This document shows, in pieces, positions 1 through 64,000 of a stretch of 64,000 nt of DNA (position 1 is the first letter of the stretch; each line of letters starts with the position of its first letter). A program made the translations under genes and the position numbers. A model generated the notes under the pieces. That model saw only the letters and a program-made list of their open reading frames with translations. It made no database searches and was not told where the DNA came from. Source of the DNA: Candidatus Schekmanbacteria bacterium RIFCSPLOWO2_02_FULL_38_14 (lineage in GTDB: Bacteria > Schekmanbacteria > GWA2-38-11); contig MGDH01000022.1 of assembly GCA_001790855.1 (NCBI GenBank), forward strand, positions 127,945-191,944. Direction: 5' to 3'.

Positions 1-281
1 ATTGGTTTTTTTGTCAATGCTTTAAATTGTTTAACTTTATCATCTCTTCTTGCTTTTAATAGACGAGGGAGGGGAGGAAACCTTGCAGGGAAATTTTTGA
101 TTTTTAGTTTTTGAATTTTTGTATGATTGTCGCTAGTAGTCCGTATACCGTATTCCGTAATCCATAGTTTAGTTGAAAGCAAAGCTTCGCTTTGCAGCTA
201 CATTTTACAATCCAGAATCTGCATTTTGATAGTTAGGAGCCGGTTGAAATGAGTTGAGCGGTTTAAACAGGTAAAAAAAGA
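1..281. other. Intergenic region at window edge
   Basis: I see no gene in this AT-rich stretch downstream of the anti-sigma gene. Near 181-201 there is a palindromic segment, AAAGCTTCGCTTTG followed by CAGCTAC. It recurs almost exactly at 35991-36011, so it is a dispersed repeat. Confidence 0.5.
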
Positions 282-989
282 CTAACTAATCAGGCTTAAT
301 GAGAATTCGCCAACAGTCTCGCCCTTTTCTGAAATCTTTATATAGTAGTTTTTTGGTTCTATGTTTTCAAAACAGAGAAAATCATCTTCCATAGTATCTG
401 ATGCAAGCTCTCTGTTCTCATCTTTCAGGCTGACCACAAGGTTTTTTACACTCTTTTTCCTTTTGCTCAGGGTTCTTACTTTTAAATTTACAAGAGCTTC
501 TACCTTTTCTACTTCAATTTCAAGGTCTATTTCCCCAATTTTTTTTACAAAAGAAAAACTCTGATAGGATTCCTTTTCGTCTTTACCCCTTACAAATACA
601 GGCGCTAATCTTGGTATAAGGAGTGTGGTATCAAGAGAAGTTTCCACTATCTTAATTATACCTTTTGCTATTTCTATTACGACATCAAAGGTACTCTTTT
701 TGCTTTCAGATAGCTTTAATACCTTATCAATAAGAGCCTTTGAAGGCTTAAGGAAGAGTTCATCTTTGGCTGCCTTCTTGGCAAGGATAACCTCATCAAG
801 ACACTTTTCACACTGTGAGAGGTGTTTTTCAACAGCTTCTTTTTCCTTTTCATCAAAGAGGTTATCAAGATAGCAGGAGATAAGCTCTTCTGAGAGACAG
901 TTTTTCACAGAAAAAGAGGTTTTTGTTTTCATAACCTTTTTAAAAGTCATTTCAAATTTGTCTTCTATGTTTTTGTTTCTATTTTCCAT
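282..989 (-). CDS. Zinc-finger anti-sigma factor-like protein
   Basis: This is a probable anti-sigma factor for the sigma gene just upstream. The N-terminal third carries Cys-x(n)-His-x3-Cys-x2-Cys (C39YLDN...KHLSQCEKC), the ZAS-type zinc-binding pattern of anti-sigma factors. The start chosen is the ATG at 989, preceded by GGAGG at ideal spacing. The frame stays open to 1046, but those extra codons overlap the end of the sigma gene. The protein has about 235 aa. I see no convincing transmembrane helix, so it may be cytoplasmic. The C-terminal half is beta-rich and unrecognised. Sigma then anti-sigma, with a 43-nt gap, is the usual arrangement. Family is moderately sure; the target is inferred from position. 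Confidence 0.7.
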   Translation of the reverse strand: MENRNKNIEDKFEMTFKKVMKTKTSFSVKNCLSEELISCYLDNLFDEKEKEAVEKHLSQCEKCLDEVILAKKAAKDELFLKPSKALIDKVLKLSESKKSTFDVVIEIAKGIIKIVETSLDTTLLIPRLAPVFVRGKDEKESYQSFSFVKKIGEIDLEIEVEKVEALVNLKVRTLSKRKKSVKNLVVSLKDENRELASDTMEDDFLCFENIEPKNYYIKISEKGETVGEFSLSLIS

Positions 990-1032
990 AAATTCCTCCA
1001 ATCCATATAGACGAACTGGTTCTAATTTTCTT

Positions 1033-1650
1033 TCAAGAGTTATCAAATTTTTTTAAAATTTTTTCAAATTTATCCAAAAGCCTTGATTTCTTGCTGTAAA
1101 TTGCATTAAGTGACAGGTTCATAGTATCTGCAATTTCTTCCGTTTCCATTTCCCTTTCATAATAGAGCGTTAAAAAGAGTTGGTCTTCAGGAGAAAGCTC
1201 ATTGATAATTTTTTCTTTTAGCTTTTCCATTTCCTCTCTTTTAATTTTTTCATCAGGAAGCTCTCTTTCATCCCTTAAAACTTTTGCAGGGGAATTCTCG
1301 TTTTCATTCTGATTATCAATAGAATCAGATTCTTTATGTGTTCTTAAAAAATCAAGGACAATTCTTGTGGCAATTGTTCTTATCCATGTTGCAGGGCTAC
1401 AGCCATTCTTTCCTTCAAACTGGTGGAGCTTTTTGCAGTTATTCTCAAAAAGTTTCAGGAATATATCGCTGAAAAGATCATCAACGTCGTCTTTGGTATA
1501 ACGAAAATTCTTTATTTTGAATATTTTGTGGATAGAGCTGTAGATAAGACATGAATATTTATTTACAAAAAGTTTCCATGCTTTCTTGTCACCCTGAGCA
1601 CACTTTTTGAAAAGTTCTAAGTCTTCTGAATCTGGTTTTTTATCAGTCAT
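1033..1650 (-). CDS. RNA polymerase sigma factor, sigma-70/ECF family
   Basis: A 205-aa protein with a two-domain ECF-like layout. Region 2 lies around residues 15-90 (KKAWKLFVNKYSCLIYSSI, then DDVDDLFSDIFLKLFE) and a region 4 helix-turn-helix around 145-200 (SPEDQLFLTLYYEREMETEEIADTMNLS...IYSKKSRLLDKF). It would direct RNA polymerase to a small regulon. The ATG at 1650 has no obvious Shine-Dalgarno. The anti-sigma-like gene follows immediately, which suggests co-transcription and stimulus-controlled release. It is slightly longer than typical ECF factors, with a charged linker between domains (residues 100-140). The family assignment is strong; the signal sensed is unknown. Confidence 0.85.
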   Translation of the reverse strand: MTDKKPDSEDLELFKKCAQGDKKAWKLFVNKYSCLIYSSIHKIFKIKNFRYTKDDVDDLFSDIFLKLFENNCKKLHQFEGKNGCSPATWIRTIATRIVLDFLRTHKESDSIDNQNENENSPAKVLRDERELPDEKIKREEMEKLKEKIINELSPEDQLFLTLYYEREMETEEIADTMNLSLNAIYSKKSRLLDKFEKILKKFDNS

Positions 1651-2169
1651 AGTAAATTAAAAAAATGTAGAAACAATTCTACTCTCTTCAGTATGTTCCA
1701 TAGTGTCATTGCGAGCGATAGCGAAGCAATCTCAATTTAGCTGTCAGCTACCAGTCATCAGCAGTCAGTTTCTTAAGTAGATTGCTTCAGGGTTAAAGCC
1801 ATTCGCAATGTATCATGAGGAATATCTTGCGACAACAATGCTGGTGTTTTTTCAAAAAGCTTTTAATATCCATAATCACAGATGTGAATTAATTTCCAGA
1901 AAAATTTAACATAATATATTTCCCCATTTAATCCTGTGATATCAATTGCTATGGCAAGATTATTATAAATCCTGTGAAAAAAGGCTATTGTGTGAAGTGT
2001 GGTGGCTTCTGTGTCAATATAGTTGAGACACCTTCCCTATGATAAATTAGAGTAGAGGGCGGGGAAGAGAAAACATAATGATAGCTGAAAAGGAAAGCAG
2101 ACAATGTCCAGAATACGACAACATCACCTTCATAGAGATTCAATCCCTGACCTTATGAAGCTTTTAAAC
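1651..2169. other. Intergenic region between sigma gene and groEL terminator
   Basis: I see no supported coding sequence over about 520 bases. At roughly 1706-1735 lies a CATTGCGAGCGATAGCGAAG-type segment. An inverted relative occurs at about 41641-41678, so it is an interspersed repeat. The rest is AT-rich with no clear promoter. Confidence 0.5.
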
Positions 2170-2205
2170 AAAAAAGCCCTTCCCTGAAACCGGAAAGGGC
2201 TTTTT
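2170..2205 (-). terminator. Intrinsic terminator downstream of groEL
   Basis: The stem AAAAAGCCCTT(T)CC pairs with GGAAGGGCTTTTT around a short loop. The minus-strand transcript then runs into a T stretch. It lies about 36 nt past the groEL stop. The plus strand also ends in TTTTT, so it could work in both directions. Confidence 0.85.
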
Positions 2206-2240
2206 GATATAGCACAGCAAATCTCTTGCTTCTCTCTATC

Positions 2241-3905
<1,665 letters not shown>

Positions 3906-3943
3906 TTACTGTTTCTTTAGTCAGGAAAGACACAATTCTGTTT

Positions 3944-4231
3944 TTATTCAATAACACCGAGGATATCGTCTTCTCTCATAATCGAATACTCTTCGCCTTT
4001 AATCTTGACCTCTGAACCTGCATACTTGCTGAAAAGAACCTTGTCACCCACCTTTACATCAAGAGGGGCGATTTTTCCATCCTCAAGCATCTTTCCTTTG
4101 CCCACAGCAATAATCTTTCCTTCCTGTGGTTTCTCCTTTGCTGTATCAGGAATAATAATTCCTCCCTTGCTTTTTTCCTCTTCCTCAAGCCTCTGAACTA
4201 ATATACGGTCGTGTAATGGTCTGATTTTCAT
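3944..4231 (-). CDS. groES: Co-chaperonin GroES (Hsp10)
   Basis: A 95-aa co-chaperonin, typical length, that caps the GroEL ring. It begins [20 protein letters not shown], contains the mobile-loop segment [17 protein letters not shown], and has the conserved [16 protein letters not shown] and EDDILGVI blocks. An AAAGGAGG Shine-Dalgarno precedes the ATG at 4231. It is the first gene of the operon. The 5' leader of about 130 nt contains the CIRCE element. Confidence 0.99.
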
Positions 4232-4358
4232 ACCTTAAACCTCCTTTTTAATAAAAATCAACAAGTTATCTTGTGGATAATTAAACTAAAAAATTTTAAA
4301 TCTGCTGTAGATATTGCAACAGAATTTAGAAAACCCTCACCCCCTTTTCTATTAGCTA

Positions 4359-4385
4359 TTAGCACTCTCTCTGAGCGAGTGCTAA
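4359..4385 (-). promoter_or_regulatory. CIRCE operator (HrcA binding site)
   Basis: A perfect match to the CIRCE consensus: TTAGCACTC, nine bases, GAGTGCTAA. It overlaps the transcription start region of groES. CIRCE is the binding site of the repressor HrcA, so heat-shock control of groESL by HrcA is expected. No hrcA gene is in this window. Confidence 0.97.
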
Positions 4386-4412
4386 TTATAAGAATCTATA
4401 AAAAATTTGCAA
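4385..4412 (-). promoter_or_regulatory. groES-groEL sigma-70-type promoter
   Basis: On the minus strand TTGCAA (4412-4407) is followed, after 16 bases, by a perfect TATAAT (4390-4385). The CIRCE operator starts at the end of the -10 box, exactly where a repressor would block initiation. Confidence 0.75.
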
Positions 4413-4691
4413 GTCTTTTTTTTTTAAAATTGAGAACTGTTTGATAAATAATAGCATTTTTTGCTGGTTGAACAGATATGTCGTTTGTCACTTAAAGCTA
4501 ATTGTCATTCTATCATCTGGTAGCCTGAATTTCTTTTATTTACTCCTGACTTTTCTTTTTAGGATTGACATATTGGGTTTAATTATATATTCAAAAAAAA
4601 GATTCAAGGATTCGAGGGGCAAGGGTTCGAGGGATTTTAGAATTTAGAATTTGGATTAAAATTTTGATATTTGATTTTTGATTTTTTAACC
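4413..4691. other. Intergenic region between groES promoter and moaA
   Basis: I see no gene. The 3' part (about 4600-4670) is made of short intergenic repeats seen elsewhere in the window: GATTCGAGGGGCAAGGGTTC-like units and AATTTAGAATTTGGATT-like units. There is no good promoter for moaA. Confidence 0.4.
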
Positions 4692-5675
4692 ATGCTGATT
4701 GACACACAAAACAGAGTAATCAATTATCTCAGGGTTTCGGTTACTGACCGCTGCAACCTGCGCTGTATATATTGTATGAGCAGAGACGGGGTTGATATTA
4801 AGGCGCGCTCAGAAATCCTCTCCTTTGAAGAGCTTGAAAAGATAATCTCAGTAGCAACAAAAAGCGGTGTTACCAAGGTGCGAATAACCGGAGGAGAGCC
4901 GCTGATTAGAAAAGGGCTTATTGATTTCATTTCACGGATTTCAAAGCTTCCTGAAATAAAAGACCTGAGTATGACCACAAACGGAATCCTGCTTAAAGAT
5001 TATGCCTCCTTATTAAAGTCCGCCGGGCTTCAGAGAGTAAATGTAAGCCTTGATACCCTTAGCCCTGAAAAATACAGAGAAATAACAGAAAACGGAGAGA
5101 TTGAAAGGGTCTGGAGCGGAATATTTGAAGCAGAAAGGATAGGGCTTTTACCAGTGAAAATCAATCTCGTTGTAGTGCGCGGCTTAAATGACAATGAGCT
5201 CTGTGATTTTGCGCAACTCACAAGAAAATATCAATATGATATCCGTTTCATAGAATATATGCCGGTTGGCGCAACAAACTACTGGAGCAGGGAAAAATTC
5301 ATGGCAAGCTCTGAAATACTGGAAAGAATCAGCCGCAGATTAGGAGAATTAACACCTCTTGAAACAGAAAATCACAGCCCTGCAAAATATTTTCAGCTCG
5401 CCAATTCAAAAGGAAGAATAGGGGTAATAAGCCCTATTTCAAATCATTTCTGCAGCAGCTGCAACAAGCTCCGCCTTACATCGGATGGAAGGCTTAGGGC
5501 GTGCTTATTCTCTGATGATGAGGTTGACCTTAAAGCAATTCTGAGAAGCAACTACAACACAGATGATATAAACAATCTTCTTAAGGAAGCTGTTTTGAGA
5601 AAACCTAAAGATCACAATTTAAAAGAAGGTGAATCCTTTCTTTTAGAAAGAACTATGTCACAGATTGGCGGATAA
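4692..5675 (+). CDS. moaA: GTP 3',8-cyclase MoaA
   Basis: A radical SAM enzyme that makes the first molybdenum-cofactor intermediate from GTP. From the ATG at 4692 (327 aa) it has the N-terminal [4Fe-4S] motif C21NLRCIYC, the SAM-binding segment ITGGEPLIRKG, and the C-terminal cluster region CSSCNKLRLTSDGRLRACLF. It ends in Gly-Gly, which is typical of MoaA. A TTG at 4671 would add seven residues but has no support. No Shine-Dalgarno is visible for either start. It is convergent with ftsZ, with four bases between the stops. No other moco gene lies in the window. Confidence 0.95.
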   Translation: MLIDTQNRVINYLRVSVTDRCNLRCIYCMSRDGVDIKARSEILSFEELEKIISVATKSGVTKVRITGGEPLIRKGLIDFISRISKLPEIKDLSMTTNGILLKDYASLLKSAGLQRVNVSLDTLSPEKYREITENGEIERVWSGIFEAERIGLLPVKINLVVVRGLNDNELCDFAQLTRKYQYDIRFIEYMPVGATNYWSREKFMASSEILERISRRLGELTPLETENHSPAKYFQLANSKGRIGVISPISNHFCSSCNKLRLTSDGRLRACLFSDDEVDLKAILRSNYNTDDINNLLKEAVLRKPKDHNLKEGESFLLERTMSQIGG

Positions 5676-5679
5676 TTTT

Positions 5680-6843
5680 TTAATCAACCTTCCTTCTCAA
5701 AAATGCAGGAACTTCCAAGTCATTCTCATCATATATAACAGGCTCATCCATGATTTTTCCGGAAACCGCCTTTATTACTACATTTTTTCTCCTCATATAA
5801 GTTGGTATTTCTATATTTTCAGGATGGAACTGGTAGATAGCTCCCTTCCCTTCATCTCTTTTAATGGGAATAATTTTCTGTGATTCCTCTTTTCCGAAGC
5901 CTGTTGCAATCACTGTAACCATCATCTCATCTTCAAGCCTTTCATCAATAACAGCGCCGAGTATTATGAGGGCTTCCTCATGAACACATTCATTGATAAT
6001 TGATGCTGCTTCAGTTATCTCGTGAAGTGTAACATTTGCTCCACCGGTTATATTTATCAGGACTCCCTTTGCGCCTTCAATTGAACCGTCCTCCAGAAGC
6101 GGGCTTGAAATCGCTTTTTGTGCAGCTTCACCTGCCCTTCCTTCTCCTGAAGCAACACCTGTTCCCATTATGCATCTCCCCATGCTCTCCATTACTTTTC
6201 TTACATCAGCAAAATCAACATTTATACGTCCGGGCTTTACTATTATATCTGATATGCCCTGAACTGCCTGTTTCAGTACATCATCAGCAAGCTGGAATGA
6301 TTCGAGGAAAGGAAGTGTTCTTCCGGCAATATTTAAAAGCCTCTGGTTTGGCACAATAATCAGGCTGTCAACAACTTTTCTAAGTTCTTCAATGCCTTCT
6401 TCTGCAATCCGTGTTCTCGGTTTACCCTCAAAAAGAAAGGGCTTTGTCACAACTCCGACTGTTAGCGCATTGCAGTCCTTTGCTATCCGCGCAATTACAG
6501 GCGCAGCCCCTGTTCCGGTTCCGCCTCCCATACCTGCAGTAATAAATATCATATCAGCCCCTTTGCAGGCTTCTAAAATCTTGTCAGTATCCTCAAGTGC
6601 AGATTTTTTCCCAACAGAGGGGTCCGAACCAGCACCCAACCCCTTTGTTGTTTTTTCCCCAAACTGGATTTTTTGGGATGCAAGAGACGCTTTCAGAGCC
6701 TGCACATCCGTGTTTGCTGCAATGAACTCAACACCTGAAAGAGATGCCTTTACCATTGTGTTAATTGCATTCCCGCCACCGCCACCAACACCAAAAACCT
6801 TTATTTTAGCAGTACACCTTAAATCTTCTTCAAATTCTAACAT
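5680..6843 (-). CDS. ftsZ: Cell division protein FtsZ
   Basis: A tubulin-like GTPase that forms the division ring. It has the N-terminal KIKVFGVGGGGGNAINTMV, the tubulin signature GGGTGTGAAP, NVDFADVRKVM, and a C-terminal FtsA-binding peptide close to the end (LEVPAFLRRK). The start chosen is the ATG at 6843, preceded by GGAGGTGAAGGC. The frame is open to 6897, but that extension overlaps ftsA and lacks conservation. The protein has 387 aa. It is the last gene of the dcw operon. Confidence 0.98.
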   Translation of the reverse strand: MLEFEEDLRCTAKIKVFGVGGGGGNAINTMVKASLSGVEFIAANTDVQALKASLASQKIQFGEKTTKGLGAGSDPSVGKKSALEDTDKILEACKGADMIFITAGMGGGTGTGAAPVIARIAKDCNALTVGVVTKPFLFEGKPRTRIAEEGIEELRKVVDSLIIVPNQRLLNIAGRTLPFLESFQLADDVLKQAVQGISDIIVKPGRINVDFADVRKVMESMGRCIMGTGVASGEGRAGEAAQKAISSPLLEDGSIEGAKGVLINITGGANVTLHEITEAASIINECVHEEALIILGAVIDERLEDEMMVTVIATGFGKEESQKIIPIKRDEGKGAIYQFHPENIEIPTYMRRKNVVIKAVSGKIMDEPVIYDENDLEVPAFLRRKVD

Positions 6844-6875
6844 GCCTTCACCTCCATTTAAAAAAAATTGAAGCT

Positions 6876-8120
6876 TTAGAAGAATTCCTGAACCCATTCT
6901 TTCATTCTCTTGATGATTTTATTAAACATCCTGTCATCTGAACCCCCGCCAAGCCCTTTTCTTCCTCTGTTTCTACTCCCGTAAAGCACAAGTCCTACAG
7001 CTGTGGAATAAATAGGACTATTAACTATATCAACAAGCCCTCCGACTCCGCTTGGGGTTCCAATGCGCACAGGAAGCTCAAACACCTGCTCTCCTATGTT
7101 CTGTATCCCTTCCATTATTGAAGCACCTCCAGTAACCACGATTCCTGAAGCAATCAAATCCTCTATGCCTGAACGCTTTATTTCCTGGCGGATTAAAGTT
7201 AAAATCTCCTCAACCCTTGGCTGGATTATTTCACTTAGAATCTTTCTTGAAAGGACTCGTGAATCCCTGCCGCCAACACTTGGCACTTCAACGGTTTCAT
7301 TTGCCTTGACAAGCAAAGCAGAGGCAGAGCCAAATCTCCTTTTTATCATCTCAGCATCTTTTGTTGGAGTCCGCAGACCTACAGCTATGTCATTTGTCAC
7401 GTGGTTCCCTCCCAGTGCTATGACAGACGTGTGCTTAATGCTTCCCTGATAATAAATTGCAAGGTCCGTTGTGCCTCCTCCAATGTCCACAAGAGCCACG
7501 CCAAGCTCCTTTTCATCAGCTGTAAGCACTGCCTCGCTTGAAGCCAACTGCTGCAGGACAATGTCCCTTACATTAAGCCCTGCGCGGTTACAGCTTTTGA
7601 TTATATTCTGGGCTGAAGTAACAGCCCCTGTAACAATGTGGACCTTAACCTCAAGCCTCACTCCTGACATTCCAAGCGGGTCTCTTATTCCATCCTGGTC
7701 ATCTACAATGAATTCCTGCGGCAAAACATGTATTACTTCCCTGTCAAGCGGCATTGCCACGGCAGTTGCAGCATCCACTGCACGCTGAATATCCTTGGTA
7801 GTAACTTCCTTGTCCTTCACTGCAACAACACCATGGCTGTTAAAACCCCTTATATGGCCACCTGCTATCCCTGCATAAACAGAATCAAACTCAACTCCTG
7901 CCATGAGTTCTGCTTCTTCAACTGCTTTTTTTATGGAATTAACCGTACTCTCAATATTTACAACCACTCCCTTTCGTAGTCCGAAGGAAGGATATGTTCC
8001 TATCCCGACAATCTCTATCTCTCCTGATTTTGAGATTTCAGCCACAAGCGCACATATTTTGGTTGTACCGATATCAAGCCCAACTACGATATCATCTTTT
8101 TTGCCCACGCTAATCACCAC
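6876..8120 (-). CDS. ftsA: Cell division protein FtsA
   Basis: An actin-like ATPase (414 aa) that tethers FtsZ to the membrane. It shows VVGLDIGTTKICALVAE (phosphate 1), VDIGGGTTDLAIY (phosphate 2) and GIVVTGGASIMEGI (adenosine motif). An amphipathic C-terminal helix (KIIKRMKEWVQEFF) serves as the membrane anchor. The likely start is one of two closely spaced GTG codons, 8120 or 8108. An AAAGGTGG Shine-Dalgarno fits the shorter form slightly better. The ftsZ start lies 32 nt beyond its stop. Confidence 0.97.
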   Translation of the reverse strand: MVISVGKKDDIVVGLDIGTTKICALVAEISKSGEIEIVGIGTYPSFGLRKGVVVNIESTVNSIKKAVEEAELMAGVEFDSVYAGIAGGHIRGFNSHGVVAVKDKEVTTKDIQRAVDAATAVAMPLDREVIHVLPQEFIVDDQDGIRDPLGMSGVRLEVKVHIVTGAVTSAQNIIKSCNRAGLNVRDIVLQQLASSEAVLTADEKELGVALVDIGGGTTDLAIYYQGSIKHTSVIALGGNHVTNDIAVGLRTPTKDAEMIKRRFGSASALLVKANETVEVPSVGGRDSRVLSRKILSEIIQPRVEEILTLIRQEIKRSGIEDLIASGIVVTGGASIMEGIQNIGEQVFELPVRIGTPSGVGGLVDIVNSPIYSTAVGLVLYGSRNRGRKGLGGGSDDRMFNKIIKRMKEWVQEFF

Positions 8121-8159
8121 CTTTAACTGAATTTAGTTTTAAATTTTTATTAAAAGTTT

Positions 8160-9017
8160 TCATAAAATGTCTCCTTTATTTTTATCCGCCCGCTTAATAG
8201 GCATAACTATAACCCTGTTTTTAAAACGAAGGTCAATATAAGATACCAGCGGAAATGCCTCTTTCTTATTTGAGCTGAAGGCTTTGAGCTTTTTTATTTT
8301 CTCATCCAGGTTCCCAACTCCGAGATAAATCTGCCCCGGATAATTTTTTACAGTCAAGACAGGGTTTGACGGGTCTTTTACATCAATTGTTGAAATATCC
8401 GACACAGGAATCAGTCCTTTGCCCTGAATTTCCTTAAGAGTCTCTATTCCGGTTTTAAGATTAAGAGATGAAATCTTATCTCCTTCCTTCATGGATATAT
8501 TCTCATTAAATCCTGAAATCACAGGGAGTTCTTTTTTCTCTGTCCCGATGGTTCTGCTAAGAATTACTCCTTCCTCATCTATGAGATTCAGGTTATCAAG
8601 CTTTATCAGAGCAAATGGCGAACGCTCGTTAACTGCTATGGAAATTTTATTTGGAAACCTTCTTCTCATATCAACCCCTCTTATCCACGGATTTCCAACA
8701 AGCATTGATGCAGCTTCTTCTAAATTTACAGCAAGAAAATTTTTTCCTTCTATTCCTGAAATTTTTTTGATTTCATCTTCAGAGAGACTCCTGTTGCCGC
8801 TCACCTTGATATTTTTTGCTTTTAGAAATTCTATTCTGAACAAACCCCATGGCGCATATTTCCAGACATAGAACGCTGAAGCAGAAACAAACACCAAGAC
8901 TATTATGCTATAAATAAAAGTCTTGTTCTTGATAGAAAAGAAATTTATATTCCTTCTCTCTGCCCTGCCTTTCTTCTGCCTTTTATTTCTTATCCGTGTT
9001 CTTTTATAATCTTTCAA
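8160..9017 (-). CDS. ftsQ: Cell division protein FtsQ (POTRA domain)
   Basis: A 285-aa bitopic membrane protein of the divisome. A basic cytoplasmic N terminus of about 30 aa (RTRIRNKRQKKGRAERR) precedes one transmembrane helix (about 34-52, FIYSIIVLVFVSASAFYVW). A POTRA domain follows (about 65-135, NIKVSGNRSLSEDEIKKISGI...RRFPNKISIAVNERSPFALI), then the FtsQ beta domain. It is translationally coupled to ddl by an ATGA-type overlap. Confidence 0.93.
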   Translation of the reverse strand: MKDYKRTRIRNKRQKKGRAERRNINFFSIKNKTFIYSIIVLVFVSASAFYVWKYAPWGLFRIEFLKAKNIKVSGNRSLSEDEIKKISGIEGKNFLAVNLEEAASMLVGNPWIRGVDMRRRFPNKISIAVNERSPFALIKLDNLNLIDEEGVILSRTIGTEKKELPVISGFNENISMKEGDKISSLNLKTGIETLKEIQGKGLIPVSDISTIDVKDPSNPVLTVKNYPGQIYLGVGNLDEKIKKLKAFSSNKKEAFPLVSYIDLRFKNRVIVMPIKRADKNKGDIL

Positions 9018-9955
9018 CTTACAGATTCCTCCAGCATTATCTCAACAAGTCTGTTAAAGCCGATACCTGCCTTTGAAGCTGCCATTGGAAGAAGGCTTGT
9101 TTCTGTCATTCCCGGAATAGTATTTGCTTCAAGAATAAATGGTCTGTTATCAGGAGTCAGACGGAAATCAATCCTCGGCGCACCCTTACATCCAAGCGCA
9201 AGGTATGCCTTCATGGCAATATCCTGAACCTTCTCTGCTGCTCTGGATGGAATTTCAGCCGGGCATATATATTTTGTTTTACCCATTTTGTATTTTGACC
9301 TGTAATCATAAAAACCGCTTTTTGGAACCATCTCAACAATTGGAAGAGGGCGGTTTTTCAGAATTCCAACCGTAAGGTCTCTCCCTTCTATATATTTTTC
9401 TATCAAAATTGTGCTGTCAAAAGACAGCGCCCGGGAAACAGCTTTTTTCAAATCTTTTTTTGACGAAACAATACTGATTCCGATGGTTGACCCTCCTGTT
9501 GCAGGCTTTACAACAACCGGGAGTTTTACTGATTGAGTCTTTATGAATTTTTCAATTCCGCTTCTCTTGCCTGAATAAATCCAGAATTCAGGTGTTGGAA
9601 GCCCGTGATAGAAAAATATTTCCTTTGAAAGTATTTTATCCATAGCAACAGCACTCGCACATACCCCTGAACCCGTATAAAGGATTCCCATTATCTCCAA
9701 AACCCCCTGAATTCCTCCATTCTCACCCCAACCGCCATGCAGGGCAATGAAAGCAACATCAATTTTTGTTTTTAAAAGTTTTTCAATTATATCTTTGTCA
9801 GCATCTATTCTTGATGCCTTGTATCCTGAAGCTTTAAGCGCTCTGAATACAGCCGTTCCTGTTTTCAAAGAAATCTCCCTCTCGGGAGAAGTTCCTCCCA
9901 TGATTACGCCAATCCGTCTCTCTTTTAGCGATACCGTTTTCTTTTTAGCTCCCAT
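9014..9955 (-). CDS. ddl: D-alanine--D-alanine ligase
   Basis: A 313-aa ATP-grasp enzyme that makes the D-Ala-D-Ala dipeptide for the peptidoglycan stem. It has the N-terminal RIGVIMGGTSPEREISLKTG, FIALHGGWGENGGIQGVLE, GSGVCASAVAMDK, the ATP-grasp VVVKPATGGSTIGI, and the metal/product site RIDFRLTPDNRPFILEANTIPGMT. It overlaps the small unknown gene upstream by 11 nt and ftsQ downstream by 4 nt, as expected inside the dcw operon. Confidence 0.97.
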   Translation of the reverse strand: MGAKKKTVSLKERRIGVIMGGTSPEREISLKTGTAVFRALKASGYKASRIDADKDIIEKLLKTKIDVAFIALHGGWGENGGIQGVLEIMGILYTGSGVCASAVAMDKILSKEIFFYHGLPTPEFWIYSGKRSGIEKFIKTQSVKLPVVVKPATGGSTIGISIVSSKKDLKKAVSRALSFDSTILIEKYIEGRDLTVGILKNRPLPIVEMVPKSGFYDYRSKYKMGKTKYICPAEIPSRAAEKVQDIAMKAYLALGCKGAPRIDFRLTPDNRPFILEANTIPGMTETSLLPMAASKAGIGFNRLVEIMLEESVS

Positions 9956-10220
9956 TCTCTTTTCCCAAATTTCCTCTCGAATCTCTTTTCATTTTCTCAA
10001 ACTTATTATCTATAAACTTAATTATCTGAGTGTGCAGTTCCTTTGAGTTTGCTGCAACAAGCGACTGAATATTCCATTCATCAGAGCTTGTCATAAAAGT
10101 ATCTTCAAGCCCCACAACTGCTCCCTTGCCGGTTATTTCAGATGATGAAGCCTTCCCGAGAAAAGGAAACGCTTCCTTTTTAATTTCTTTAGCAAGCTCT
10201 ATTGTAATATTGTTCAACAT
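9945..10220 (-). CDS. Small unknown protein between murB and ddl
   Basis: I do not recognise this protein. The frame is open from 10250 (TTG), but the ATG at 10220 is a better start, giving 91 aa. It is predicted soluble, with a helical N terminus (NNITIELAKEIKKEAFPFLGK), a Gly/Ser/Asp-rich middle, and a charged helical C terminus (KELHTQIIKFIDNKFEKMKRD). It fills exactly the space between murB and ddl and overlaps ddl by 11 nt, so it is probably a real translated operon member. I know no standard dcw gene at this place. A divergent remnant of a larger gene is an alternative. Confidence 0.55.
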   Translation of the reverse strand: MLNNITIELAKEIKKEAFPFLGKASSSEITGKGAVVGLEDTFMTSSDEWNIQSLVAANSKELHTQIIKFIDNKFEKMKRDSRGNLGKENGS

Positions 10221-10256
10221 AATCGCTTTCACAGGGTTCAATGGGTCCAAATAGTT

Positions 10257-11186
10257 TCAAATAAATCCCTCACCCAGCAGAACAATTTCAAGTTCAAGGT
10301 TAATCCTGAATTTTTCCCATACCTTTTCTTTAATCTCGCATATCAACTTATAAACATCCTTTGCCTTTGCTTTGCCTGTGTTTACAATGAAGTTTGCATG
10401 CTTTGCTGAAACGTGAGCATCTCCGCACCGTTTTCCCTTAAGCCCTGCCATATCTATCAGTTTCCCTGCATTGTAACCCGGAGGATTTTTAAATACAGAA
10501 CCTGCAGTAAATGAACTGCATGGCTGTGTTTTTTTTCTCATCAACTTGTACTTTGCTGCCAGTTTATCAAAAATTTTCTTATCCCTTTTTTGCAATTTAA
10601 ACCACGCCCCTGTTATGATATAGTCATCAGGAATGTTACAGCTTCTGTATTCAAAGGAGATTTCTTTTTTTGAGATTTCCCTTATCTCTCCCTCAGAATC
10701 TATAACCTGAAGCCTCTCAAGCCTTTCAGATATGCACATGCCAAAAGAACCTGCATTTCCCTTTATGCTTCCACCAACAGTACCGGGGATTCCGCAGGCA
10801 AATTCCAGGCTTCCAATCCCCTCTTTCCCAAGCCCCATTATCATAAGAAGGAGATTTACACCGCCCTGTGAAAAAACCATTCTGAAATTTTTCGCAACGC
10901 TCTCCACTACTTCAAACCTGTTAAAAGTTTTCGAAAGGTTTATTACTACTCCATCAAATCCCCAGTCGCTTACAAGCAAGTTAGTTCCTTTTCCGATTGT
11001 AAAATAAGGCATCCTGTTTTTTAAGCAGAAAGATACCACACCGCTTATTTCCTGAATTCTTTCCGGAAAAACCATCGCCCGGCATTTTCCGCCTATTCTG
11101 TAAGATGTATATTTATCCATTGAAACTTCAAACCTGATTCTGTCTTTGAAAATATTTTTAAGTTCCTTTATTTTTTGAACTTCCAT
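10257..11186 (-). CDS. murB: UDP-N-acetylmuramate dehydrogenase MurB
   Basis: A flavoprotein (309 aa) that reduces UDP-GlcNAc-enolpyruvate to UDP-MurNAc with NADPH. It has the FAD-binding MVFPERIQEISGVVSFC and YFTIGKGTNLLVSDWGFDGVVI, then GIPGTVGGSIKGNAGSFG, the active-site block SSFTAGSVFKNPPGYNAGKLID with the catalytic Ser, and HANFIVNTGKAKAKDV. Length and motifs fit the short type II (Tyr-loop-lacking) form. It lies between murC and the small unknown gene in the dcw operon. Confidence 0.97.
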   Translation of the reverse strand: MEVQKIKELKNIFKDRIRFEVSMDKYTSYRIGGKCRAMVFPERIQEISGVVSFCLKNRMPYFTIGKGTNLLVSDWGFDGVVINLSKTFNRFEVVESVAKNFRMVFSQGGVNLLLMIMGLGKEGIGSLEFACGIPGTVGGSIKGNAGSFGMCISERLERLQVIDSEGEIREISKKEISFEYRSCNIPDDYIITGAWFKLQKRDKKIFDKLAAKYKLMRKKTQPCSSFTAGSVFKNPPGYNAGKLIDMAGLKGKRCGDAHVSAKHANFIVNTGKAKAKDVYKLICEIKEKVWEKFRINLELEIVLLGEGFI

Positions 11187-11224
11187 AACCTTCCAAATTT
11201 TTTTAATTTTTTAATCCTATATAG

Positions 11225-12595
11225 CTATGATTGCCTGCCTTTTAAAAAAGCCTCGCCTATTTTATAAACATCACCTGCACCAAGAGTAATCAGAAGGTCT
11301 CCTTTCTCTGTTACCTTGAAAAGATGTTTCAGAATATCCTTCCTTTCCTTTATATGGCTTACATTTTTATGCCCATGGGCCATAATTCCCTCACGCAACT
11401 TATCGCTGTCAATACCATCAATTGGCTTTTCTCCTGCAGCGTATATATCCGCGAGTATGAGCAAATCAGCGTCATAGAAGGACTTGAAAAACTCCTCCAG
11501 AAGGTCCTGAGTTCTTGAATAGCGGTGAGGCTGAAAAAGGGCAACAATCCTTCCTGTCCAGTTTTCTCTTGCTGCTTTCAAGGTAGCCTTGATTTCTGTT
11601 GGATGATGCCCGTAGTCATCAACAACAGTCACTCCATCCCTCTTACCCTTTACCTGAAATCTCCTCTCAATTCCCGAGAACCCCTCAAGGGCTTTTTTGA
11701 TGTCATCAAACTTTATCCCAAGTTCAATTCCAACTGCGATTGCTGCAAGGGAATTGCAGATGTTGTGGATTCCTGAAATTTTCAATTTAATCCTCCCAAT
11801 CACATTATTATGTTCTATGACATCAAACTCAGATTTAAATCCTGAAAAATTTATGGAAGCTGCTGTATAATCAGCCTGCCCTTTCAATCCATAGGTTATA
11901 AGTCTCTTCTCTATTGCAGGAATTATGCTCTGAATATTTTCATCATCCATGCATATTACCGAAACCCCGTAAAATGGTACCTTATTGATGAAGTCTGAAA
12001 AGGTTTCTTTGATTTTTTCAAGACTCCCGTAGTAGTTCAGATGCTCCCTGTCTATGTTTGTTATCACTGCTATTGATGGTGTAAGGCTCAAAAATGAGCC
12101 ATCACTCTCATCAGCCTCTGCAACCAGAAACTCTCCCTGTCCAAGCTTCGCGTTTGTTCCAAGGCTGTTAAGTCTTCCGCCAATAACAACTGTCGGGTCA
12201 AATCCTGCATGGGCTAAAATCTGGGATATGAGTGAGGTTGTAGTGGTTTTCCCGTGAGCGCCTGCAACTGCAATCCCGTATTTCATTCTCATAAGCTCTG
12301 CAAGCATTTCAGCACGGGGAATAAGGGTAATCTTTTTTGTAATGGCTGATTTTACCTCAGCATTTTCCTGTGTAACAGCTGATGAGTAGACAACAACATC
12401 AGCGCCTTCAGCATTTTCTGCCCTGTGACCTTTACAGATTTTTGCTCCAAGCCTTGAAAGCCTTCTTGTAACCTTTGAAGGCTTAAGGTCTGAACCGCTC
12501 ACCTGGTAGCCGAGGTTTAACAACACCTCTGCGATACCGCTCATACCTATTCCTCCAATTCCAATAAAATGGATTTTCAAGTCTTTTTTGTACAT
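11225..12595 (-). CDS. murC: UDP-N-acetylmuramate--L-alanine ligase MurC
   Basis: A 456-aa Mur ligase that adds L-Ala to UDP-MurNAc. It has the N-terminal UDP-binding HFIGIGGIGMSGIAEVL, the ATP P-loop GAHGKTTTTSLISQ, EADESDGSFL, VITNIDREHLNYYG, the DDYGHHPTEIKATL motif characteristic of MurC, and FQPHRYSRTQDLLEEF. Full length, in the dcw operon between murG and murB. Confidence 0.98.
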   Translation of the reverse strand: MYKKDLKIHFIGIGGIGMSGIAEVLLNLGYQVSGSDLKPSKVTRRLSRLGAKICKGHRAENAEGADVVVYSSAVTQENAEVKSAITKKITLIPRAEMLAELMRMKYGIAVAGAHGKTTTTSLISQILAHAGFDPTVVIGGRLNSLGTNAKLGQGEFLVAEADESDGSFLSLTPSIAVITNIDREHLNYYGSLEKIKETFSDFINKVPFYGVSVICMDDENIQSIIPAIEKRLITYGLKGQADYTAASINFSGFKSEFDVIEHNNVIGRIKLKISGIHNICNSLAAIAVGIELGIKFDDIKKALEGFSGIERRFQVKGKRDGVTVVDDYGHHPTEIKATLKAARENWTGRIVALFQPHRYSRTQDLLEEFFKSFYDADLLILADIYAAGEKPIDGIDSDKLREGIMAHGHKNVSHIKERKDILKHLFKVTEKGDLLITLGAGDVYKIGEAFLKGRQS

Positions 12596-12630
12596 TTTAT
12601 TTCATCAAATCCTAAGCCGTAAATTTCAAA

Positions 12631-13725
12631 TTATCCCCTTATTAACTCCTCACACGCATCCACTAATGTCGCAGCAGCGTCACCCTTTGAAAATTTACTG
12701 CTGTTTCTGCTGAGTTCATTAATTTTATTTCCCCTCGTTATCAAACTTATGATTTTCTCAGATAAAATTTCTCCATTGAGTTCTTTGTCAAGAACCATCA
12801 GAGCCGCATTCTCATCAGCAAACGCCCTGGCATTTAATTCCTGATGATTATTTGCCGCGTATGGGAAAGGAATCAGTATTGACGCCTTGCCGCATTCTGA
12901 CAGCTCACTCAGTGTTATTGCGCCTGCGCGGCATACAACAAGGTCTGCAATTGCATAGGCATTTTTCATTTCTTCTATATAAGGAGTAACATAATTCCTT
13001 ATCATGTTTTTGTTGTACTCCTCCTTTACAAACCCGAAATCGTTCTTCCCTGTCTGATGCACTATCTGAAGCATATCAGAATATTTCTCAAGTATTGGCA
13101 GTGCCTGAACAACGCATTGATTGATTCTTCTTGCTCCCTGACTTCCGCCAAAAACAAGAAGGGTAAAACAGTTCTCCTTCATCCCCCACTGCTTTAAAGC
13201 CTCTTCTCTTGAGCCCCTGTTGATATCTCTGCGCACAGGGTTACCAGCGACAACAACCTTCTCTTTCTTGAAAAACTGCGTTGATGATTCAAAATTAACC
13301 CCAACCCTTTTCACAACCTTTGAAAGTATCCTGTTGGTCAGACCCGGATAAAAATTCTGCTCAAGTATTATTGTTGGCAGACGCAGCATAGCAGCGCAGA
13401 AAACTGTTGGTCCCGAGGCATAACCGCCAACTCCAATTACTATGTCAGGTCTGAAGCTAAAAATAATCTTCATAGCCTGAAAAAATCCCATTGGTATTTT
13501 CAAAATGCCTTTAACCATGTCATTTAAAGACTTTTCTTTTATTCCTGATGCCTCAATCAGCTTTAAATTCATCCCATGAGCCGGAATTATTCTTGCCTCA
13601 AGCCCTGAAGCTGTGCCAACAAAAAGTATTTCAGAATCAGGTTTTCGCTTTTTTATCTCATTAGCGATTGCAATGCCGGGATAGATATGTCCTCCAGTTC
13701 CTCCACCGGCTATAATTGCTCTCAC
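12631..13725 (-). CDS. murG: MurG, lipid I GlcNAc transferase
   Basis: A GT28 glycosyltransferase (364 aa) that converts lipid I to lipid II on the inner membrane face. The N-terminal glycine loop IIAGGGTGGHIYPGIAIA is clear, as are IGVGGYASGP, LEQNFYPGLTNRIL, VFGGSQGARRIN, and the donor-site block VVCRAGAITLSELSECGKASILIPFPYAANNHQ. It is followed upstream, toward ftsW, by an intergenic palindrome cluster that breaks the otherwise tight operon. Confidence 0.98.
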   Translation of the reverse strand: MRAIIAGGGTGGHIYPGIAIANEIKKRKPDSEILFVGTASGLEARIIPAHGMNLKLIEASGIKEKSLNDMVKGILKIPMGFFQAMKIIFSFRPDIVIGVGGYASGPTVFCAAMLRLPTIILEQNFYPGLTNRILSKVVKRVGVNFESSTQFFKKEKVVVAGNPVRRDINRGSREEALKQWGMKENCFTLLVFGGSQGARRINQCVVQALPILEKYSDMLQIVHQTGKNDFGFVKEEYNKNMIRNYVTPYIEEMKNAYAIADLVVCRAGAITLSELSECGKASILIPFPYAANNHQELNARAFADENAALMVLDKELNGEILSEKIISLITRGNKINELSRNSSKFSKGDAAATLVDACEELIRG

Positions 13726-13751
13726 AAGAATTTTCCACCTATCAAATTCTT

Positions 13752-13836
13752 TTTGTAGAAACAGGTTTTTAAACCTGTTAACAACAGACCTGAAGGTCTG
13801 TTTCTACAAATTCGCAGGCTAAAGCCTGCGGCTACA
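13752..13836. repeat. Palindromic repeat cluster inside the dcw operon
   Basis: An outer inverted repeat, TTTGTAGAAACAG (13752) with CTGTTTCTACAAA (13798-13810), encloses two perfect hairpins: CAGGTTT-TT-AAACCTG (13762-13777) and CAGACC-TGAA-GGTCTG (13785-13800). Next to it is CGCAGGCT-AA-AGCCTGCG (13813-13830). It sits between ftsW and murG, where neighbouring genes touch or overlap. It looks like a REP/BIME-type insertion and may affect mRNA stability or termination. Confidence 0.75.
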
Positions 13837-13882
13837 AAAATTAATACATCAACTTAGTCACCTCAGTCTAACTCTCTGATTT

Positions 13883-14974
13883 TCACGCATGGTCCGAGAT
13901 ACTCAGGAGAACTCCAACTGAAAACAGAGACAACACAACTGAAGAACCTCCATAGCTTATAAATGGCAGAGGCAGCCCTTTTGTTGGAAAAAGCCCCAGT
14001 GTAACACCAATATTTATTGCACTCTGCAGCCCTAGTAACAGCGTGATTCCAAGGGAAAGAAAAGTTCCAAAAAGGTCTCTGGAATTCATCGATATCCTGA
14101 TTCCCCTCCATATTAATGTAAAAAACAAAAAGATTACTGCTGAAACTCCTATAAAACCAAGTTCTTCTCCAATAATTGAAAAAATAAAATCTGTATGTGG
14201 CCACGGGAGGTAGAAGAGTTTTCCCTTCCCTTCCCCTATTCCGGTTCCCCATATCCCGCCACTGCCGAATGCCAGAAAAGATTGGACTATCTGGTATCCT
14301 GTATCAAGCTGGTCACTCCATGGGTCAAGAAAAGCAAGAATCCTTCTCCTCCTGTAAGAAACATTTAAAATTGAAAAATATAAAAATGGCAGTGAAGCAA
14401 GAACAAGATAGATTAAATGGCGGAGCTTTGCACCTCCTGCAAAAAGGAGCAAAAAGGTCGTTGATGCCATTACAATCACTGTGCCAAGGTCCGGCTGGAG
14501 CATGATTAACATGCAAAAGATTCCAAGCATTATCAGAAGCGGTAGCGTGCCATTGAAAAAGTCGTGAATTTTTTCTTTCCTTTTTGAAATGGAATAGGCT
14601 GTATAGAGAACAAGGCTGAATTTGGCAAGCTCTGAAGGCTGAAAAACAAACCCGAATATGTTCAGCCATCTTCTTGCCCCGTTTTTTTCAAGGCCTAATC
14701 CAGGTATTAAAACTGCAATGAGCATTATGAATGAAAGAAAAAGGAAGGGAACTGCAAGATTCCTGAGACGGGTGTAATCAAAGTGCATGACAATTGCCAT
14801 CAATACAAACCCCATGAACAGGAAAACCAGTTGTTTCTTTAGGAAGTAGTAGGAATCATTCTTCCCCTCAAGAGCAATAATTGCGCTCGCACTGTAAACC
14901 ATTATTGCTCCTATTCCTGTCAGAACAAGAGTAATGAAAAGAAGCAGATGGTCATATGCATATTTTCTTGGCAT
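13883..14974 (-). CDS. ftsW: FtsW, SEDS peptidoglycan glycosyltransferase
   Basis: A polytopic SEDS-family protein (363 aa, about ten membrane helices) that polymerises lipid II at the septum with FtsI. It has MVYSASAI near the N terminus, a central GDxxR-like loop region, WSGP-like WPHTDFIFSIIGEELGFIG, and the C-terminal PFISYGGSSVVLSLFSVGVLLSIS. It starts one nucleotide after the murD stop. It is slightly short at the C terminus compared with many FtsW proteins, but complete in the conserved core. Confidence 0.96.
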   Translation of the reverse strand: MPRKYAYDHLLLFITLVLTGIGAIMVYSASAIIALEGKNDSYYFLKKQLVFLFMGFVLMAIVMHFDYTRLRNLAVPFLFLSFIMLIAVLIPGLGLEKNGARRWLNIFGFVFQPSELAKFSLVLYTAYSISKRKEKIHDFFNGTLPLLIMLGIFCMLIMLQPDLGTVIVMASTTFLLLFAGGAKLRHLIYLVLASLPFLYFSILNVSYRRRRILAFLDPWSDQLDTGYQIVQSFLAFGSGGIWGTGIGEGKGKLFYLPWPHTDFIFSIIGEELGFIGVSAVIFLFFTLIWRGIRISMNSRDLFGTFLSLGITLLLGLQSAINIGVTLGLFPTKGLPLPFISYGGSSVVLSLFSVGVLLSISDHA

Positions 14975-14975
14975 A

Positions 14976-16358
14976 TTACTTAAGCCCCATTACAGCCCTC
15001 CTGAAGGCAACTCCCCTTTCCTCATACGAGTTGAACATATCAAAGCTTGCACAGCCCGGGGAAAGAAGTATTATGTCTCCTGAAGATGCTGCTTCAAATG
15101 ATTTTTTTACAGCGTCATTCATATCGCTTGCATTAATTGAGTGAGTAAATCCGTTTAAAGACTTTTTAATCTTCTCCTTGGCTTCACCAATCAAAACAAG
15201 TTTTTTTACTTTTGATTTTACCAAATCCCTGAGCATATCAAAGTCGCCTTTCTTATCCCTGCCTCCTGCAATCAATATAATTGGAGAGGAATAGCTCATA
15301 AGGGATTTAACCACAGCCCCAACATTTGTCCCCTTTGAGTCATTAATAAACCTGACCCCGTTTAGCTCCCTGACAAATTCTATCCTGTGAGAAGGAGGTT
15401 TGAATTCACTTAAAACCTTTTTAATTGTCTCCGGTTCAACATGACAAAGACTGCAGGCAGTTATTGCAGCAAGGGCATTCTCAAGATTATGAAGCCCTTC
15501 AAGTTTTACATCACACAAAGAACAGACAGCTTTTACACTATTTTGAAAGCCAAAAAATATTTCGCCGCCTTTTACAAAACATCCGTTGTTAATTACTTCT
15601 TTTGTACTGAAATAGAGCACTGAAGCTCCTGTTTGGGGTGAAAGTTTTCTCAGCATCAGGTCATCATAGTTTAATACCAAAAAGTCCTTTTTTTTCTGTT
15701 TCTCAAAAATTCTGTATTTTGTTCGGGAGTATTCTTCAATGCCTTTGTATCTGTCCATGTGGTCAGGAGTAATGTTTAAAATAAGGCTGATAAAAGGCTT
15801 GAAATTGACAACCTCTTCAAGCTGAAAGCTTGAAACTTCAACCACCAGATAATCATATTCCTGAGAGTTCAGAGCAAATTCTGAAAGAGGTGTCCCGATG
15901 TTTCCAAGTCCCAAGGACCTGTAACCAGCAGCAATTAAAAGTTCATTTATGAGCTTTGTTGTTGTGGTTTTACCGTTTGTACCTGTTATTGCAATTACAG
16001 GTACTTGTAAAAAATTATAGGCAAACTCTATCTCGCTCACTATTTTTATCCCCATATTTCTTGCCTTTAAAAGTATAGGTATTGTGCCTTGTATGCCTGG
16101 AGAAACCACTATTAAATCGATTCCCTTAAGAAGCGATTCAGGATGGGAACCAAGGAAAAATCTAACATCAGCGCCTTCAAGCATTTTAATATGCTCATTT
16201 AATTCTTCCTGAGATTTTATGTCAGAAACCATAACATCTGCGCCAAGGCTATTGGCAAGTCTTGCTGCTGCAACTCCTGTTCTTGCAAGACCAAGTATGA
16301 GGAGTTTTTTGCCTTTAACTTCCAATCCGTTAAACTTTTTTTCACCTGCTGATTTCAT
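14976..16358 (-). CDS. murD: UDP-N-acetylmuramoylalanine--D-glutamate ligase MurD
   Basis: A 460-aa Mur ligase that adds D-Glu. It has the N-terminal Rossmann KLLILGLARTGVAAARLANSLG, the P-loop AITGTNGKTTTTKLINELL, NITPDHMDRY, INDSKGTNVGAVVKSL, and the C-terminal ILLSPGCASFDMFNSYEERG signature of MurD. It overlaps the end of murF by 17 nt, leaving no room for mraY, which normally lies between these two genes. Confidence 0.98.
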   Translation of the reverse strand: MKSAGEKKFNGLEVKGKKLLILGLARTGVAAARLANSLGADVMVSDIKSQEELNEHIKMLEGADVRFFLGSHPESLLKGIDLIVVSPGIQGTIPILLKARNMGIKIVSEIEFAYNFLQVPVIAITGTNGKTTTTKLINELLIAAGYRSLGLGNIGTPLSEFALNSQEYDYLVVEVSSFQLEEVVNFKPFISLILNITPDHMDRYKGIEEYSRTKYRIFEKQKKKDFLVLNYDDLMLRKLSPQTGASVLYFSTKEVINNGCFVKGGEIFFGFQNSVKAVCSLCDVKLEGLHNLENALAAITACSLCHVEPETIKKVLSEFKPPSHRIEFVRELNGVRFINDSKGTNVGAVVKSLMSYSSPIILIAGGRDKKGDFDMLRDLVKSKVKKLVLIGEAKEKIKKSLNGFTHSINASDMNDAVKKSFEAASSGDIILLSPGCASFDMFNSYEERGVAFRRAVMGLK

Positions 16359-17733
16359 TTACTATCTCATCAAGCTTCATTCCTCTTGAGCCTTTTACAA
16401 GAATCCAGTCTCCCCGGGATAACAAGTCCTTCAATGGTGCAATAACTTCCTTAGAATTTTTAAAACTTTTTACTTTTCTCTTTTCCATCCCCTCTCTTAC
16501 AGACGAAAGGGCTATAGTTTTTGCAAGCTCTCCAACTGTAAAAAGAAAGTCATAGTTGCCTTTTGCCACAATAACACCTATATCTCTGTGGCATTTCAGA
16601 GCAATCTTTCCAAGTTCAAGCATATCTCCAAGAAGGAGAATTTTTTTCCCCGCAGCAGATATCTTGGAAAAGCTATCAAGGGCTTTTGCCATAGATAAAG
16701 GATTTGCATTGTAAGAATCATTCAGAATATTTATCCCTTCAGGAGTTTTAATAACCTCAAGCCTCAGATGCACCCCTTTGTAGGACTCAAGACCCCTCTT
16801 TATCTCCCCTTGGGTAACACCAAAATGGTATGAGCATGCAGAGGCAGCAAGCGCATTATATACATTATGCTCACCAATAACAGGGAGACAGATTCTCTGT
16901 TTCTTCTTGCCAATGCATAGAGTGAATTTGATTTCCAATCCTCTTTCATCAATCCTATCTGCCCTGACATCATTCTCATAAGCCTTACCAAAAAATATTT
17001 TCCTTCCCCTGAAACGGCTAACTGCCTTTACTAAGTTTGGGTCATCTCCATTAATGATAGCCACTCCGCTGACAGGGAGTGAATAAATAAGCTCAGCTTT
17101 TTCTTTTGCAATATCCTTGATGCTTCTGAAATTCTCTGCGTGTGCAAGTCCAACATTTGTAATAACCCCAACCGTAGGCATTGCTATTTTGCAGAGTCCC
17201 TTAATCTCTCCTGCTCTGCTCATCCCTAGTTCAAAAACACCAATCTGATGTCTTTTATCAAGATGCAGAAGACTGAGAGGCAACCCTATATGATTATTAA
17301 AATTGCCCGGGTTTTTAATGGTTTTGAATTTACGGCTCAATATTTTATCAGTCATCTCTTTAACAGTGGTTTTTCCGTTGCTTCCGGTAATTCCAATAAG
17401 AGGCATTGAAGTCTTTTTCCTGTAAAATACTGCAATATTCTGAAGTGCTTTCAGGGTATCATTTACCTCAATAAAAACAGTTTTGGAAAATGACTTAATC
17501 AGTTTATCTAAAAAAAATTTTTCAGAATAAATAACTCCTTTAGCTCCGCGCTTCAGAGAATCAGAAATAAACGAGTGTCCGTCAAACTTCTCACCCTTTA
17601 TCGCAATAAAAAGCTCGCCGCTTTTTATTGCCCTTGAATCTATTGAAATGCCTCTGAAAGATTCAGCCTTTTTCCCTGACCTGAGCAATCCCCTTGTCCC
17701 TTCAAGTATGTCAGAGAGATGGAACCTCTTCAT
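16342..17733 (-). CDS. murF: UDP-MurNAc-tripeptide--D-Ala-D-Ala ligase MurF
   Basis: A 463-aa Mur ligase that completes the pentapeptide. It has the N-terminal GISIDSRAIKSGELFIAIKGEKFDGH, the P-loop GITGSNGKTTVKEMT, NNHIGLPLSLL, FELGMSRAGEI (MurF-typical), ILNDSYNANPLSMAKAL and LGDMLELG. It overlaps the murE stop by 4 nt and murD by 17 nt, so translation is coupled along murE-murF-murD. Confidence 0.98.
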   Translation of the reverse strand: MKRFHLSDILEGTRGLLRSGKKAESFRGISIDSRAIKSGELFIAIKGEKFDGHSFISDSLKRGAKGVIYSEKFFLDKLIKSFSKTVFIEVNDTLKALQNIAVFYRKKTSMPLIGITGSNGKTTVKEMTDKILSRKFKTIKNPGNFNNHIGLPLSLLHLDKRHQIGVFELGMSRAGEIKGLCKIAMPTVGVITNVGLAHAENFRSIKDIAKEKAELIYSLPVSGVAIINGDDPNLVKAVSRFRGRKIFFGKAYENDVRADRIDERGLEIKFTLCIGKKKQRICLPVIGEHNVYNALAASACSYHFGVTQGEIKRGLESYKGVHLRLEVIKTPEGINILNDSYNANPLSMAKALDSFSKISAAGKKILLLGDMLELGKIALKCHRDIGVIVAKGNYDFLFTVGELAKTIALSSVREGMEKRKVKSFKNSKEVIAPLKDLLSRGDWILVKGSRGMKLDEIVNEISR

Positions 17734-19235
17734 TGCACCTTTATCTCTTCAAGTTTTTCCATAATCACTTCTCTGTCATCAAAATGGATTATCTTTTCAC
17801 CAAGAATCTGATAGTTTTCATGCCCCTTCCCTGCAATAATAACGAGGTCATTTGGTTTCGCTGCTTCCAGAGCCTTAAAAATTGCCTTTTTTCTGTCAGG
17901 AACTATTCTGACTTTACCGTTGTTTTTTTCTCCATTTATCCCGGCTTTGATATCATCAATTATCTTAAGAGGGTCTTCACGCCTTGGATTGTCTGAGGTG
18001 ATAAAAACTATATCACTCAGCTCAGAAGCAATTTTTCCCATTACAGGCCTTTTGCTTTTGTCTCTGTTCCCGCCACATCCAAAAACAGTTATGACATATC
18101 CCCCTGAAATCTTCTTTGCCTCTATTAAGCATCTGAGCAAAGCATCAGGAGTATGGGCATAATCAACTATGACATCAAAGCCGCCTTTCCATTCAACGCG
18201 CTGAAATCTTCCCGGAACAGATTTTAACGATTCTATCCCTTTTTTAATTTCATCCTTCCTGACGCCAAGATAATAGGCAGTTGCTGCAGAGGCTAAAATA
18301 TTATATATGTTGAACTCACCTATTAAAGGAGAAAAGACTTCTATCTCATCATCAGGGAATAAAATTCTGCTTCTGATTCCGTTAAAATCACCTTTTAAAT
18401 CAACGGCTCTTACATCCACCCCCGGCTTAAGCCCGTATGTTATTGCTCTGACAGAAACCGCGTCTTTAATTTCGCAAGCCATCAGGTCATCAGCATTGAT
18501 TACTGCAAAGGGTTGCAGCTTATCATCCGGAACTGCATCCAGCATTTTGAAAAGCCTTTTCTTTGATTCAAGATAATTTTTCATATTCCCGTGAAAATCC
18601 AGATGTTCCTGTGAAAGATTTGTATAAACTGCTGCAGTAAAATTGCATCCAAGAACTCTATCAAGTTCCAAAGAATGTGAAGATACTTCCATAACCGCAA
18701 ATTCACTTTTGGATTCTAACATCTCTTTTAAAATTCTCTGAAGGTCAAGGGATTCCGGAGTTGTTTTTGAAGATGCCACAATCCTGTCTCCAATATGATA
18801 ACTTATAGTTCCAATCAGTCCTGTCCTTTTTCCGTCTTGACTGAGAATTGATTCAATGAGATATGAAGTGGTTGTCTTGCCGTTTGTCCCTGTTATGCCT
18901 ATGAGCCCAAGGCTTTTGCTTGGAAATCCATAGAATTTATTTGCAACAAGCGCGAGAGCTTTTCTTGAATCCGGAACTGCTACTGCAGTGACTGACCCAT
19001 TCTGTATTACTGTATTGATGTCAGAAAAGCCTCTATTTACAACAACTGCCTTTGCCCCGCTCTTTACTGCATCGCCTATAAAAAGATGCCCGTCATCAAC
19101 CATCCCTTTGACAGCAACAAAAACTGAACCCTCTTTAACCTTTCTTGAGTCATATTCAACACCTGAAATATCAACATATTCATTCCCATAAATACTTTTT
19201 TCAGAAAGAATTTCTATAAGTTCCTTTAATAGCAT
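17730..19235 (-). CDS. murE: UDP-MurNAc-tripeptide synthetase MurE (DAP-adding)
   Basis: A 501-aa Mur ligase that adds the third residue of the stem peptide. It has the P-loop GITGTNGKTTTSYLIES, EVSSHSLELDRV, TNLSQEHLDFHGNM, and VIVDYAHTPDALLRCL. The specificity motif ITSDNPRREDP (DNPR) is the version found in meso-diaminopimelate-adding enzymes, so the wall is predicted to be mDAP type. It begins 8 nt after the ftsI stop. Confidence 0.98.
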   Translation of the reverse strand: MLLKELIEILSEKSIYGNEYVDISGVEYDSRKVKEGSVFVAVKGMVDDGHLFIGDAVKSGAKAVVVNRGFSDINTVIQNGSVTAVAVPDSRKALALVANKFYGFPSKSLGLIGITGTNGKTTTSYLIESILSQDGKRTGLIGTISYHIGDRIVASSKTTPESLDLQRILKEMLESKSEFAVMEVSSHSLELDRVLGCNFTAAVYTNLSQEHLDFHGNMKNYLESKKRLFKMLDAVPDDKLQPFAVINADDLMACEIKDAVSVRAITYGLKPGVDVRAVDLKGDFNGIRSRILFPDDEIEVFSPLIGEFNIYNILASAATAYYLGVRKDEIKKGIESLKSVPGRFQRVEWKGGFDVIVDYAHTPDALLRCLIEAKKISGGYVITVFGCGGNRDKSKRPVMGKIASELSDIVFITSDNPRREDPLKIIDDIKAGINGEKNNGKVRIVPDRKKAIFKALEAAKPNDLVIIAGKGHENYQILGEKIIHFDDREVIMEKLEEIKVQ

Positions 19236-19243
19236 TTTGTTTG

Positions 19244-21073
19244 TTACAGATTTCTGTTTCTAACTGGTAAATTTTTACCGTTGGATTTTTTTGTTTTTTC
19301 CAATTTAGAAAAAACCAAACCATCCGGAAGCCTGTTCTCTGCCTCAACAATCATTGGAATAGCTGGGGTTTCTTCTCCTTGTTTTATGTTTAAATATCTC
19401 ATAATCCTATCCGCCATTCTTGAAAAAGCAGGAGCTGCAATTATACCGCCGTAGTGTGCAGTTGAAGGTTCATCTATTGTCACAAGTATTGTCACCGCAG
19501 GTTTGTCAGCAGGAAGATATCCCACAAAGGATGAAACATATTTATTGCTCAGATATCCTCCGCCTCCCCTTTTTGCTTTTTGTGCGGTTCCGGTTTTGCC
19601 TGCAACCTGAAACCCCTTGACTTTGGCGAGATTGCCTGTGCCTTCTTCACTCACAACCCCTTTTAAAATGCTGCTTAAAATCTTTGCTGTTTTTTCTGAA
19701 ACTACTCTTCTTTTTATCTCAGGATTGAATTCCTTTATTATATTTTTTTCACTGTCTTCTATTCTTAAAGCTATCCTCGGCTTATAAAGAATTCCCCCGT
19801 TTGCAATTACAGAGTATATTAATGCAAGCTGAAGCGGAGTCACCGAAACCTCCTGTCCTATGGGAATTGCGCCAATGGATGTTCCTGACCATTTTTCAGG
19901 ACTTCTCATAATCCCTGGTGATTCTCCGTAAAGCCCGATTCCGGTTCGCTGGCCAACACCAAAAAGAGAGATGTATTTATAAAGCTGTGAAGGACCTAAC
20001 ATCATTCCAAGCTTTATTGTCCCAACATTGCTTGATTTCTGAATGACCTGTTCAAAGGTAAGCTTTCCGTATTTGTGAACATCTCTTATCCTTTTATTTG
20101 CCACCTGGATAAATCCGTTTGAGCAGTCAAGGACTGTATCAGGTTTTGCAACTGACTCCTCAAGGGCAGCGCAGGCTGTTATCACCTTAAATGTTGAGCC
20201 GGGTTCGTAAGGGTCGCTTATTACCTTGTTTCTCCTGTCTGAAGGAGAATACTGGTTAATTTGGTTCGCATTGAATTTTGGCATTGATGCCATTGCAAGA
20301 ATATCACCATTCATTGGGTTCATCACAACAGCGCACCCTCCTGAAGCTTTGACTTTCTCAACCCTCTTTTCAAGCTCTGACTGCACGATATACTGGATGT
20401 TCTCATCAATTGTCAGAACTATGTTCTTTCCTTCAGACCTTGGCTTTTCAAAAACATAAACAGACCTTCCCTTGGCATCCTTTTCTGTGACAACCCTAAT
20501 TCCTGACTCACCCTTGATGAATTTTTCAAAAAGTCTTTCAATCCCTTCAAGGCCATCATTGTCAATGCCTGTGAATCCTATAAATTGGCTTGCGAGTTCT
20601 TCCTTAGGATAAAATCTCTGGCTCTCCTTGACAAAATCTACACCTTTAGGTTTTACCCTCTCTAATCTCTTGAACTCATCATCTGTTATTTTTCTTTTAA
20701 TCCATGCAAAAGTTTTTTTATCATTACGCATTGAATTCAACCTGCTCTCAAGAGACTTCCTGTTTACACCAAGCAACTGTGAAATGACCTCAGCAACCTT
20801 TTGCGGGTTTTTTATTTTTAATGGATTTGCGTAAACTGAATTTACATCTATGCTTACGGCCAAGCTTCTGTAATTGCGGTCAAATACTATTCCTCTCACA
20901 GGATTGATTACTATTTTTTGAGTTGTCTGTTTATCTGCCCGCTCTTTTAATATCTTGTGCTCTATTATCTGGAGGTAAAAATCCCTTAGAAAAGCGCATA
21001 GGTATAAAACTGAGAGAAAAGAAAAAACAATAAATATTCTTTTTTTTATGTTTTCAGTATTACCGTTAGTCAT
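19244..21073 (-). CDS. ftsI: FtsI/PBP3-type penicillin-binding protein
   Basis: A septal DD-transpeptidase of 609 aa. One N-terminal membrane helix (about 12-30) is followed by the PBP dimerisation domain (VINPVRGIVFDRNYRSLAVS) and the transpeptidase domain. The latter shows SxxK in DPYEPGSTFKVITA, SxN in QKSSNVGTIK, and KTG in VAGKTGTAQKA. There are no PASTA domains. Its place after ftsL fits septal synthesis with FtsW. Confidence 0.97.
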   Translation of the reverse strand: MTNGNTENIKKRIFIVFSFLSVLYLCAFLRDFYLQIIEHKILKERADKQTTQKIVINPVRGIVFDRNYRSLAVSIDVNSVYANPLKIKNPQKVAEVISQLLGVNRKSLESRLNSMRNDKKTFAWIKRKITDDEFKRLERVKPKGVDFVKESQRFYPKEELASQFIGFTGIDNDGLEGIERLFEKFIKGESGIRVVTEKDAKGRSVYVFEKPRSEGKNIVLTIDENIQYIVQSELEKRVEKVKASGGCAVVMNPMNGDILAMASMPKFNANQINQYSPSDRRNKVISDPYEPGSTFKVITACAALEESVAKPDTVLDCSNGFIQVANKRIRDVHKYGKLTFEQVIQKSSNVGTIKLGMMLGPSQLYKYISLFGVGQRTGIGLYGESPGIMRSPEKWSGTSIGAIPIGQEVSVTPLQLALIYSVIANGGILYKPRIALRIEDSEKNIIKEFNPEIKRRVVSEKTAKILSSILKGVVSEEGTGNLAKVKGFQVAGKTGTAQKAKRGGGGYLSNKYVSSFVGYLPADKPAVTILVTIDEPSTAHYGGIIAAPAFSRMADRIMRYLNIKQGEETPAIPMIVEAENRLPDGLVFSKLEKTKKSNGKNLPVRNRNL

Positions 21074-21101
21074 TGTTCACTCTGTTAGTATTATTACCAT
21101 T

Positions 21102-21509
21102 CTATTTATCTTCTATGAGCCTCTCCCCTAAGGAGACATCAAAAAAAAGCTTCATGGGGTCAGGAGATGAAGAAACTATCACCTTTACCTGTTCAGACTC
21201 CGGTGATTTCAGGTTTAAGATTGAGACAGCTTCTTTCTCTATTCTGCTGAGCGATGAAAGAGTTGATATCTCAAACTTAAGCTTTTTATTATTGAAATTT
21301 AGCTCCTTCAGATTACGCCTCAGCTGATGAATTTCATAAGTGAGTTTCATGATATATATCTCCTCCCATACCATGAAAAATATGCCGCTGAAAAAAACCA
21401 GAACAGTAAGCAGGTATATAAAAAACCTCCTGAGTTTCTTAATGCCTTCCTGCCTGAGAACAATATTTCCGCCAAGAAAAACACTGGTGTTTGAAAGTGT
21501 CTTAGCCAC
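21102..21509 (-). CDS. ftsL: FtsL-like divisome protein
   Basis: A 135-aa bitopic protein. A basic cytoplasmic end (QEGIKKLRRFF) is followed by one transmembrane helix (about 28-48, FIYLLTVLVFFSGIFFMVW). A leucine-rich coiled coil follows (about 50-90, IYIMKLTYEIHQLRRNLKELNFNNKKLKFEIS), with SRIEKEAVSILNLKSPESEQV as seen in FtsL. The start is the GTG at 21509, six bases after GGGAGA. Identity rests on topology plus its position between rsmH and ftsI, since FtsL sequences are poorly conserved. Confidence 0.85.
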   Translation of the reverse strand: MAKTLSNTSVFLGGNIVLRQEGIKKLRRFFIYLLTVLVFFSGIFFMVWEEIYIMKLTYEIHQLRRNLKELNFNNKKLKFEISTLSSLSRIEKEAVSILNLKSPESEQVKVIVSSSPDPMKLFFDVSLGERLIEDK

Positions 21510-21569
21510 TGGAATTCTCCCTCACTCTTTCTATCCCTTTCAGTACCAAGTTATTAGCAGGCATTTGCC

Positions 21570-22505
21570 TTATATCCTTTCTCCTGCCCTGAGCTTTGCG
21601 CTTCTTGCCCTTGGATTTTGCGCAATCTCTGATTCAGAAGCACGGACAGGTTTTTTGTTAATAATCTTCAAAACGGGTCTTACATTGCATCTGCACTCAG
21701 GAAATCTTGGAGGGCAGATACAGCCCTTTGCCTTTTTATTGAAAACTTCTTTCACAATCCTGTCCTCTAATGAATGGTAGGAGATGACGCAAATCCTTCC
21801 TCCGGAACTTAATTTTGAGATTGCAGATGTTAATGCAGGAGTCAGGATTTCCAGTTCTTCATTAACCTTTATTCTTAAGGCTTGGAAAGTTTTTGTAGCA
21901 GGGTGGATTTTACCGGGCCAGTTGGATTTAGGAATGATATTTGAAATGATTTCTGCTAACTCGGTAGTAGTTAATATATTTTTTTCAGATCTTACCTTAA
22001 CTATAACCCTCGCAATCCTGCCTGCCCACTTTTCCTCTCCAAAACTTCTTATTACATTTTCAAGCTCCTTCTGAGGTAAACTGTTTATTAAATCAAAAGC
22101 TGTTGTCTTTTTTCTTATGTCCATTCTCATATCAAGAGGTCCTGCCTTTCTGAAGCTGAACCCTCTTGACTGTTCATCTATCTGATAGCCTGAAACGCCA
22201 AGGTCAAAAAGAATGCCATCAATCTCTCTGATATTTTCTCTTTCAAGTATTCCTTCAATATCCCTGAAATTTCCTTTTAATACCCTGAATCCTGCGCCAA
22301 ACTCTTTTAATCTTTCCGAAGCAACCCTGATTGCCTCTTCATCCTGGTCAATACCAATCACAACGCTTGCAGGGTCTGTTACCTTTAAAATCTCCTCGCT
22401 ATGCCCGCCTCCCCCGAGAGTACAATCAACATAAATCCCTTTTCTGTCACATCTTAAAGATTCTAAAACTTCCTCTGCAAGAACAGGAGTATGAAATGAG
22501 TTCAT
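21570..22505 (-). CDS. rsmH: 16S rRNA m4C1402 methyltransferase RsmH (MraW)
   Basis: A SAM-dependent methyltransferase (311 aa) that modifies C1402 of 16S rRNA. It has the N-terminal HTPVLAEEVLESL, YVDCTLGGGGHSEEIL (motif I), IDGILFDLGVSGYQIDEQSRGFSF, DMRMD, FQALRIKVNEELE, ISYHSLEDRIVKEVF, and a C-terminal Cys-containing CICPPRFPECRC. It is the second gene of the dcw operon. Confidence 0.98.
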   Translation of the reverse strand: MNSFHTPVLAEEVLESLRCDRKGIYVDCTLGGGGHSEEILKVTDPASVVIGIDQDEEAIRVASERLKEFGAGFRVLKGNFRDIEGILERENIREIDGILFDLGVSGYQIDEQSRGFSFRKAGPLDMRMDIRKKTTAFDLINSLPQKELENVIRSFGEEKWAGRIARVIVKVRSEKNILTTTELAEIISNIIPKSNWPGKIHPATKTFQALRIKVNEELEILTPALTSAISKLSSGGRICVISYHSLEDRIVKEVFNKKAKGCICPPRFPECRCNVRPVLKIINKKPVRASESEIAQNPRARSAKLRAGERI

Positions 22506-22520
22506 AAACCATGGCTCAAT

Positions 22521-22964
22521 TTATAGCCCTATCCTCTCAAGCTTCTCTTTTATATTCTTAAAAACGTCGGGCATATCTTTGTTATATTCCTCCCATACCT
22601 TCTTGTCCCATATTTCAAATGTGTCAGAGTTGCCGGTAATAAACACATCCTTTTCAAGATGGGCATGTTCTCTCAGCATTGGAGGAATAAGAATTCTTCC
22701 TGTCTTGTCAAGGGCGCATTTTTCAGCAAAGGAAAGCAGGTATCTTCTTGCTTTCTTCTGGTCTTCATCAAGGTTTGAAAGCTGCTTGAGTTTTTCCACC
22801 AGAACATTCCACTCTGCTAAAGGATATGCAACAAGACACTTGTCAGGATCGCGGGTCAGCACCACCTCTTCAGAATATTTTTCTCTTAATACTTCTCTGA
22901 ATTTAGAAGGAATGCTGACTCTCCCCTTTGCATCAATCGTATGATTAAATGTTCCCTGAAACAT
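22521..22964 (-). CDS. mraZ: Transcriptional regulator MraZ
   Basis: A 147-aa protein with two SpoVT-AbrB-type halves. The first is MFQGTFNHTIDAKGRVSIPSKFREVL; the second is around KCALDKTGRILIPPMLREHAHLEKDVFITG. Known MraZ proteins are DNA-binding regulators of their own dcw operon. The ATG lacks a clear Shine-Dalgarno. A tandem GTGGG repeat lies 16-35 nt upstream and is the likely operator. Confidence 0.97.
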   Translation of the reverse strand: MFQGTFNHTIDAKGRVSIPSKFREVLREKYSEEVVLTRDPDKCLVAYPLAEWNVLVEKLKQLSNLDEDQKKARRYLLSFAEKCALDKTGRILIPPMLREHAHLEKDVFITGNSDTFEIWDKKVWEEYNKDMPDVFKNIKEKLERIGL

Positions 22965-22979
22965 AAGGAAATATCAATC

Positions 22980-22999
22980 CCCACTTTATCCCACTTTAT
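22980..22999 (-). promoter_or_regulatory. Predicted MraZ operator (tandem 10-bp repeat)
   Basis: On the minus strand two direct copies of ATAAAGTGGG sit end to end, just upstream of mraZ. MraZ of other bacteria binds short direct repeats with TGGG or AAAGTG cores upstream of mraZ, and this matches both descriptions. Autoregulation is inferred. Confidence 0.65.
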
Positions 23000-23487
23000 G
23001 GGTACAATTTACCCCCGAGTATACCTTTTGTCAAGAGAAAAACAGAATATTTTCCATATCTATTTTTTATTTTATTATTAAAACGTTATGACAAGTTAAA
23101 CAGGCAGGCTATATTGTGCTAAAAAAACAATCTTACACTTTATATAGCGTGTGTATTTTTTTGCGAAGACAGGAAATTTAAAAGGGATGTAGAAAAAACA
23201 GAGGAAAAGTGAACCGTTGTCAACTGGTCCCTGCCTGCCGGCAAGCAGGTAAAGACCAGTTTCTATATCTATCTAAAAACAGTGATTTGAGAAACCCTAT
23301 GTTTAAAACAAAGAAAAACATATAATTTTTGCAATTAGTATTTTGTTTTTTTTAAATCTATGAAGAAAAAATTTTTATTTTTCTAAGGACAGAAGAAAAA
23401 CTGTTTTGACAAAAAAGATATGCTGATATATAAAATATCAAGAAAGTTTTTTTAATGTATTGACAAAAAGCAAGGAGACATTAAGCT
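23000..23487. other. Divergent intergenic region mraZ/pfkA
   Basis: About 490 AT-rich bases should hold the dcw promoter and the pfk promoter. A GCCTGCCGGCAAGCAGG repeat lies at about 23229-23250 and belongs to a dispersed family. The pfk start is preceded by CAAGGAGACATTAAGCT. I see no small gene. Confidence 0.4.
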
Positions 23488-24516
23488 ATGAGAATCGGAG
23501 TACTAACAGGAGGAGGAGACTGTCCGGGGCTTAATGCAGCAATAAGGGCAATTGTCAGAAGGTCAAGCTCATACGGATATGAAGTTCTGGGGATAAAAAA
23601 AGGATGGCACGGTCTTATTTACGGAGAGACTGAACCCCTCACAAATTTTTCAGTATCAGGAATACTTCATGTTGGAGGAACAATCATCGGAACATCAAGG
23701 ACAAACCCGTTTAAGAAAGAAGAACATCTGCAGAGATTAATGGAGAATTATAGAAAATTTGGAATCGATGCCTTAATTGCTATTGGAGGAGAAGATACCC
23801 TTGGGGTTGCCAATCGGCTTTCTCAGATAGGACTAAAAGTGCTTGGAGTTCCAAAAACAATCGACAATGATGTTGACGGAACAGATTTTACTTTTGGCTT
23901 TGATACAGCAGTAAGCATTGTTACAGAAGCAATTGACCGGCTCCATTCAACCGCAGAAGCCCATGACCGCATAATGGTAGTTGAGGTCATGGGCAGGCAT
24001 GCCGGCTGGATTGCTACCTTTGGAGGGATTGCAGGAGGAGCAGATATAATTCTCATCCCCGAGGTCCCATTTGATATTGATGAGGTTTGCAATATGCTGA
24101 GGAAACGCCACAGCAGGGGAAAAAACTTCAGCATTGTGGTTGTTGCAGAAGGCTCAAAACCAAAGGAACTCGATAGACCGGTTACAACAAGCGATCAGAG
24201 GGATGATTTCGGACATATTAAGCTCGGCGGCATAGGAAGTTTTCTTGCTTCAGAGATTGAAAAAAGGACCGGTTATGACACAAGGGTAACTGTTCTTGGC
24301 CATATTCAGAGGGGAGGCACGCCAACAGCTTATGACAGAGTCCTTGCAACTAGGTTTGGAGTTGCCGCAGTGGATTTGGTTAAAGACGGAATTTTCGGAA
24401 AAATGATGGCATTTCACTGCAACAAAATTGTGACAGTTGACCTTGCAGAGGCAGTTGGTAAACTTAAAACCCTTGATATGGAAATCTACGAAATCGCAAA
24501 AGTTTTCTTTGGCTAA
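23488..24516 (+). CDS. pfp: 6-phosphofructokinase, predicted PPi-dependent
   Basis: A 342-aa PFKA-family enzyme that phosphorylates fructose 6-phosphate at C1. It has the N-terminal GVLTGGGDCPGLNAAIRAIV, the substrate block PKTIDNDVDGTDFTFGFDTA, EVMGRHAGWIA, and GHIQRGGTPTAYDR. The nucleotide-site motif reads G-G-E-D-T (D103), not the G-G-D-G-S of ATP enzymes, and position 123 is Lys (PKTIDND). In this family Asp and Lys at these two places mark pyrophosphate as the donor. The reaction would then be reversible. The donor is inferred from these residues. Confidence 0.92.
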   Translation: MRIGVLTGGGDCPGLNAAIRAIVRRSSSYGYEVLGIKKGWHGLIYGETEPLTNFSVSGILHVGGTIIGTSRTNPFKKEEHLQRLMENYRKFGIDALIAIGGEDTLGVANRLSQIGLKVLGVPKTIDNDVDGTDFTFGFDTAVSIVTEAIDRLHSTAEAHDRIMVVEVMGRHAGWIATFGGIAGGADIILIPEVPFDIDEVCNMLRKRHSRGKNFSIVVVAEGSKPKELDRPVTTSDQRDDFGHIKLGGIGSFLASEIEKRTGYDTRVTVLGHIQRGGTPTAYDRVLATRFGVAAVDLVKDGIFGKMMAFHCNKIVTVDLAEAVGKLKTLDMEIYEIAKVFFG

Positions 24517-24626
24517 AAAGGTAAAAGTTCAGAGTTTGACGTTGGATGAAGTGAATAGTTAACTAAGTTAGAACTTGAAATATTAAAAGCTAATAGCTAT
24601 AAGCTATAAGTAACACAAAGTGTTCT

Positions 24627-24979
24627 GGGGGCGAATTGGATTCGACGGGGATAAGTGAGGTTTGACGGAGCATGCCGAGGTCCCAGTGGCTCGTAAAACA
24701 GCTGGAAATAAAAATAAACGCAGACAATTACGCTCTGCCCTTAGCTGCCTAAGAACAGCTAATCCTGGTTAGGTTCTCGCCTGTGGGATTTAATCGGGAC
24801 CATTTAGCAGGCTGGTCTTTTTCTCATCGCTTGATGGGAAAAAGACAAGAAAAATTCAAGCTGGTTCTCTGAAAATCCTGCCTCCGGGAGATTCAGGGGA
24901 TGAGATTAAAACAGAGGATAAGCATGTAGCGCCTTAAGCATCATATCTTCGGACAGGGGTTCGATTCCCCTCGCCTCCA
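24627..24979 (+). ncRNA. ssrA: tmRNA (ssrA)
   Basis: Transfer-messenger RNA for trans-translation. The 5' end GGGGGCGAATTGGATTCGAC and the 3' end GGTTCGATTCCCCTCGCCTCC-A form the tRNA-like acceptor and T arm. CCA is not encoded. The tag reading frame GCA GAC AAT TAC GCT CTG CCC TTA GCT GCC TAA (24720-24752) encodes ADNYALPLAA. The ending Leu-Ala-Ala is the normal protease degron. The resume codon could be this GCA or a triplet just before it. Pseudoknot segments follow the tag. Confidence 0.96.
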
Positions 24980-25011
24980 CTAAGATTTTATTATATAAAA
25001 ATAATTCTATT

Positions 25012-25518
25012 TCACATTCTGTCATATTTTTCCACAACCCGTCCAGTGATATCAACAGAAGGAGAAAGATAAATAAGAGTTTCTTTTTCCAAAATTATTG
25101 TATAATTTTCGCTCTTTGCTACATCCTCAACTATATTTATTATCTCGCTCAGTATTCTCTGGTTTACCTGCGAATTCTTTTCCCCCATCTCTTCTTCAAA
25201 CTCCTCTCTGTCTCTCTGGTATTTTTTCAGTTTCTGATTAAAATCCTCTTCTTTTTTCTCCTTTGTCTCATTGCTCCATATTGATACCTTATCAAGAATT
25301 TCTTTTTTAAGCATTTCCAATTCTTTGTCCGCAGATTCAATCTTTTTTCTTTTTTCCTCAAATTCCTCTTTAAGTTCCTTCAAAGACTGCTTTCCCTTTT
25401 TTGATTCAAGCATAATTTTCTGTATATCAACAACTCCGATTTTAAAATTTTCTCCATAAGAACTTGAGGCATATAAAGAAAACAGCATCAGACTAATTAC
25501 AGAAAAAAATATTTTCAT
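25012..25518 (-). CDS. Periplasmic chaperone, Skp/OmpH family
   Basis: A 168-aa exported protein. The signal peptide is MKIFFSVISLMLFSLYASSSYG, with likely cleavage after about residue 22. The Skp/OmpH opening KIGVVDIQKIMLESKKGKQSL follows, then a long charged coiled coil (about 45-130) and the C-terminal IVEDVAKSENYTIILEKETLIYLSPSVDITG typical of the family. It would shuttle unfolded outer-membrane proteins in the periplasm, so it supports a diderm envelope. BamA is not adjacent. Confidence 0.88.
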   Translation of the reverse strand: MKIFFSVISLMLFSLYASSSYGENFKIGVVDIQKIMLESKKGKQSLKELKEEFEEKRKKIESADKELEMLKKEILDKVSIWSNETKEKKEEDFNQKLKKYQRDREEFEEEMGEKNSQVNQRILSEIINIVEDVAKSENYTIILEKETLIYLSPSVDITGRVVEKYDRM

Positions 25519-25588
25519 ATAAAAATGCTTTTATTTTAGGTTAGTTGCGAGTTTGTCTGGATATAGGAGAATTTCTGATAAGCTTTAA

Positions 25589-27271
25589 TCAGTATAATAT
25601 ATTCTTTTGCGACTCTACTAACTGAGACCTCTTCCTTACGTCAGAGACAATACTATTCAAATCGATGCTTAACTGATTGCACTCGACAATCGCAGCTATC
25701 TGAGCTGCAAGGCTTGCCAACATTGCAACTTCTTCCTGCTTAATCGGATTGGAAGAAAAGTATTTGTCAGCAACAATATATCCCAGCGCCCCATTTTTTC
25801 CTATTATAGGAACTGAGACAAACTGCTCAGCAGCTATATCCTTCAATATCTCATTGCATATTATCCCATTCATTTCATCTTTTGACCTGATAAACAGTAT
25901 CTCAGGTTTTCCCTGAGAAAGCTGGTAGGAGACAATAGAGCCTTTTTCTCCAAGCGTTTTTTTCATAACTATTTTCTGATATCTTGTCATTAAGGCTTCT
26001 ATTTTGTTCAAATCCTGAGCCCAGCTGAAAACTTTTATTATCTTCTTTCTTTCCGGATCCAAGAAGTGAAGTGACGACCTCTCAAAACCTATCATATTAA
26101 TTAGCTTGCTTGCTGTTTCCCATATATCCTCAGGTTTTTTTGCAACATTCAGCTTTGAAGTCAGGTCAAAATACTTGACTTCCAGGGGAATATTCTCATC
26201 ACCATTGCCAACAATGCGGTATTTGAGCAGTTTAAGATACTCTTTATACCCCAGTTTGCTGAAAGCCAAATATGACACTACTGAGAATACCAAAACAACC
26301 AGCCCAAACTGTTTTCCGCTGTCAAATGTCAGATAAAGCGCTAAAAAGGAAAAAAGTACCGAAAAAGAGTAAAGTATTATGACAACCCTTCTGTGAGAAA
26401 AACCCATTTCAAGCAGTTTGTGATGTATATGTTCTTTATCTCCCTGAAATATGCTTGTATTTTTTAACACTCTTCTTATTATGGATAATCCTGTATCAAT
26501 TGCAGGAAGACCCATTAAAATTATTGGAATCATTATAGAACTTATCGTGGCAGTCTTCATTGCTCCAACCAGAGAAATACCTCCGAGCATATATCCCAGA
26601 AATAAAGACCCCGTATCTCCGAGAAATATCTTTGCAGGATTAAAATTGAAACGCAAAAATCCAAGTGTTGCCCCTGCAAGGGCAACACACATAAATGAAA
26701 GTATCTGGCTATTATAAGAAATTATACCTAGTGAAAGAAAAGAAATAGAAGAAATACCGGTTGCGAGTCCATCAAGCCCGTCAATAAGATTCATTGCATT
26801 AGTAAAAGAAAGCATCCAGAGGAGTGTCATAAAAAAAGAAATTATATCTGTCGTTGTACCTGACTCAAGATGGCTTAACAGGAAGTCAAATCTTATTCCA
26901 CAAACCCATATAATCGATGCAGCTAATGCCTGAACCATAAACTTTCCCCATGGGCTTACACCTTTTATGTCATCAAAAACACCAAGAACCAGTATAATCA
27001 ATCCCGAAAAGAAAAGGATTAAAGGTTGTTTTGAAAGACCATGCATTTCAATAGACTCAAGCTTGAAGATAAAAAATAAAGAAACTATAGAGGCAATCAT
27101 TGAAAGGACTATTGCAATACCCCCCAGTAAAGGCATAGGACTTTCATGTACAGTTATGTGGTTCGGCTTTTTGACTATATTGAATCTTAAGGAAACCAGT
27201 TTGATAAAAGGAGTCGCTATAAGGCAAAAGATGATTGAAGAAGCAAAGATATATATATTGAATAATAGCAT
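25589..27271 (-). CDS. WecA/TagO-like polyprenyl-phosphate sugar-P transferase fused to a GAF-like domain
   Basis: A 560-aa protein in two parts. Residues 1 to about 340 are a polytopic glycosyltransferase-4 family enzyme. It shows HESPMPLLGGIAI, the Asp pair VFDDIKGVSPWGKF, NAMNLIDGLDGLATGIS, FLGDTGSLFLGYMLGG and the cytoplasmic loop HIHHKLLEMGFSHRRV. These match WecA/TagO more than MraY, so the substrate is probably UDP-GlcNAc or a related sugar, starting a surface polymer. Residues about 370-545 are soluble and resemble a GAF sensor domain (QFVSVPIIGKNGALGYIVADKYFSS...QEEVAMLASLAAQIAAIVE). The fusion is unusual. Nothing adjacent shows which polymer is made. Confidence 0.85.
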   Translation of the reverse strand: MLLFNIYIFASSIIFCLIATPFIKLVSLRFNIVKKPNHITVHESPMPLLGGIAIVLSMIASIVSLFFIFKLESIEMHGLSKQPLILFFSGLIILVLGVFDDIKGVSPWGKFMVQALAASIIWVCGIRFDFLLSHLESGTTTDIISFFMTLLWMLSFTNAMNLIDGLDGLATGISSISFLSLGIISYNSQILSFMCVALAGATLGFLRFNFNPAKIFLGDTGSLFLGYMLGGISLVGAMKTATISSIMIPIILMGLPAIDTGLSIIRRVLKNTSIFQGDKEHIHHKLLEMGFSHRRVVIILYSFSVLFSFLALYLTFDSGKQFGLVVLVFSVVSYLAFSKLGYKEYLKLLKYRIVGNGDENIPLEVKYFDLTSKLNVAKKPEDIWETASKLINMIGFERSSLHFLDPERKKIIKVFSWAQDLNKIEALMTRYQKIVMKKTLGEKGSIVSYQLSQGKPEILFIRSKDEMNGIICNEILKDIAAEQFVSVPIIGKNGALGYIVADKYFSSNPIKQEEVAMLASLAAQIAAIVECNQLSIDLNSIVSDVRKRSQLVESQKNILY

Positions 27272-27796
27272 TCTTTAAAATCTCCCAAAATTATAATTAT
27301 AAACAAGAAAATAAAATTTATGAGCTGATGTTATAATGCTTGGTATAATTATAAATTCTTCCAGAATTGACTTAATTATATTCAACAAAAGCTTTTTGTC
27401 AAACAAATTTATTTTATTTTTATATTATCAAATGATTTGGTATTTGAAATTTGATATTTAATATTCTTGTTATCTTTTCATAAGGGATTCCTCTATGAGA
27501 CCTGTTTACATGATTTCAGGCGGTGTAAGTAAGTTTACAATGGACAACCTGCTACTTTGGCAGTGAGGAATTTTTAAAAGAAACACCCCTTCCCTCTGTT
27601 TACTTTGTTCCCGTCTTTGATAAGAAAAAAGTTGAAATATTAAATATAGTGTTATAATGTAATCAATTCAGAATTAGTTTTTTTATTAACATCTTTTATA
27701 TGAACTGCAACATATTGAGTTTATTACAATAAAATCATTTAAAATGAATTGTTCTACACCAATAATTCTAAACAGAAACCCATCAAAGACAGGATA
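27272..27796. other. Intergenic region with possible decayed coding stretch
   Basis: There is no intact gene. At 27495 a short frame MRPVYMISGGVSKFTMDN resembles the N terminus of thiolase-family proteins and stops after 23 codons. A shifted frame, about 27550-27655, reads YFGSEEFLKETPLPSVYFVP and is also protein-like. These may be remnants of disrupted genes. Both calls are weak and based on the look of the translations only. Confidence 0.3.
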
Positions 27797-28732
27797 ATGG
27801 AAACTGCTCAAACTACAAAAATTCTGATAGTTGAAGATGAAGAATTGCAGAAAAACGTGCTTGTAAGTCTGCTTCAAAGCGACGGACACGAAGTCGTTAC
27901 CGCAACAAATGGCATTGATGCAATAAAAATAATAGAGAAAGACAACTTTGAAATAATCATAACCGACATTATAATGCCCGGTGCTGACGGGATTGAGGTT
28001 TTGAGAACATCAAAAAGAATTGACCCTGATTGTGATGTAATTATAATTACAGCCTATGCCACTGTAGAAGGGGCTATCGAGTGCATGAAGCTTGGAGCTT
28101 ATGACTACATAACAAAACCATTTAATCTTGACCACATAAAAATTGTCATAGCAAAAACCATCGAAAAAAGAAAGCTGATGAAAAGTGCCGCAGAAGGGGA
28201 ATATTATAAACAGCTTTCAAGAATTGATGGTCTTACACATCTTTATAATCATCGTTTCTTTCATCAGTTGCTGGAATCAGAAATCGCCAGAGCCAGAAGA
28301 TATGAGCATCCTCTGTCTCTTCTTATGGTAGATATTGATAACTTCAAGATTCTAAATGACACAAAAGGGCATCAAAGCGGAGATACGATTTTACAGGAAG
28401 TTTCTGTAACGCTCAAGCAGGTAAGCAGAAATTGTGACCTCATTGCAAGGTATGGAGGAGATGAGTTTGCCATAATAATCCCTGAAACAGACAAGATGAA
28501 TGCAGCAACAATCGGTTATAGAATAAAAGAACTGATAGAAACAAAAAAGTTTTTCACCCGCGAAATAGCAAAACAGAGCAAAATAACAATAAGCGGAGGA
28601 ATTGCTGCTTTCCCTTTTGATGCAAAAAACAGAACAGATTTGATAGAAAGGGCAGACAAAGCTCTCTACAAAGCCAAAACTCTTGGAAGAAACCAGATCT
28701 GCATCTATTCTGAGCAATCAGAAGCAAGCTGA
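27797..28732 (+). CDS. Response regulator with GGDEF domain (diguanylate cyclase)
   Basis: A 311-aa protein that makes cyclic di-GMP on phosphorylation. The receiver domain (1-120) has acidic residues VEDEE near the start, phospho-acceptor D57 in IIITDIIMPG, and a conserved K in YITKPFN. The GGDEF domain (about 150-305) has RYGGDEFAIIIPE intact, with an RxxD inhibitory site (RNCD) five residues before it, so product inhibition is likely. The start is the ATG at 27797 after AGGATA; an upstream GTG/ATG-like extension is not conserved. No histidine kinase is adjacent. Confidence 0.93.
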   Translation: METAQTTKILIVEDEELQKNVLVSLLQSDGHEVVTATNGIDAIKIIEKDNFEIIITDIIMPGADGIEVLRTSKRIDPDCDVIIITAYATVEGAIECMKLGAYDYITKPFNLDHIKIVIAKTIEKRKLMKSAAEGEYYKQLSRIDGLTHLYNHRFFHQLLESEIARARRYEHPLSLLMVDIDNFKILNDTKGHQSGDTILQEVSVTLKQVSRNCDLIARYGGDEFAIIIPETDKMNAATIGYRIKELIETKKFFTREIAKQSKITISGGIAAFPFDAKNRTDLIERADKALYKAKTLGRNQICIYSEQSEAS

Positions 28733-28841
28733 GAATGGAAACGTTTCAGATTCACCAGCCGTAGTTTTTTGCCTGAGAATAAAATCCCCAGATGAATTCT
28801 TGAATTGCAAAGTTGAAATAAATTTTGTATAGAAAGAAAGC

Positions 28842-30293
28842 ATGAAGAAAAAAAATATTAATTTATTTTTCTATTTGATAATTCTTATGCCTTCCCTTAT
28901 TTTCCTTCAGTGTGTAACTAATCCTGTTACAAAAGAAAAAGACTTTATCCTCATCTCCGAAGCACAGGAAATCTCTATGGGGGTAAGTGCTGACAAAGAG
29001 GTGCTTGACACCTACGGGCTATACAGCGACCAGAAGCTGCAAAATTATATTGATGAAATAGGACAAAAAGTTGCGGGTGTGAGCGACAGGAAAAATATCA
29101 AATTTTTTTTCACTGTAGTTGACAGCACTGAGATAAATGCCTTTGCCCTTCCCGGAGGATATATTTACATAACAAGAGGAATTCTTGCCCTTCTTAACAG
29201 CGAAGCGGAACTTGCAGGGGTCCTGGGACATGAAATAGGCCATGTCTGCGCCCGCCACAGCGCAAAACAAATTTCTCAGGCGATAGGATACCAGGTTCTT
29301 ATGACAGGCGCTTCAATTGCTCTTCCACAGTTGAGCCAGTGGGGACAGATAAGCGATATCATCTTTGGGACAATTGAGAATGGTTTTGGAAGGCAGTATG
29401 AATTGCAGTCTGATGAACTTGGGCAGAATTATGAATTCAGAGCCGGTTATGACCCATTGCAGGCTGCGTCCTTTCTTACCACACTGAAGAAGACTGAAAA
29501 AGGAACAGGAGTATTTCATGGTCTTTTTGCAACCCATCCTGAAACAGAAAACAGGATAAAACAGGCAATCATTCACGGCAATAAACTTAAATCCACTACA
29601 ACAGCACAGTTACAAATCCTCGATGACAAATACATCAGCATGCTTCAGGGACTTGTATACGGAAGAGGAGAAAAAGAAGGAATAGTCTCCGGAAACAGCT
29701 ACAAAAACCGTGCATATCGCTTCGCTATCTCGCTTCCTGCAGGATGGGACAATACAATAAAAAACGGAAAACTGTTCTCAAAAGATCCTGAAAATATTCT
29801 CAACATTGAACTTGAGCAGATTAACAGAAGAGAAGGTCTTACATCTGTTCAGTTAGCGGAAAAATGGGAAGGGAAAACACATCTGAAGAGATTCCAGAAT
29901 GAACCCTATTCTAAAAACGGCTTGGACGGTTACATCTGCTATTACGATGCTAAATCAGAAAAAACGCCTCTGAGACTGAAAGTTCTCTTCTTTGTTAAAA
30001 ACGGCTCCGGGTTTGCACTTATATGCTATTCACCTGCAAAGGATTTCCGGTTTGCATTAGATGATTTTAACAAGACTATTTACAGCCTGAGAAATCTGTC
30101 AGATAATGAAACTGAAGGGCTTAAGGCAAAACACCTTAATATATATACTGTTAAAGAAGGGGACAATTTCAACAAAATAGCGGAGAAAGAATTAGGTGAC
30201 GGAAAAAAAGCTGAAGAGCTTGCAACCCTAAATGGACTTGAGGTTAATTCGCAGCTAAGGGTCGGAAAAAAGCTTAAGCTGCCGTCATATTAG
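28842..30293 (+). CDS. M48-family metalloprotease with C-terminal LysM
   Basis: A 483-aa exported zinc protease. The N-terminal hydrophobic segment ends in LIFLQC-VTNP, a possible but imperfect lipobox, so it may be a lipoprotein. The peptidase domain has HEIGH in GVLGHEIGHVCARHSAKQ and the third ligand Glu in QSDELGQNYEFRAGYDP, as in BepA/YcaL-type proteases of outer-membrane quality control. The middle region is unrecognised. The last 50 aa (YTVKEGDNFNKIAEKELGDGKKAEELATLNGL) form a LysM, which would bind peptidoglycan. Confidence 0.9.
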   Translation: MKKKNINLFFYLIILMPSLIFLQCVTNPVTKEKDFILISEAQEISMGVSADKEVLDTYGLYSDQKLQNYIDEIGQKVAGVSDRKNIKFFFTVVDSTEINAFALPGGYIYITRGILALLNSEAELAGVLGHEIGHVCARHSAKQISQAIGYQVLMTGASIALPQLSQWGQISDIIFGTIENGFGRQYELQSDELGQNYEFRAGYDPLQAASFLTTLKKTEKGTGVFHGLFATHPETENRIKQAIIHGNKLKSTTTAQLQILDDKYISMLQGLVYGRGEKEGIVSGNSYKNRAYRFAISLPAGWDNTIKNGKLFSKDPENILNIELEQINRREGLTSVQLAEKWEGKTHLKRFQNEPYSKNGLDGYICYYDAKSEKTPLRLKVLFFVKNGSGFALICYSPAKDFRFALDDFNKTIYSLRNLSDNETEGLKAKHLNIYTVKEGDNFNKIAEKELGDGKKAEELATLNGLEVNSQLRVGKKLKLPSY

Positions 30294-30433
30294 GGTTCAA
30301 GGGTTCAAGTGGAATAAGATTAGAAATTAAAAATCAAATATCAAAATTTTCAATTAAACTTTTAACTTTAGATTTGTTATTTTGATTTTTACCAGACCTC
30401 TTTAATCCTATAGAATTTAGGAGAGAAGCTAAA

Positions 30434-31216
30434 TTGGCAAATAATAATATTTTCATCCATATCCCGTACAAAAAAATTGCAGGATACAAAACGCTAATTT
30501 TTGAGAAAAAAATAAATCTTGAAATATATTTCTCAGGTGACACACTTGATGAAGTATCTCTTAATGATATAAAGGAATTAAGCAAACAACTCTCAGTTAA
30601 CGGTATCAGGACCACATTTCATTCCCCTTTTCACGATTTAAGCCCCGGAGGCTTTGATAAAAAAGTCAGGGAGGCTACTGTTTCAAGGCTGCGCCATGTT
30701 CTTGAAATTGCAGAAATCATTCATCCGGAAAATATTGTAGTCCATCCCGGATTTGACAGTTTAAGGTTTCAGGGATTTGAAAATGTTTGGTTTGAAAACA
30801 GTCTCATAACATGGAAAACGCTTCTAAAAGAGCTTCCGCACGATGATATTTTTTTTACCATAGAAAATGTTTTCGAAGAAAAACCTGACAGACTCGTTGA
30901 ACTTGTTTCTGAAATAAATTCTAAAAATTTTAAAATCTGCTTTGATATTGGCCATTTTAATGTTTTTGGGAAAATTCCATTAGAGCAGTGGATTAACAGC
31001 GTAAAATCTCATCTAAAGGAAATACATATCCACGACAACAACGGAACTAATGATGACCACATAGCCCTTGGAGAAGGAGGCATAGATTTTAAAAAACTTT
31101 TTTCTCTTACAAATCATTTGCTTAATAGTTTAATTATTACAGTTGAAGCCCACTCAAGAGAGAATGCCCTTAAAAGCCTTGCCTGGATTGAAAAGAATTC
31201 TCCGGGCGCACTTTAA
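30434..31216 (+). CDS. Sugar phosphate isomerase/epimerase-like TIM barrel
   Basis: A 260-aa protein of the AP-endonuclease-2/xylose-isomerase-like TIM-barrel family. Metal-ligand positions appear in TTFHSPFHDLSPGG, NIVVHPGF, FTIENVFEE, FDIGHFNVFG, IHIHDNNGTNDDHIALGEGGIDF and VEAHS. The start is TTG at 30434, preceded by AGGAGAG. The substrate cannot be told: family members include isomerases, epimerases and endonuclease IV, and this sequence lacks the full endonuclease IV pattern. It stands alone between the protease and the nfn genes. Confidence 0.8.
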   Translation: MANNNIFIHIPYKKIAGYKTLIFEKKINLEIYFSGDTLDEVSLNDIKELSKQLSVNGIRTTFHSPFHDLSPGGFDKKVREATVSRLRHVLEIAEIIHPENIVVHPGFDSLRFQGFENVWFENSLITWKTLLKELPHDDIFFTIENVFEEKPDRLVELVSEINSKNFKICFDIGHFNVFGKIPLEQWINSVKSHLKEIHIHDNNGTNDDHIALGEGGIDFKKLFSLTNHLLNSLIITVEAHSRENALKSLAWIEKNSPGAL

Positions 31217-31308
31217 AACAAATTCTGTGTAATCAATCTTCTAATATTCCCTTGACAAAGAAGTCTATTTTTGTTTAAGAGGCTTTGCAATTTCACAGGG
31301 AGTATGTG

Positions 31309-32160
31309 ATGTTTGAGATAGTTGAAAAGAAAGTCCTTTCACCGGTTGTAAATCTTTTCAGGATAAAGGCTCCGTCCATAGCTAAAAAGAGGAAAGCCGG
31401 GCAGTTTGTAATTTTTCAGATTGATGAAACAGGAGAAAGAGTCCCGCTGACAATAGCTGATTCCTCGCCAGAAGAAGGAACTGTCACTATTATCTGCCAG
31501 GCACTTGGTAAAAGCACAATAAAGCTTAATTCCCTGAACAAGGGAAACATCATTTTAAATCTTGCAGGACCACTTGGCATACCATCCCACATTGAAAATT
31601 TTGGAACATCAGTCTGCATTGGAGGTGGTGTTGGGATAGCAGTAGCATATCCCCTTGCAAAAGCCTTAAAGGAAAAAGGGAATAATGTGATTTCCATTAT
31701 GGGATTTAGAAGCAGGGAGCTCCTTTTCATGGAAGAGGAACTTAAAGCTACAAGCAATGAACTCCATGTTACAACTGATGATGGAACCTATGCAAGGAAG
31801 GGACTTGTCACTGATGTGCTCAAGGAAATTCTTGAAAAGGACAGGAAAGTTGACTTTGTCCTTGCAGTAGGCCCTGTTCCAATGATGAAAGCTGTATGCA
31901 ATATAACAAAAAGCTATAAGATAAAGACTATGGTAAGCCTTAATCCTGTAATGGTTGACGGAACAGGGATGTGTGGCGCATGCAGGGTAACTATTAACGG
32001 CAAAACCAAATTTGTCTGCGTTGACGGACCTGAATTTGACGGTCATCATATAGACTTTGATGAGTTGATGAAAAGGCAGAGTTTCTATAAGGAATACGAG
32101 AAGCTCTCCTATGAAAAATTCCAGCATGAAGGATGTTGCAGCGAGGCGATAAAAAAATGA
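31309..32160 (+). CDS. nfnA: NfnA-like ferredoxin-NADP reductase subunit
   Basis: A 283-aa flavoprotein subunit with an FAD-binding half (about 1-95, RKAGQFVIFQIDETGERVPLTIAD), an NAD-binding half (SVCIGGGVGIAVAYPLAKAL, VLAVGPVPMMKAVC), and a C-terminal [2Fe-2S] Cys set (GTGMCGACRVTINGKTKFVCVDGPEFDGHHID). The family includes NfnA, SudB and HydG-like reductases. The start is the ATG at 31309 after CAGGGAG. Its stop overlaps the next gene (ATGA). With NfnB it likely couples NADH, NADPH and ferredoxin by electron bifurcation. Confidence 0.9.
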   Translation: MFEIVEKKVLSPVVNLFRIKAPSIAKKRKAGQFVIFQIDETGERVPLTIADSSPEEGTVTIICQALGKSTIKLNSLNKGNIILNLAGPLGIPSHIENFGTSVCIGGGVGIAVAYPLAKALKEKGNNVISIMGFRSRELLFMEEELKATSNELHVTTDDGTYARKGLVTDVLKEILEKDRKVDFVLAVGPVPMMKAVCNITKSYKIKTMVSLNPVMVDGTGMCGACRVTINGKTKFVCVDGPEFDGHHIDFDELMKRQSFYKEYEKLSYEKFQHEGCCSEAIKK

Positions 32161-33566
32161 GTGAGAAGATTGACCCTAAAAAGAGGATGAAAATCCCAAG
32201 GCAGAAAATGCCGGAACAGGAGCCTGAAAAAAGAAAGAAAAACTTTGAACAGGTAAACTTCGGCTTGCCTCCTGAGATTGCAAGAATAGAAGCCCAGAGA
32301 TGCATTCAGTGCAAAAAACCCTTCTGTGTTGGTGGCTGCCCTGTCGGAATAGATATCCCGGGATTCATCAGGCTGATTGCAGAGGGAGATTTCATAGGTG
32401 CGGCAAGAAAGCTTAAGGAAAAAAATACCCTTCCGGCAGTATGCGGAAGGGTATGCCCGCAGGAAGAACAGTGTGAAGTACCATGTATTATCGGGAAAAA
32501 GGGAGCCCCTGTTGCAATAGGTAATCTTGAGCGCTTCGCTGCTGATTTTGAACAGGAATACGGAGAGATAAAAATCCCCGACCTTCCAAAATCTACAGGC
32601 AAAAAGGTTGCAATAGTTGGTTCAGGACCTGCAGGTCTTACAGCAGCAGGAGAACTTGTAAAGTCCGGACACAGAGTCACAATTTTTGAAGCCCTCCACA
32701 AGCCAGGAGGAGTTCTCATCTATGGAATACCTGAGTTCAGGCTCCCCAAAAAAATTCTTGAAAAGGAAATCAACTATATAAAAAGCCTCGGGGTAGAAAT
32801 TGTAACAAACTATGTAGTTGGGAAAACTGAAACTCTTGATGAGCTTCTTTCTAATGGTTTTCATGCTGCGTTTCTCGGAACAGGAGCAGGACTTCCGTAC
32901 TTTATGAACATTCCGGGGGAAAATTTAAACGGAGTCTATTCTGCCAATGAATACCTCACGCGTGTCAACCTCATGAAGGCATATCTTTTCCCTGATTATG
33001 ACACACCGGTTTTTAGCGGGAAAAGAGTGGCTGTGGTCGGGGGGGGGAATACGGCAATGGACGCTGTGAGAACTTCAAAACGCCTTGGAGCCAAACATTC
33101 ATACATTATATACCGCCGTTCAAGAAATGAGATGCCTGCAAGGGTTGAAGAAATAAAACACGCTGAGGAAGAAGGAATTGAATTTGTCCTCCTCACAAAT
33201 CCAACAAAAATCATTGGAGATGAAAAGGGATGGGTTAATGGCATTGAATGTCTAAAAATGGAGCTTGGCGAGCCTGATGCTTCAGGAAGAAGGAAACCTG
33301 TTCCAATAAAGAATTCCGAATATGTCATTGATGTAGATACAGTGGTAATAGCCATTGGCAACGGTGCAAACCCGCTAATACCAATGACAACAGGCGGACT
33401 TAAAACAAACAAATACGGCTATATAGTTGCAGACCCTAAAAACTGCGCAACCAGCAAAAAGGGAGTTTTTGCAGGGGGAGATATTGTAAGAGGCGGCGCC
33501 ACAGTAATCCTTGCAATGGGTGATGGTAAAACTGCAGCGTCTGCAATTAATGAATATCTGAAATAG
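32157..33566 (+). CDS. nfnB: NfnB / GltD-like NADPH oxidoreductase, homotetrameric type
   Basis: A 469-aa protein with an N-terminal ferredoxin-like domain carrying [4Fe-4S] cysteines (RCIQCKKPFCVGGCPVGIDIPGFI, VCGRVCPQEEQCEVPC). An FAD Rossmann follows (KKVAIVGSGPAGLTAAGEL), then an NADPH Rossmann (KRVAVVGGGNTAMDAVRTSKRLGA) and the C-terminal FAGGDIVRGGATVILAMGDGKTAA. It starts in the ATGA overlap with nfnA, which favours the NfnAB transhydrogenase over stand-alone glutamate synthase small subunit; no gltB is nearby. A run of nine G at about 33046-33054 lies in the glycine-rich loop. Confidence 0.92.
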   Translation: MSEKIDPKKRMKIPRQKMPEQEPEKRKKNFEQVNFGLPPEIARIEAQRCIQCKKPFCVGGCPVGIDIPGFIRLIAEGDFIGAARKLKEKNTLPAVCGRVCPQEEQCEVPCIIGKKGAPVAIGNLERFAADFEQEYGEIKIPDLPKSTGKKVAIVGSGPAGLTAAGELVKSGHRVTIFEALHKPGGVLIYGIPEFRLPKKILEKEINYIKSLGVEIVTNYVVGKTETLDELLSNGFHAAFLGTGAGLPYFMNIPGENLNGVYSANEYLTRVNLMKAYLFPDYDTPVFSGKRVAVVGGGNTAMDAVRTSKRLGAKHSYIIYRRSRNEMPARVEEIKHAEEEGIEFVLLTNPTKIIGDEKGWVNGIECLKMELGEPDASGRRKPVPIKNSEYVIDVDTVVIAIGNGANPLIPMTTGGLKTNKYGYIVADPKNCATSKKGVFAGGDIVRGGATVILAMGDGKTAASAINEYLK

Positions 33567-33709
33567 CTTTGCAAGCTATTAAATTCTAAATTCGAAATCC
33601 CAAACAAATTCAAATGACCAAAATCCAAAATTCAAAACAGTTTTGAACATTAGAATTTTGAGTTTTGAATTTCACTCGAACCCTTGAACCCTGGAACCCT
33701 TCTACAAGC
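33567..33709. other. Convergent intergenic repeats between nfnB and purH
   Basis: This stretch consists of AAATTCAAAATCCAAA-type units, with an inverted pair around TTCAAAACAGTTTTGAA, and then TCGAACCCTTGAACCCTGGA-type units (33676-33702). Both families recur elsewhere. Hairpins here could end transcription from both sides. Confidence 0.5.
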
Positions 33710-35287
33710 CTAATGCCTGAAATGCCTTATTCCTGTAAAGACCATAGCAATATTATATTCGTTGCAGGCATTTATAACCTCGTCATCTTTAACAGAACCC
33801 CCCGGCTGGATTACTGCTGTAATCCCTGCCTTTGCAGCCTCGTCAATCCCGTCTCTGAAAGGAAAGAAAGCATCTGAGGCAAGAACAGTTCCTTTTGTTG
33901 GAAGGTTTGCTTTCATAACAGCAATTTTTGAAGAATCAACCCTGCTCATCTGTCCAGCACCAATCCCTACTGTCTGACCTTTTCTTGCATAGACTATTGC
34001 ATTTGACTTGACGTACTTGGCAACTTTCCATGCAAATTGCAGGACTTCCATTTCATCCTGTGTTGGTTTTCTCCTTGTTGGATATTTGAGGCTCATTAAG
34101 TCAATATTCTTAACATCCCTATCCTGTATCAGAACTCCACCACCTACCTTTTTAATGTCAAAACCGTTCTGAATATTATCCAGTGTTTTTACATCCATTG
34201 GAACCTGAATCAACCTTAAATTTTTCTTTGACTCAAGAATCCGAAGGGCACTATAAGAATATGACGGAGCAACTATTGCCTCCGTAAAAAGCTTTGAAAC
34301 CTCCTTTGCAGTCTCTTCGTCAACCTCTCTGTTAAAGCCGACTATTCCTCCGAAGGCTGAAACCGGGTCTGTTTCTTTTGCTTTAATATAGGCATCAAGA
34401 AGAGAGGTATCAGCTATGGCAACACCGCATGGGTTTGTATGTTTTATGATTACTGCTGCACACTGGTCAAATTCAGTGGCAAGGTTTAATGCAGCATCAA
34501 GGTCAATTATATTATTAAATGAAAGTTCCTTTCCCTGCAATTGCTTCCCGCTGGAAATTACAGGAAAGAGCGGAGGCTTTGCTTCCCTGTAGAAAGCAGC
34601 ATTCTGATGAGGGTTTTCCCCGTATCTTAAATCCTGAACCTTAACTAAGCTTAGTGTCAGTCTTTCAGGGTATTTTTCAGGCATTGCATTGTCAACCCTG
34701 ATAGAATTAAGGTATGTTGCTATTGATGAATCATATGAGGATATCAGGGCAAAGGCCTTTCTTGCAAGGTGAAATCTTGTTGACTTGTTTAGCTCTCCGT
34801 TCCTCTCTTCTAATTCTCTTAAAACCGGATCATAATCTGCAGGGTCCACAACAACTCCGACACTTTCAAAATTCTTGCACGCAGACCTCACCATAGCAGG
34901 ACCGCCAATATCTATATTCTCAATTGCCTCTTCTATGGTAAAATTCTTTCTTTCTATCACCTGCTCAAACGGATAAAGATTCACAACCACTAAATCTATC
35001 AAAGAAATCTTATGTTTTTCAACCTGCTCCTGATGAGTCTTTTCCTTTCTTCTTGCAAGTATTCCGCCGTGGACAAAGGGATGCAAAGTCTTTACCCTTC
35101 CATCAAGCATTTCAGGAAAACCTGTTAGTTCTGCAACTTCAATCGCAGGAATATTATTATCGCGCAAAAGTTTTGCTGTTCCTCCTGTTGAAACAATTTC
35201 AACATTGAAAGACTTGAGTCCTTTTGCAAACTCAACAATTCCTGTTTTATCAGAAACACTTATCAATGCCCGTTTTATCTTTACCAT
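33710..35287 (-). CDS. purH: Bifunctional PurH (AICAR transformylase/IMP cyclohydrolase)
   Basis: A 525-aa enzyme for the last two steps of purine synthesis. The N-terminal cyclohydrolase domain has ISVSDKTGIVEFAKGL, STGGTAKLL, GFPEMLDGRVKTLHPFVHGGIL and GGPAMVRSA. The C-terminal transformylase has the LRYGENPHQNAAFY block, KHTNPCGVA, SDAFFPFRDGIDEAAKAGI and IQPGGSVKDDEVI. The ATG follows GCAGGAGAATGAT. It is a single gene; purM occurs later in the window on the other strand. Confidence 0.98.
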   Translation of the reverse strand: MVKIKRALISVSDKTGIVEFAKGLKSFNVEIVSTGGTAKLLRDNNIPAIEVAELTGFPEMLDGRVKTLHPFVHGGILARRKEKTHQEQVEKHKISLIDLVVVNLYPFEQVIERKNFTIEEAIENIDIGGPAMVRSACKNFESVGVVVDPADYDPVLRELEERNGELNKSTRFHLARKAFALISSYDSSIATYLNSIRVDNAMPEKYPERLTLSLVKVQDLRYGENPHQNAAFYREAKPPLFPVISSGKQLQGKELSFNNIIDLDAALNLATEFDQCAAVIIKHTNPCGVAIADTSLLDAYIKAKETDPVSAFGGIVGFNREVDEETAKEVSKLFTEAIVAPSYSYSALRILESKKNLRLIQVPMDVKTLDNIQNGFDIKKVGGGVLIQDRDVKNIDLMSLKYPTRRKPTQDEMEVLQFAWKVAKYVKSNAIVYARKGQTVGIGAGQMSRVDSSKIAVMKANLPTKGTVLASDAFFPFRDGIDEAAKAGITAVIQPGGSVKDDEVINACNEYNIAMVFTGIRHFRH

Positions 35288-35428
35288 ATCATTCTCCTGC
35301 TGAAATAATTTATCCCCTCCCTTTTGCTGATGGTTTTATAATTGAAGCAAAATTTTTCGTCAAACAAAAAAAGTCGTTAAATTTAACGCCCCTATTCTAA
35401 ACTTCTTTACTCAGGCTAACACCTGAGA

Positions 35429-35974
35429 CTAAAATTTCAGATTTCTAATCACCTTAATTTTTTTCTCAATAAAAAGTATAATAGCAGATACACTGCAACC
35501 TAAAAACATCCCCGCAACCACATCAGAGGGATAATGGGTTCCTACATAAATTCTTGAAAATCCGATTAGCACAGCAATTACAAGAACAGGAATTCTGACT
35601 CTTGGAATTTTAACAGCCAGAACAGTTGCAAATGCAAAGGCAACAGTAGTATGGCCTGAGGGAAAAGAAAAAGTGTAATGCTCCATTTCAAGGACATGGG
35701 TATTTTCAAGGATTGCAAATGGTCTTTGCCTGCCAAAAAATACTTTAAGGAACCTGCATACCCATCTTGATGAGAAGATTGAAACCTGTGTCAAAACAAA
35801 CGGATAAATTCCTTTGCGTCTGAGATGTATGCAAAACAAAGCTGTCAGCATTACAAGATAGGGCCACAACCCGAAGTCTGTAATTAAAGGCATTAAAATA
35901 TCAAAAAAACCATTACTTATTCTCTGGTTTATAAAATAAAAAATCGCTATATCTATACTTTTAAGCAATTCCAT
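35429..35974 (-). CDS. PAP2-family membrane phosphatase
   Basis: A 181-aa polytopic protein with the three phosphatidic-acid phosphatase motifs: KVFFGRQRPF, SFPSGHTTVAFAF, and SRIYVGTHYPSDVVAG. Members dephosphorylate lipid phosphates such as undecaprenyl pyrophosphate or phosphatidate; the substrate here is not known. The start is the ATG at 35974 after GGGGTG. An upstream TTG would take in a dispersed palindrome (35991-36011). It lies beyond the terminator of the Cys-rich ORF, so it is probably a separate unit. Confidence 0.88.
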   Translation of the reverse strand: MELLKSIDIAIFYFINQRISNGFFDILMPLITDFGLWPYLVMLTALFCIHLRRKGIYPFVLTQVSIFSSRWVCRFLKVFFGRQRPFAILENTHVLEMEHYTFSFPSGHTTVAFAFATVLAVKIPRVRIPVLVIAVLIGFSRIYVGTHYPSDVVAGMFLGCSVSAIILFIEKKIKVIRNLKF

Positions 35975-35990
35975 AAGCACCCCAAGAGAC

Positions 35991-36011
35991 AAAGCTTCGC
36001 TTTGAAGCTAC
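35991..36011. repeat. Dispersed palindrome AAAGCTTCGCTTTG...AGCTAC
   Basis: Nearly identical to 181-201 at the window start (one difference). The core AAAGC-TTC-GCTTT is palindromic. Two copies 36 kb apart in intergenic DNA suggest a small interspersed repeat. Confidence 0.6.
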
Positions 36012-36061
36012 TCACTCTTCACTAACAACTATTCATTAATCCACAAGCTATCATAAAACAA

Positions 36062-36102
36062 GAAAGGGCTCCGCAGAATGATATTATCCGTGGAGCCCTT
36101 TC
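36062..36102 (-). terminator. Terminator after the 20-codon Cys-rich ORF
   Basis: A perfect 11-bp stem, GAAAGGGCTCC with GGAGCCCTTTC, and a loop of about 19 bases. On the minus strand it is followed by the T-rich TTGTTTTAT. It begins 13 nt past the stop of the small ORF. Confidence 0.8.
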
Positions 36103-36114
36103 GAAAATAAAAAC

Positions 36115-36177
36115 TTAGCAAGAAGCCTTGCACTTACAAGTGATACCTGCTTTTTTTGTTACCTTTCTAATCTTCAT
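36115..36177 (-). CDS. 20-residue Cys-rich peptide, candidate RiPP precursor
   Basis: A tiny ORF encoding MKIRKVTKKAGITCKCKASC. The ATG is preceded by a perfect AGGAGGTGATTCC ribosome-binding site, and the stop is followed 13 nt later by a strong terminator, so it is very likely translated. The N-terminal half is Lys/Arg-rich and leader-like. The C-terminal seven residues, CKCKASC, hold three cysteines in C-x-C-x3-C and end on the last Cys. It lies 98 nt downstream of a same-strand gene for an rSAM/SPASM enzyme with an RRE-like domain, the usual RiPP-modifying type. I know no named family with this peptide. Precursor status is inferred from context; a small metal-binding or regulatory peptide is the alternative. 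Confidence 0.7.
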   Translation of the reverse strand: MKIRKVTKKAGITCKCKASC

Positions 36178-36275
36178 GGAATCACCTCCTTTAATGATTA
36201 CACAGTTTAACAGTTTGACCAAGAATTCCGCCTTGTCATAACGAACCTTCGGGTCGGATTGCTCAGCATATTAAA

Positions 36276-37439
36276 CTATAAACTCACTCCAAAAGCAGCG
36301 CAGCGGACCAAATCAGCACCCATCAAATCACCTTCAAGAAACGCCCTGAACCTGCAACCTCCTCTGCAATCTTTCAAATATTCACAGCCACTGCACTTGA
36401 GCTCATCAAGTCTAAAATGTTTTAACCTCTTCCAACACTCTCCTATGGTATCATTATATATACTGCCCAGAGGTTGGTCAATAAAAAAACTGCACTTGCA
36501 AACTCTTCCGTCAGGGGTAATTGCGCAGAGATGAGAGCCACAGGAGAATTTCCCTGATGATTCGTATAAGCCCGACCCAAACCCATACTTCAAAAACCTG
36601 CCTCCTTTTTCAGGAGACAGGGAAAAATCAGGATTTGTCTCAAGGTAACCGGAAAAAACCGGGAAATCAACTGACCAGTCCTTTACTCCCATTTTCTTAA
36701 ACAGCTTTTCCATTTCGTCAAAATCATCAAGGTTGTACGGATGGATTATTGTCGCAACTGAAAGGTCAATTCCTTCTTTGAGAACATTTTCAGCCCCCCT
36801 CATTGCAGCTTTAAACATTCCCCTGCCACGCAGTAAATCATGGGATTTTTCTATTCCGTCTATGCTTATCTGAACCTCCTGGACCTTTAACATCTTAGCT
36901 GCCTGAGGAGTTATGAGGGTCCCGTTGGATAGAAGTATTGAACGGAATTGATATTTGCCAACACCATCATTAAATTTCCAGAATTCCTTATGAAGCAGAG
37001 GTTCTCCACCTGAAATTATTAATCTCAATCCCTGAAGTCTTTCAAACTGCTCACAAATATCAAAAATTTTCTCTAAACCCAGTTCTTTCTTTTTCTGCCT
37101 TCCAAGATAACAGTGCCTGCATCTGAGATTACATTTATCTGTTATCTGAAGCTCAAGATATCTCAGAGATGGTTTCAACGGCTTTGATAATATTATTTTT
37201 CTTTTAGAAGGCTTCTTATACAGGGTAAGGAGTTTTTCTTCAAAGCAGTATTCAAGGAGCTCCTCATCACTTTTTAAATTGCTTTTCTTGTTTGTACCGT
37301 CACAGAGTTTCAGAAACTCAAATGCCTCCTGATTAAGCTGGTAAAGCTCATCTCTGTCCCTGTGATACAGAGATGGTCTTTCAAGGTTTTTTAAAGAGCA
37401 TGGTTTTGATAAAGTCAGATATTTTTTTTCTGAAGACAT
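36276..37439 (-). CDS. Radical SAM/SPASM peptide-modifying enzyme with PqqD-like (RRE) N terminus
   Basis: A 387-aa protein. Residues about 5-75 look like a PqqD-type RiPP recognition element (LYQLNQEAFEFLKLCDGTN...LLEYCFEEKLL). The radical SAM core has C103NLRCRHC for the SAM cluster and ISGGEPLLHKEFW. The C-terminal SPASM region has cysteines at 300, 305, 314, 316, 335, 349, 352, 358, 362 and 380 (CAITPDGRVCKCSFF, CSGCEYLKDCRGGC), enough for two auxiliary [4Fe-4S] clusters. This layout is that of enzymes forming thioether or C-C links in ribosomal peptides. It is preceded by tusA, iscU and iscS, which could supply its clusters. The chemistry is inferred; a heme-pathway-like SPASM role is less likely given the RRE. 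Confidence 0.9.
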   Translation of the reverse strand: MSSEKKYLTLSKPCSLKNLERPSLYHRDRDELYQLNQEAFEFLKLCDGTNKKSNLKSDEELLEYCFEEKLLTLYKKPSKRKIILSKPLKPSLRYLELQITDKCNLRCRHCYLGRQKKKELGLEKIFDICEQFERLQGLRLIISGGEPLLHKEFWKFNDGVGKYQFRSILLSNGTLITPQAAKMLKVQEVQISIDGIEKSHDLLRGRGMFKAAMRGAENVLKEGIDLSVATIIHPYNLDDFDEMEKLFKKMGVKDWSVDFPVFSGYLETNPDFSLSPEKGGRFLKYGFGSGLYESSGKFSCGSHLCAITPDGRVCKCSFFIDQPLGSIYNDTIGECWKRLKHFRLDELKCSGCEYLKDCRGGCRFRAFLEGDLMGADLVRCAAFGVSL

Positions 37440-37565
37440 TAATTGAAAAATACTTATAATGTGACATATGCCTTTGCAATATGCCCCATTATGTTAATTT
37501 CGTTTTTTACTTTAAAATGGGCTGTTTTATTTTTTAAAGGCAGACCAATCTTTCGGTTTTCCTGA

Positions 37566-37805
37566 CTACTCGTCAGCAACAAGCTTTTTTACAAACACAT
37601 GAAACTGGTCATCGGCTTTTTCTATTTTTAGAAACTGGTTACCGGTGCTTTTACACCATGAAGGCATATCCTTTACAATTCCCTCATCATCTGCAATCAC
37701 CTCGAGAATCTGTCCTACTTTCAACTCCTTCATCTTCTTTGTTGTCAAAAGTATTGGCATTGGACAGTAGAGTCCAACAGCATCTAACTTTTCATCAGCC
37801 TCCAT
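37566..37805 (-). CDS. TusA/SirA-family sulfur carrier
   Basis: A 79-aa protein with the hallmark CPxP (DAVGLYCPMPILLTTKKMKEL), whose Cys carries persulfide. The start is the ATG at 37805 after GAGGAGAAC; an open extension to 37880 lacks conservation. TusA-type proteins receive sulfur from a cysteine desulfurase and pass it on for tRNA thiolation, molybdenum cofactor or other uses. IscS and a DsrE-like protein in the same unit fit that relay. Confidence 0.92.
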   Translation of the reverse strand: MEADEKLDAVGLYCPMPILLTTKKMKELKVGQILEVIADDEGIVKDMPSWCKSTGNQFLKIEKADDQFHVFVKKLVADE

Positions 37806-37949
37806 ATTGTTCTCCTCGTCTAACTTTAATTGAAGTCCCAAATCACAAGCATCAAATTTAAAATAAATTTCAAAATCCAAACAATCAACTTATAATTATT
37901 TTAGTTATTGAAATTTTGGCAATTGGGATTTTTTTAGAATTGAATTTTG

Positions 37950-38345
37950 TTATTTGAAATTATTCTTCTGCTTATTTCCCTTATTCTGGTATTCTTCAAT
38001 CGCTGCTTTTAGTGCATCAGCGGCAAGGTTTGAGCAGTGCATTTTTTGTGGAGGAAGTCCGTCTAAAGCTTCAGCTACAGTTGCTTTGGAAATCTTCAGG
38101 GCTTCATCAATAGTTTTTCCTATTACAAGTTCTGTAACCATGGAACTTGTTGCAATTGCGGCACCGCATCCAAAGGTCTTAAACTTTGCTTCAACTATCT
38201 TGCCATCTTTTACTTTAATAAAGAGTTTCATTATGTCCCCGCAGGATGCATTTCCTACTGTTCCTACTCCATCAGCGTCAGTAATCTCACCAACATTTCT
38301 GGGATTTTGAAAATGCTCCATAACTTTTTCAGAATATTTTTCCAT
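37950..38345 (-). CDS. iscU: Fe-S cluster scaffold IscU (NifU N-terminal type)
   Basis: A 131-aa scaffold on which [2Fe-2S] and [4Fe-4S] clusters are built. The three ligand cysteines are visible, C35 (GNASCGD, with the nearby Asp), C60 (KTFGCGAAIATSS) and C104 (KMHCSNLAADAL), as is the N-terminal EKVMEHFQNPRNVG. LPPQKMHC replaces the LPPVKxHC motif that binds HscA-type chaperones, with Q for V. It lies next to iscS in the order iscS-iscU, with a 216-nt gap that holds repeats. Confidence 0.96.
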   Translation of the reverse strand: MEKYSEKVMEHFQNPRNVGEITDADGVGTVGNASCGDIMKLFIKVKDGKIVEAKFKTFGCGAAIATSSMVTELVIGKTIDEALKISKATVAEALDGLPPQKMHCSNLAADALKAAIEEYQNKGNKQKNNFK

Positions 38346-38446
38346 AACATCTATTCCCCTTTCTAACCTTTATCCTGCCGGATTTTATACTTAAATTAAA
38401 AGTCTAAATTAAATCCCTAAAACTATGTAAATCCTAAATTCTTTTT

Positions 38447-38556
38447 TATAGCTGTAAGCTATAAGTTGTAAGTTGTAAACTTTTTTAAAATTTTAAGACT
38501 TTACTTTTAAAACTTTAATACTTTTGATTAGTTTCTTTTTTACAGCTTATAGCTGT
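38447..38556. repeat. Inverted and tandem AGCTATAAG-type repeat between iscS and iscU
   Basis: TATAGCTGTAAGCTATAAG (from about 38448) is partly repeated as GTTGTAAGTTGTAA. It has an inverted relative, TACAGCTTATAGCTG, at 38541-38555, just after the iscS stop. Similar GCTATAAGCTATAAG units precede tmRNA (about 24593-24610). Function unknown. Confidence 0.45.
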
Positions 38557-38561
38557 TTTAC

Positions 38562-39740
38562 TCATTTCATCATCTTGGCTTCTTCATAAAGAGGAGACAT
38601 CTTTCTGAGCCGCTCAACAATGGGAGGCAGTATCTGGCAGATATAATCTACATCTTCATCACTGCTTTCAGCACCAAGGCTGAAAAGAAGCGAGCCCTGG
38701 GCTATCTCAGGAGCAACTCCCATTGCAGTCAAAACATGAGAGGCTTTAAGCGCTCTTGATGTACACGCTGAACCACTGGAAGCAGCAACCCCGTCAATAT
38801 CCAGGAATAAAAGCATTGACTCGCCTTCTACATACTCCACAGAAATATTAACGTTACCCGGAAGCCTTTTTATTTGATGACCATTCAGATATGCGTGGCC
38901 AATCTTCGAAAGAATACCATTTATAAATTTATCTCTCAGCGCAGTCATTTTTTTTACTCTTCCCGGAATCTCTTCCTTTGCAAGTTCACAGGCTTTACCC
39001 ATTCCAGCAATTCCGGCAACATTCTCAGTACCGGCTCTTCTGCCATTTTCCTGAATTCCTCCATCAATAAAAGGAGTAACCCTTACTCCCTTTCTGATAT
39101 AAATTGCTCCTATCCCCTTTGGACCGTAGAACTGATGTGCCGCAAGACTAAGCAAATCAACCCCAAGCTCATTGACATTTACAGGAATTGTTCCTGCTGT
39201 CTGAACAGCATCGGTATGAAAAATAATTCCGGTCTCTTTTACAATTTTGCTTATTTCTCCAATTGGCTCAATGCTCCCAATCTCGTTTGAAGCATGAAGA
39301 ATTGAGACAAGTATTGTATCCTTTTTTATTGCTGATTTTACTGCCTGAGGGTCAACCATTCCAAATTTATCAACAGGAAGATAAGTAACTTCAAAGTCTT
39401 GTTTCTCCAGACTCTTTGCTGAATACAAAACCGCGTGATGCTCAATCTGTGAGGTTATTATATGCCTGCCCTTTTTCTGATGGGCAAGAGCAATTCCCTT
39501 TAAGGCAAAGTTGTCGCTTTCTGTCCCTGAAGATGTAAAATAGATTTCCTCAGGCAAAGCGCCTATCAACCCTGCAACCTTCGCTCTTGCTTCATCAACT
39601 GCCTGCTTTGGTTTATCGCCGAAGTTATGAAGACTTTGGGGATTACCAAAATCTTCTCTTATAAATGGTATCATTGCATCTGCAACTTCAGCCCTTACAG
39701 GCGTAGTTGAGGCATAATCCATATAAACCTTCCGTTTCAT
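38562..39740 (-). CDS. iscS: Cysteine desulfurase IscS/NifS
   Basis: A PLP enzyme (392 aa) that releases sulfur from cysteine as enzyme-bound persulfide. It has YMDYASTTPVRAEVADAM, FTSSGTESDNFALKG, the PLP Lys block SLAAHQFYGPKGIGAIYI, and the active-site Cys loop ASSGSACTSRALKASHVL. The ATG at 39740 is set by AAGGAG eight bases upstream. It is the sulfur donor for IscU and probably TusA in this operon. Confidence 0.97.
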   Translation of the reverse strand: MKRKVYMDYASTTPVRAEVADAMIPFIREDFGNPQSLHNFGDKPKQAVDEARAKVAGLIGALPEEIYFTSSGTESDNFALKGIALAHQKKGRHIITSQIEHHAVLYSAKSLEKQDFEVTYLPVDKFGMVDPQAVKSAIKKDTILVSILHASNEIGSIEPIGEISKIVKETGIIFHTDAVQTAGTIPVNVNELGVDLLSLAAHQFYGPKGIGAIYIRKGVRVTPFIDGGIQENGRRAGTENVAGIAGMGKACELAKEEIPGRVKKMTALRDKFINGILSKIGHAYLNGHQIKRLPGNVNISVEYVEGESMLLFLDIDGVAASSGSACTSRALKASHVLTAMGVAPEIAQGSLLFSLGAESSDEDVDYICQILPPIVERLRKMSPLYEEAKMMK

Positions 39741-39769
39741 CACTTCCACTCCTTAACCCCTTGAACCCT

Positions 39770-40207
39770 CTAAATATAAAGCTTTGTATCCGCATCAGAT
39801 GCAAGCTTTAATATTGATGGCAAACCTGTTATTTCATCTACTTTCTTAAGGACTTCCTCTTTTCTCAGACCCATGAATTCCACATTTGCACTGCAGGCTA
39901 AAAATTTTAATGTTCCAAGGCTCTTAACCGTATCAATCATTTCAGTTATTGAGTTAGGATTCATTGCCTTCATCTTCTGGTACACATCCTTACCATTATT
40001 TTGAAACTCCGCAGACATATCTTCTATGTCTGTCTTCCCCTCAACAAACTTCTTTAAAGCCTCAAAAAACAGAACCACATAAACTTCCTCTCCCATTGCC
40101 GCTGCTGTTACAGCAATAGTAGCAGTCTGATAAAGCCTGTCAAAGGTACTGCTGTGAGCAAAGATTACAAGCCTTCTGCGTTTTTTTTCCATCTTTTCTT
40201 CTGCCAT
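39770..40207 (-). CDS. DsrE/DsrF-like family protein
   Basis: A 145-aa protein with the DsrE-type fold signature at its N terminus: RRLVIFAHSSTFDRLYQTATIAVTAAAMGEEVYVVLFFEAL. This family includes sulfur-transfer proteins and membrane-peroxiredoxin-like forms. A single Cys near the usual active position is seen in KFLACSANVEFMGL. The start is the ATG at 40207, five bases after AGGA. Sitting between nfu and iscS, it is probably a sulfur relay partner of TusA. Confidence 0.8.
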   Translation of the reverse strand: MAEEKMEKKRRRLVIFAHSSTFDRLYQTATIAVTAAAMGEEVYVVLFFEALKKFVEGKTDIEDMSAEFQNNGKDVYQKMKAMNPNSITEMIDTVKSLGTLKFLACSANVEFMGLRKEEVLKKVDEITGLPSILKLASDADTKLYI

Positions 40208-40366
40208 CAAAATCCTATTACAATTCCAAAAATTTTATAGAAAACCCTGTACTTATGACTACAAAGATTAATAATCAAACCCTCCAGTATTTGCAGCCAC
40301 AAGCTTTAACCTGCGTATCAGGGTTCTGTTTGCAGTCCCCGTAATCGAAAACCTATAAAAGAATTT

Positions 40367-40585
40367 TTAAACTGAAACAACCTCCTCAATCTCGGGAACT
40401 TCTTCTTTTATTGCCCTTTCAACTCCCATTTTCAGGGTCATCTGCGCTCCGGGGCATCCGGCACACGCTCCTATGAGCTTAACCTTCACCTTTTTGTCCT
40501 CAATACCTATTAGCTCTATATCCCCGCCATCCATCTGTAGCTTTGGCCTTATCTTATCTATAACAGCCTGCACTTTATCTAACAT
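40367..40585 (-). CDS. NifU C-terminal-domain (Nfu-type) Fe-S carrier
   Basis: A 72-aa protein formed entirely by an Nfu domain. It has KIRPKLQMDGGDIELIGIEDKKVKVKL followed by the cluster motif CAGCPGAQMTLKMGVERAI. Two subunits share a [4Fe-4S] cluster via CxxC in known Nfu proteins. The start is the ATG at 40585 after AGAGGTGA. It lies upstream of dsrE-iscS-iscU-tusA and would deliver clusters to client enzymes, possibly the rSAM protein in the same run. Confidence 0.94.
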   Translation of the reverse strand: MLDKVQAVIDKIRPKLQMDGGDIELIGIEDKKVKVKLIGACAGCPGAQMTLKMGVERAIKEEVPEIEEVVSV

Positions 40586-40677
40586 TTTCAATCACCTCTC
40601 TTTCAGAAATTGAACCTTCCGTCTATTGATTTAATACTGTTTTAAATTATTTTTTCAATGCAAATCCTTATTTAGCA

Positions 40678-40884
40678 TCACATTTCCTGCAATATATTCT
40701 TTTCATATTCCTCTTCAAGCATTCTGACATGCTTTGCCTCTTCTTCAGCAAGGAATGAGAACATTTTCTTAGCCCCGGGGTCATCTACAACTTTAGACGC
40801 CTTCTTGTAAAACTCATAAGCGATTTTTTCTCTCTGAATTGCAATCTGGAGAGCATCCTGAACTCTTGTCGTTGAATCAATCAT
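40678..40884 (-). CDS. Short ferritin-like/rubrerythrin-type protein
   Basis: Only 68 aa: two helices with carboxylate metal ligands (QREKIAYEFYKKASKVV and FSFLAEEEAKHVRMLEEEYEK, giving ExxH-type positions). That is half of a normal four-helix ferritin-like domain, so it should dimerise to complete a di-iron site. There is no rubredoxin part. It is first in the minus-strand sulfur/Fe-S run. An oxidative-stress or iron-handling role is inferred. Confidence 0.8.
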   Translation of the reverse strand: MIDSTTRVQDALQIAIQREKIAYEFYKKASKVVDDPGAKKMFSFLAEEEAKHVRMLEEEYEKNILQEM

Positions 40885-41260
40885 CTGTCTTCCTCCAAAA
40901 ATAAACTTTTATGTCTGTCTCCAAGATTTTATAAATCATAGCCAAACTGAACTTAACAAATAGTTTTAATTAGTTAAAAAGTCAAGAGTTCAATTAATGT
41001 TGTGGGAGCCAAATGAAATAACACTCATAAAACAAAATTGTCCGTTATTGAGTATGTTATTGCCATTCCAAGAAACGAGTTTTCAAAAAATGCGCATTTT
41101 GGGACAGCCTGACGGTTTTTTTTATTTCCTATTTCTCAGAAGTCTTGGGGTTTAAAGGGGAACGCTGTTAGTGCAATTGTTATGGCAAATGTTCTATGTC
41201 CTCCAAATCCTTATGCCTGCCACATGCTCGTTTGTTGGCCTTAAGATCACAATAAGGTAC
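40885..41260. other. Intergenic region without visible gene
   Basis: About 375 bases with no supported ORF, RNA or clear repeat. It precedes the minus-strand ferritin-like/nfu unit and should contain its promoter, but I cannot pick one confidently. Confidence 0.35.
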
Positions 41261-41470
41261 TCAACTCCGTTGAAGTTCAGCAATCTCAAGAAGTCTTTGA
41301 AGTCTGGATGAAGTTCGATTTGTGCCATACACCATCCGTCGATTGATCTCAATTGCGTTCAAACGGTCGACCTGTTTTTGGGATAACCAATACTCTTTCT
41401 CCTCCATTATATCATTGAGGGAAGAAACATTCAGCCGTGTCTTATCAAGGCGAGGTATATAGTCAGCCAT
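41261..41470 (-). CDS. Small hypothetical protein
   Basis: A 69-aa charged, helical protein of unknown family (MADYIPRLDKTRLNVSSLND...YWLSQKQVDRLNAIEINRRM). A GAGAGGA lies about 11 bases before the ATG, which is somewhat far. There is no cysteine, membrane helix or known motif. It stands alone between two intergenic stretches, and a GCGAAGCGACG repeat lies some 170 nt upstream. Coding looks plausible from amino-acid composition only. Confidence 0.5.
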   Translation of the reverse strand: MADYIPRLDKTRLNVSSLNDIMEEKEYWLSQKQVDRLNAIEINRRMVYGTNRTSSRLQRLLEIAELQRS

Positions 41471-41710
41471 ATCTTATTATTCCTCTCATTTTTGCTATAA
41501 TATTCAAAATATTCAATAAAAATTTACAATACAATTAGTCATATGTCAATTAAAACAACCCAAAATTTGTATTGCCCTTAGTGGTATAATGCAGTATAAA
41601 AATCAAATAATAATTATGACAATAAAGGAAATGGTTGTTAATGAGATTGCCACGTCGCTTCGCTCCTCGCAATGACCGGCAAGCAGGTATCTCAAAGACA
41701 TTAAAAAAAA

Positions 41711-43111
41711 TTACCTAATCCCGTATTCCCCCCACCTCTTCATTACCTTTTCAATAATCTCCTTTGATGATTTTCCCGGCTCAGGAAATTTTGCAGGATA
41801 CCCTTCTTCCTGAAGTTTCATTGTAGCATCAATTGTAACCTTTGCAACACTTTGCCTTCCTGCTGTTGCAACATCAAAGCTGGGACCCTGAAGTTTTGGA
41901 TTAAGAATAATGTCTTTCTCAAAATCAACCCTTGTTGCCAAAGCCCACATAACCTGCGAAGGGTCATTAACATCAATATCCTCATCAACAACAACCAGCA
42001 TCTTTATCATTATGCTCCACGGGAAGGTCCAGATTTTCTCGTTTATCTCCTTTGCAACAAACGGTTTCTCTTTCCTGACTGAAACAACATAGATATGCCC
42101 CATGCTTGCTGAGTCAAAGGTAAAGTCAACAATCTGCGGCAGTGCCTTTTTAAGCTGCGCCTTCTGCTGTTTGCTTAAAAGATACCTGTAAACCTCCATC
42201 TCACCCTCAGGAGTCTGCCCGGTCATGCTTGTCTCAAAAATTGCATCCTTCCTGTGTGTTATGCACTTTATTCTTATCACATAATTATCCTTGACCTTTG
42301 TATAGTAGCCCTGAAAATCCACATAGGGACCCTCAGGTTTTTTTGTGTTTGGCAGAAGCTCGCCCTCCAGAACTATCTCTGCGTCTGCAAGAACTTCCAA
42401 GTCAACAGTCCTGCACTTCACCATCTCAACTGCCTTTCCTCTGACAGCGCCTGCCTGCGCTACTTCATCAATTTTCCCTGCAAGCGGAAGCGCAGCGCAA
42501 AGCCACACAGCAGGGTCACACCCAATCACAACTGCAACATCAAGAGGCTTTCCCTCTTTTTCTCTCTTTTGAAAATGCCTGAGCATATGGCGGTTTGGAA
42601 AACCAAAATTGACATTAATCTCGTTCTTATCCCTCACCATCATCCTGTAAATTCCTGCATTCCGCGCACCTGTCTCAGGGTCTTTGCTGATTGAAACTCC
42701 GGCAGTAATATATCTTCCGCCTTCTTTTGGATTAAACTTTGGAACAGGGAATTTTAATAAATCAACATCATCACCTGTAAGCACAACTTCCTGAGATTTT
42801 CCTCTCTCAACAATTACAGGCGGGAAATCGTTTCTTGGAATATTCAAAAGATTTTCAATCTCATCATCAAGCTCTCTGCTGTTTCTCTCAAAGGCAAGCT
42901 CAACTCTTTTTGAAGATGTCAGCTGCCCTATTAAAACAGGAAACCCGGAACCCTTTACTTTTTCAAAAAGAATTGCCCTGTTTTTCTCTTTGCTCGCCCG
43001 GACAAAAACCGCTGAAAGTTCCTGGTCCCAGTCAACCTCGGCTTTTACTCTCACAAGCTCTCCTTCATCTTCAAGCCTTTTTATAAACTCTCTCACATCC
43101 CTGTATGGCAT
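41711..43111 (-). CDS. UbiD-family decarboxylase
   Basis: A 466-aa member of the UbiD family of prenylated-FMN (de)carboxylases. It has the N-terminal YRDVREFIKRLEDEGELVRVKAEVDWDQE, GRYITAGVSISKDPETGARNAGIYRMM, and the cofactor and active-site region NFGFPNRHMLRHFQK and LPNTKKPEGPYVDFQGYY (E-P-E-like acid positions). It ends with a VDFEKDIILNPKLQGPSFDVAT block. Members act on 4-hydroxybenzoate polyprenyl derivatives or other aromatic acids. No UbiX-type prenyltransferase is in the window. GGAGG precedes the ATG. Confidence 0.9.
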   Translation of the reverse strand: MPYRDVREFIKRLEDEGELVRVKAEVDWDQELSAVFVRASKEKNRAILFEKVKGSGFPVLIGQLTSSKRVELAFERNSRELDDEIENLLNIPRNDFPPVIVERGKSQEVVLTGDDVDLLKFPVPKFNPKEGGRYITAGVSISKDPETGARNAGIYRMMVRDKNEINVNFGFPNRHMLRHFQKREKEGKPLDVAVVIGCDPAVWLCAALPLAGKIDEVAQAGAVRGKAVEMVKCRTVDLEVLADAEIVLEGELLPNTKKPEGPYVDFQGYYTKVKDNYVIRIKCITHRKDAIFETSMTGQTPEGEMEVYRYLLSKQQKAQLKKALPQIVDFTFDSASMGHIYVVSVRKEKPFVAKEINEKIWTFPWSIMIKMLVVVDEDIDVNDPSQVMWALATRVDFEKDIILNPKLQGPSFDVATAGRQSVAKVTIDATMKLQEEGYPAKFPEPGKSSKEIIEKVMKRWGEYGIR

Positions 43112-43361
43112 AACAATTCCTCCAGATTTTTTTCACACTATAAACAGGGAAAAATCAATTCTGTCAAGGGGAAACAGCTCGTAAATAAGTTTATCAGGTT
43201 GTTACTAAACAGAGATAAACAATCTAAATCATAGCAGGACAGTTGAACCATCAGACGAAGAGTTGTCCGTATATTAACAGAATATATTAAATCAATCTGA
43301 AGCTATAAACCATAAGCAATTGGTAGATTTCTGAAAAGGACAAAGTCTTTTTCAGAAATCT

Positions 43362-45146
43362 CTAATAAACCCTGACAGGGAAAAGTTTTGGCATAGCAAG
43401 TTTTTTGACAATTATGGGATAAATATAGCTTTGCCCTGAATCAATAACCATACCAACATTGTAGTTTCCTACCTGGTCTGATGTGAACTCTACTGAGGCA
43501 GTAAATTTTCCATCAGTAATATCAGCATAAAATTTAATTCTATTATCAGGATTAGATTCATCTATAAAAAACATTACTACTCTATTGCCTGGTTTAGTTA
43601 CTGTTCCGCTTATCAAGACTGTTTCATTCTTGGAATACGAAGTAGGAAGAGAGTTATCAAGGATTATCCCGTTATCCTCAAAGGTATCAACTGCAAGGGG
43701 CATATCTCCTGGATATGCTCCAAACTCCTGCGCGCCAATCAGCATTCCATCATCAGTCAGCGTAATTCCAAGCCCGACTCTTGACCATTTCGGGTTAAGA
43801 ATATTTGCCTCATGCGCAGGGCTTTCCTCAAGCCCAACATGCATTCCCAAAACACTGTTGCCCCAGCTCAAGTTTTCTCCAACAACCCCTCCTTCAGGAA
43901 TCCCTTCAGCCTCTGCCCTTTGCTGAGGACCCTCTCCCTGCGGATTTATATGGCCAAAATAATTATTTGCTTTCATATCATTTGTATGTCCTTGTCCTGC
44001 CTTGTTGAGAATCGGGTCAAGTGTTACCGCATTCAAACCAACTGACTCCCTTTCTTCATTTATCAACGCCAACCATTCCTGCCTAAAAGTAGCAAGGTCA
44101 AAACTGCCATCAAATTTTGGGAAATAGTTATCAAGGGGAACAATAGGAATACCAGCTCCAACATAAACAGGCCTGTTAAGAGACGCCGAACCGGCATAGC
44201 CGTTTATTTCAATTATATAAACTCCTTCATCCTGAAAATTATAAGAAAGAGTGAAATCTGAGCCTTTAGGAAGTTTTGGTCCAAAATATTCATCCTTTAT
44301 TGTTCCTGATGTAGTCATCCTTACATTTTCAACAAATTTGCTTGGAAGCTTTATTGACACATCTGCCCTGAAATCAGCTAATGCCTTGCCTGAAAGATTT
44401 ATCTTGCCGCCTTTATTCACCTGGTCAGGAAATGATGATGTAAGCGATATTTGACTGCTTTCAATAGTATCAAATCTATGGATTAAAGCCTTTGCAGTAA
44501 TTGAACCAATATTCTGATAATCTGTGTTTCTGCTATTGCTTAAGGAAAGATTTATCTGAAGATTTTCTCCTGCAACAAAATCCTGAAACTGCGTATAGTC
44601 TGTTTCCCAAGTTTCTGTATTAAAATTATAAATAAGCTCCTTTGAAAGGGTTAATAAAGAGCTGTTTTCAACAATTTTAGCAATGCTCTTATTCCCCTGA
44701 ACAAAATCTATTCTGGCAAAAGCAAACCCTTTGCTATCCCAGCTTAGGGTTGTTTCATTATTTTTAATCTTAAAGGTAATAGGTTGTTCAGAAGGTTTCT
44801 TTTTTACAAGAAATTTCTTGCTTACTGCTTTTCTGGTGTCAGGAAGGATTATTACTACCTTTACATAACCTGTCTTTGCTGTTGAAGAAACTGTGATTGT
44901 TGCCTTAATCCTGCTTGCAGAAAGAACCTCTGCGGAGTTTACAGTGATTCCATCATTTTTAAATGAAACTGTTAACCCCTCAATAAACCCCCTTCCTCGT
45001 ATTATTACCTGCTGATTTTCACTTCCCTGAATTACGCTTGCAGGCTTAAATGCAGTTATAACAGGTTTTGGGGTTAGGGCAAATGCGTTAAGGGATGAAA
45101 ATAGAAAGACAGAAATGAGAAGATTTAAAAAATATTTTCTTTTCAT
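43362..45146 (-). CDS. Secreted CAP/SCP-domain protein with IPT/TIG domain
   Basis: A 594-aa exported protein. The signal peptide (about 1-23, FLNLLISVFLFSSLNAFA) is followed by an IPT/TIG-like beta domain (about 28-115, ITAFKPASVIQGSENQQVIIRGRGF). A beta-rich middle of unknown family precedes a bacterial CAP/SCP domain (about 355-470, ALINEERESVGLNAVTLDPILNKAGQGHTNDMKANNYFGH...GENLSWGN). A C-terminal beta domain, about 490-594, is unassigned. CAP proteins of bacteria are often secreted and of unknown enzymatic role. It stands alone. Confidence 0.85.
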   Translation of the reverse strand: MKRKYFLNLLISVFLFSSLNAFALTPKPVITAFKPASVIQGSENQQVIIRGRGFIEGLTVSFKNDGITVNSAEVLSASRIKATITVSSTAKTGYVKVVIILPDTRKAVSKKFLVKKKPSEQPITFKIKNNETTLSWDSKGFAFARIDFVQGNKSIAKIVENSSLLTLSKELIYNFNTETWETDYTQFQDFVAGENLQINLSLSNSRNTDYQNIGSITAKALIHRFDTIESSQISLTSSFPDQVNKGGKINLSGKALADFRADVSIKLPSKFVENVRMTTSGTIKDEYFGPKLPKGSDFTLSYNFQDEGVYIIEINGYAGSASLNRPVYVGAGIPIVPLDNYFPKFDGSFDLATFRQEWLALINEERESVGLNAVTLDPILNKAGQGHTNDMKANNYFGHINPQGEGPQQRAEAEGIPEGGVVGENLSWGNSVLGMHVGLEESPAHEANILNPKWSRVGLGITLTDDGMLIGAQEFGAYPGDMPLAVDTFEDNGIILDNSLPTSYSKNETVLISGTVTKPGNRVVMFFIDESNPDNRIKFYADITDGKFTASVEFTSDQVGNYNVGMVIDSGQSYIYPIIVKKLAMPKLFPVRVY

Positions 45147-45183
45147 AAAAAATATTTTTCTCTGAGAATCCCCCTCACCCTAA

Positions 45184-45253
45184 CCCTCTCCCACAAGGGG
45201 AGAGGGAAATGATTAGAGGTTCAATCTTTATTCCCCTCCCTTGATGGGAGGGG
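45184..45253. repeat. Palindromic CCCTCTCCC/GGGAGAGGG repeats
   Basis: Two hairpins: CCCTCTCCC-ACAAG-GGGAGAGGG (45184-45206) and CCCCTCCC with GGGAGGGG (45233-45253). They share a sequence style with the palindromes at 46009-46093 on the other side of acdB. Confidence 0.75.
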
Positions 45254-45282
45254 ATAAAGAAGAGGGTGTTTCTGTAGAGAAT

Positions 45283-45981
45283 TTAGATAAAGATTCTTGC
45301 GTCAGCAACAGTGGCTCTTTCTTTATTCACAAAGATTGGATTTAAATCCATCTCCTTTACTTCATCAAAATCAAGCAGAAACTTTGACACATTCTGAAGG
45401 GTTTCCTTAATGCTCTCAAGATTAGTTTTTTCTCTTCCCCTTGCCCCGCAAAGAAGGGGATAGCCCTTTAATTCAGAAAGCATTTCTTCTGCATCTATCT
45501 TCTCTATTGGAATAAGCCTGTAGGAGACATCCTTGAATATCTCAACAAATATTCCACCAATCCCTAACATCACCATTGGACCGAACTGAGGGTCTTTAAC
45601 AGAGCCGATTATTATCTCCTCCCCCTTTGCCATTTCCTGGACTGAAATACCTTTTATTATTGCCTTTGGATTGAATTTTTTCTGGTTCTCAATAATCTGG
45701 TTAAATCCTTTTTCAAGCTCCTGCTCGCTTTTTACGCCAACAATAACTCCGCCTGAATCGGTTTTGTGGACAACATCAGGCGAAACCACCTTGAGTACAA
45801 CAGGGAAACCGATTTTTTCTCCTGCCTTTACAGCCTCCTCAGAGGTTTTACAGACTGTTTCTTTGGTCACATTAATCCCGTAAAGACTCAAAGCCTCCTT
45901 TGCCTCATGCTCAAGCACATAGCTTCTGTTTTCAGCCTTAACCTTATTAAAAATTTCCTTTACCTTTTCTTTGTTTCCCAC
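45283..45981 (-). CDS. acdB: ADP-forming acyl-CoA synthetase, beta (ATP-grasp) subunit
   Basis: A 232-aa ATP-grasp subunit. It has SYVLEHEAKEALSLYGINVTKE, KIGFPVVLKVVSPDVVHKTDSGGVIVGVKS, VQEMAKGEEIIIGSVKDPQFGPMVMLGIGGIFVEIFKDVS, and the C-terminal KEMDLNPIFVNKERATVADARI. It works with the alpha subunit encoded upstream to make ATP from ADP, phosphate and acyl-CoA (acetate or similar). The start is the GTG at 45981. The frame stays open to 46116, but that part only translates palindromic repeats and is unlikely to be protein. Confidence 0.9.
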   Translation of the reverse strand: MGNKEKVKEIFNKVKAENRSYVLEHEAKEALSLYGINVTKETVCKTSEEAVKAGEKIGFPVVLKVVSPDVVHKTDSGGVIVGVKSEQELEKGFNQIIENQKKFNPKAIIKGISVQEMAKGEEIIIGSVKDPQFGPMVMLGIGGIFVEIFKDVSYRLIPIEKIDAEEMLSELKGYPLLCGARGREKTNLESIKETLQNVSKFLLDFDEVKEMDLNPIFVNKERATVADARIFI

Positions 45982-46008
45982 AGTATACTGTCTTCTTTCT
46001 GTAAATCT

Positions 46009-46125
46009 CCTCTCCCCTTGAGGGAGAGGATTAAGGAGAGGGGGTCTTTTCTTTTTCCCCTCACCCTGGTCCCTCTCCCCAGTGGGGAGAGGGAAGCCGC
46101 TTGCGGACAGAGGCAAGCTCTGTCC
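46009..46125. repeat. Palindrome cluster between acdA and acdB
   Basis: Three hairpins in a row: CCTCTCCC-CTTGA-GGGAGAGG (46009-46029), CCCTCTCCCC-AGT-GGGGAGAGGG (46071-46093), and GGACAGAG-GCAAG-CTCTGTCC (46105-46125). The last ends right at the acdA stop. It looks like an inserted interspersed element separating the two subunit genes. Confidence 0.75.
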
Positions 46126-47535
46126 CTACATATTTTTTATATCAACTCCCCTTTTCTGCAAAAATTTTGAATAACCATAGATTGCGCTTGCTGCGTTTGC
46201 AACCCTTTCTGTCCATTCAAAGCAGGGTATCTTTGCATCTTCAAAAATTTCCTTGTTGCGCAAAGAATCCTTAAGGGATATCCAGCAAATATAAGTAGGC
46301 TTTTTTATCTCCTTCTGGCATTTCAGAATCACATCCCTGACTGATTCAAGAACCTCTTTCATCCTTGTTGCGCGAAGGACAATAATCGGAACAATAATGT
46401 CTATCTCCCTGCTTTTATAAAACTCTTCAATGGTAACTTCCATTATTTTTTCAAACTGAGCCCATACAGGAGTCATATCAACAGGGTTTTTTGCGCTCGC
46501 ATAGGAGGGAATGTGAGGTCTGATTTTTGCCTGTGTCTTTTCTGAAAGCTCAGGAATTTTCAACCCGTGTTCCTCGCACAGGTCTGTAAGTTCAACGCCA
46601 AATCCGCCTGAGGCTGTGATTATGCCGACTCTGTTCCCTTTTGGAAGCGGCTGCCAGTCAAGACCCTTGACAATGTCCATCAGCTCAAGGGTGTTTCTTG
46701 CGTATATTGCGCCTGACTGCCTGAAGGCTGTTTCATATGCCTTGAAATCACCGGCAAGCGCTGCTGTATGGGAAGATGCTGCCCTTGCAGCTCCCTCTGT
46801 CCTTCCTATTTTTGATACAACTACCGGCTTTTTAAGAGCAACTTTTTTTGTCTCTTCAAAAAATCTTTTTCCTTCCTTTATTGCTTCAAGGAACAGGCAG
46901 ATGACTTTTGTTTCTTTGTCATCACCAAAATATTCAACTACCTCATAGTCTTCAAGATCGCTTTTATTTCCGCAGACAATAAACTTTGCAAATCTCAAAC
47001 CTGTATCTTTTGCCTGAACATATATTGCCTCACCGCCTCCACCGCTCTGTGTAAGAAATGAGATATCTCCACCCTCTTTTGCTCCTTCAAAGGCAAAGGT
47101 TGCATTAAGACCCACATTGCAGTTTCTAAGTCCAAACGAATTGGGACCAATTATTTTAACTCTCCCTTTTCGCGCAATTTCAAGCATCCTGTTTTCAAGC
47201 TCTTTCCCCTCTTTTCCTACCTCTCCAAACCCTGATGTTGTAACAAGGGCAGCTTTTACACCCTTGTGTGCGCAGTCCTCAATTACCTCAAGAACAGCTT
47301 TTGTCGGCACTACAATTACCGCAAGGTCAACTGCATCAGGAATCTCTTTAATTGATTTATATGATTTAAGCCCCTGGACAGTTTCCTCATTTGGGTTAAC
47401 AGGAAAAATCTTTCCCCTGAAGTCATCTACGAGGTTTTTCATGTAGAAATAGCCGATTTTCCCCTCGCTGTTTGAAGCACCAACAAGGGCAACGCTTTCA
47501 GGATAAAATATGTAATCTAAAATTTTTTTTGCCAT
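46126..47535 (-). CDS. acdA: ADP-forming acyl-CoA synthetase, alpha (CoA-binding) subunit
   Basis: A 469-aa protein with an N-terminal CoA-binding Rossmann domain (IFYPESVALVGASNSEGKIGYFYMKNL, GKIFPVNPNEETVQGLKSY) and succinyl-CoA-synthetase-like domains. It has IIGPNSFGLRNCNVGLNATF, and the phospho-histidine block AARAASSHTAALAGDFKAYE contains the catalytic His. It provides substrate-level ATP from acyl-CoA thioesters, an energy-saving step common in fermenters and candidate phyla. The beta subunit follows after a repeat-filled gap of 144 nt. Confidence 0.93.
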   Translation of the reverse strand: MAKKILDYIFYPESVALVGASNSEGKIGYFYMKNLVDDFRGKIFPVNPNEETVQGLKSYKSIKEIPDAVDLAVIVVPTKAVLEVIEDCAHKGVKAALVTTSGFGEVGKEGKELENRMLEIARKGRVKIIGPNSFGLRNCNVGLNATFAFEGAKEGGDISFLTQSGGGGEAIYVQAKDTGLRFAKFIVCGNKSDLEDYEVVEYFGDDKETKVICLFLEAIKEGKRFFEETKKVALKKPVVVSKIGRTEGAARAASSHTAALAGDFKAYETAFRQSGAIYARNTLELMDIVKGLDWQPLPKGNRVGIITASGGFGVELTDLCEEHGLKIPELSEKTQAKIRPHIPSYASAKNPVDMTPVWAQFEKIMEVTIEEFYKSREIDIIVPIIVLRATRMKEVLESVRDVILKCQKEIKKPTYICWISLKDSLRNKEIFEDAKIPCFEWTERVANAASAIYGYSKFLQKRGVDIKNM

Positions 47536-47833
47536 TGAAAAATCCTATAGGGGTTTAGATAAAAAGTTTTTTTGTTCTGTGTAATTCTTTTAAAATCTCT
47601 GTAATCATAAGTTCAAAAATACTTGACTTTTAAAATTTAAACCTATATCCAAACGGACGCTTGATATAAGCCCAAAACATACTTTTGTCAAGATGATTGA
47701 TAGTTATGATGAATAGGGTTAAAGGTGTCAAGTGGTCGAGGGGTCAAGTGAAATAGAAATATTAAAATCTTAAATTTCCCTCGAACCCTTGAATCCTCGA
47801 ACCCTTGAACCCTTTTATTGAGGAACAAAAAAA
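47536..47833. other. Divergent intergenic region acdA/acyl-CoA dehydrogenase
   Basis: There is no gene. From 47720 it is rich in TTGAACCC-type units (for example CCTCGAACCCTTGAATCC at 47779-47815). A TTGAGGAAC ribosome-binding site for the plus-strand gene ends the region. Confidence 0.5.
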
Positions 47834-48997
47834 ATGACTACGGAGATTTTAAATCTTTCATTAAACGAAGAACAGGAAGCTATACTTCAGACAGTCAGGA
47901 AAATCACAAAGGATGTAGTCGAACCGCAGGCAACTGAGATAGATAAAAAAGGGGAATATCCCTATGAGATAATGAAGATATTTGCAAAGGAAGGGCTCCT
48001 TGCCCTTCCTTTGCCAAAGGAATATGATGGTTTAGGCGAAAGTCTTATTGTGCTCTGCAAGGTAGTTGAGGAGATTGCAAAGGCTGATATGTCCTGCGCA
48101 ATGATTGTTGCAACCCACTGCCTTGGCTCCTTTCCGATGGACCTCATGGCAACAGAGGAGCAAAAACAAAAATACTTCCCGAAACTTGCCGCAGGCGAAC
48201 TCCTCTCAGCAATAGCAATGAGCGAGCCTGATGCAGGCTCAGACCTTGCATCGCTGAAGACAAAGGCTGTTAAAGACGGCGATTATTATATCCTCAATGG
48301 CGAAAAAAGATGGATTACAAACGCAGGCGTTGCTGACCTCTATGTTGTTTTTGCAAGGACTTCGCAGGAAAATAAAAAGGCAAAAGGGATAAGCGCCTTC
48401 ATAGTTGAAAAAGAAACGCCCGGCTTTTCAATTGGAAGAAAAGAGGATAAACTCGGCGCAAGAGGTTCAGTAACAGGAGATTTGATTTTTCAGGACTGCA
48501 AAATCCACAAAAACCAGCTTATGGGCGAAGAGGGAAAAGGGTTTATCCTTGCCATGCAAAGCCTGAACAAGGAAAGGCCCATAGCAGCATCCCTTGCACT
48601 TGGAGTCGCTGAAGGTGCTATTGAATATTCAACAAATTACGCAAAAGAAAGAGTGCAATTCGGAAAACCCATAGCCGATTTTCAGGCAATCCAGTTCATG
48701 CTTGCAGACATGAAAATACAGGTAGAAACAGCCCGCCTTTTGCTCTATCAGGCAGCTTTAAAGGCAGAAGCAAAAACTCCTGACGCAACTCTTTACTCCT
48801 CGATGTGTAAAACCTATGCCTCTGATGTAGCAATGAAGGTAACCACAGATGCTGTACAGATTTTAGGTGGCTATGGATGCACAAGAGAGTATCCTGTTGA
48901 AAGAATGATGAGGGATGCAAAGATAACCCAGATATTTGCCGGCACAAACCAGATACAACGCATTGTCATAGCACGAGAGATGCTGCAGGAAAAGTAG
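47834..48997 (+). CDS. Acyl-CoA dehydrogenase, relocated-Glu type
   Basis: A 387-aa FAD enzyme that desaturates acyl-CoA. It has AIAMSEPDAGSDLASLKTKA, YILNGEKRWITNAGVADLYVVFART and ILGGYGCTREYPVERMMRDAKITQIFAGTNQIQR. The usual catalytic Glu position in the C-terminal motif is Ala (A369 in FAGTN). Glu occurs at residue 247 (NKERPIAASLALG), the place used by isovaleryl- and long-chain-acyl-CoA dehydrogenases. A branched or long substrate is therefore plausible. Neighbours AcdAB and GlcD fit acyl and organic-acid oxidation. Confidence 0.95.
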   Translation: MTTEILNLSLNEEQEAILQTVRKITKDVVEPQATEIDKKGEYPYEIMKIFAKEGLLALPLPKEYDGLGESLIVLCKVVEEIAKADMSCAMIVATHCLGSFPMDLMATEEQKQKYFPKLAAGELLSAIAMSEPDAGSDLASLKTKAVKDGDYYILNGEKRWITNAGVADLYVVFARTSQENKKAKGISAFIVEKETPGFSIGRKEDKLGARGSVTGDLIFQDCKIHKNQLMGEEGKGFILAMQSLNKERPIAASLALGVAEGAIEYSTNYAKERVQFGKPIADFQAIQFMLADMKIQVETARLLLYQAALKAEAKTPDATLYSSMCKTYASDVAMKVTTDAVQILGGYGCTREYPVERMMRDAKITQIFAGTNQIQRIVIAREMLQEK

Positions 48998-49139
48998 CTG
49001 CTTGCCTGCGGTAGACAGGCAGAGCCTTGCTCTGCTTTAAAAAACAGAATCCTGATAGCTGACTATAAAAGTTACCTCAGGCTTTAGTCTCCCTTTAAAA
49101 TTATTGGTAACTTGTTAATAATCATATCCAAATTTCAAT

Positions 49140-50540
49140 ATGTACACCAAGCTCACAGATAAACTCCTTGACTCCCTTGAAAAAGAGCTCGGGGAAGACA
49201 CTGTTTTCTCCTCAGAAGATGCACTTGAACCCTATTCAAAAGACCAGACTGCAGGGCTTCAATCCTATCCTGAGGCTGTTGTAAAAGCAAAAAATGCAGA
49301 GCAGGTTCAAAGGGCTGTTCAGTTTGCCAATGAGAACAAAATCCCAGTCACTCCAAGAGGGCTTGGTTATGGTCTGAGCGGTGGCGCTGTTCCAGTATGC
49401 GGCGGCATTGTTATCTCCACAGAGAGGATGGATAAGATAATTGAAATTGATAGTGGCAACCTTATGGCAGTAATTGAGCCCGGCATAATTACAGGAAACT
49501 TTCACCGGGCTGTTGAAGAACAGAAACTCTTTTATCCCCCTGACCCTGCAAGCATTGACAGTTGCAGCCTTGGTGGAAACATAGCAGAGGGTGCAGGAGG
49601 TCCCCACGCGGTCAAGTACGGAACAACAAAGGATTATGTCTGCGGTTTGGAAGTAGCGCTTCCTGATGGTGAGATAATAAAAGTGGGCGGTAAGGTTGTA
49701 AAGGACACAACAGGGTATAATCTCACCCAGTTTTTTGTTGGCTCAGAGGGAACCCTTGGAATTATTACAAAGGCAATCCTGCGCCTTGTCCCTCTTCCTC
49801 CTGAAAGGGCTGACCTTCTTGTTGTATATTCCTCTGTTGATGATGCATCAAAAAGCGTTGCAGAACTTATCAGAAACCACGTAGTCCCCTCATGCCTTGA
49901 ACTCATGGACAATGAATCAATTAATCTTGGAAAGGAATTCTTAAAACGCGAACCGCCATTCCCTGATGCTGGAGCGCATCTGATTATCACTCTTCACGGC
50001 AATGACAAAAAAGACCTCACAAGAGAAACTGAGGTAATTGGAGAAATCTGCGGCAGGAACGGAGCAGAAGATATACTTGTCTCCCACGGCAGCACAAACC
50101 AACAGCGCCTCTGGGAGTTCAGACGGTGCATGTTTGAGGCTGGCAATGCAAGAAGCCCTCTCTCCAGAAGTTTGGACCCGGTAGTTCCAAGAATGCAGAT
50201 ACCTCTGTTTGTGCACGAAATTAATCAACTGAAAAAGAGAATTGGTTTTGAAGCTGCCTGCTTTGGACATGCAGGCGATGGAAATATCCACGTTATAATG
50301 TTTCCCGGAAAATTTGATGAGGAAACTTGGTTAAAAAAATATCCTGACATCTGCAAGGAAATCTTTAAAAAAGCACTCTCACTCGGCGGGAAAATTGCCG
50401 CAGAACACGGAATCGGAGCAATCAGGAAATCCTACCTTAAAATGGCAATTGAACCCGCCCAGCTTGAGCTTCTAAAACGTATCAAAAAAGCCTTTGACCC
50501 GCAAAATATCATGAACCCCGGCAAAGTCTTTGATTTGTAA
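49140..50540 (+). CDS. FAD-linked oxidase, GlcD/LDH-D type
   Basis: A 466-aa flavoprotein of the D-lactate/glycolate dehydrogenase family. It has the PCMH-type FAD domain (VTPRGLGYGLSGGAVPVCGGIVIS, YPPDPASIDSCSLGGNIAEGAGGPHAVKYG) and a C-terminal cap with the conserved ACFGHAGDGNIHVIMFP and AAEHGIGAIRKSYL. Likely substrates are 2-hydroxy acids, but no GlcE/GlcF Fe-S partner is adjacent, so the electron acceptor is unclear; ETF is possible given the acyl-CoA dehydrogenase before it. Confidence 0.92.
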   Translation: MYTKLTDKLLDSLEKELGEDTVFSSEDALEPYSKDQTAGLQSYPEAVVKAKNAEQVQRAVQFANENKIPVTPRGLGYGLSGGAVPVCGGIVISTERMDKIIEIDSGNLMAVIEPGIITGNFHRAVEEQKLFYPPDPASIDSCSLGGNIAEGAGGPHAVKYGTTKDYVCGLEVALPDGEIIKVGGKVVKDTTGYNLTQFFVGSEGTLGIITKAILRLVPLPPERADLLVVYSSVDDASKSVAELIRNHVVPSCLELMDNESINLGKEFLKREPPFPDAGAHLIITLHGNDKKDLTRETEVIGEICGRNGAEDILVSHGSTNQQRLWEFRRCMFEAGNARSPLSRSLDPVVPRMQIPLFVHEINQLKKRIGFEAACFGHAGDGNIHVIMFPGKFDEETWLKKYPDICKEIFKKALSLGGKIAAEHGIGAIRKSYLKMAIEPAQLELLKRIKKAFDPQNIMNPGKVFDL

Positions 50541-50592
50541 AAAAACAGCCGTCAGCTTTCAGCATACAGCAAATTTATAAGTTACAAACTTC

Positions 50593-50623
50593 TTGACAAA
50601 ATATTAAAAAGAAATGTTATAAT
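50593..50623 (+). promoter_or_regulatory. Sigma-70-type promoter for the FecR-cyclase unit
   Basis: A perfect TTGACA (50593-50598) and TATAAT (50618-50623), separated by 19 bases, slightly long. It lies 110 nt before the FecR start and after the GlcD stop. Confidence 0.65.
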
Positions 50624-50733
50624 TTATTAAACAAACTTGTATTGCTTACCAAGACAAGATATATAGCATACAAATTAAAGATTAGGAGTTTAATGCATTA
50701 TTGCATCATCAACAAACCAATGGAGGTGCCCCC

Positions 50734-51420
50734 ATGTACAAATTCAAGAAACCAAAATGCAGGATTTTGACAGCAATTGTTTTTTCAATTTTTCTCTTAT
50801 CTGTCTATTTCCTTGTGAATAACCCTGTCAGCGCAGAAGCAAAGAAGGGCAAAGTCGCAGAAGTAAGAATGGGCAAACTTGAGCGTTTGTCTGACCAAGC
50901 ATGGAAAGAGATTAAAAAAGATGCTGAGGTTTCTTTAGGAGACAGATTAAGAACTGATAAAATGGCTCTGGCTATTGTTGAGCTTCCTGATATAGGGCGT
51001 TTTGTAATTGGGCCTGATTCTGAGATTGAACTTGGAAAACAGGAAAAGGATTTTAATGCAGATTTGCCAAGAGGCGCAGTCTGGATGAAAGCCAATCTTG
51101 CTAAAGGAGCAAAGGCATCAATAACATCATCGCTTGCAACTGCAGGCATAAGAGGCACAAAATTCTCGGTTTTCTATGGCAGGGGAACGCTTGATGTTTG
51201 TGTCTGCACCTGCATAGGAGATGTAACAGCTACCTTAAAAGATGGGAAGACAGTTCAGGTTTCAAAAGGAACAATCCTTGCCATAAAGGGCGATGCGCCT
51301 GCACCTGATAAAGCAGAATCAGCCATGCCAATACTTGATAAGGAAGGCAAGGGTTGGGATTTTTGTTTTAATTGTCATATTGAAGGCGGGAGAGGCAAAT
51401 TAAAAGAGGACAGGAAGTAA
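50734..51420 (+). CDS. Exported FecR-domain protein with C-terminal CxxCH
   Basis: A 228-aa exported protein starting at the ATG 50734, after GGAGGTGCCCCC. A signal peptide or anchor (about 10-30, LTAIVFSIFLLSVYFLVNNPVSA) is followed by a FecR-type beta domain (about 35-190: LGDRLRTDKMALAIVELPDIGRFVIGPDSEIELG, ATAGIRGTKFSVFYG). Near the end lies CFNCH (residues about 214-218), a covalent heme c attachment motif. A second Cys group, CVCTC, sits mid-domain. FecR genes next to CHASE2 cyclases are a known pairing; the heme motif suggests redox or gas sensing and is unusual. Confidence 0.88.
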   Translation: MYKFKKPKCRILTAIVFSIFLLSVYFLVNNPVSAEAKKGKVAEVRMGKLERLSDQAWKEIKKDAEVSLGDRLRTDKMALAIVELPDIGRFVIGPDSEIELGKQEKDFNADLPRGAVWMKANLAKGAKASITSSLATAGIRGTKFSVFYGRGTLDVCVCTCIGDVTATLKDGKTVQVSKGTILAIKGDAPAPDKAESAMPILDKEGKGWDFCFNCHIEGGRGKLKEDRK

Positions 51421-53720
51421 TATACTCCCTTGCAATAGCGCTTATAGTCTCTGTTCTAATCTTTCTTGACCCCGGGGAACATTTATCTTCTTTTGAAAAT
51501 AAAACTCTGGATGCGCGCTACCGCTTTTATGCGAATCCCACGAGCAGAACACAGGATATCATTATCCTTGATATTTCTGAGGAATCCATAAAAAGGCTTG
51601 AGCCTATTTATGGTAGATGGCCCTGGCCAAGGTCTGTGCATGGAGAGGTAATAGAATACCTCAAGAGCGATGGCGCAAAAGCCATTGGCTTTGACATTAT
51701 CTTTTCTGAGCGCGCTGTCAGAAAAGAAATAGATTCAAAAGTAATTGATGAACTTCGCACATTTGCACAGAATGCAGACATACCAGAGGTACGGAATGAA
51801 CTCCTCCGACAGATTGATTCCTTGATGCTGGAAACAAGTGACCTTGCTTTTGTTTCTTCAGTTAAGCAGGCTATCAATATTTTTCAGTCTATGGTGTTCT
51901 ATGTTGATGAAGATGACCTCTTGCATAAGCGCGGTTTAGAGGCTGAGAAAAGTTCTTCAGCAAATATCAAGTCAATTCTTTCAAAATCAGCTCTTTCAGT
52001 CTCTAAATCCTGTAATTCACGCATGTATTTTAATGCAACAATTCCTTTTGAAGAGCTTGCGGTTGTTTCCTGCGGGGTCGGCTATATAAATGTCTTTCCT
52101 GATAATGATGGTACAATCAGAAAATTCTACCCTTTCCTTTTTTTTAAAGACAGGAAAAAAGCTTATCCTTTTCTGCCAATTCTCATTGCAGCATATACAA
52201 AAGATATTCCCCTTGATTCAATCAGAGCAGATAAAGGCAGTATGTTTATAGGAGGTTCAATCCTCCCTCTTCTTTCTGATGGCAGTGCAATGATTTATTA
52301 TCAGGGGGGTAAAATCAGAAAGGACAAAACAGGCAAAGAAATATACCAATCATTCTACACATACATCCCCTACGATTATGTGCTTGCTTCAAAGGACCTT
52401 GTCATGGCAGGAATGAAGCCGCCACTTGAGAAAGGAACATTCAAAGACAAGATAGTCCTTGTATCTGCATCTGCTGCAGGGCTTACAGACCTAAGGGCAA
52501 CACCCTTTAGCCCTGTAACCCCTGGAATAGAGATACACGCCAATATAATAGACAATATCCTATCCAAAAAGTTTTTGTATCCTTTAAACAGCTTTTTTGA
52601 AAAACTATACATCTTCTTTCTTGCCTCAGCAATTGCTCTGATAAGCCGTTTTATAGGACCATACCGCGGGTTTTTTATTGTTGCGCTGATAGCCTGTTCT
52701 GCTTTAGGCATTCACTGGATGCTTTTTGAAAAGGGTATTGTTCTTTCTATTGTAAGCCCTGTTGTTGCAATGGCAGCTACATATCTTGCAACACTCCTGC
52801 TTAAATACGCTCTTGAATTCAAAGAGAAAAACTATATTAAAACAGCCTTTGGCCACTATATTGCTCCTGCAGTTCTTGAGGAGGTACTCATATCGCCTGA
52901 AAAGCTTAGGCTTGGAGGTGAGAGAAAATATATGACTGTTCTTTTTTCTGATGTGGAAAATTTTACCTCCTTGTCTGAAAAACTGCCGCCTGATGAGATA
53001 GGTCCGCTTCTGAATGAGTATCTCTCAGGTATGGTGCAGTGCATAATGCAGACAAATGGAACGCTTGACAAATTTATCGGCGATGCAGTGATGGCATTCT
53101 GGAATGCGCCGCATGAGCAAAAAGACCACGCATCGCTTGCCTGCGAAACAGCACTTTTAATGGAGAAGGAATTAAAACGGCTAAGGGAGGAGTGGGGCAA
53201 AGAAAAAAAACCTCTGCTTAATGCCCGTATTGGAATAAATACAGGAGAGATGACTGTGGGGAATATGGGCTCAAAAGAAATTCTGGATTACACTGTGCTT
53301 GGGCTTGAGGTGAATACAGCTGCCCGTTTAGAGCCACTGAACAAGGATTTTGGAACAAGAATAATAGTATCACACAGCACCTGTATTGACGCAGAAAAAA
53401 CTCAGCCGGGAAGATTTGTCTTTCGCAGACTTGCAAGGGTTGTGCTTAAAGGAAGAGAGAAGCCTCTTGAGGTGTATGAACTGATAGGCTTCAGAGATGA
53501 GGTCAGCAGAGAACGGCTTGATTTAATCAAAATGTTTGAAACAGGACTTGCCCTGTTTCTGGACTTTAAATTTTCTGATGCAAAAGCCTGCTTTCAAAAA
53601 ACGCTTGATATGGATAATCAAGATAGTCCTTCAAAAACATACCTTTCTCTATGCCAATATTATGAGAAAACCCCACCACCTCCTAACAGCGATTTAACTT
53701 ATATGCAGATATCAAAATAA
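51420..53720 (+). CDS. CHASE2-class III adenylate/guanylate cyclase, start codon unclear
   Basis: A membrane-bound cyclase of about 766 aa. The frame is open from 51384, but it has no ATG, GTG or TTG until GTG 51636, which would cut off the first membrane helix (YSLAIALIVSVLIFL) and the start of CHASE2 (LSSFENKTLDARYRFYANP). So a non-standard start (ATA at 51420, nine bases after AGAGGA) or frameshifting from the FecR gene is likely. CHASE2 covers up to about 390, followed by three membrane helices and the catalytic domain (about 485-680). The latter has metal Asp in LFSDVENFTSLS and FIGDAVMAFWN, and GINTGEMTVGNMGS, DYTVLGLEVNTAARLE. The C terminus has a TPR-like tail. Confidence 0.85.
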   Translation: MYSLAIALIVSVLIFLDPGEHLSSFENKTLDARYRFYANPTSRTQDIIILDISEESIKRLEPIYGRWPWPRSVHGEVIEYLKSDGAKAIGFDIIFSERAVRKEIDSKVIDELRTFAQNADIPEVRNELLRQIDSLMLETSDLAFVSSVKQAINIFQSMVFYVDEDDLLHKRGLEAEKSSSANIKSILSKSALSVSKSCNSRMYFNATIPFEELAVVSCGVGYINVFPDNDGTIRKFYPFLFFKDRKKAYPFLPILIAAYTKDIPLDSIRADKGSMFIGGSILPLLSDGSAMIYYQGGKIRKDKTGKEIYQSFYTYIPYDYVLASKDLVMAGMKPPLEKGTFKDKIVLVSASAAGLTDLRATPFSPVTPGIEIHANIIDNILSKKFLYPLNSFFEKLYIFFLASAIALISRFIGPYRGFFIVALIACSALGIHWMLFEKGIVLSIVSPVVAMAATYLATLLLKYALEFKEKNYIKTAFGHYIAPAVLEEVLISPEKLRLGGERKYMTVLFSDVENFTSLSEKLPPDEIGPLLNEYLSGMVQCIMQTNGTLDKFIGDAVMAFWNAPHEQKDHASLACETALLMEKELKRLREEWGKEKKPLLNARIGINTGEMTVGNMGSKEILDYTVLGLEVNTAARLEPLNKDFGTRIIVSHSTCIDAEKTQPGRFVFRRLARVVLKGREKPLEVYELIGFRDEVSRERLDLIKMFETGLALFLDFKFSDAKACFQKTLDMDNQDSPSKTYLSLCQYYEKTPPPPNSDLTYMQISK

Positions 53721-53850
53721 AAAGAGCTTTAGCAGTATCCAAGTCTTTGTATAAGCGTAGAATCAATTTCCCGATTGTTTTAAAATCACATTTCTGTTTT
53801 TTTAATAGACCCTTACTCAGACATTCTTCTATAAATTTCTCATAAATCAT
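53683..53850 (-). pseudogene. Truncated HEPN-like partner of the nucleotidyltransferase
   Basis: A 55-codon frame that starts inside the end of the upstream nucleotidyltransferase gene (ATGATTTATGA overlap). It runs antisense into the 3' end of the cyclase gene. Its helical sequence (IGKLILRLYKDLDTAKALF) resembles the first half of HEPN proteins, which normally have 120-150 aa and an RxxxxH motif, absent here. MNT-HEPN gene pairs with such overlaps are toxin-antitoxin modules. It is probably a decayed toxin. The resemblance is by eye. Confidence 0.45.
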
Positions 53851-54412
53851 TTTTATCCCCTACAAGAAATATTTTTGGGTTCTCAAGAAGATCTAAAATA
53901 AACGAATCCCTAACTTTAATTTTTTTTCCAAACTCATCTCTTGTGAATAAGCTATAATTTATTTCTCTTTTCAAAATCTCTTCAAGTTTTCTAATTTTTC
54001 TTAATAATTTTGAATCATCAATTTTACCTACAATAAACAAATCAATATCACTATTGGCATTTTCTTCTTTTTTAGCAAAAGAACCATATATAAAAGCAAC
54101 CTCAATGCCTTTAATTTTACTTAAAATATCTTTAAGCAACCCCTGAATGCCTATAGTTTTGGATACAATACTTTTGAATTCATCAAATAATGGATAGGAC
54201 CTATTTACAGAATAGTAAACCGAGTTGCCCTTTTTCCTTGATATAAAAATCCCGCTCTCTTCCAAATGTATAAGTTCCTTACGAACCATACTAACAGGTA
54301 TATTCAGAATACGTTCTAACTCTCTGAGATAATACTCAGGCTCAGGGTTGGTAAAATAAAGCCTAAATAATTCTTTTCGTGTTTTGGATCTAAATAGCCT
54401 TGCAATATCCAT
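53840..54412 (-). CDS. Winged-helix HTH plus nucleotidyltransferase (MNT-type) protein
   Basis: A 190-aa protein. Residues about 1-75 form a winged helix-turn-helix (RELERILNIPVSMVRKELIHLEESGIFISRKKGNSVYYSVN). Residues about 95-185 form a minimal nucleotidyltransferase with FIYGSFAKKEENANSDIDLFIVGK (GSF...DxD). Such proteins are antitoxin-like or self-regulating, often next to a HEPN gene, and a truncated one follows here. A start at 54418 or 54412 is possible; both lie at the edge of a palindromic operator, and neither has a Shine-Dalgarno, so the mRNA may be leaderless. Confidence 0.85.
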   Translation of the reverse strand: MDIARLFRSKTRKELFRLYFTNPEPEYYLRELERILNIPVSMVRKELIHLEESGIFISRKKGNSVYYSVNRSYPLFDEFKSIVSKTIGIQGLLKDILSKIKGIEVAFIYGSFAKKEENANSDIDLFIVGKIDDSKLLRKIRKLEEILKREINYSLFTRDEFGKKIKVRDSFILDLLENPKIFLVGDKNDL

Positions 54413-54417
54413 AATCA

Positions 54418-54461
54418 TTGTAATATTTTTATATTACAACTGTAATACATTTTGATTACAG
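54418..54461. promoter_or_regulatory. Doubled TGTAAT-N8-ATTACA operator
   Basis: Two palindromes with the same architecture. TGTAAT (54419) and ATTACA (ends 54438) have an 8-base spacer. TGTAAT (54441) and ATTACA (ends 54460) also have an 8-base spacer. Centres are 22 bp apart, two helical turns, at the start of the HTH-nucleotidyltransferase gene. It is very likely the binding site for that protein (autoregulation). Confidence 0.75.
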
Positions 54462-54491
54462 AATCAATATGTTTTCGCTAAGTTTATAAAG

Positions 54492-55685
54492 TCAACTCAT
54501 TGCAACCTTTCTCCCAACTACAAATTTCAGATAATGTGTTTCTGGCATAGATAAAAGAATCGGATGGTCAGAGGACTGTGAGCGGATTTCAATTATTTGA
54601 AGCCGGCATTTTGCATCTTTTGCGGAATCATTCAGCACGTTCAGGAATTCACTTTCTGATACATTCTGCGAACAGGATGCTGTAAGCAAATAGCCTCTGT
54701 CTTTAAGAAGTTTCAAACCGAGAAGGTTAATATCCTTGTAACCCCTCAGAGCGCCTCCCTTTGCGCCCTTTGCTTTAACAAAAGACGGCGGGTCAAGAAT
54801 TACGCAGTCAAAACGCTCATTATTTTTATAAGCATCGCGCATCCATTGAAAAGCATCTCCTTTTATTGCCTTTATTCTGTTTTCAAGGTTATTTATTCTG
54901 ATATTTTCATTCAACATTTCCATCACCTTTTTTGAATCCTCAACAGCTACAATTTCACTTGCCCCATAAAGGGCAGAATAGAGTGAAAAACCTCCTGTAT
55001 AAGAAAAACCATCAAGCACTCTTTTCCCATTAACAAAGGGCTTGATGAATTTCCTGTTTTCCCGCTGGTCAAGATAAAAACCAGTTTTGTGCCCTTCAAG
55101 AAGGTCAACAGCAAAACGCACGCCATCCTGAAATATTATCTCAGTCTTTTCTGCCTTGCCGTATAAAACATTCTTAATCTGCTCAAGCCCCTCTTTTTCC
55201 CTTACTTCAATATCGCTTCTCTCAATGATTGCCTGTGGACTGAATATCTCTTTCAGAATATCTATTATCTCTTTTTTCCAGACCTCCATTCCAAAAGTAG
55301 AAAACTGAACTGAAAGGATATTGTTGTATTTGTCTACAGTGAGACCCGGAAGCAAATCCCCTTCGCTGAAAAGTACTCTGAAAGAATCCTGCAAGGAAAA
55401 ACCAAGTGTGAGGCGGTGGTTTAAAGCATTTTCAATTCTATTTTTAAAAAACTCCTTGCCAATCTCTTCTTCATAAAACGAGAGAATTCTTATTGCTATT
55501 TTGGAATTCTCATTGATATAACCCTTTGCAAGGAAATTCCCCCGGCTGTCAAAAACAGAAACAATATCTCCGTTGGAATAGCTTCCGCCAATATCTCTTA
55601 TTTCATTATCAAATATCCACAGATGCCCTGAAGGAACCCGTTTAGCGCAACGGTCTGTAACCTTGACTCTGGTATCTGAACTCAT
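54492..55685 (-). CDS. Class I SAM-dependent rRNA methyltransferase, RlmI-like
   Basis: A 397-aa protein with an N-terminal PUA domain (KVTDRCAKRVPSGHLWIFDNEIRD...GDIVSVFDSRGNFLAKGYINENSKIAIRILS) and a Rossmann methyltransferase (about 190-395). Motifs seen are LEGHKTGFYLDQRENR, VLDGFSYTGGFSLYSALYGASEIVAVE, CVILDPPSFVKAKGAK and LLTASCSQNVSESEF. RlmI methylates C1962 of 23S rRNA (m5C); the target here is inferred from family. It is a single gene between two nucleotidyltransferase genes. Confidence 0.93.
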   Translation of the reverse strand: MSSDTRVKVTDRCAKRVPSGHLWIFDNEIRDIGGSYSNGDIVSVFDSRGNFLAKGYINENSKIAIRILSFYEEEIGKEFFKNRIENALNHRLTLGFSLQDSFRVLFSEGDLLPGLTVDKYNNILSVQFSTFGMEVWKKEIIDILKEIFSPQAIIERSDIEVREKEGLEQIKNVLYGKAEKTEIIFQDGVRFAVDLLEGHKTGFYLDQRENRKFIKPFVNGKRVLDGFSYTGGFSLYSALYGASEIVAVEDSKKVMEMLNENIRINNLENRIKAIKGDAFQWMRDAYKNNERFDCVILDPPSFVKAKGAKGGALRGYKDINLLGLKLLKDRGYLLTASCSQNVSESEFLNVLNDSAKDAKCRLQIIEIRSQSSDHPILLSMPETHYLKFVVGRKVAMS

Positions 55686-55692
55686 ATTTTTT

Positions 55693-56199
55693 TTAAACCT
55701 TTATAAATTCAACATTCTTTAATGATTCCGGTAGCTTCTCTTTCAAGCGGGGATATGCTTCAACTAAACGAAAAATATCAGCTAAATCTTTTTGCCGTTT
55801 ACTTTTTCGCCTCTGTTCATCAGAATATTCCCATATTTTGCCTTGTAAAACATCCTCCAAATCCGCAACTTTCATTTTATACCCCATTGTTTCTTTTATT
55901 GAAGAGCGAGGTATAAAAGCCTGGTAGCGCAAATCAGACTTTGTGCTGTTAAGATTGAAACGGTGAGGGAAGCTTTCAATATTAAAGATTTTTTCTGCTG
56001 CTTTAAGCAAACTATCTATTGTTTCTGCAACAACAACTAAATCTAAATCCAAACTCACTACAGGTTCAACATAAGCATTGACAGCTAAACCGCCAATTAC
56101 ACAATAATCAATTTTCATATCATTAAGCAAATCCAGCAATTGCTGCAAAATGTCTTCTTTGTCATTACTCACAGAATTCATGAATTCTTTTTTTGTCAT
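55693..56199 (-). CDS. Nucleotidyltransferase-fold protein (AbiEii-like)
   Basis: A 168-aa protein with nucleotidyltransferase signs in YCVIGGLAVNAYVEPVVSLDLDLVVVAETIDSLLKAAEKI (GG...DLDL) and a C-terminal helical part (KVADLEDVLQGKIWEYSDEQRRKSKRQKDLADIFRLVEAYP). That resembles AbiEii/DUF6036-type proteins found in toxin-antitoxin or abortive-infection loci. No antitoxin partner is adjacent. It lies 7 nt upstream of the methyltransferase gene, so co-transcription is possible. Confidence 0.75.
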   Translation of the reverse strand: MTKKEFMNSVSNDKEDILQQLLDLLNDMKIDYCVIGGLAVNAYVEPVVSLDLDLVVVAETIDSLLKAAEKIFNIESFPHRFNLNSTKSDLRYQAFIPRSSIKETMGYKMKVADLEDVLQGKIWEYSDEQRRKSKRQKDLADIFRLVEAYPRLKEKLPESLKNVEFIKV

Positions 56200-56808
56200 A
56201 ATTTATTCTTATTTCTGATTGCCTCTGAAATTTGCTTTTATCTTATTGTATTTATTATTTAAATTATAGCACGTTTAAGCCCTTGTCAAAGCAATAATCA
56301 AATCAGAAAAAACATTGAGTATTGTTGACTCGCATTTTCGAAAAATCGACTTTTCACACAGTCTGACATCCCCTAATCACTTTTTCTTCTTGCATTTTTT
56401 CCTGAAATTCCTATTAATGAACTACCCCACAGCAGAGCTGCGAAGTATCAACTTCCAGAAATTTAATAAGCAGTGCAGACAACCATAGAATAAACACATT
56501 TTGTAAAAGGCATATAACATGTTGATTGCTTTTATAAAAAAATCAGCTTAGAATATTAACTATCACCAAAATAAGTAACTTATCTCCTTTGATCGTACTC
56601 ACCAAGATTAAGCGCATAGACCTTTTAAAACAATTAGTTGCATCTGTTTACATTTCTGAAGAAGTATTTAAAAGAACTAAGTAATTCATATCAAAAAGAT
56701 TCTCGTATCTCTAAATTAACAAGCAAACCATTCCAAATATTCTTTTTCCCTTGCATTTTTCCCAAAAGTTTTTATTATTAACAGGTTTTTCAAAAGGGAT
56801 TTTATATT
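56200..56808. other. Long intergenic region before tRNA-Pro
   Basis: About 600 AT-rich bases without a supported gene. A CTTGCATTTTTCC segment occurs twice, near 56391 and 56751, each following TTTTTC, which suggests an old partial duplication. No clear promoter or hairpin is seen. Confidence 0.4.
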
Positions 56809-56884
<76 letters not shown>

Positions 56885-57106
56885 TTAATAAAAGGTGAAT
56901 TAATGCCAAATGTCAAAGCTCAAAATTCAAATAAAATTCAAAGTTCAAATGATAAAGTATATGATTTAGAAGAAAGAACTGCAAAATTTGGAGAGAATAT
57001 TTTTGAACTTGATTTGTCATTTGCCTGCCTGCCGTCAGGCAGGGATTTTGACATTTGAACTTAAAAAATCTTTTAGCCCATTATAATTAACAAGGAGCAA
57101 GTTTTT

Positions 57107-58201
57107 ATGGTAAAAAGAGCAGCGGAAAATTATGCTTCTGCCGGCGTTGACATGGATAAGGCAGAAGAAGGTGTAAGAAGGCTCTTGGAATGGGTTGGGA
57201 AAAGCCTCAATCTCAGAAAAACCATAGGCTCAAGCCGCCTTGACATAGGCTATTTTGCCAATGTCATTAAAATTGCCCCAAACCTTGGGCTTGCTCTGTC
57301 AACCGACGGAGTTGGAACAAAGGTCCTTGTTGCCCAGATGATGAAAAAGTTTGACACAATCGGCATTGACTGCATTGCCATGAATGTCAATGATGTCATC
57401 TGTGTTGGTGCAGAGCCTATTTCAATGCTTGACTACATTGCCATTGAAGACCCGAAGCCTGAGTTGCTTGAGGAAATAGGAAAAGGACTCTATAAGGGCG
57501 CAGAACTTGCAAATGTCAGTATTGTTGGAGGAGAGGTTTCTCAGATTAAAGAAATAATCAAGGGTGAAAAAAAGGGTTACGGGATTGACCTTGTCGGGAT
57601 GTGCGTTGGGATAATAGCGCTTGACAAGATAAATATTGGACAGAATGTTAAGGAAAACGAAGTTGTAATCGGGCTCAGAAGCAGCGGTGTCCACAGCAAC
57701 GGACTGACACTCGCCAGAAATGTATTTTTCGCAAAAAATAAGTTTAAAGCTGATAAATATTTTCCTGAGCTGAGAAGGACAATAGGAGAAGAACTCCTTG
57801 AGCCAACCCACATCTATGTCAGAGAAATAATGGAAATGCTAAGAAAAGGGGTAAGAATTAAATCCCTCAGCAACATAACAAGCGACGGTCTGCTGAACCT
57901 TGCAAGGGCAAAGGCAAAAACAGGATATGTAATAGACAACCTTCCGGAGCCGCACCCGGTCTTTAATCTAATCCAGAAAATAGCCAACATTAGCGATGAA
58001 GAAATGTTCAAGGTATTCAACATGGGAATCGGCTTCTGCGTTGTTGTTCCCGAAAAAGACGCAGACAAGGTAATCAGGATTGCAAAAAAGTACAGAGTTG
58101 CCGCCTCAAGAATTGGCTATACCGTTAAAGACCCTGATAAAATGGTTTACATAAAACAGAAAAACCTGATTGGCAGGGATAATAATTTTTACAAAAATTA
58201 A
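57107..58201 (+). CDS. purM: Phosphoribosylformylglycinamidine cyclo-ligase PurM
   Basis: AIR synthase (364 aa), ATP-dependent ring closure in purine synthesis. It has YASAGVDMDKAEEGV, LALSTDGVGTKVLVAQMMKKFDTIGID, MNVNDVICVGAEPISMLDYIA, VGGEVSQIKEII, IGLRSSGVHSNGLTLARN and HITSDGLLN-type SNITSDGLLNLAR. The N terminus is complete after AAGGAG. It is a single gene. Confidence 0.97.
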   Translation: MVKRAAENYASAGVDMDKAEEGVRRLLEWVGKSLNLRKTIGSSRLDIGYFANVIKIAPNLGLALSTDGVGTKVLVAQMMKKFDTIGIDCIAMNVNDVICVGAEPISMLDYIAIEDPKPELLEEIGKGLYKGAELANVSIVGGEVSQIKEIIKGEKKGYGIDLVGMCVGIIALDKINIGQNVKENEVVIGLRSSGVHSNGLTLARNVFFAKNKFKADKYFPELRRTIGEELLEPTHIYVREIMEMLRKGVRIKSLSNITSDGLLNLARAKAKTGYVIDNLPEPHPVFNLIQKIANISDEEMFKVFNMGIGFCVVVPEKDADKVIRIAKKYRVAASRIGYTVKDPDKMVYIKQKNLIGRDNNFYKN

Positions 58202-58213
58202 ACAGAAAACTTA

Positions 58214-58242
58214 TTGACAATACTCTGCTTTGAGCCTATTTT
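58214..58242 (+). promoter_or_regulatory. Possible promoter of the diheme peroxidase gene
   Basis: TTGACA (58214-58219), 17 bases, then TATTTT (58237-58242) in a weak match. A perfect TATAAT at 58248-58253 is spaced too far from TTGACA (28 bases). AGGAG for the gene follows. Confidence 0.35.
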
Positions 58243-58268
58243 TTATTTATAATTTAGGAGTAAAGCTG

Positions 58269-59297
58269 ATGAGTTGTAAAAAGTTATCATTTGCTCTCCT
58301 TTTCCTAATAGTTTTAATCTCTTCATTAAATCTTTCTGCTCAGGAAAAAAAAGATAGCCCATACGATTTAAAAGTTTCTTCAGGCTTAATAGAGCCTGAC
58401 ATTCCGCAAGACAGTCTCCTTACTATCTCAAAGGTTGCACTTGGGAAAAAACTATACTTTGATAAACGCCTTTCAATTGATGACACTGTTAGCTGCGCAA
58501 CATGCCATGACCCGAAACTCGGGTTTGCTGAAAACAAGAAAGTCTCAGACGGAGTCAAAGGAGGAAAAGGAAAAAGAAACGCCCCTTCGGTATTAAATGC
58601 AGTTTTTTACGACCTCCAGTTCTGGGATGGAAGGGCTGAAAGCCTTGAGGAACAGGCAAAGGGACCTATTGCAAACCCTGTTGAGATGGGAATCTCCCAC
58701 GAGGCTCTGGTTGAAAAACTCAAAAAAAAAGAAGAATACCTGAAAGAATTTCAGGATATCTTTGGGAATGGTATAACAGTTGATAACATAGTAAAAGCGA
58801 TTGCTTCCTATGAAAGAACTCTTATTTCCGGAAATTCCCCGTTTGACAGATACATGTATGGAAATGATAAAAAAGCTCTGAGTGATTCGGCAAAAAGAGG
58901 AATTGATGTTTTTAAAAACAAAGGGAGATGCATAACATGCCATGAGTTTCTTGAATCCTACGCTTCATTTACTGACAACAAGTTCCACAATATCGGCGTT
59001 GGAATGGATAAACCGGACCCGGACCTTGGCCGCTACGAAGTGACAAAAAGTTCCAAGGATAAAGGGGCATTTAAAACACCGACATTAAGAAACATTACCC
59101 TTACTGCGCCATACATGCACGATGGAAGCGAGGCAACTCTTGATGATGTGATAGAGTTCTATAACAAGGGCGGGATAAACAATCCAAACCTTGACGGAGG
59201 AATGAGGCAGCTTGACCTTGCAAAAGAAGAAAAGGCAGACCTGATAGAATTTTTAAAATCGTTAACAAGCGAGGGAATAGAAAATCTGGCGAAATAA
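58269..59297 (+). CDS. Diheme cytochrome c peroxidase (CCP/MauG family)
   Basis: A 342-aa periplasmic peroxidase. The start is the ATG at 58269 after AGGAG. The signal peptide is MSCKKLSFALLFLIVLISSLNLSAQ. The first heme is at CATCHDPKLGF (about residues 78-82), the second at CITCHEF (about 221-225). Conserved family blocks are RNAPSVLNAVF, WDGRAESLEEQAKGPI, FKTPTLRNITLTAPYMHDG. It reduces H2O2 in the periplasm with electrons from a c-type cytochrome. Tat phosphoesterase and monoheme protein genes follow on the same strand. Confidence 0.95.
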   Translation: MSCKKLSFALLFLIVLISSLNLSAQEKKDSPYDLKVSSGLIEPDIPQDSLLTISKVALGKKLYFDKRLSIDDTVSCATCHDPKLGFAENKKVSDGVKGGKGKRNAPSVLNAVFYDLQFWDGRAESLEEQAKGPIANPVEMGISHEALVEKLKKKEEYLKEFQDIFGNGITVDNIVKAIASYERTLISGNSPFDRYMYGNDKKALSDSAKRGIDVFKNKGRCITCHEFLESYASFTDNKFHNIGVGMDKPDPDLGRYEVTKSSKDKGAFKTPTLRNITLTAPYMHDGSEATLDDVIEFYNKGGINNPNLDGGMRQLDLAKEEKADLIEFLKSLTSEGIENLAK

Positions 59298-59335
59298 AAA
59301 TCTTAGAAAATCAGACAAAAAAGGGAGGTTGAGTA

Positions 59336-60400
59336 ATGAATAAAAACTATTCTCAGAAAACAAAAAGCGGAAATCGAGGAATTAAAAGAAGAGACTTTAT
59401 AAAAATTGCAGCAGGCACAGCAGCTGCCGCAGCATCCGTCTTTGTAAATCCTTTTCAGATAAAAGTCGCTTATGGAAAGGATAAAAACAAACCCTTTACC
59501 TTTGCCTATATCTCCGACACTCATCTTTATGCCGGAAAAGAAAACCACCGCTTTGTCAAGGCAATAAAAAAAGCAGTAGATGATGTCAATTTTTTAAATC
59601 CACAGCCTGATTTTGTCTTTTTTGGAGGCGATTTAGCACAGCTTGGCCAGATGGATGAGCTTAAGCTTGGAAAAGAAATCCTCTCTGGTGTAAAGGCAAA
59701 GATTCACATGATGGTTGGCGAACATGACTGGTATTTTGATATGGGAGAAAAATGGAGAGAGCTGTTTGGCAAAGATATATATTCTTTTGACCACAAGGGT
59801 GTCCACTTTGTGGTTCTAAACAGCGTTATAGTCAAAGATTACTGGACTGCTCCAAAAATGACGCCAATGGAGCGGATGAAGGCAATGGCACAGCTTGACA
59901 ATCCAAAGGGGGAAGCCTTTACTGTGGGTGAGGAACAGAGGAACTGGCTGAAGCAGGACCTGTCAAAGATAACTAAAGATACTCCGCTAATAATATTTTC
60001 CCATTCGCCGCTTTACAAGTATTACAGACCCTGGAATTTCTGGACTGATGATGCGGAGCAGGTTCAGGAAATTTTATTCCCTTTTGAAAAGGTTACAGTA
60101 ATCCATGGCCATACACATCAGGTTCTAACAAACAGGATAAAAAATATTACATTTCACGGCTTGCTTTCAACTGCCTGGCCATGGCCCTACCCTTCACAGG
60201 GACTTCCAAGCCTGACCATTCAGATGGACAGGGCTGACCCGTTTAATCAGTTTGACGGGTGTGGAGATGGAAGAGTTGATGTTCTGGCAGGCGGTGAGGT
60301 GAACAAGCATTACAATCTATGGGACAGAAACCAAATGGATATAACTTTTGAGAGCGCTTCAAAGGGAAGTGAGTCCCAAACAACAGGACCATCTTACTAA
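59336..60400 (+). CDS. Tat-exported metallophosphoesterase, GEHD variant
   Basis: A 354-aa calcineurin-like phosphoesterase with a Tat signal (KRRDFIKIAAGTAAAAASVFV). Metal-site blocks are YISDTHLYAG, FFGGDLAQLGQ, MVGEHDWYFD, FSHSPLYKYY and IHGHTHQ. The usual GNHD is GEHD here, an Asn-to-Glu change at a metal-proximal residue. It is preceded by GGGAGGTTGAGTA. The substrate is unknown. Its place between two heme protein genes suggests a periplasmic redox-linked or cyclic-nucleotide role, but that is inference. Confidence 0.9.
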   Translation: MNKNYSQKTKSGNRGIKRRDFIKIAAGTAAAAASVFVNPFQIKVAYGKDKNKPFTFAYISDTHLYAGKENHRFVKAIKKAVDDVNFLNPQPDFVFFGGDLAQLGQMDELKLGKEILSGVKAKIHMMVGEHDWYFDMGEKWRELFGKDIYSFDHKGVHFVVLNSVIVKDYWTAPKMTPMERMKAMAQLDNPKGEAFTVGEEQRNWLKQDLSKITKDTPLIIFSHSPLYKYYRPWNFWTDDAEQVQEILFPFEKVTVIHGHTHQVLTNRIKNITFHGLLSTAWPWPYPSQGLPSLTIQMDRADPFNQFDGCGDGRVDVLAGGEVNKHYNLWDRNQMDITFESASKGSESQTTGPSY

Positions 60401-60533
60401 ATAAAGGGTTAAAGGGGTCAGGGATTCAAGTGTTTAATAACCCTCTCATTGCCACCTTTACTTGCCTGCCGGCAGGCAGGGAAAAAGGTTTGGAAGTGGG
60501 AAGTTTGATAAAAGAAACTTTTTGGAGGCAGAC

Positions 60534-61220
60534 ATGACTAAAAAATATTTTTTATTAATCTCAATATTAATTCTGCTAACTTCTGCTTTTTCTTTATTGC
60601 TCTCAACTGCCGCACAGTTTGAAAAATCCGGAAATCTTCTGACTGTAAAATCCTGTGATGGCAGGAAAACAATTTATATTGAGGGTTTTAAGGAAGGTGA
60701 AAAAATGCCAAGAGAAAAAGCGCAGGCGGTTGCCAATCTCCTGATGAGTCTGATGGAAATCTGTGACCAGGAAGTTATAGCTAAACTCACAGAAAACAAC
60801 TCTGTTATAGTTTTAAATGACGCCTCCTTTATTCTTCCGGATATTAAAGAAGGAAAAGGAGCGGTACTTTTAGCTCACGGAGGGCAACCGCATAAACAGA
60901 GAGAAGTTAAACTCTTTGAGAGTGAAGAAAAAAGGGTAATTGATGAAGGCTACAAGACCTTTCACGATTCATCCATTGGGACAAATGGAATCTCCTGCGA
61001 TATGTGCCACCCTGATGGCTCCAATAACCATGCAGAAACCTATCCCAAATTTCAGACTCAGTTGAAGAAAGTTGCCACCCTGCGCGAGATGATAAACTGG
61101 TGCATCCAGAATCCTCTTGAGGGACCTCAGCTAAAGCATGATGACCCAAAGATGATAGCCCTTGAGGCATATATAACATCAGTCAGAAAAGGGAAAGCTC
61201 TGGAACCTGGAAGACATTAA
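60534..61220 (+). CDS. Exported monoheme c-type cytochrome-like protein
   Basis: A 228-aa exported protein starting at the ATG 60534 after GGAGGCAGAC. The frame extends upstream to 60462, but that part translates a GCCGGCAGGC repeat. A signal peptide (YFLLISILILLTSAFSLLLSTAAQ) is followed by about 130 aa of unrecognised sequence and then C-x2-C-H (SCDMCHPDGSNNHAETYPKFQ) with downstream Met candidates (REMINWC, PKMIALEAY). The C-terminal part, about 140-228, resembles cytochrome c folds of the thiosulfate- or sulfite-related type. An electron-carrier role is inferred from the neighbours. Confidence 0.75.
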   Translation: MTKKYFLLISILILLTSAFSLLLSTAAQFEKSGNLLTVKSCDGRKTIYIEGFKEGEKMPREKAQAVANLLMSLMEICDQEVIAKLTENNSVIVLNDASFILPDIKEGKGAVLLAHGGQPHKQREVKLFESEEKRVIDEGYKTFHDSSIGTNGISCDMCHPDGSNNHAETYPKFQTQLKKVATLREMINWCIQNPLEGPQLKHDDPKMIALEAYITSVRKGKALEPGRH

Positions 61221-61236
61221 AAACAGGAAGTGCAGT

Positions 61237-61743
61237 ATGCTTAAAAAAGAATCCTTGAAAGAGATGGAGAATTACTTTGGCTCTGACACAAGGAGAATAA
61301 GCCACGCAAGAAAGGTCACTAATTTTGCGCTTGATATCCTTGATGCAGAAAACTTAGATAATCCATTTTTTTCAAAAACAGTCACGCTCTCCGGAGTATT
61401 CCACGACATAGGAATCCACGAGGCTGAAAGAAAATATAATTCAAATTCCGGAAAATATCAGGAAATCGAAGGTCCTCCGATTGCAAGGGGGATTCTTGAA
61501 AAGATGAATATAGAAAAAGATGTCATTGACAGGGTATGCTACATAATTGGCGGACACCATACAGAATCTAAGATTGACAACATCGACTTTAAAATAATCT
61601 GGGATGCAGACCTGATTGTCAATATTGAAGAAGATAACATCTGCGCTGACAAAGAAAAAGTATCAAAAATAATTACAAAAAGCTTCAAAACAGAGTCAGG
61701 CAAAAAGCTTGCAGAAAAACTTTATCTGAAATTAAAATTTTGA
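61237..61743 (+). CDS. HD-domain phosphohydrolase
   Basis: A 168-aa protein with the HD metal motif (H26ARKVTNFALDIL, then SGVFHDIGIHEAER) and a later histidine pair (IIGGHHTESKIDNIDFKIIWDADLIVN), the layout of HD hydrolases acting on nucleotides or phosphoesters. It starts 16 nt after the cytochrome-like gene with AGGAAG, so it may be co-transcribed. The substrate is unknown. Confidence 0.85.
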   Translation: MLKKESLKEMENYFGSDTRRISHARKVTNFALDILDAENLDNPFFSKTVTLSGVFHDIGIHEAERKYNSNSGKYQEIEGPPIARGILEKMNIEKDVIDRVCYIIGGHHTESKIDNIDFKIIWDADLIVNIEEDNICADKEKVSKIITKSFKTESGKKLAEKLYLKLKF

Positions 61744-61780
61744 TTGACTGAAAGTCAGAAAAAAGTTATAAATAAAACAC

Positions 61781-61960
61781 ATGAGTCCAAAGGAAAGTTT
61801 CAAAGAAAAGATTTCAATCTTCTACGAACTCTGGGATTTTATGAAAGTCAGGAAAAAGTGGTGGCTTGGTCCCATAATCGTAATTCTTCTGCTTTTAAGC
61901 CTTCTCATTATATTTACTGAAGGCTCAGCCTTAGCACCATTCATCTACGCTATATTTTAA
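61781..61960 (+). CDS. DUF5989-family small membrane protein
   Basis: A 59-aa protein with ELWDFMKVRKKWWLGPIIVILLLLSLL, GSALAPFIYAIF: a short cytoplasmic helix, one or two membrane segments and the conserved ending of DUF5989. Members are usually small single-membrane proteins next to carbamoyltransferase-like or glycan genes; none is next to it here. It starts at ATG 61781, 38 nt after the HD gene. Confidence 0.75.
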   Translation: MSPKESFKEKISIFYELWDFMKVRKKWWLGPIIVILLLLSLLIIFTEGSALAPFIYAIF

Positions 61961-61971
61961 AAACTATTCCT

Positions 61972-62691
61972 TCACCTTTTTTTATTTAAAAACTCAAGAT
62001 TATATTTTTCTATCAACCCTTCGTCTGCAAAGCTGTAGTAGCGGTTATCGCCTACTATTATATGGTCTAAGACCCTAATCTTCATTATGTTACCTGCTGC
62101 AACAAGCTCGCCTGTAACCTCCTTGTCTTTCTCGCTTGGTTGCGGGTCTCCTGAAGGATGGTTGTGAACAAAAATAAGCGAAGCTGCGCTATATCTCATT
62201 GCAAGGCTCAAAACCTCCCTTGGATAAACAGAGCTTGAATTCAGAGTCCCTTCAAACAGGTTTTGAATCTCAAGTATACGGTTTTTAGAATTAAGAAAAA
62301 TTACCTTAAATGTTTCCCTTTTTAAATCACGCATAGACAAGTAAAGATAATCAAACAAGTCTCTTGAAGAGGTAATAACAGGCTTTTCTGATACCTTCTC
62401 TTTGAGCAACTCCTCTGCCACTTCCTTTACAAGTTTTATCCCAAAGGCATTGTAATGACCAATCCCCTTAACCTCCTGAAGCTCACACAAATCAGCTTCA
62501 AGAACACCTCTTAAGCTTTTAAATTTTTTAATCGCTTCTTTTGCCGGTTCTTTGCAATCCTTACGCGGAGTCCCAAGGGTGAGAAGAAGTTCTATAATCT
62601 CGTAATCGTGAAAACTATTTAACCCTGAGTTTAAAAACTTATTGCGAAGTCTTTTTCTGTGCCCCTCACTATTATGTTTAGGTTTCTCCAT
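61972..62691 (-). CDS. radC: RadC-family JAB/MPN protein
   Basis: A 239-aa protein with an N-terminal HhH-like domain (GHRKRLRNKFLNSGLNSFHDYEIIELLLTLGTPRKDCKEPAKE, LQEVKGIGHYNAFGIKLVKE). The C-terminal JAMM metalloprotease-like domain has the metal motif HNHPSGDPQPSEKDKE. RadC proteins are common and their role, once thought to be recombinational repair, is unsettled. A single gene that converges with the DUF5989 ORF. Confidence 0.93.
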   Translation of the reverse strand: MEKPKHNSEGHRKRLRNKFLNSGLNSFHDYEIIELLLTLGTPRKDCKEPAKEAIKKFKSLRGVLEADLCELQEVKGIGHYNAFGIKLVKEVAEELLKEKVSEKPVITSSRDLFDYLYLSMRDLKRETFKVIFLNSKNRILEIQNLFEGTLNSSSVYPREVLSLAMRYSAASLIFVHNHPSGDPQPSEKDKEVTGELVAAGNIMKIRVLDHIIVGDNRYYSFADEGLIEKYNLEFLNKKR

Positions 62692-62886
62692 TGTCTTGCC
62701 TTCATTATGCCGGATTCTAAAATTAAACCCTTTTCCTCCCCTCTTTAATAGACTAATTTAGTTAAAATATCTTGCAAAGAAACCTGCAACAAACCCTTAT
62801 TCCCTTGACAAAGCTCATTGTTTTTTTTTATTTCTATACAATACCTTTCTTGATAAAATCTTTTGAATTCCGGAGAAAAAGGAAAA

Positions 62887-63663
62887 GTGGGAATAAAAGG
62901 AAGAATTAATGAAAAGAACAGGGGGATTTTTGTAGGCTTGACGCTTTTTGCCCTTTCCCTGCTTGTAATTGTTGACATTGGGATAGTAAAGCTCACGAAT
63001 TCTCAGTTTTTTAGTGGTAAGTTCATTGCAATTTTCAACCTGATTCTGTCAGCAATCATAGGAAGTTTTGGAGTCATCATATTGTTTCTTGTTGCAGCGC
63101 TTTTCTTTAACTGGCGCATCCCGTGCTTTTCATTCAGCCAGAAAATTTACCATAGAATAGTTTTCCCCCTCATAATCCTTTCAGGCAGGATACTCAATAT
63201 CTCCAAGGAAACAATACAGCAGTCATTGATAGATATTAACAACAGTATTGTAAGATTAAGAGGGATTAAGGTGAAACCTGAGGAACTCCTTCTCCTTCTG
63301 CCCCATTGCCTTCAGAATTCAAACTGCAGGATAAAGCTCGCAAATAACCTTATCAATTGCGAAAAATGCGGAGAATGCACAATCAAGGAACTCTGTGAGA
63401 TTGGAATAAACCGGAAAATCATGTTATCCCTTGCAAAGGGAGGAACTGAAGCAAGGAAAATTCTTGGAGAAATCAAGCCAAAAGCAGTAATAGCAGTGGC
63501 GTGTGAAAGGGATTTAATATCAGGAATAATTGATTCCTACCCCTTGTCTGTTTTTGGAATTATCAATGACAGGCCCTTTGGGTATTGCAAGGATACCTGC
63601 ATAAATTTAGATGCAATAAAGGAAGGGATTGAACTTTTTCTAGGAGAGTACAGTGCTTTTTGA
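62887..63663 (+). CDS. DUF116-family protein
   Basis: A protein of about 258 aa (start GTG 62887 after AAAGGA; TTG 62863 is an alternative). Two or three N-terminal membrane helices (IFVGLTLFALSLLVIVDIGIV, FNLILSAIIGSFGVIILFLVAALFF) are followed by a Cys-rich DUF116 domain: LLLLPHCLQNSNCRIKLANNLINCEKCGECTIKELCEIG, AVACERDLISGI and a final DRPFGYCKDTCIN. The cysteines suggest a metal or Fe-S site. Function unknown. It overlaps the deformylase gene by 11 nt. Confidence 0.85.
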   Translation: MGIKGRINEKNRGIFVGLTLFALSLLVIVDIGIVKLTNSQFFSGKFIAIFNLILSAIIGSFGVIILFLVAALFFNWRIPCFSFSQKIYHRIVFPLIILSGRILNISKETIQQSLIDINNSIVRLRGIKVKPEELLLLLPHCLQNSNCRIKLANNLINCEKCGECTIKELCEIGINRKIMLSLAKGGTEARKILGEIKPKAVIAVACERDLISGIIDSYPLSVFGIINDRPFGYCKDTCINLDAIKEGIELFLGEYSAF

Positions 63664-64000
63664 CATATTGCAGTACCCTAACCCGATTTTAAAGAAGAAA
63701 GCAAATAAAGTAGATATTGTTGACAAGGAGGTTCAAAGGCTTCTTGATGACATGGTTGAAACAATGTACAATGCCCCCGGAATTGGCCTTGCGGCTCCTC
63801 AAATAGGAAAATCAATGAAAGCAATTGTTGCTGACATAAGCCCAAAGAATGAGAGCGGGGAACTGATAAAGTTAATCAATCCTGTAATTGTTCATGCTGA
63901 GGGTGAAGAGATTATGGAGGAAGGATGTTTGAGCGTTCCGGGATTTACAGAGTTTGTTAAAAGAGCTCAAAAGATAGTTGTAAGAGGACTGAATGAAAAA
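63653..64000 (+). CDS. def: Peptide deformylase (N-terminal part, cut by window end)
   Basis: The first 116 codons of peptide deformylase, which removes the formyl group from new proteins. The start is the GTG at 63653 after TAGGAGAG, inside the end of the DUF116 gene. Motif I (GIGLAAPQIG) and motif II (EEGCLSVPG) are present, and the HExxH motif would lie past the window edge. The coding frame is unbroken. Confidence 0.96.
   Translation, partial: MLFDILQYPNPILKKKANKVDIVDKEVQRLLDDMVETMYNAPGIGLAAPQIGKSMKAIVADISPKNESGELIKLINPVIVHAEGEEIMEEGCLSVPGFTEFVKRAQKIVVRGLNEK

Follow-up and report, generated by a model that had tools for sequence, protein, structure and literature searches.

A radical SAM/SPASM enzyme and a near-unchanging 20-residue cysteine peptide occur together in several bacterial phyla and probably constitute a new RiPP family

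On the minus strand of the window (the whole 64,000-nucleotide stretch of DNA analysed here), a gene for a radical SAM/SPASM peptide maturase is followed by a 20-codon gene for a cysteine-containing peptide, an arrangement that the initial annotation had already described. In several bacterial phyla, the enzyme is accompanied by this near-unchanging peptide. We propose that the two genes would form a minimal RiPP cassette, composed of a maturase and a dedicated 20-residue precursor, and that they represent a new radical SAM RiPP family whose product is probably an intracellular peptide binding copper or another thiophilic metal. For this whole chain, metal binding included, we estimate a probability of roughly 0.6; the more limited claim that the enzyme acts on this peptide as its substrate is very likely correct.

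The peptide gene (36115..36177, minus strand) encodes MKIRKVTKKAGITCKCKASC, in which residues 1–13 constitute the leader and CKCKASC the core, as judged from 126 distinct homologous peptides and from co-occurrence with the enzyme. In the window, 98 nt separate the enzyme stop codon from this ORF. The ribosome-binding site and 11-bp-stem terminator that had been noted around the ORF are indeed present. The former (AAAGGAGGTGATTCC; 36178..36192, minus strand) is a near-perfect match to the anti-SD sequence, while the latter (36062..36102, minus strand), found by folding, consists of the stem GAAAGGGCUCC/GGAGCCCUUUC and a U-rich tail, starts 12 nt past the peptide stop and has a folding energy of −28.4 kcal/mol (z −5.9). 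GGAGG, GGGGG or GGTGG precedes 134 of the 142 homologous peptide genes, a count made on a gene set for which an SD-like motif had served as a filter. An alternative TTG start would give a 35-residue reading in the window, but the homologues begin at ATG. The back-translated core pattern gave one match per genome in most carriers; the reversed pattern had no matches in the Nitrospirota surveys, and a reversed looser pattern had 2 in 386 genomes. The 20-codon ORF is a real gene, beyond chance.

The three cysteines noticed earlier in the last seven residues, the last residue among them, are kept in the homologues as invariant C14, C16 and C20. Loci were retrieved via the core pattern and are thus biased towards that core; within this set, C14, K15, C16 and the terminal C20 are invariant across the 126 distinct peptides. 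The same four positions are invariant in 130 distinct 20-residue genes, with S19 retained in 129, K5 in 128, I3 in 124 and K8 in 107. The CxCxxxC motif is found throughout the family as CKCxx[SN]C, and the leader pattern M-x-I-x-K-V/I-x-K is kept as well. Each peptide holds three (119/126) or four (7/126) cysteines, and the stop codon directly follows C20 in 169 matches against one extension, which belongs to an unrelated ORF. Pairwise core differences at codon positions 1, 2 and 3 amount to 0.11, 0.07 and 0.49, respectively. Since third positions drift while the protein is kept, selection acts on the protein, and the free variation among relatives that would have spoken against the initial annotation was not seen. 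The last seven positions of the 126 peptides are free of Phe, Trp and Tyr. Therefore, aromatic cross-links of the SuiB, PqqE or darobactin type are excluded, and the chemistry must take place at Cys, Lys or Ser, at the backbone or at the C-terminal carboxylate.

The maturase (387 residues; 36276..37439, minus strand) was delineated using Pfam, an alignment of 99 homologues and an AF2 model with a pLDDT of 95.7. These homologues share 33–49% identity with the window protein, and identity across the family is only 33–58%. The radical SAM core (residues 89–264; 36648..37175, minus strand), assigned by Pfam, alignment and profile and structure comparison, matches Pfam Radical_SAM with an E value of 3e-19 and carries the CX3CX2C motif as CNLRCRHC, whose C103, C107 and C110 are invariant in the 99 homologues. 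The SPASM domain (residues 300–380; 36300..36542, minus strand; Pfam and alignment) contains seven cysteines, C300, C316, C349, C352, C358, C362 and C380, likewise invariant and with CX2CX5CX3C spacing, and it scores 19.3 bits against Pfam SPASM, just under the cutoff of 21.5.

Residues 1–86 (37182..37439, minus strand) were assigned to an RRE (PqqD-like) domain from structural alignment to SkfB and SuiB and from the order of β-strands followed by helices in the AF2 model. SkfB is the top PDB match to the enzyme by both sequence profile and fold, with model residues 12..375 aligned to chain residues 12..392 (Z 27.2), and SuiB aligns over residues 1..439 with model residues 7..385 (Z 26.4). Both alignments are near full-length and include the N-terminal RREs; for anSME, CteB, ChlB and PqqE the structural match is confined to the radical SAM core and the C-terminal part. 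Taken by structure or profile, the neighbours of the enzyme are SkfB, SuiB, CteB and TigE. Pfam PqqD has no match in the window enzyme and reaches 12.5 bits, below cutoff, in the homologue L184. The RRE call therefore rests on the fold: of the PqqD-like N-terminus proposed earlier, the RRE-like architecture stands in the model, while a Pfam PqqD match does not.

To model docking, the enzyme and peptide of L024 were treated as one artificial chain in which stops were read as glycine, and 24 further in-frame loci were included in the alignment. The AF2 prediction shows the leader segment IRKI as a β-strand (432–435) within a block of pLDDT 75, a disordered linker (pLDDT ~37) and an unplaced core (42). 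The predicted strand fits recognition of the leader by strand addition to the RRE, although the partner strand is unreadable in this model.

Among NCBIfam models, NirJ2 and ScmE scored best, at about 112 bits against cutoffs of 400–500. The window enzyme thus falls short of the NirJ/Ahb heme enzyme equivalog cutoff (112 versus 500 bits), and also of that of mycofactocin_rSAM (97.7 versus 265 bits). Because its best scores lie so far under the cutoffs, the enzyme stands outside every named family. The peptide has no match in NCBIfam or Pfam, a literature text search for its core returned no relevant paper, and other literature searches gave no description of the family. A 20-residue gene lies under the usual annotation limits, and therefore a peptide of several phyla seems to have escaped notice. 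To our knowledge, no shorter radical SAM precursor has been described. The system has the structural make-up of an RRE-rSAM-SPASM RiPP system and falls outside the definitions of all named families tested, which agrees with the first impression that no named RiPP family fits.

The pairing of the two genes was followed through three sets of genomes. A first scan of genome contigs yielded 13 clear enzyme relatives (40–48% identity; records titled Nitrospirae, Thermodesulfovibrionales or uncultured). All 13 have the peptide, 12 of them within about 100 nt downstream of the enzyme and one (L021) 2.3 kb downstream, with two inserted genes between. In a survey of 395 genomes (Nitrospirota by record titles), with the enzyme called at E ≤ 1e-50, the enzyme was found in 117, the exact core pattern in 105 and both in 100 (Fisher p 2e-68, shared ancestry uncorrected). 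When variants are counted, 114 of the 117 enzyme genomes hold such a peptide: 14 of the 17 without the exact pattern carry a variant, either adjacent to the enzyme or at another site in the genome, and in 3 of these 14 a CKCH type, described below, is the sole peptide. Three enzyme genomes are left without a peptide, and in two of them the contig ends within 90 nt of the enzyme. In G644, no peptide was seen within ~20 kb of the enzyme, and the whole-genome pattern would miss the MKL start of its relatives. Conversely, five genomes of the phylum, all MAGs, have the peptide and no detected enzyme; in one of these (G406), enzyme fragments adjoin the two peptide copies. These copies lie in tandem (L171:3000–4850), each after a C-terminal fragment of the enzyme, and a CKCH peptide is present elsewhere in the same genome. 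With a relaxed pattern, 36 genomes of the phylum that lack the enzyme gave no match.

The third set comprised 386 genomes sampled across the whole domain; 17 of them, distributed over 12 families, carry the enzyme. The peptide was found in 16 of these 17 genomes and in none of the 369 others, where the four pattern matches all lack the leader. Its variants in this sample include CKCASSC, CKCSSNC, CKCGSSC and CKCCSSC. Co-occurrence and conservation thus support the proposal that the small ORF is the partner of the enzyme and would be the substrate of its modification.

In 74 linked loci, the median distance from enzyme stop to peptide start is 46 nt. The expectation that a cysteine-rich ORF would always lie near the enzyme was borne out for most homologues, but not for Thermodesulfovibrio-like and some other genomes, in which the peptide is encoded on a different contig or at a distance of tens to hundreds of kb and is still kept; in the Thermodesulfovibrio-like genomes this distant peptide is present once. 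Since both genes are retained even when unlinked, the pairing is supported rather than refuted. No exporter, transporter or protease is conserved beside the cassette, whose flanking genes vary by lineage, and the product is therefore apparently intracellular. Being small, apparently intracellular and usually encoded in single copy, it would be a housekeeping molecule and not an antimicrobial.

Upstream of the cassette and on the same strand, the window encodes TusA, NifU_N, cysteine desulfurase, DsrE-like, NifU and rubrerythrin-like proteins (37566–40884). The pairing of desulfurase and NifU_N beside the cassette recurs in L024 and L025, and the NifS/NifU/TusA context is seen only in relatives of the window. 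In many Nitrospirota, the region downstream of the peptide holds a gene for a TPR protein and, after it, ispE and prs (L013:6358–8085; L014–L022, L143–L163). As the TPR-ispE-prs genes also stand beside unlinked peptides, they probably reflect ancestral gene order instead of function. Both contexts were rejected as functional partners and are interpreted as inherited gene order. Another, only distantly similar radical SAM protein (L175:1079–2026; 22% identity) is situated near an unlinked CKCK peptide.

A second type of peptide, ending in CKCH[SQK]SC, was found in eight genomes. A copper-type P-type ATPase lies within 3 kb of 7 of the 8 CKCH loci, compared with 1 of 127 loci of the majority CKCK form (p 5e-10), and the single CKCK exception is a match at 29% identity only. 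Several CKCH islands also hold CsoR-like, multicopper oxidase, CusB-like, YHS and Met-rich proteins; this CsoR/CopA/MCO/CusB context is found in genomes that also carry the enzyme, though at a distance from the enzyme gene. The eight loci represent roughly three different arrangements of genes, which argues against one inherited event, albeit in a small sample. No second maturase was seen beside the CKCH peptides, so that the one enzyme present would need to work in trans. The probes used detected no copper gene in the window, and a plasmid tblastn search with the CKCH peptide gave no match. Met-rich secreted proteins without Pfam matches directly follow the CKCH peptides in L226 (938–1519) and L213 (1038–1472), and in L226 an ICMT-family methyltransferase precedes the peptide; a similar protein is present in L236.

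Combined, these observations suggest a mechanism in which the N-terminal RRE would recognise the leader, a basic stretch of the form M-x-I-[KR]-K-[VI]-x-[KR], most probably by taking it up as an extra β-strand, after which the radical SAM core, with auxiliary clusters in the SPASM domain, would modify the C-terminal C-K-C-x-x-S-C. Our first choice of chemistry would be a thioether from Cys sulfur to carbon, as in the structural neighbours SkfB and CteB. Through its sulfurs, the product most likely coordinates copper or some other thiophilic metal, and the CKCHxSC sister may be its copper-resistance version. Counting against this reading, free thiols in a CxC...C arrangement could coordinate metal even if no enzyme acts on them, and the CKCK peptides, which form the majority, lack copper neighbours apart from the single low-identity match. 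We also consider, tentatively and with some doubt, that one maturase modifies both the universal CKCK and the copper-resistance CKCH precursors in trans, which would make it the first copper RiPP system based on a radical SAM enzyme rather than an MNIO. The copper-island paralogue and the breadth of distribution go beyond the initial annotation, and the sister form provides a concrete, testable function. Because the pair is very small and simple in its chemistry, and only five core residues are near-invariant, the modified atom should be quickly findable. If confirmed, copper-binding peptides would gain a radical SAM route beside those already known, and the system could account for a conserved component of anaerobes with little-studied metal handling.

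SkfB and other sactipeptide maturases likewise combine an RRE, a radical SAM domain and a C-terminal domain with auxiliary clusters. However, SkfB has a twitch-type domain, a longer precursor and a bacteriocin operon with export and immunity, whereas the present system has a full SPASM motif, a 20-residue precursor and no export genes. In suggested function, the nearest precedents may be methanobactins and bufferins, which are made with MNIO (DUF692) enzymes (PMC12452194). They share the small cysteine peptide, the basic N-terminal part (methanobactin) and, for the CKCH form, the copper context. In contrast, the present system uses a radical SAM enzyme, and no MNIO was identified beside it among the neighbours profiled; the one TIM-barrel protein of the window that was profiled (30434–31213) is AP_endonuc_2 and not MNIO.

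Alternatively, the peptide could give rise to a small cofactor, redox or catalytic, and not to a metal ligand. Single copy, vertical inheritance and extreme conservation would then reflect recognition by partner enzymes, and the CKCH form would have been recruited near copper genes secondarily. In mycofactocin, the terminal residues are those that react, and there, as here, the C-terminal residue is constant. Mycofactocin (MftA/MftC) and PQQ (PqqA/PqqE) both derive from very short precursors with reactive C-terminal residues and depend on RRE-guided rSAM/SPASM maturases; they may be the nearest precedents in precursor size, PqqA having about 23 residues (PMC3023750). The usually single copy, conserved over phyla, also suits a cofactor. 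However, no conserved redox partner or downstream processing gene adjoins the present cassette, its C-K-C-x-x-S-C core contains three thiols but lacks aromatic residues, and the CKCH form sits in copper islands, which makes a cofactor unlikely.

A ranthipeptide resembling SCIFF, whose enzyme forms a Cys thioether and whose product is a conserved peptide with a signalling or regulatory role, as has been suggested for clostridial SCIFF, is rather improbable. The logic is arguably the closest known, with one highly conserved cysteine-rich precursor per genome and an RRE-bearing SPASM maturase, lineage-wide (PMC8326336), and CteB is among the structural neighbours. Nevertheless, the SCIFF criterion of six Cys in about 45 residues excludes these 20-residue peptides with three or four, which are under half that length and bear CKCxxSC at the very C-terminus. 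Furthermore, the precursor is often unlinked, there is no exporter, and a second, copper-linked precursor type exists.

An unmodified copper-thiolate mini-metallothionein, linked to the enzyme only indirectly through shared lineage, would suit the Cu(I) thiolate chemistry of CKC...C, the copper islands and the few genomes with the peptide and no detected enzyme, but co-occurrence over 12 families, also where the genes are unlinked, the conserved basic leader and the RRE fold render it very improbable. A Cys-codon attenuator or chance ORF, as the short, cysteine-rich ORF with its terminator-like hairpin might suggest, was rejected, since N-terminal residues are conserved while synonymous codons exchange freely, the peptide gene follows the enzyme or lies far off in unrelated contexts, and the terminator closes the unit and precedes no gene.

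Beyond the two genes of the proposed RiPP cassette, and likewise new relative to the initial annotation, a cysteine-rich protein of 78–129 residues with C-x2-C and C-G-[GA]-[YF] motifs is encoded near the enzyme in ~45 loci. It has no Pfam or NCBIfam assignment, is absent from the window and precedes the enzyme in other phyla. This small protein is likely a third component of the system. Examples beside the maturase are L185:1194–1508, L026:1118–1492 and L179:1293–1529, and in one case (L184:910–2340) it is fused to the N-terminus of the enzyme.
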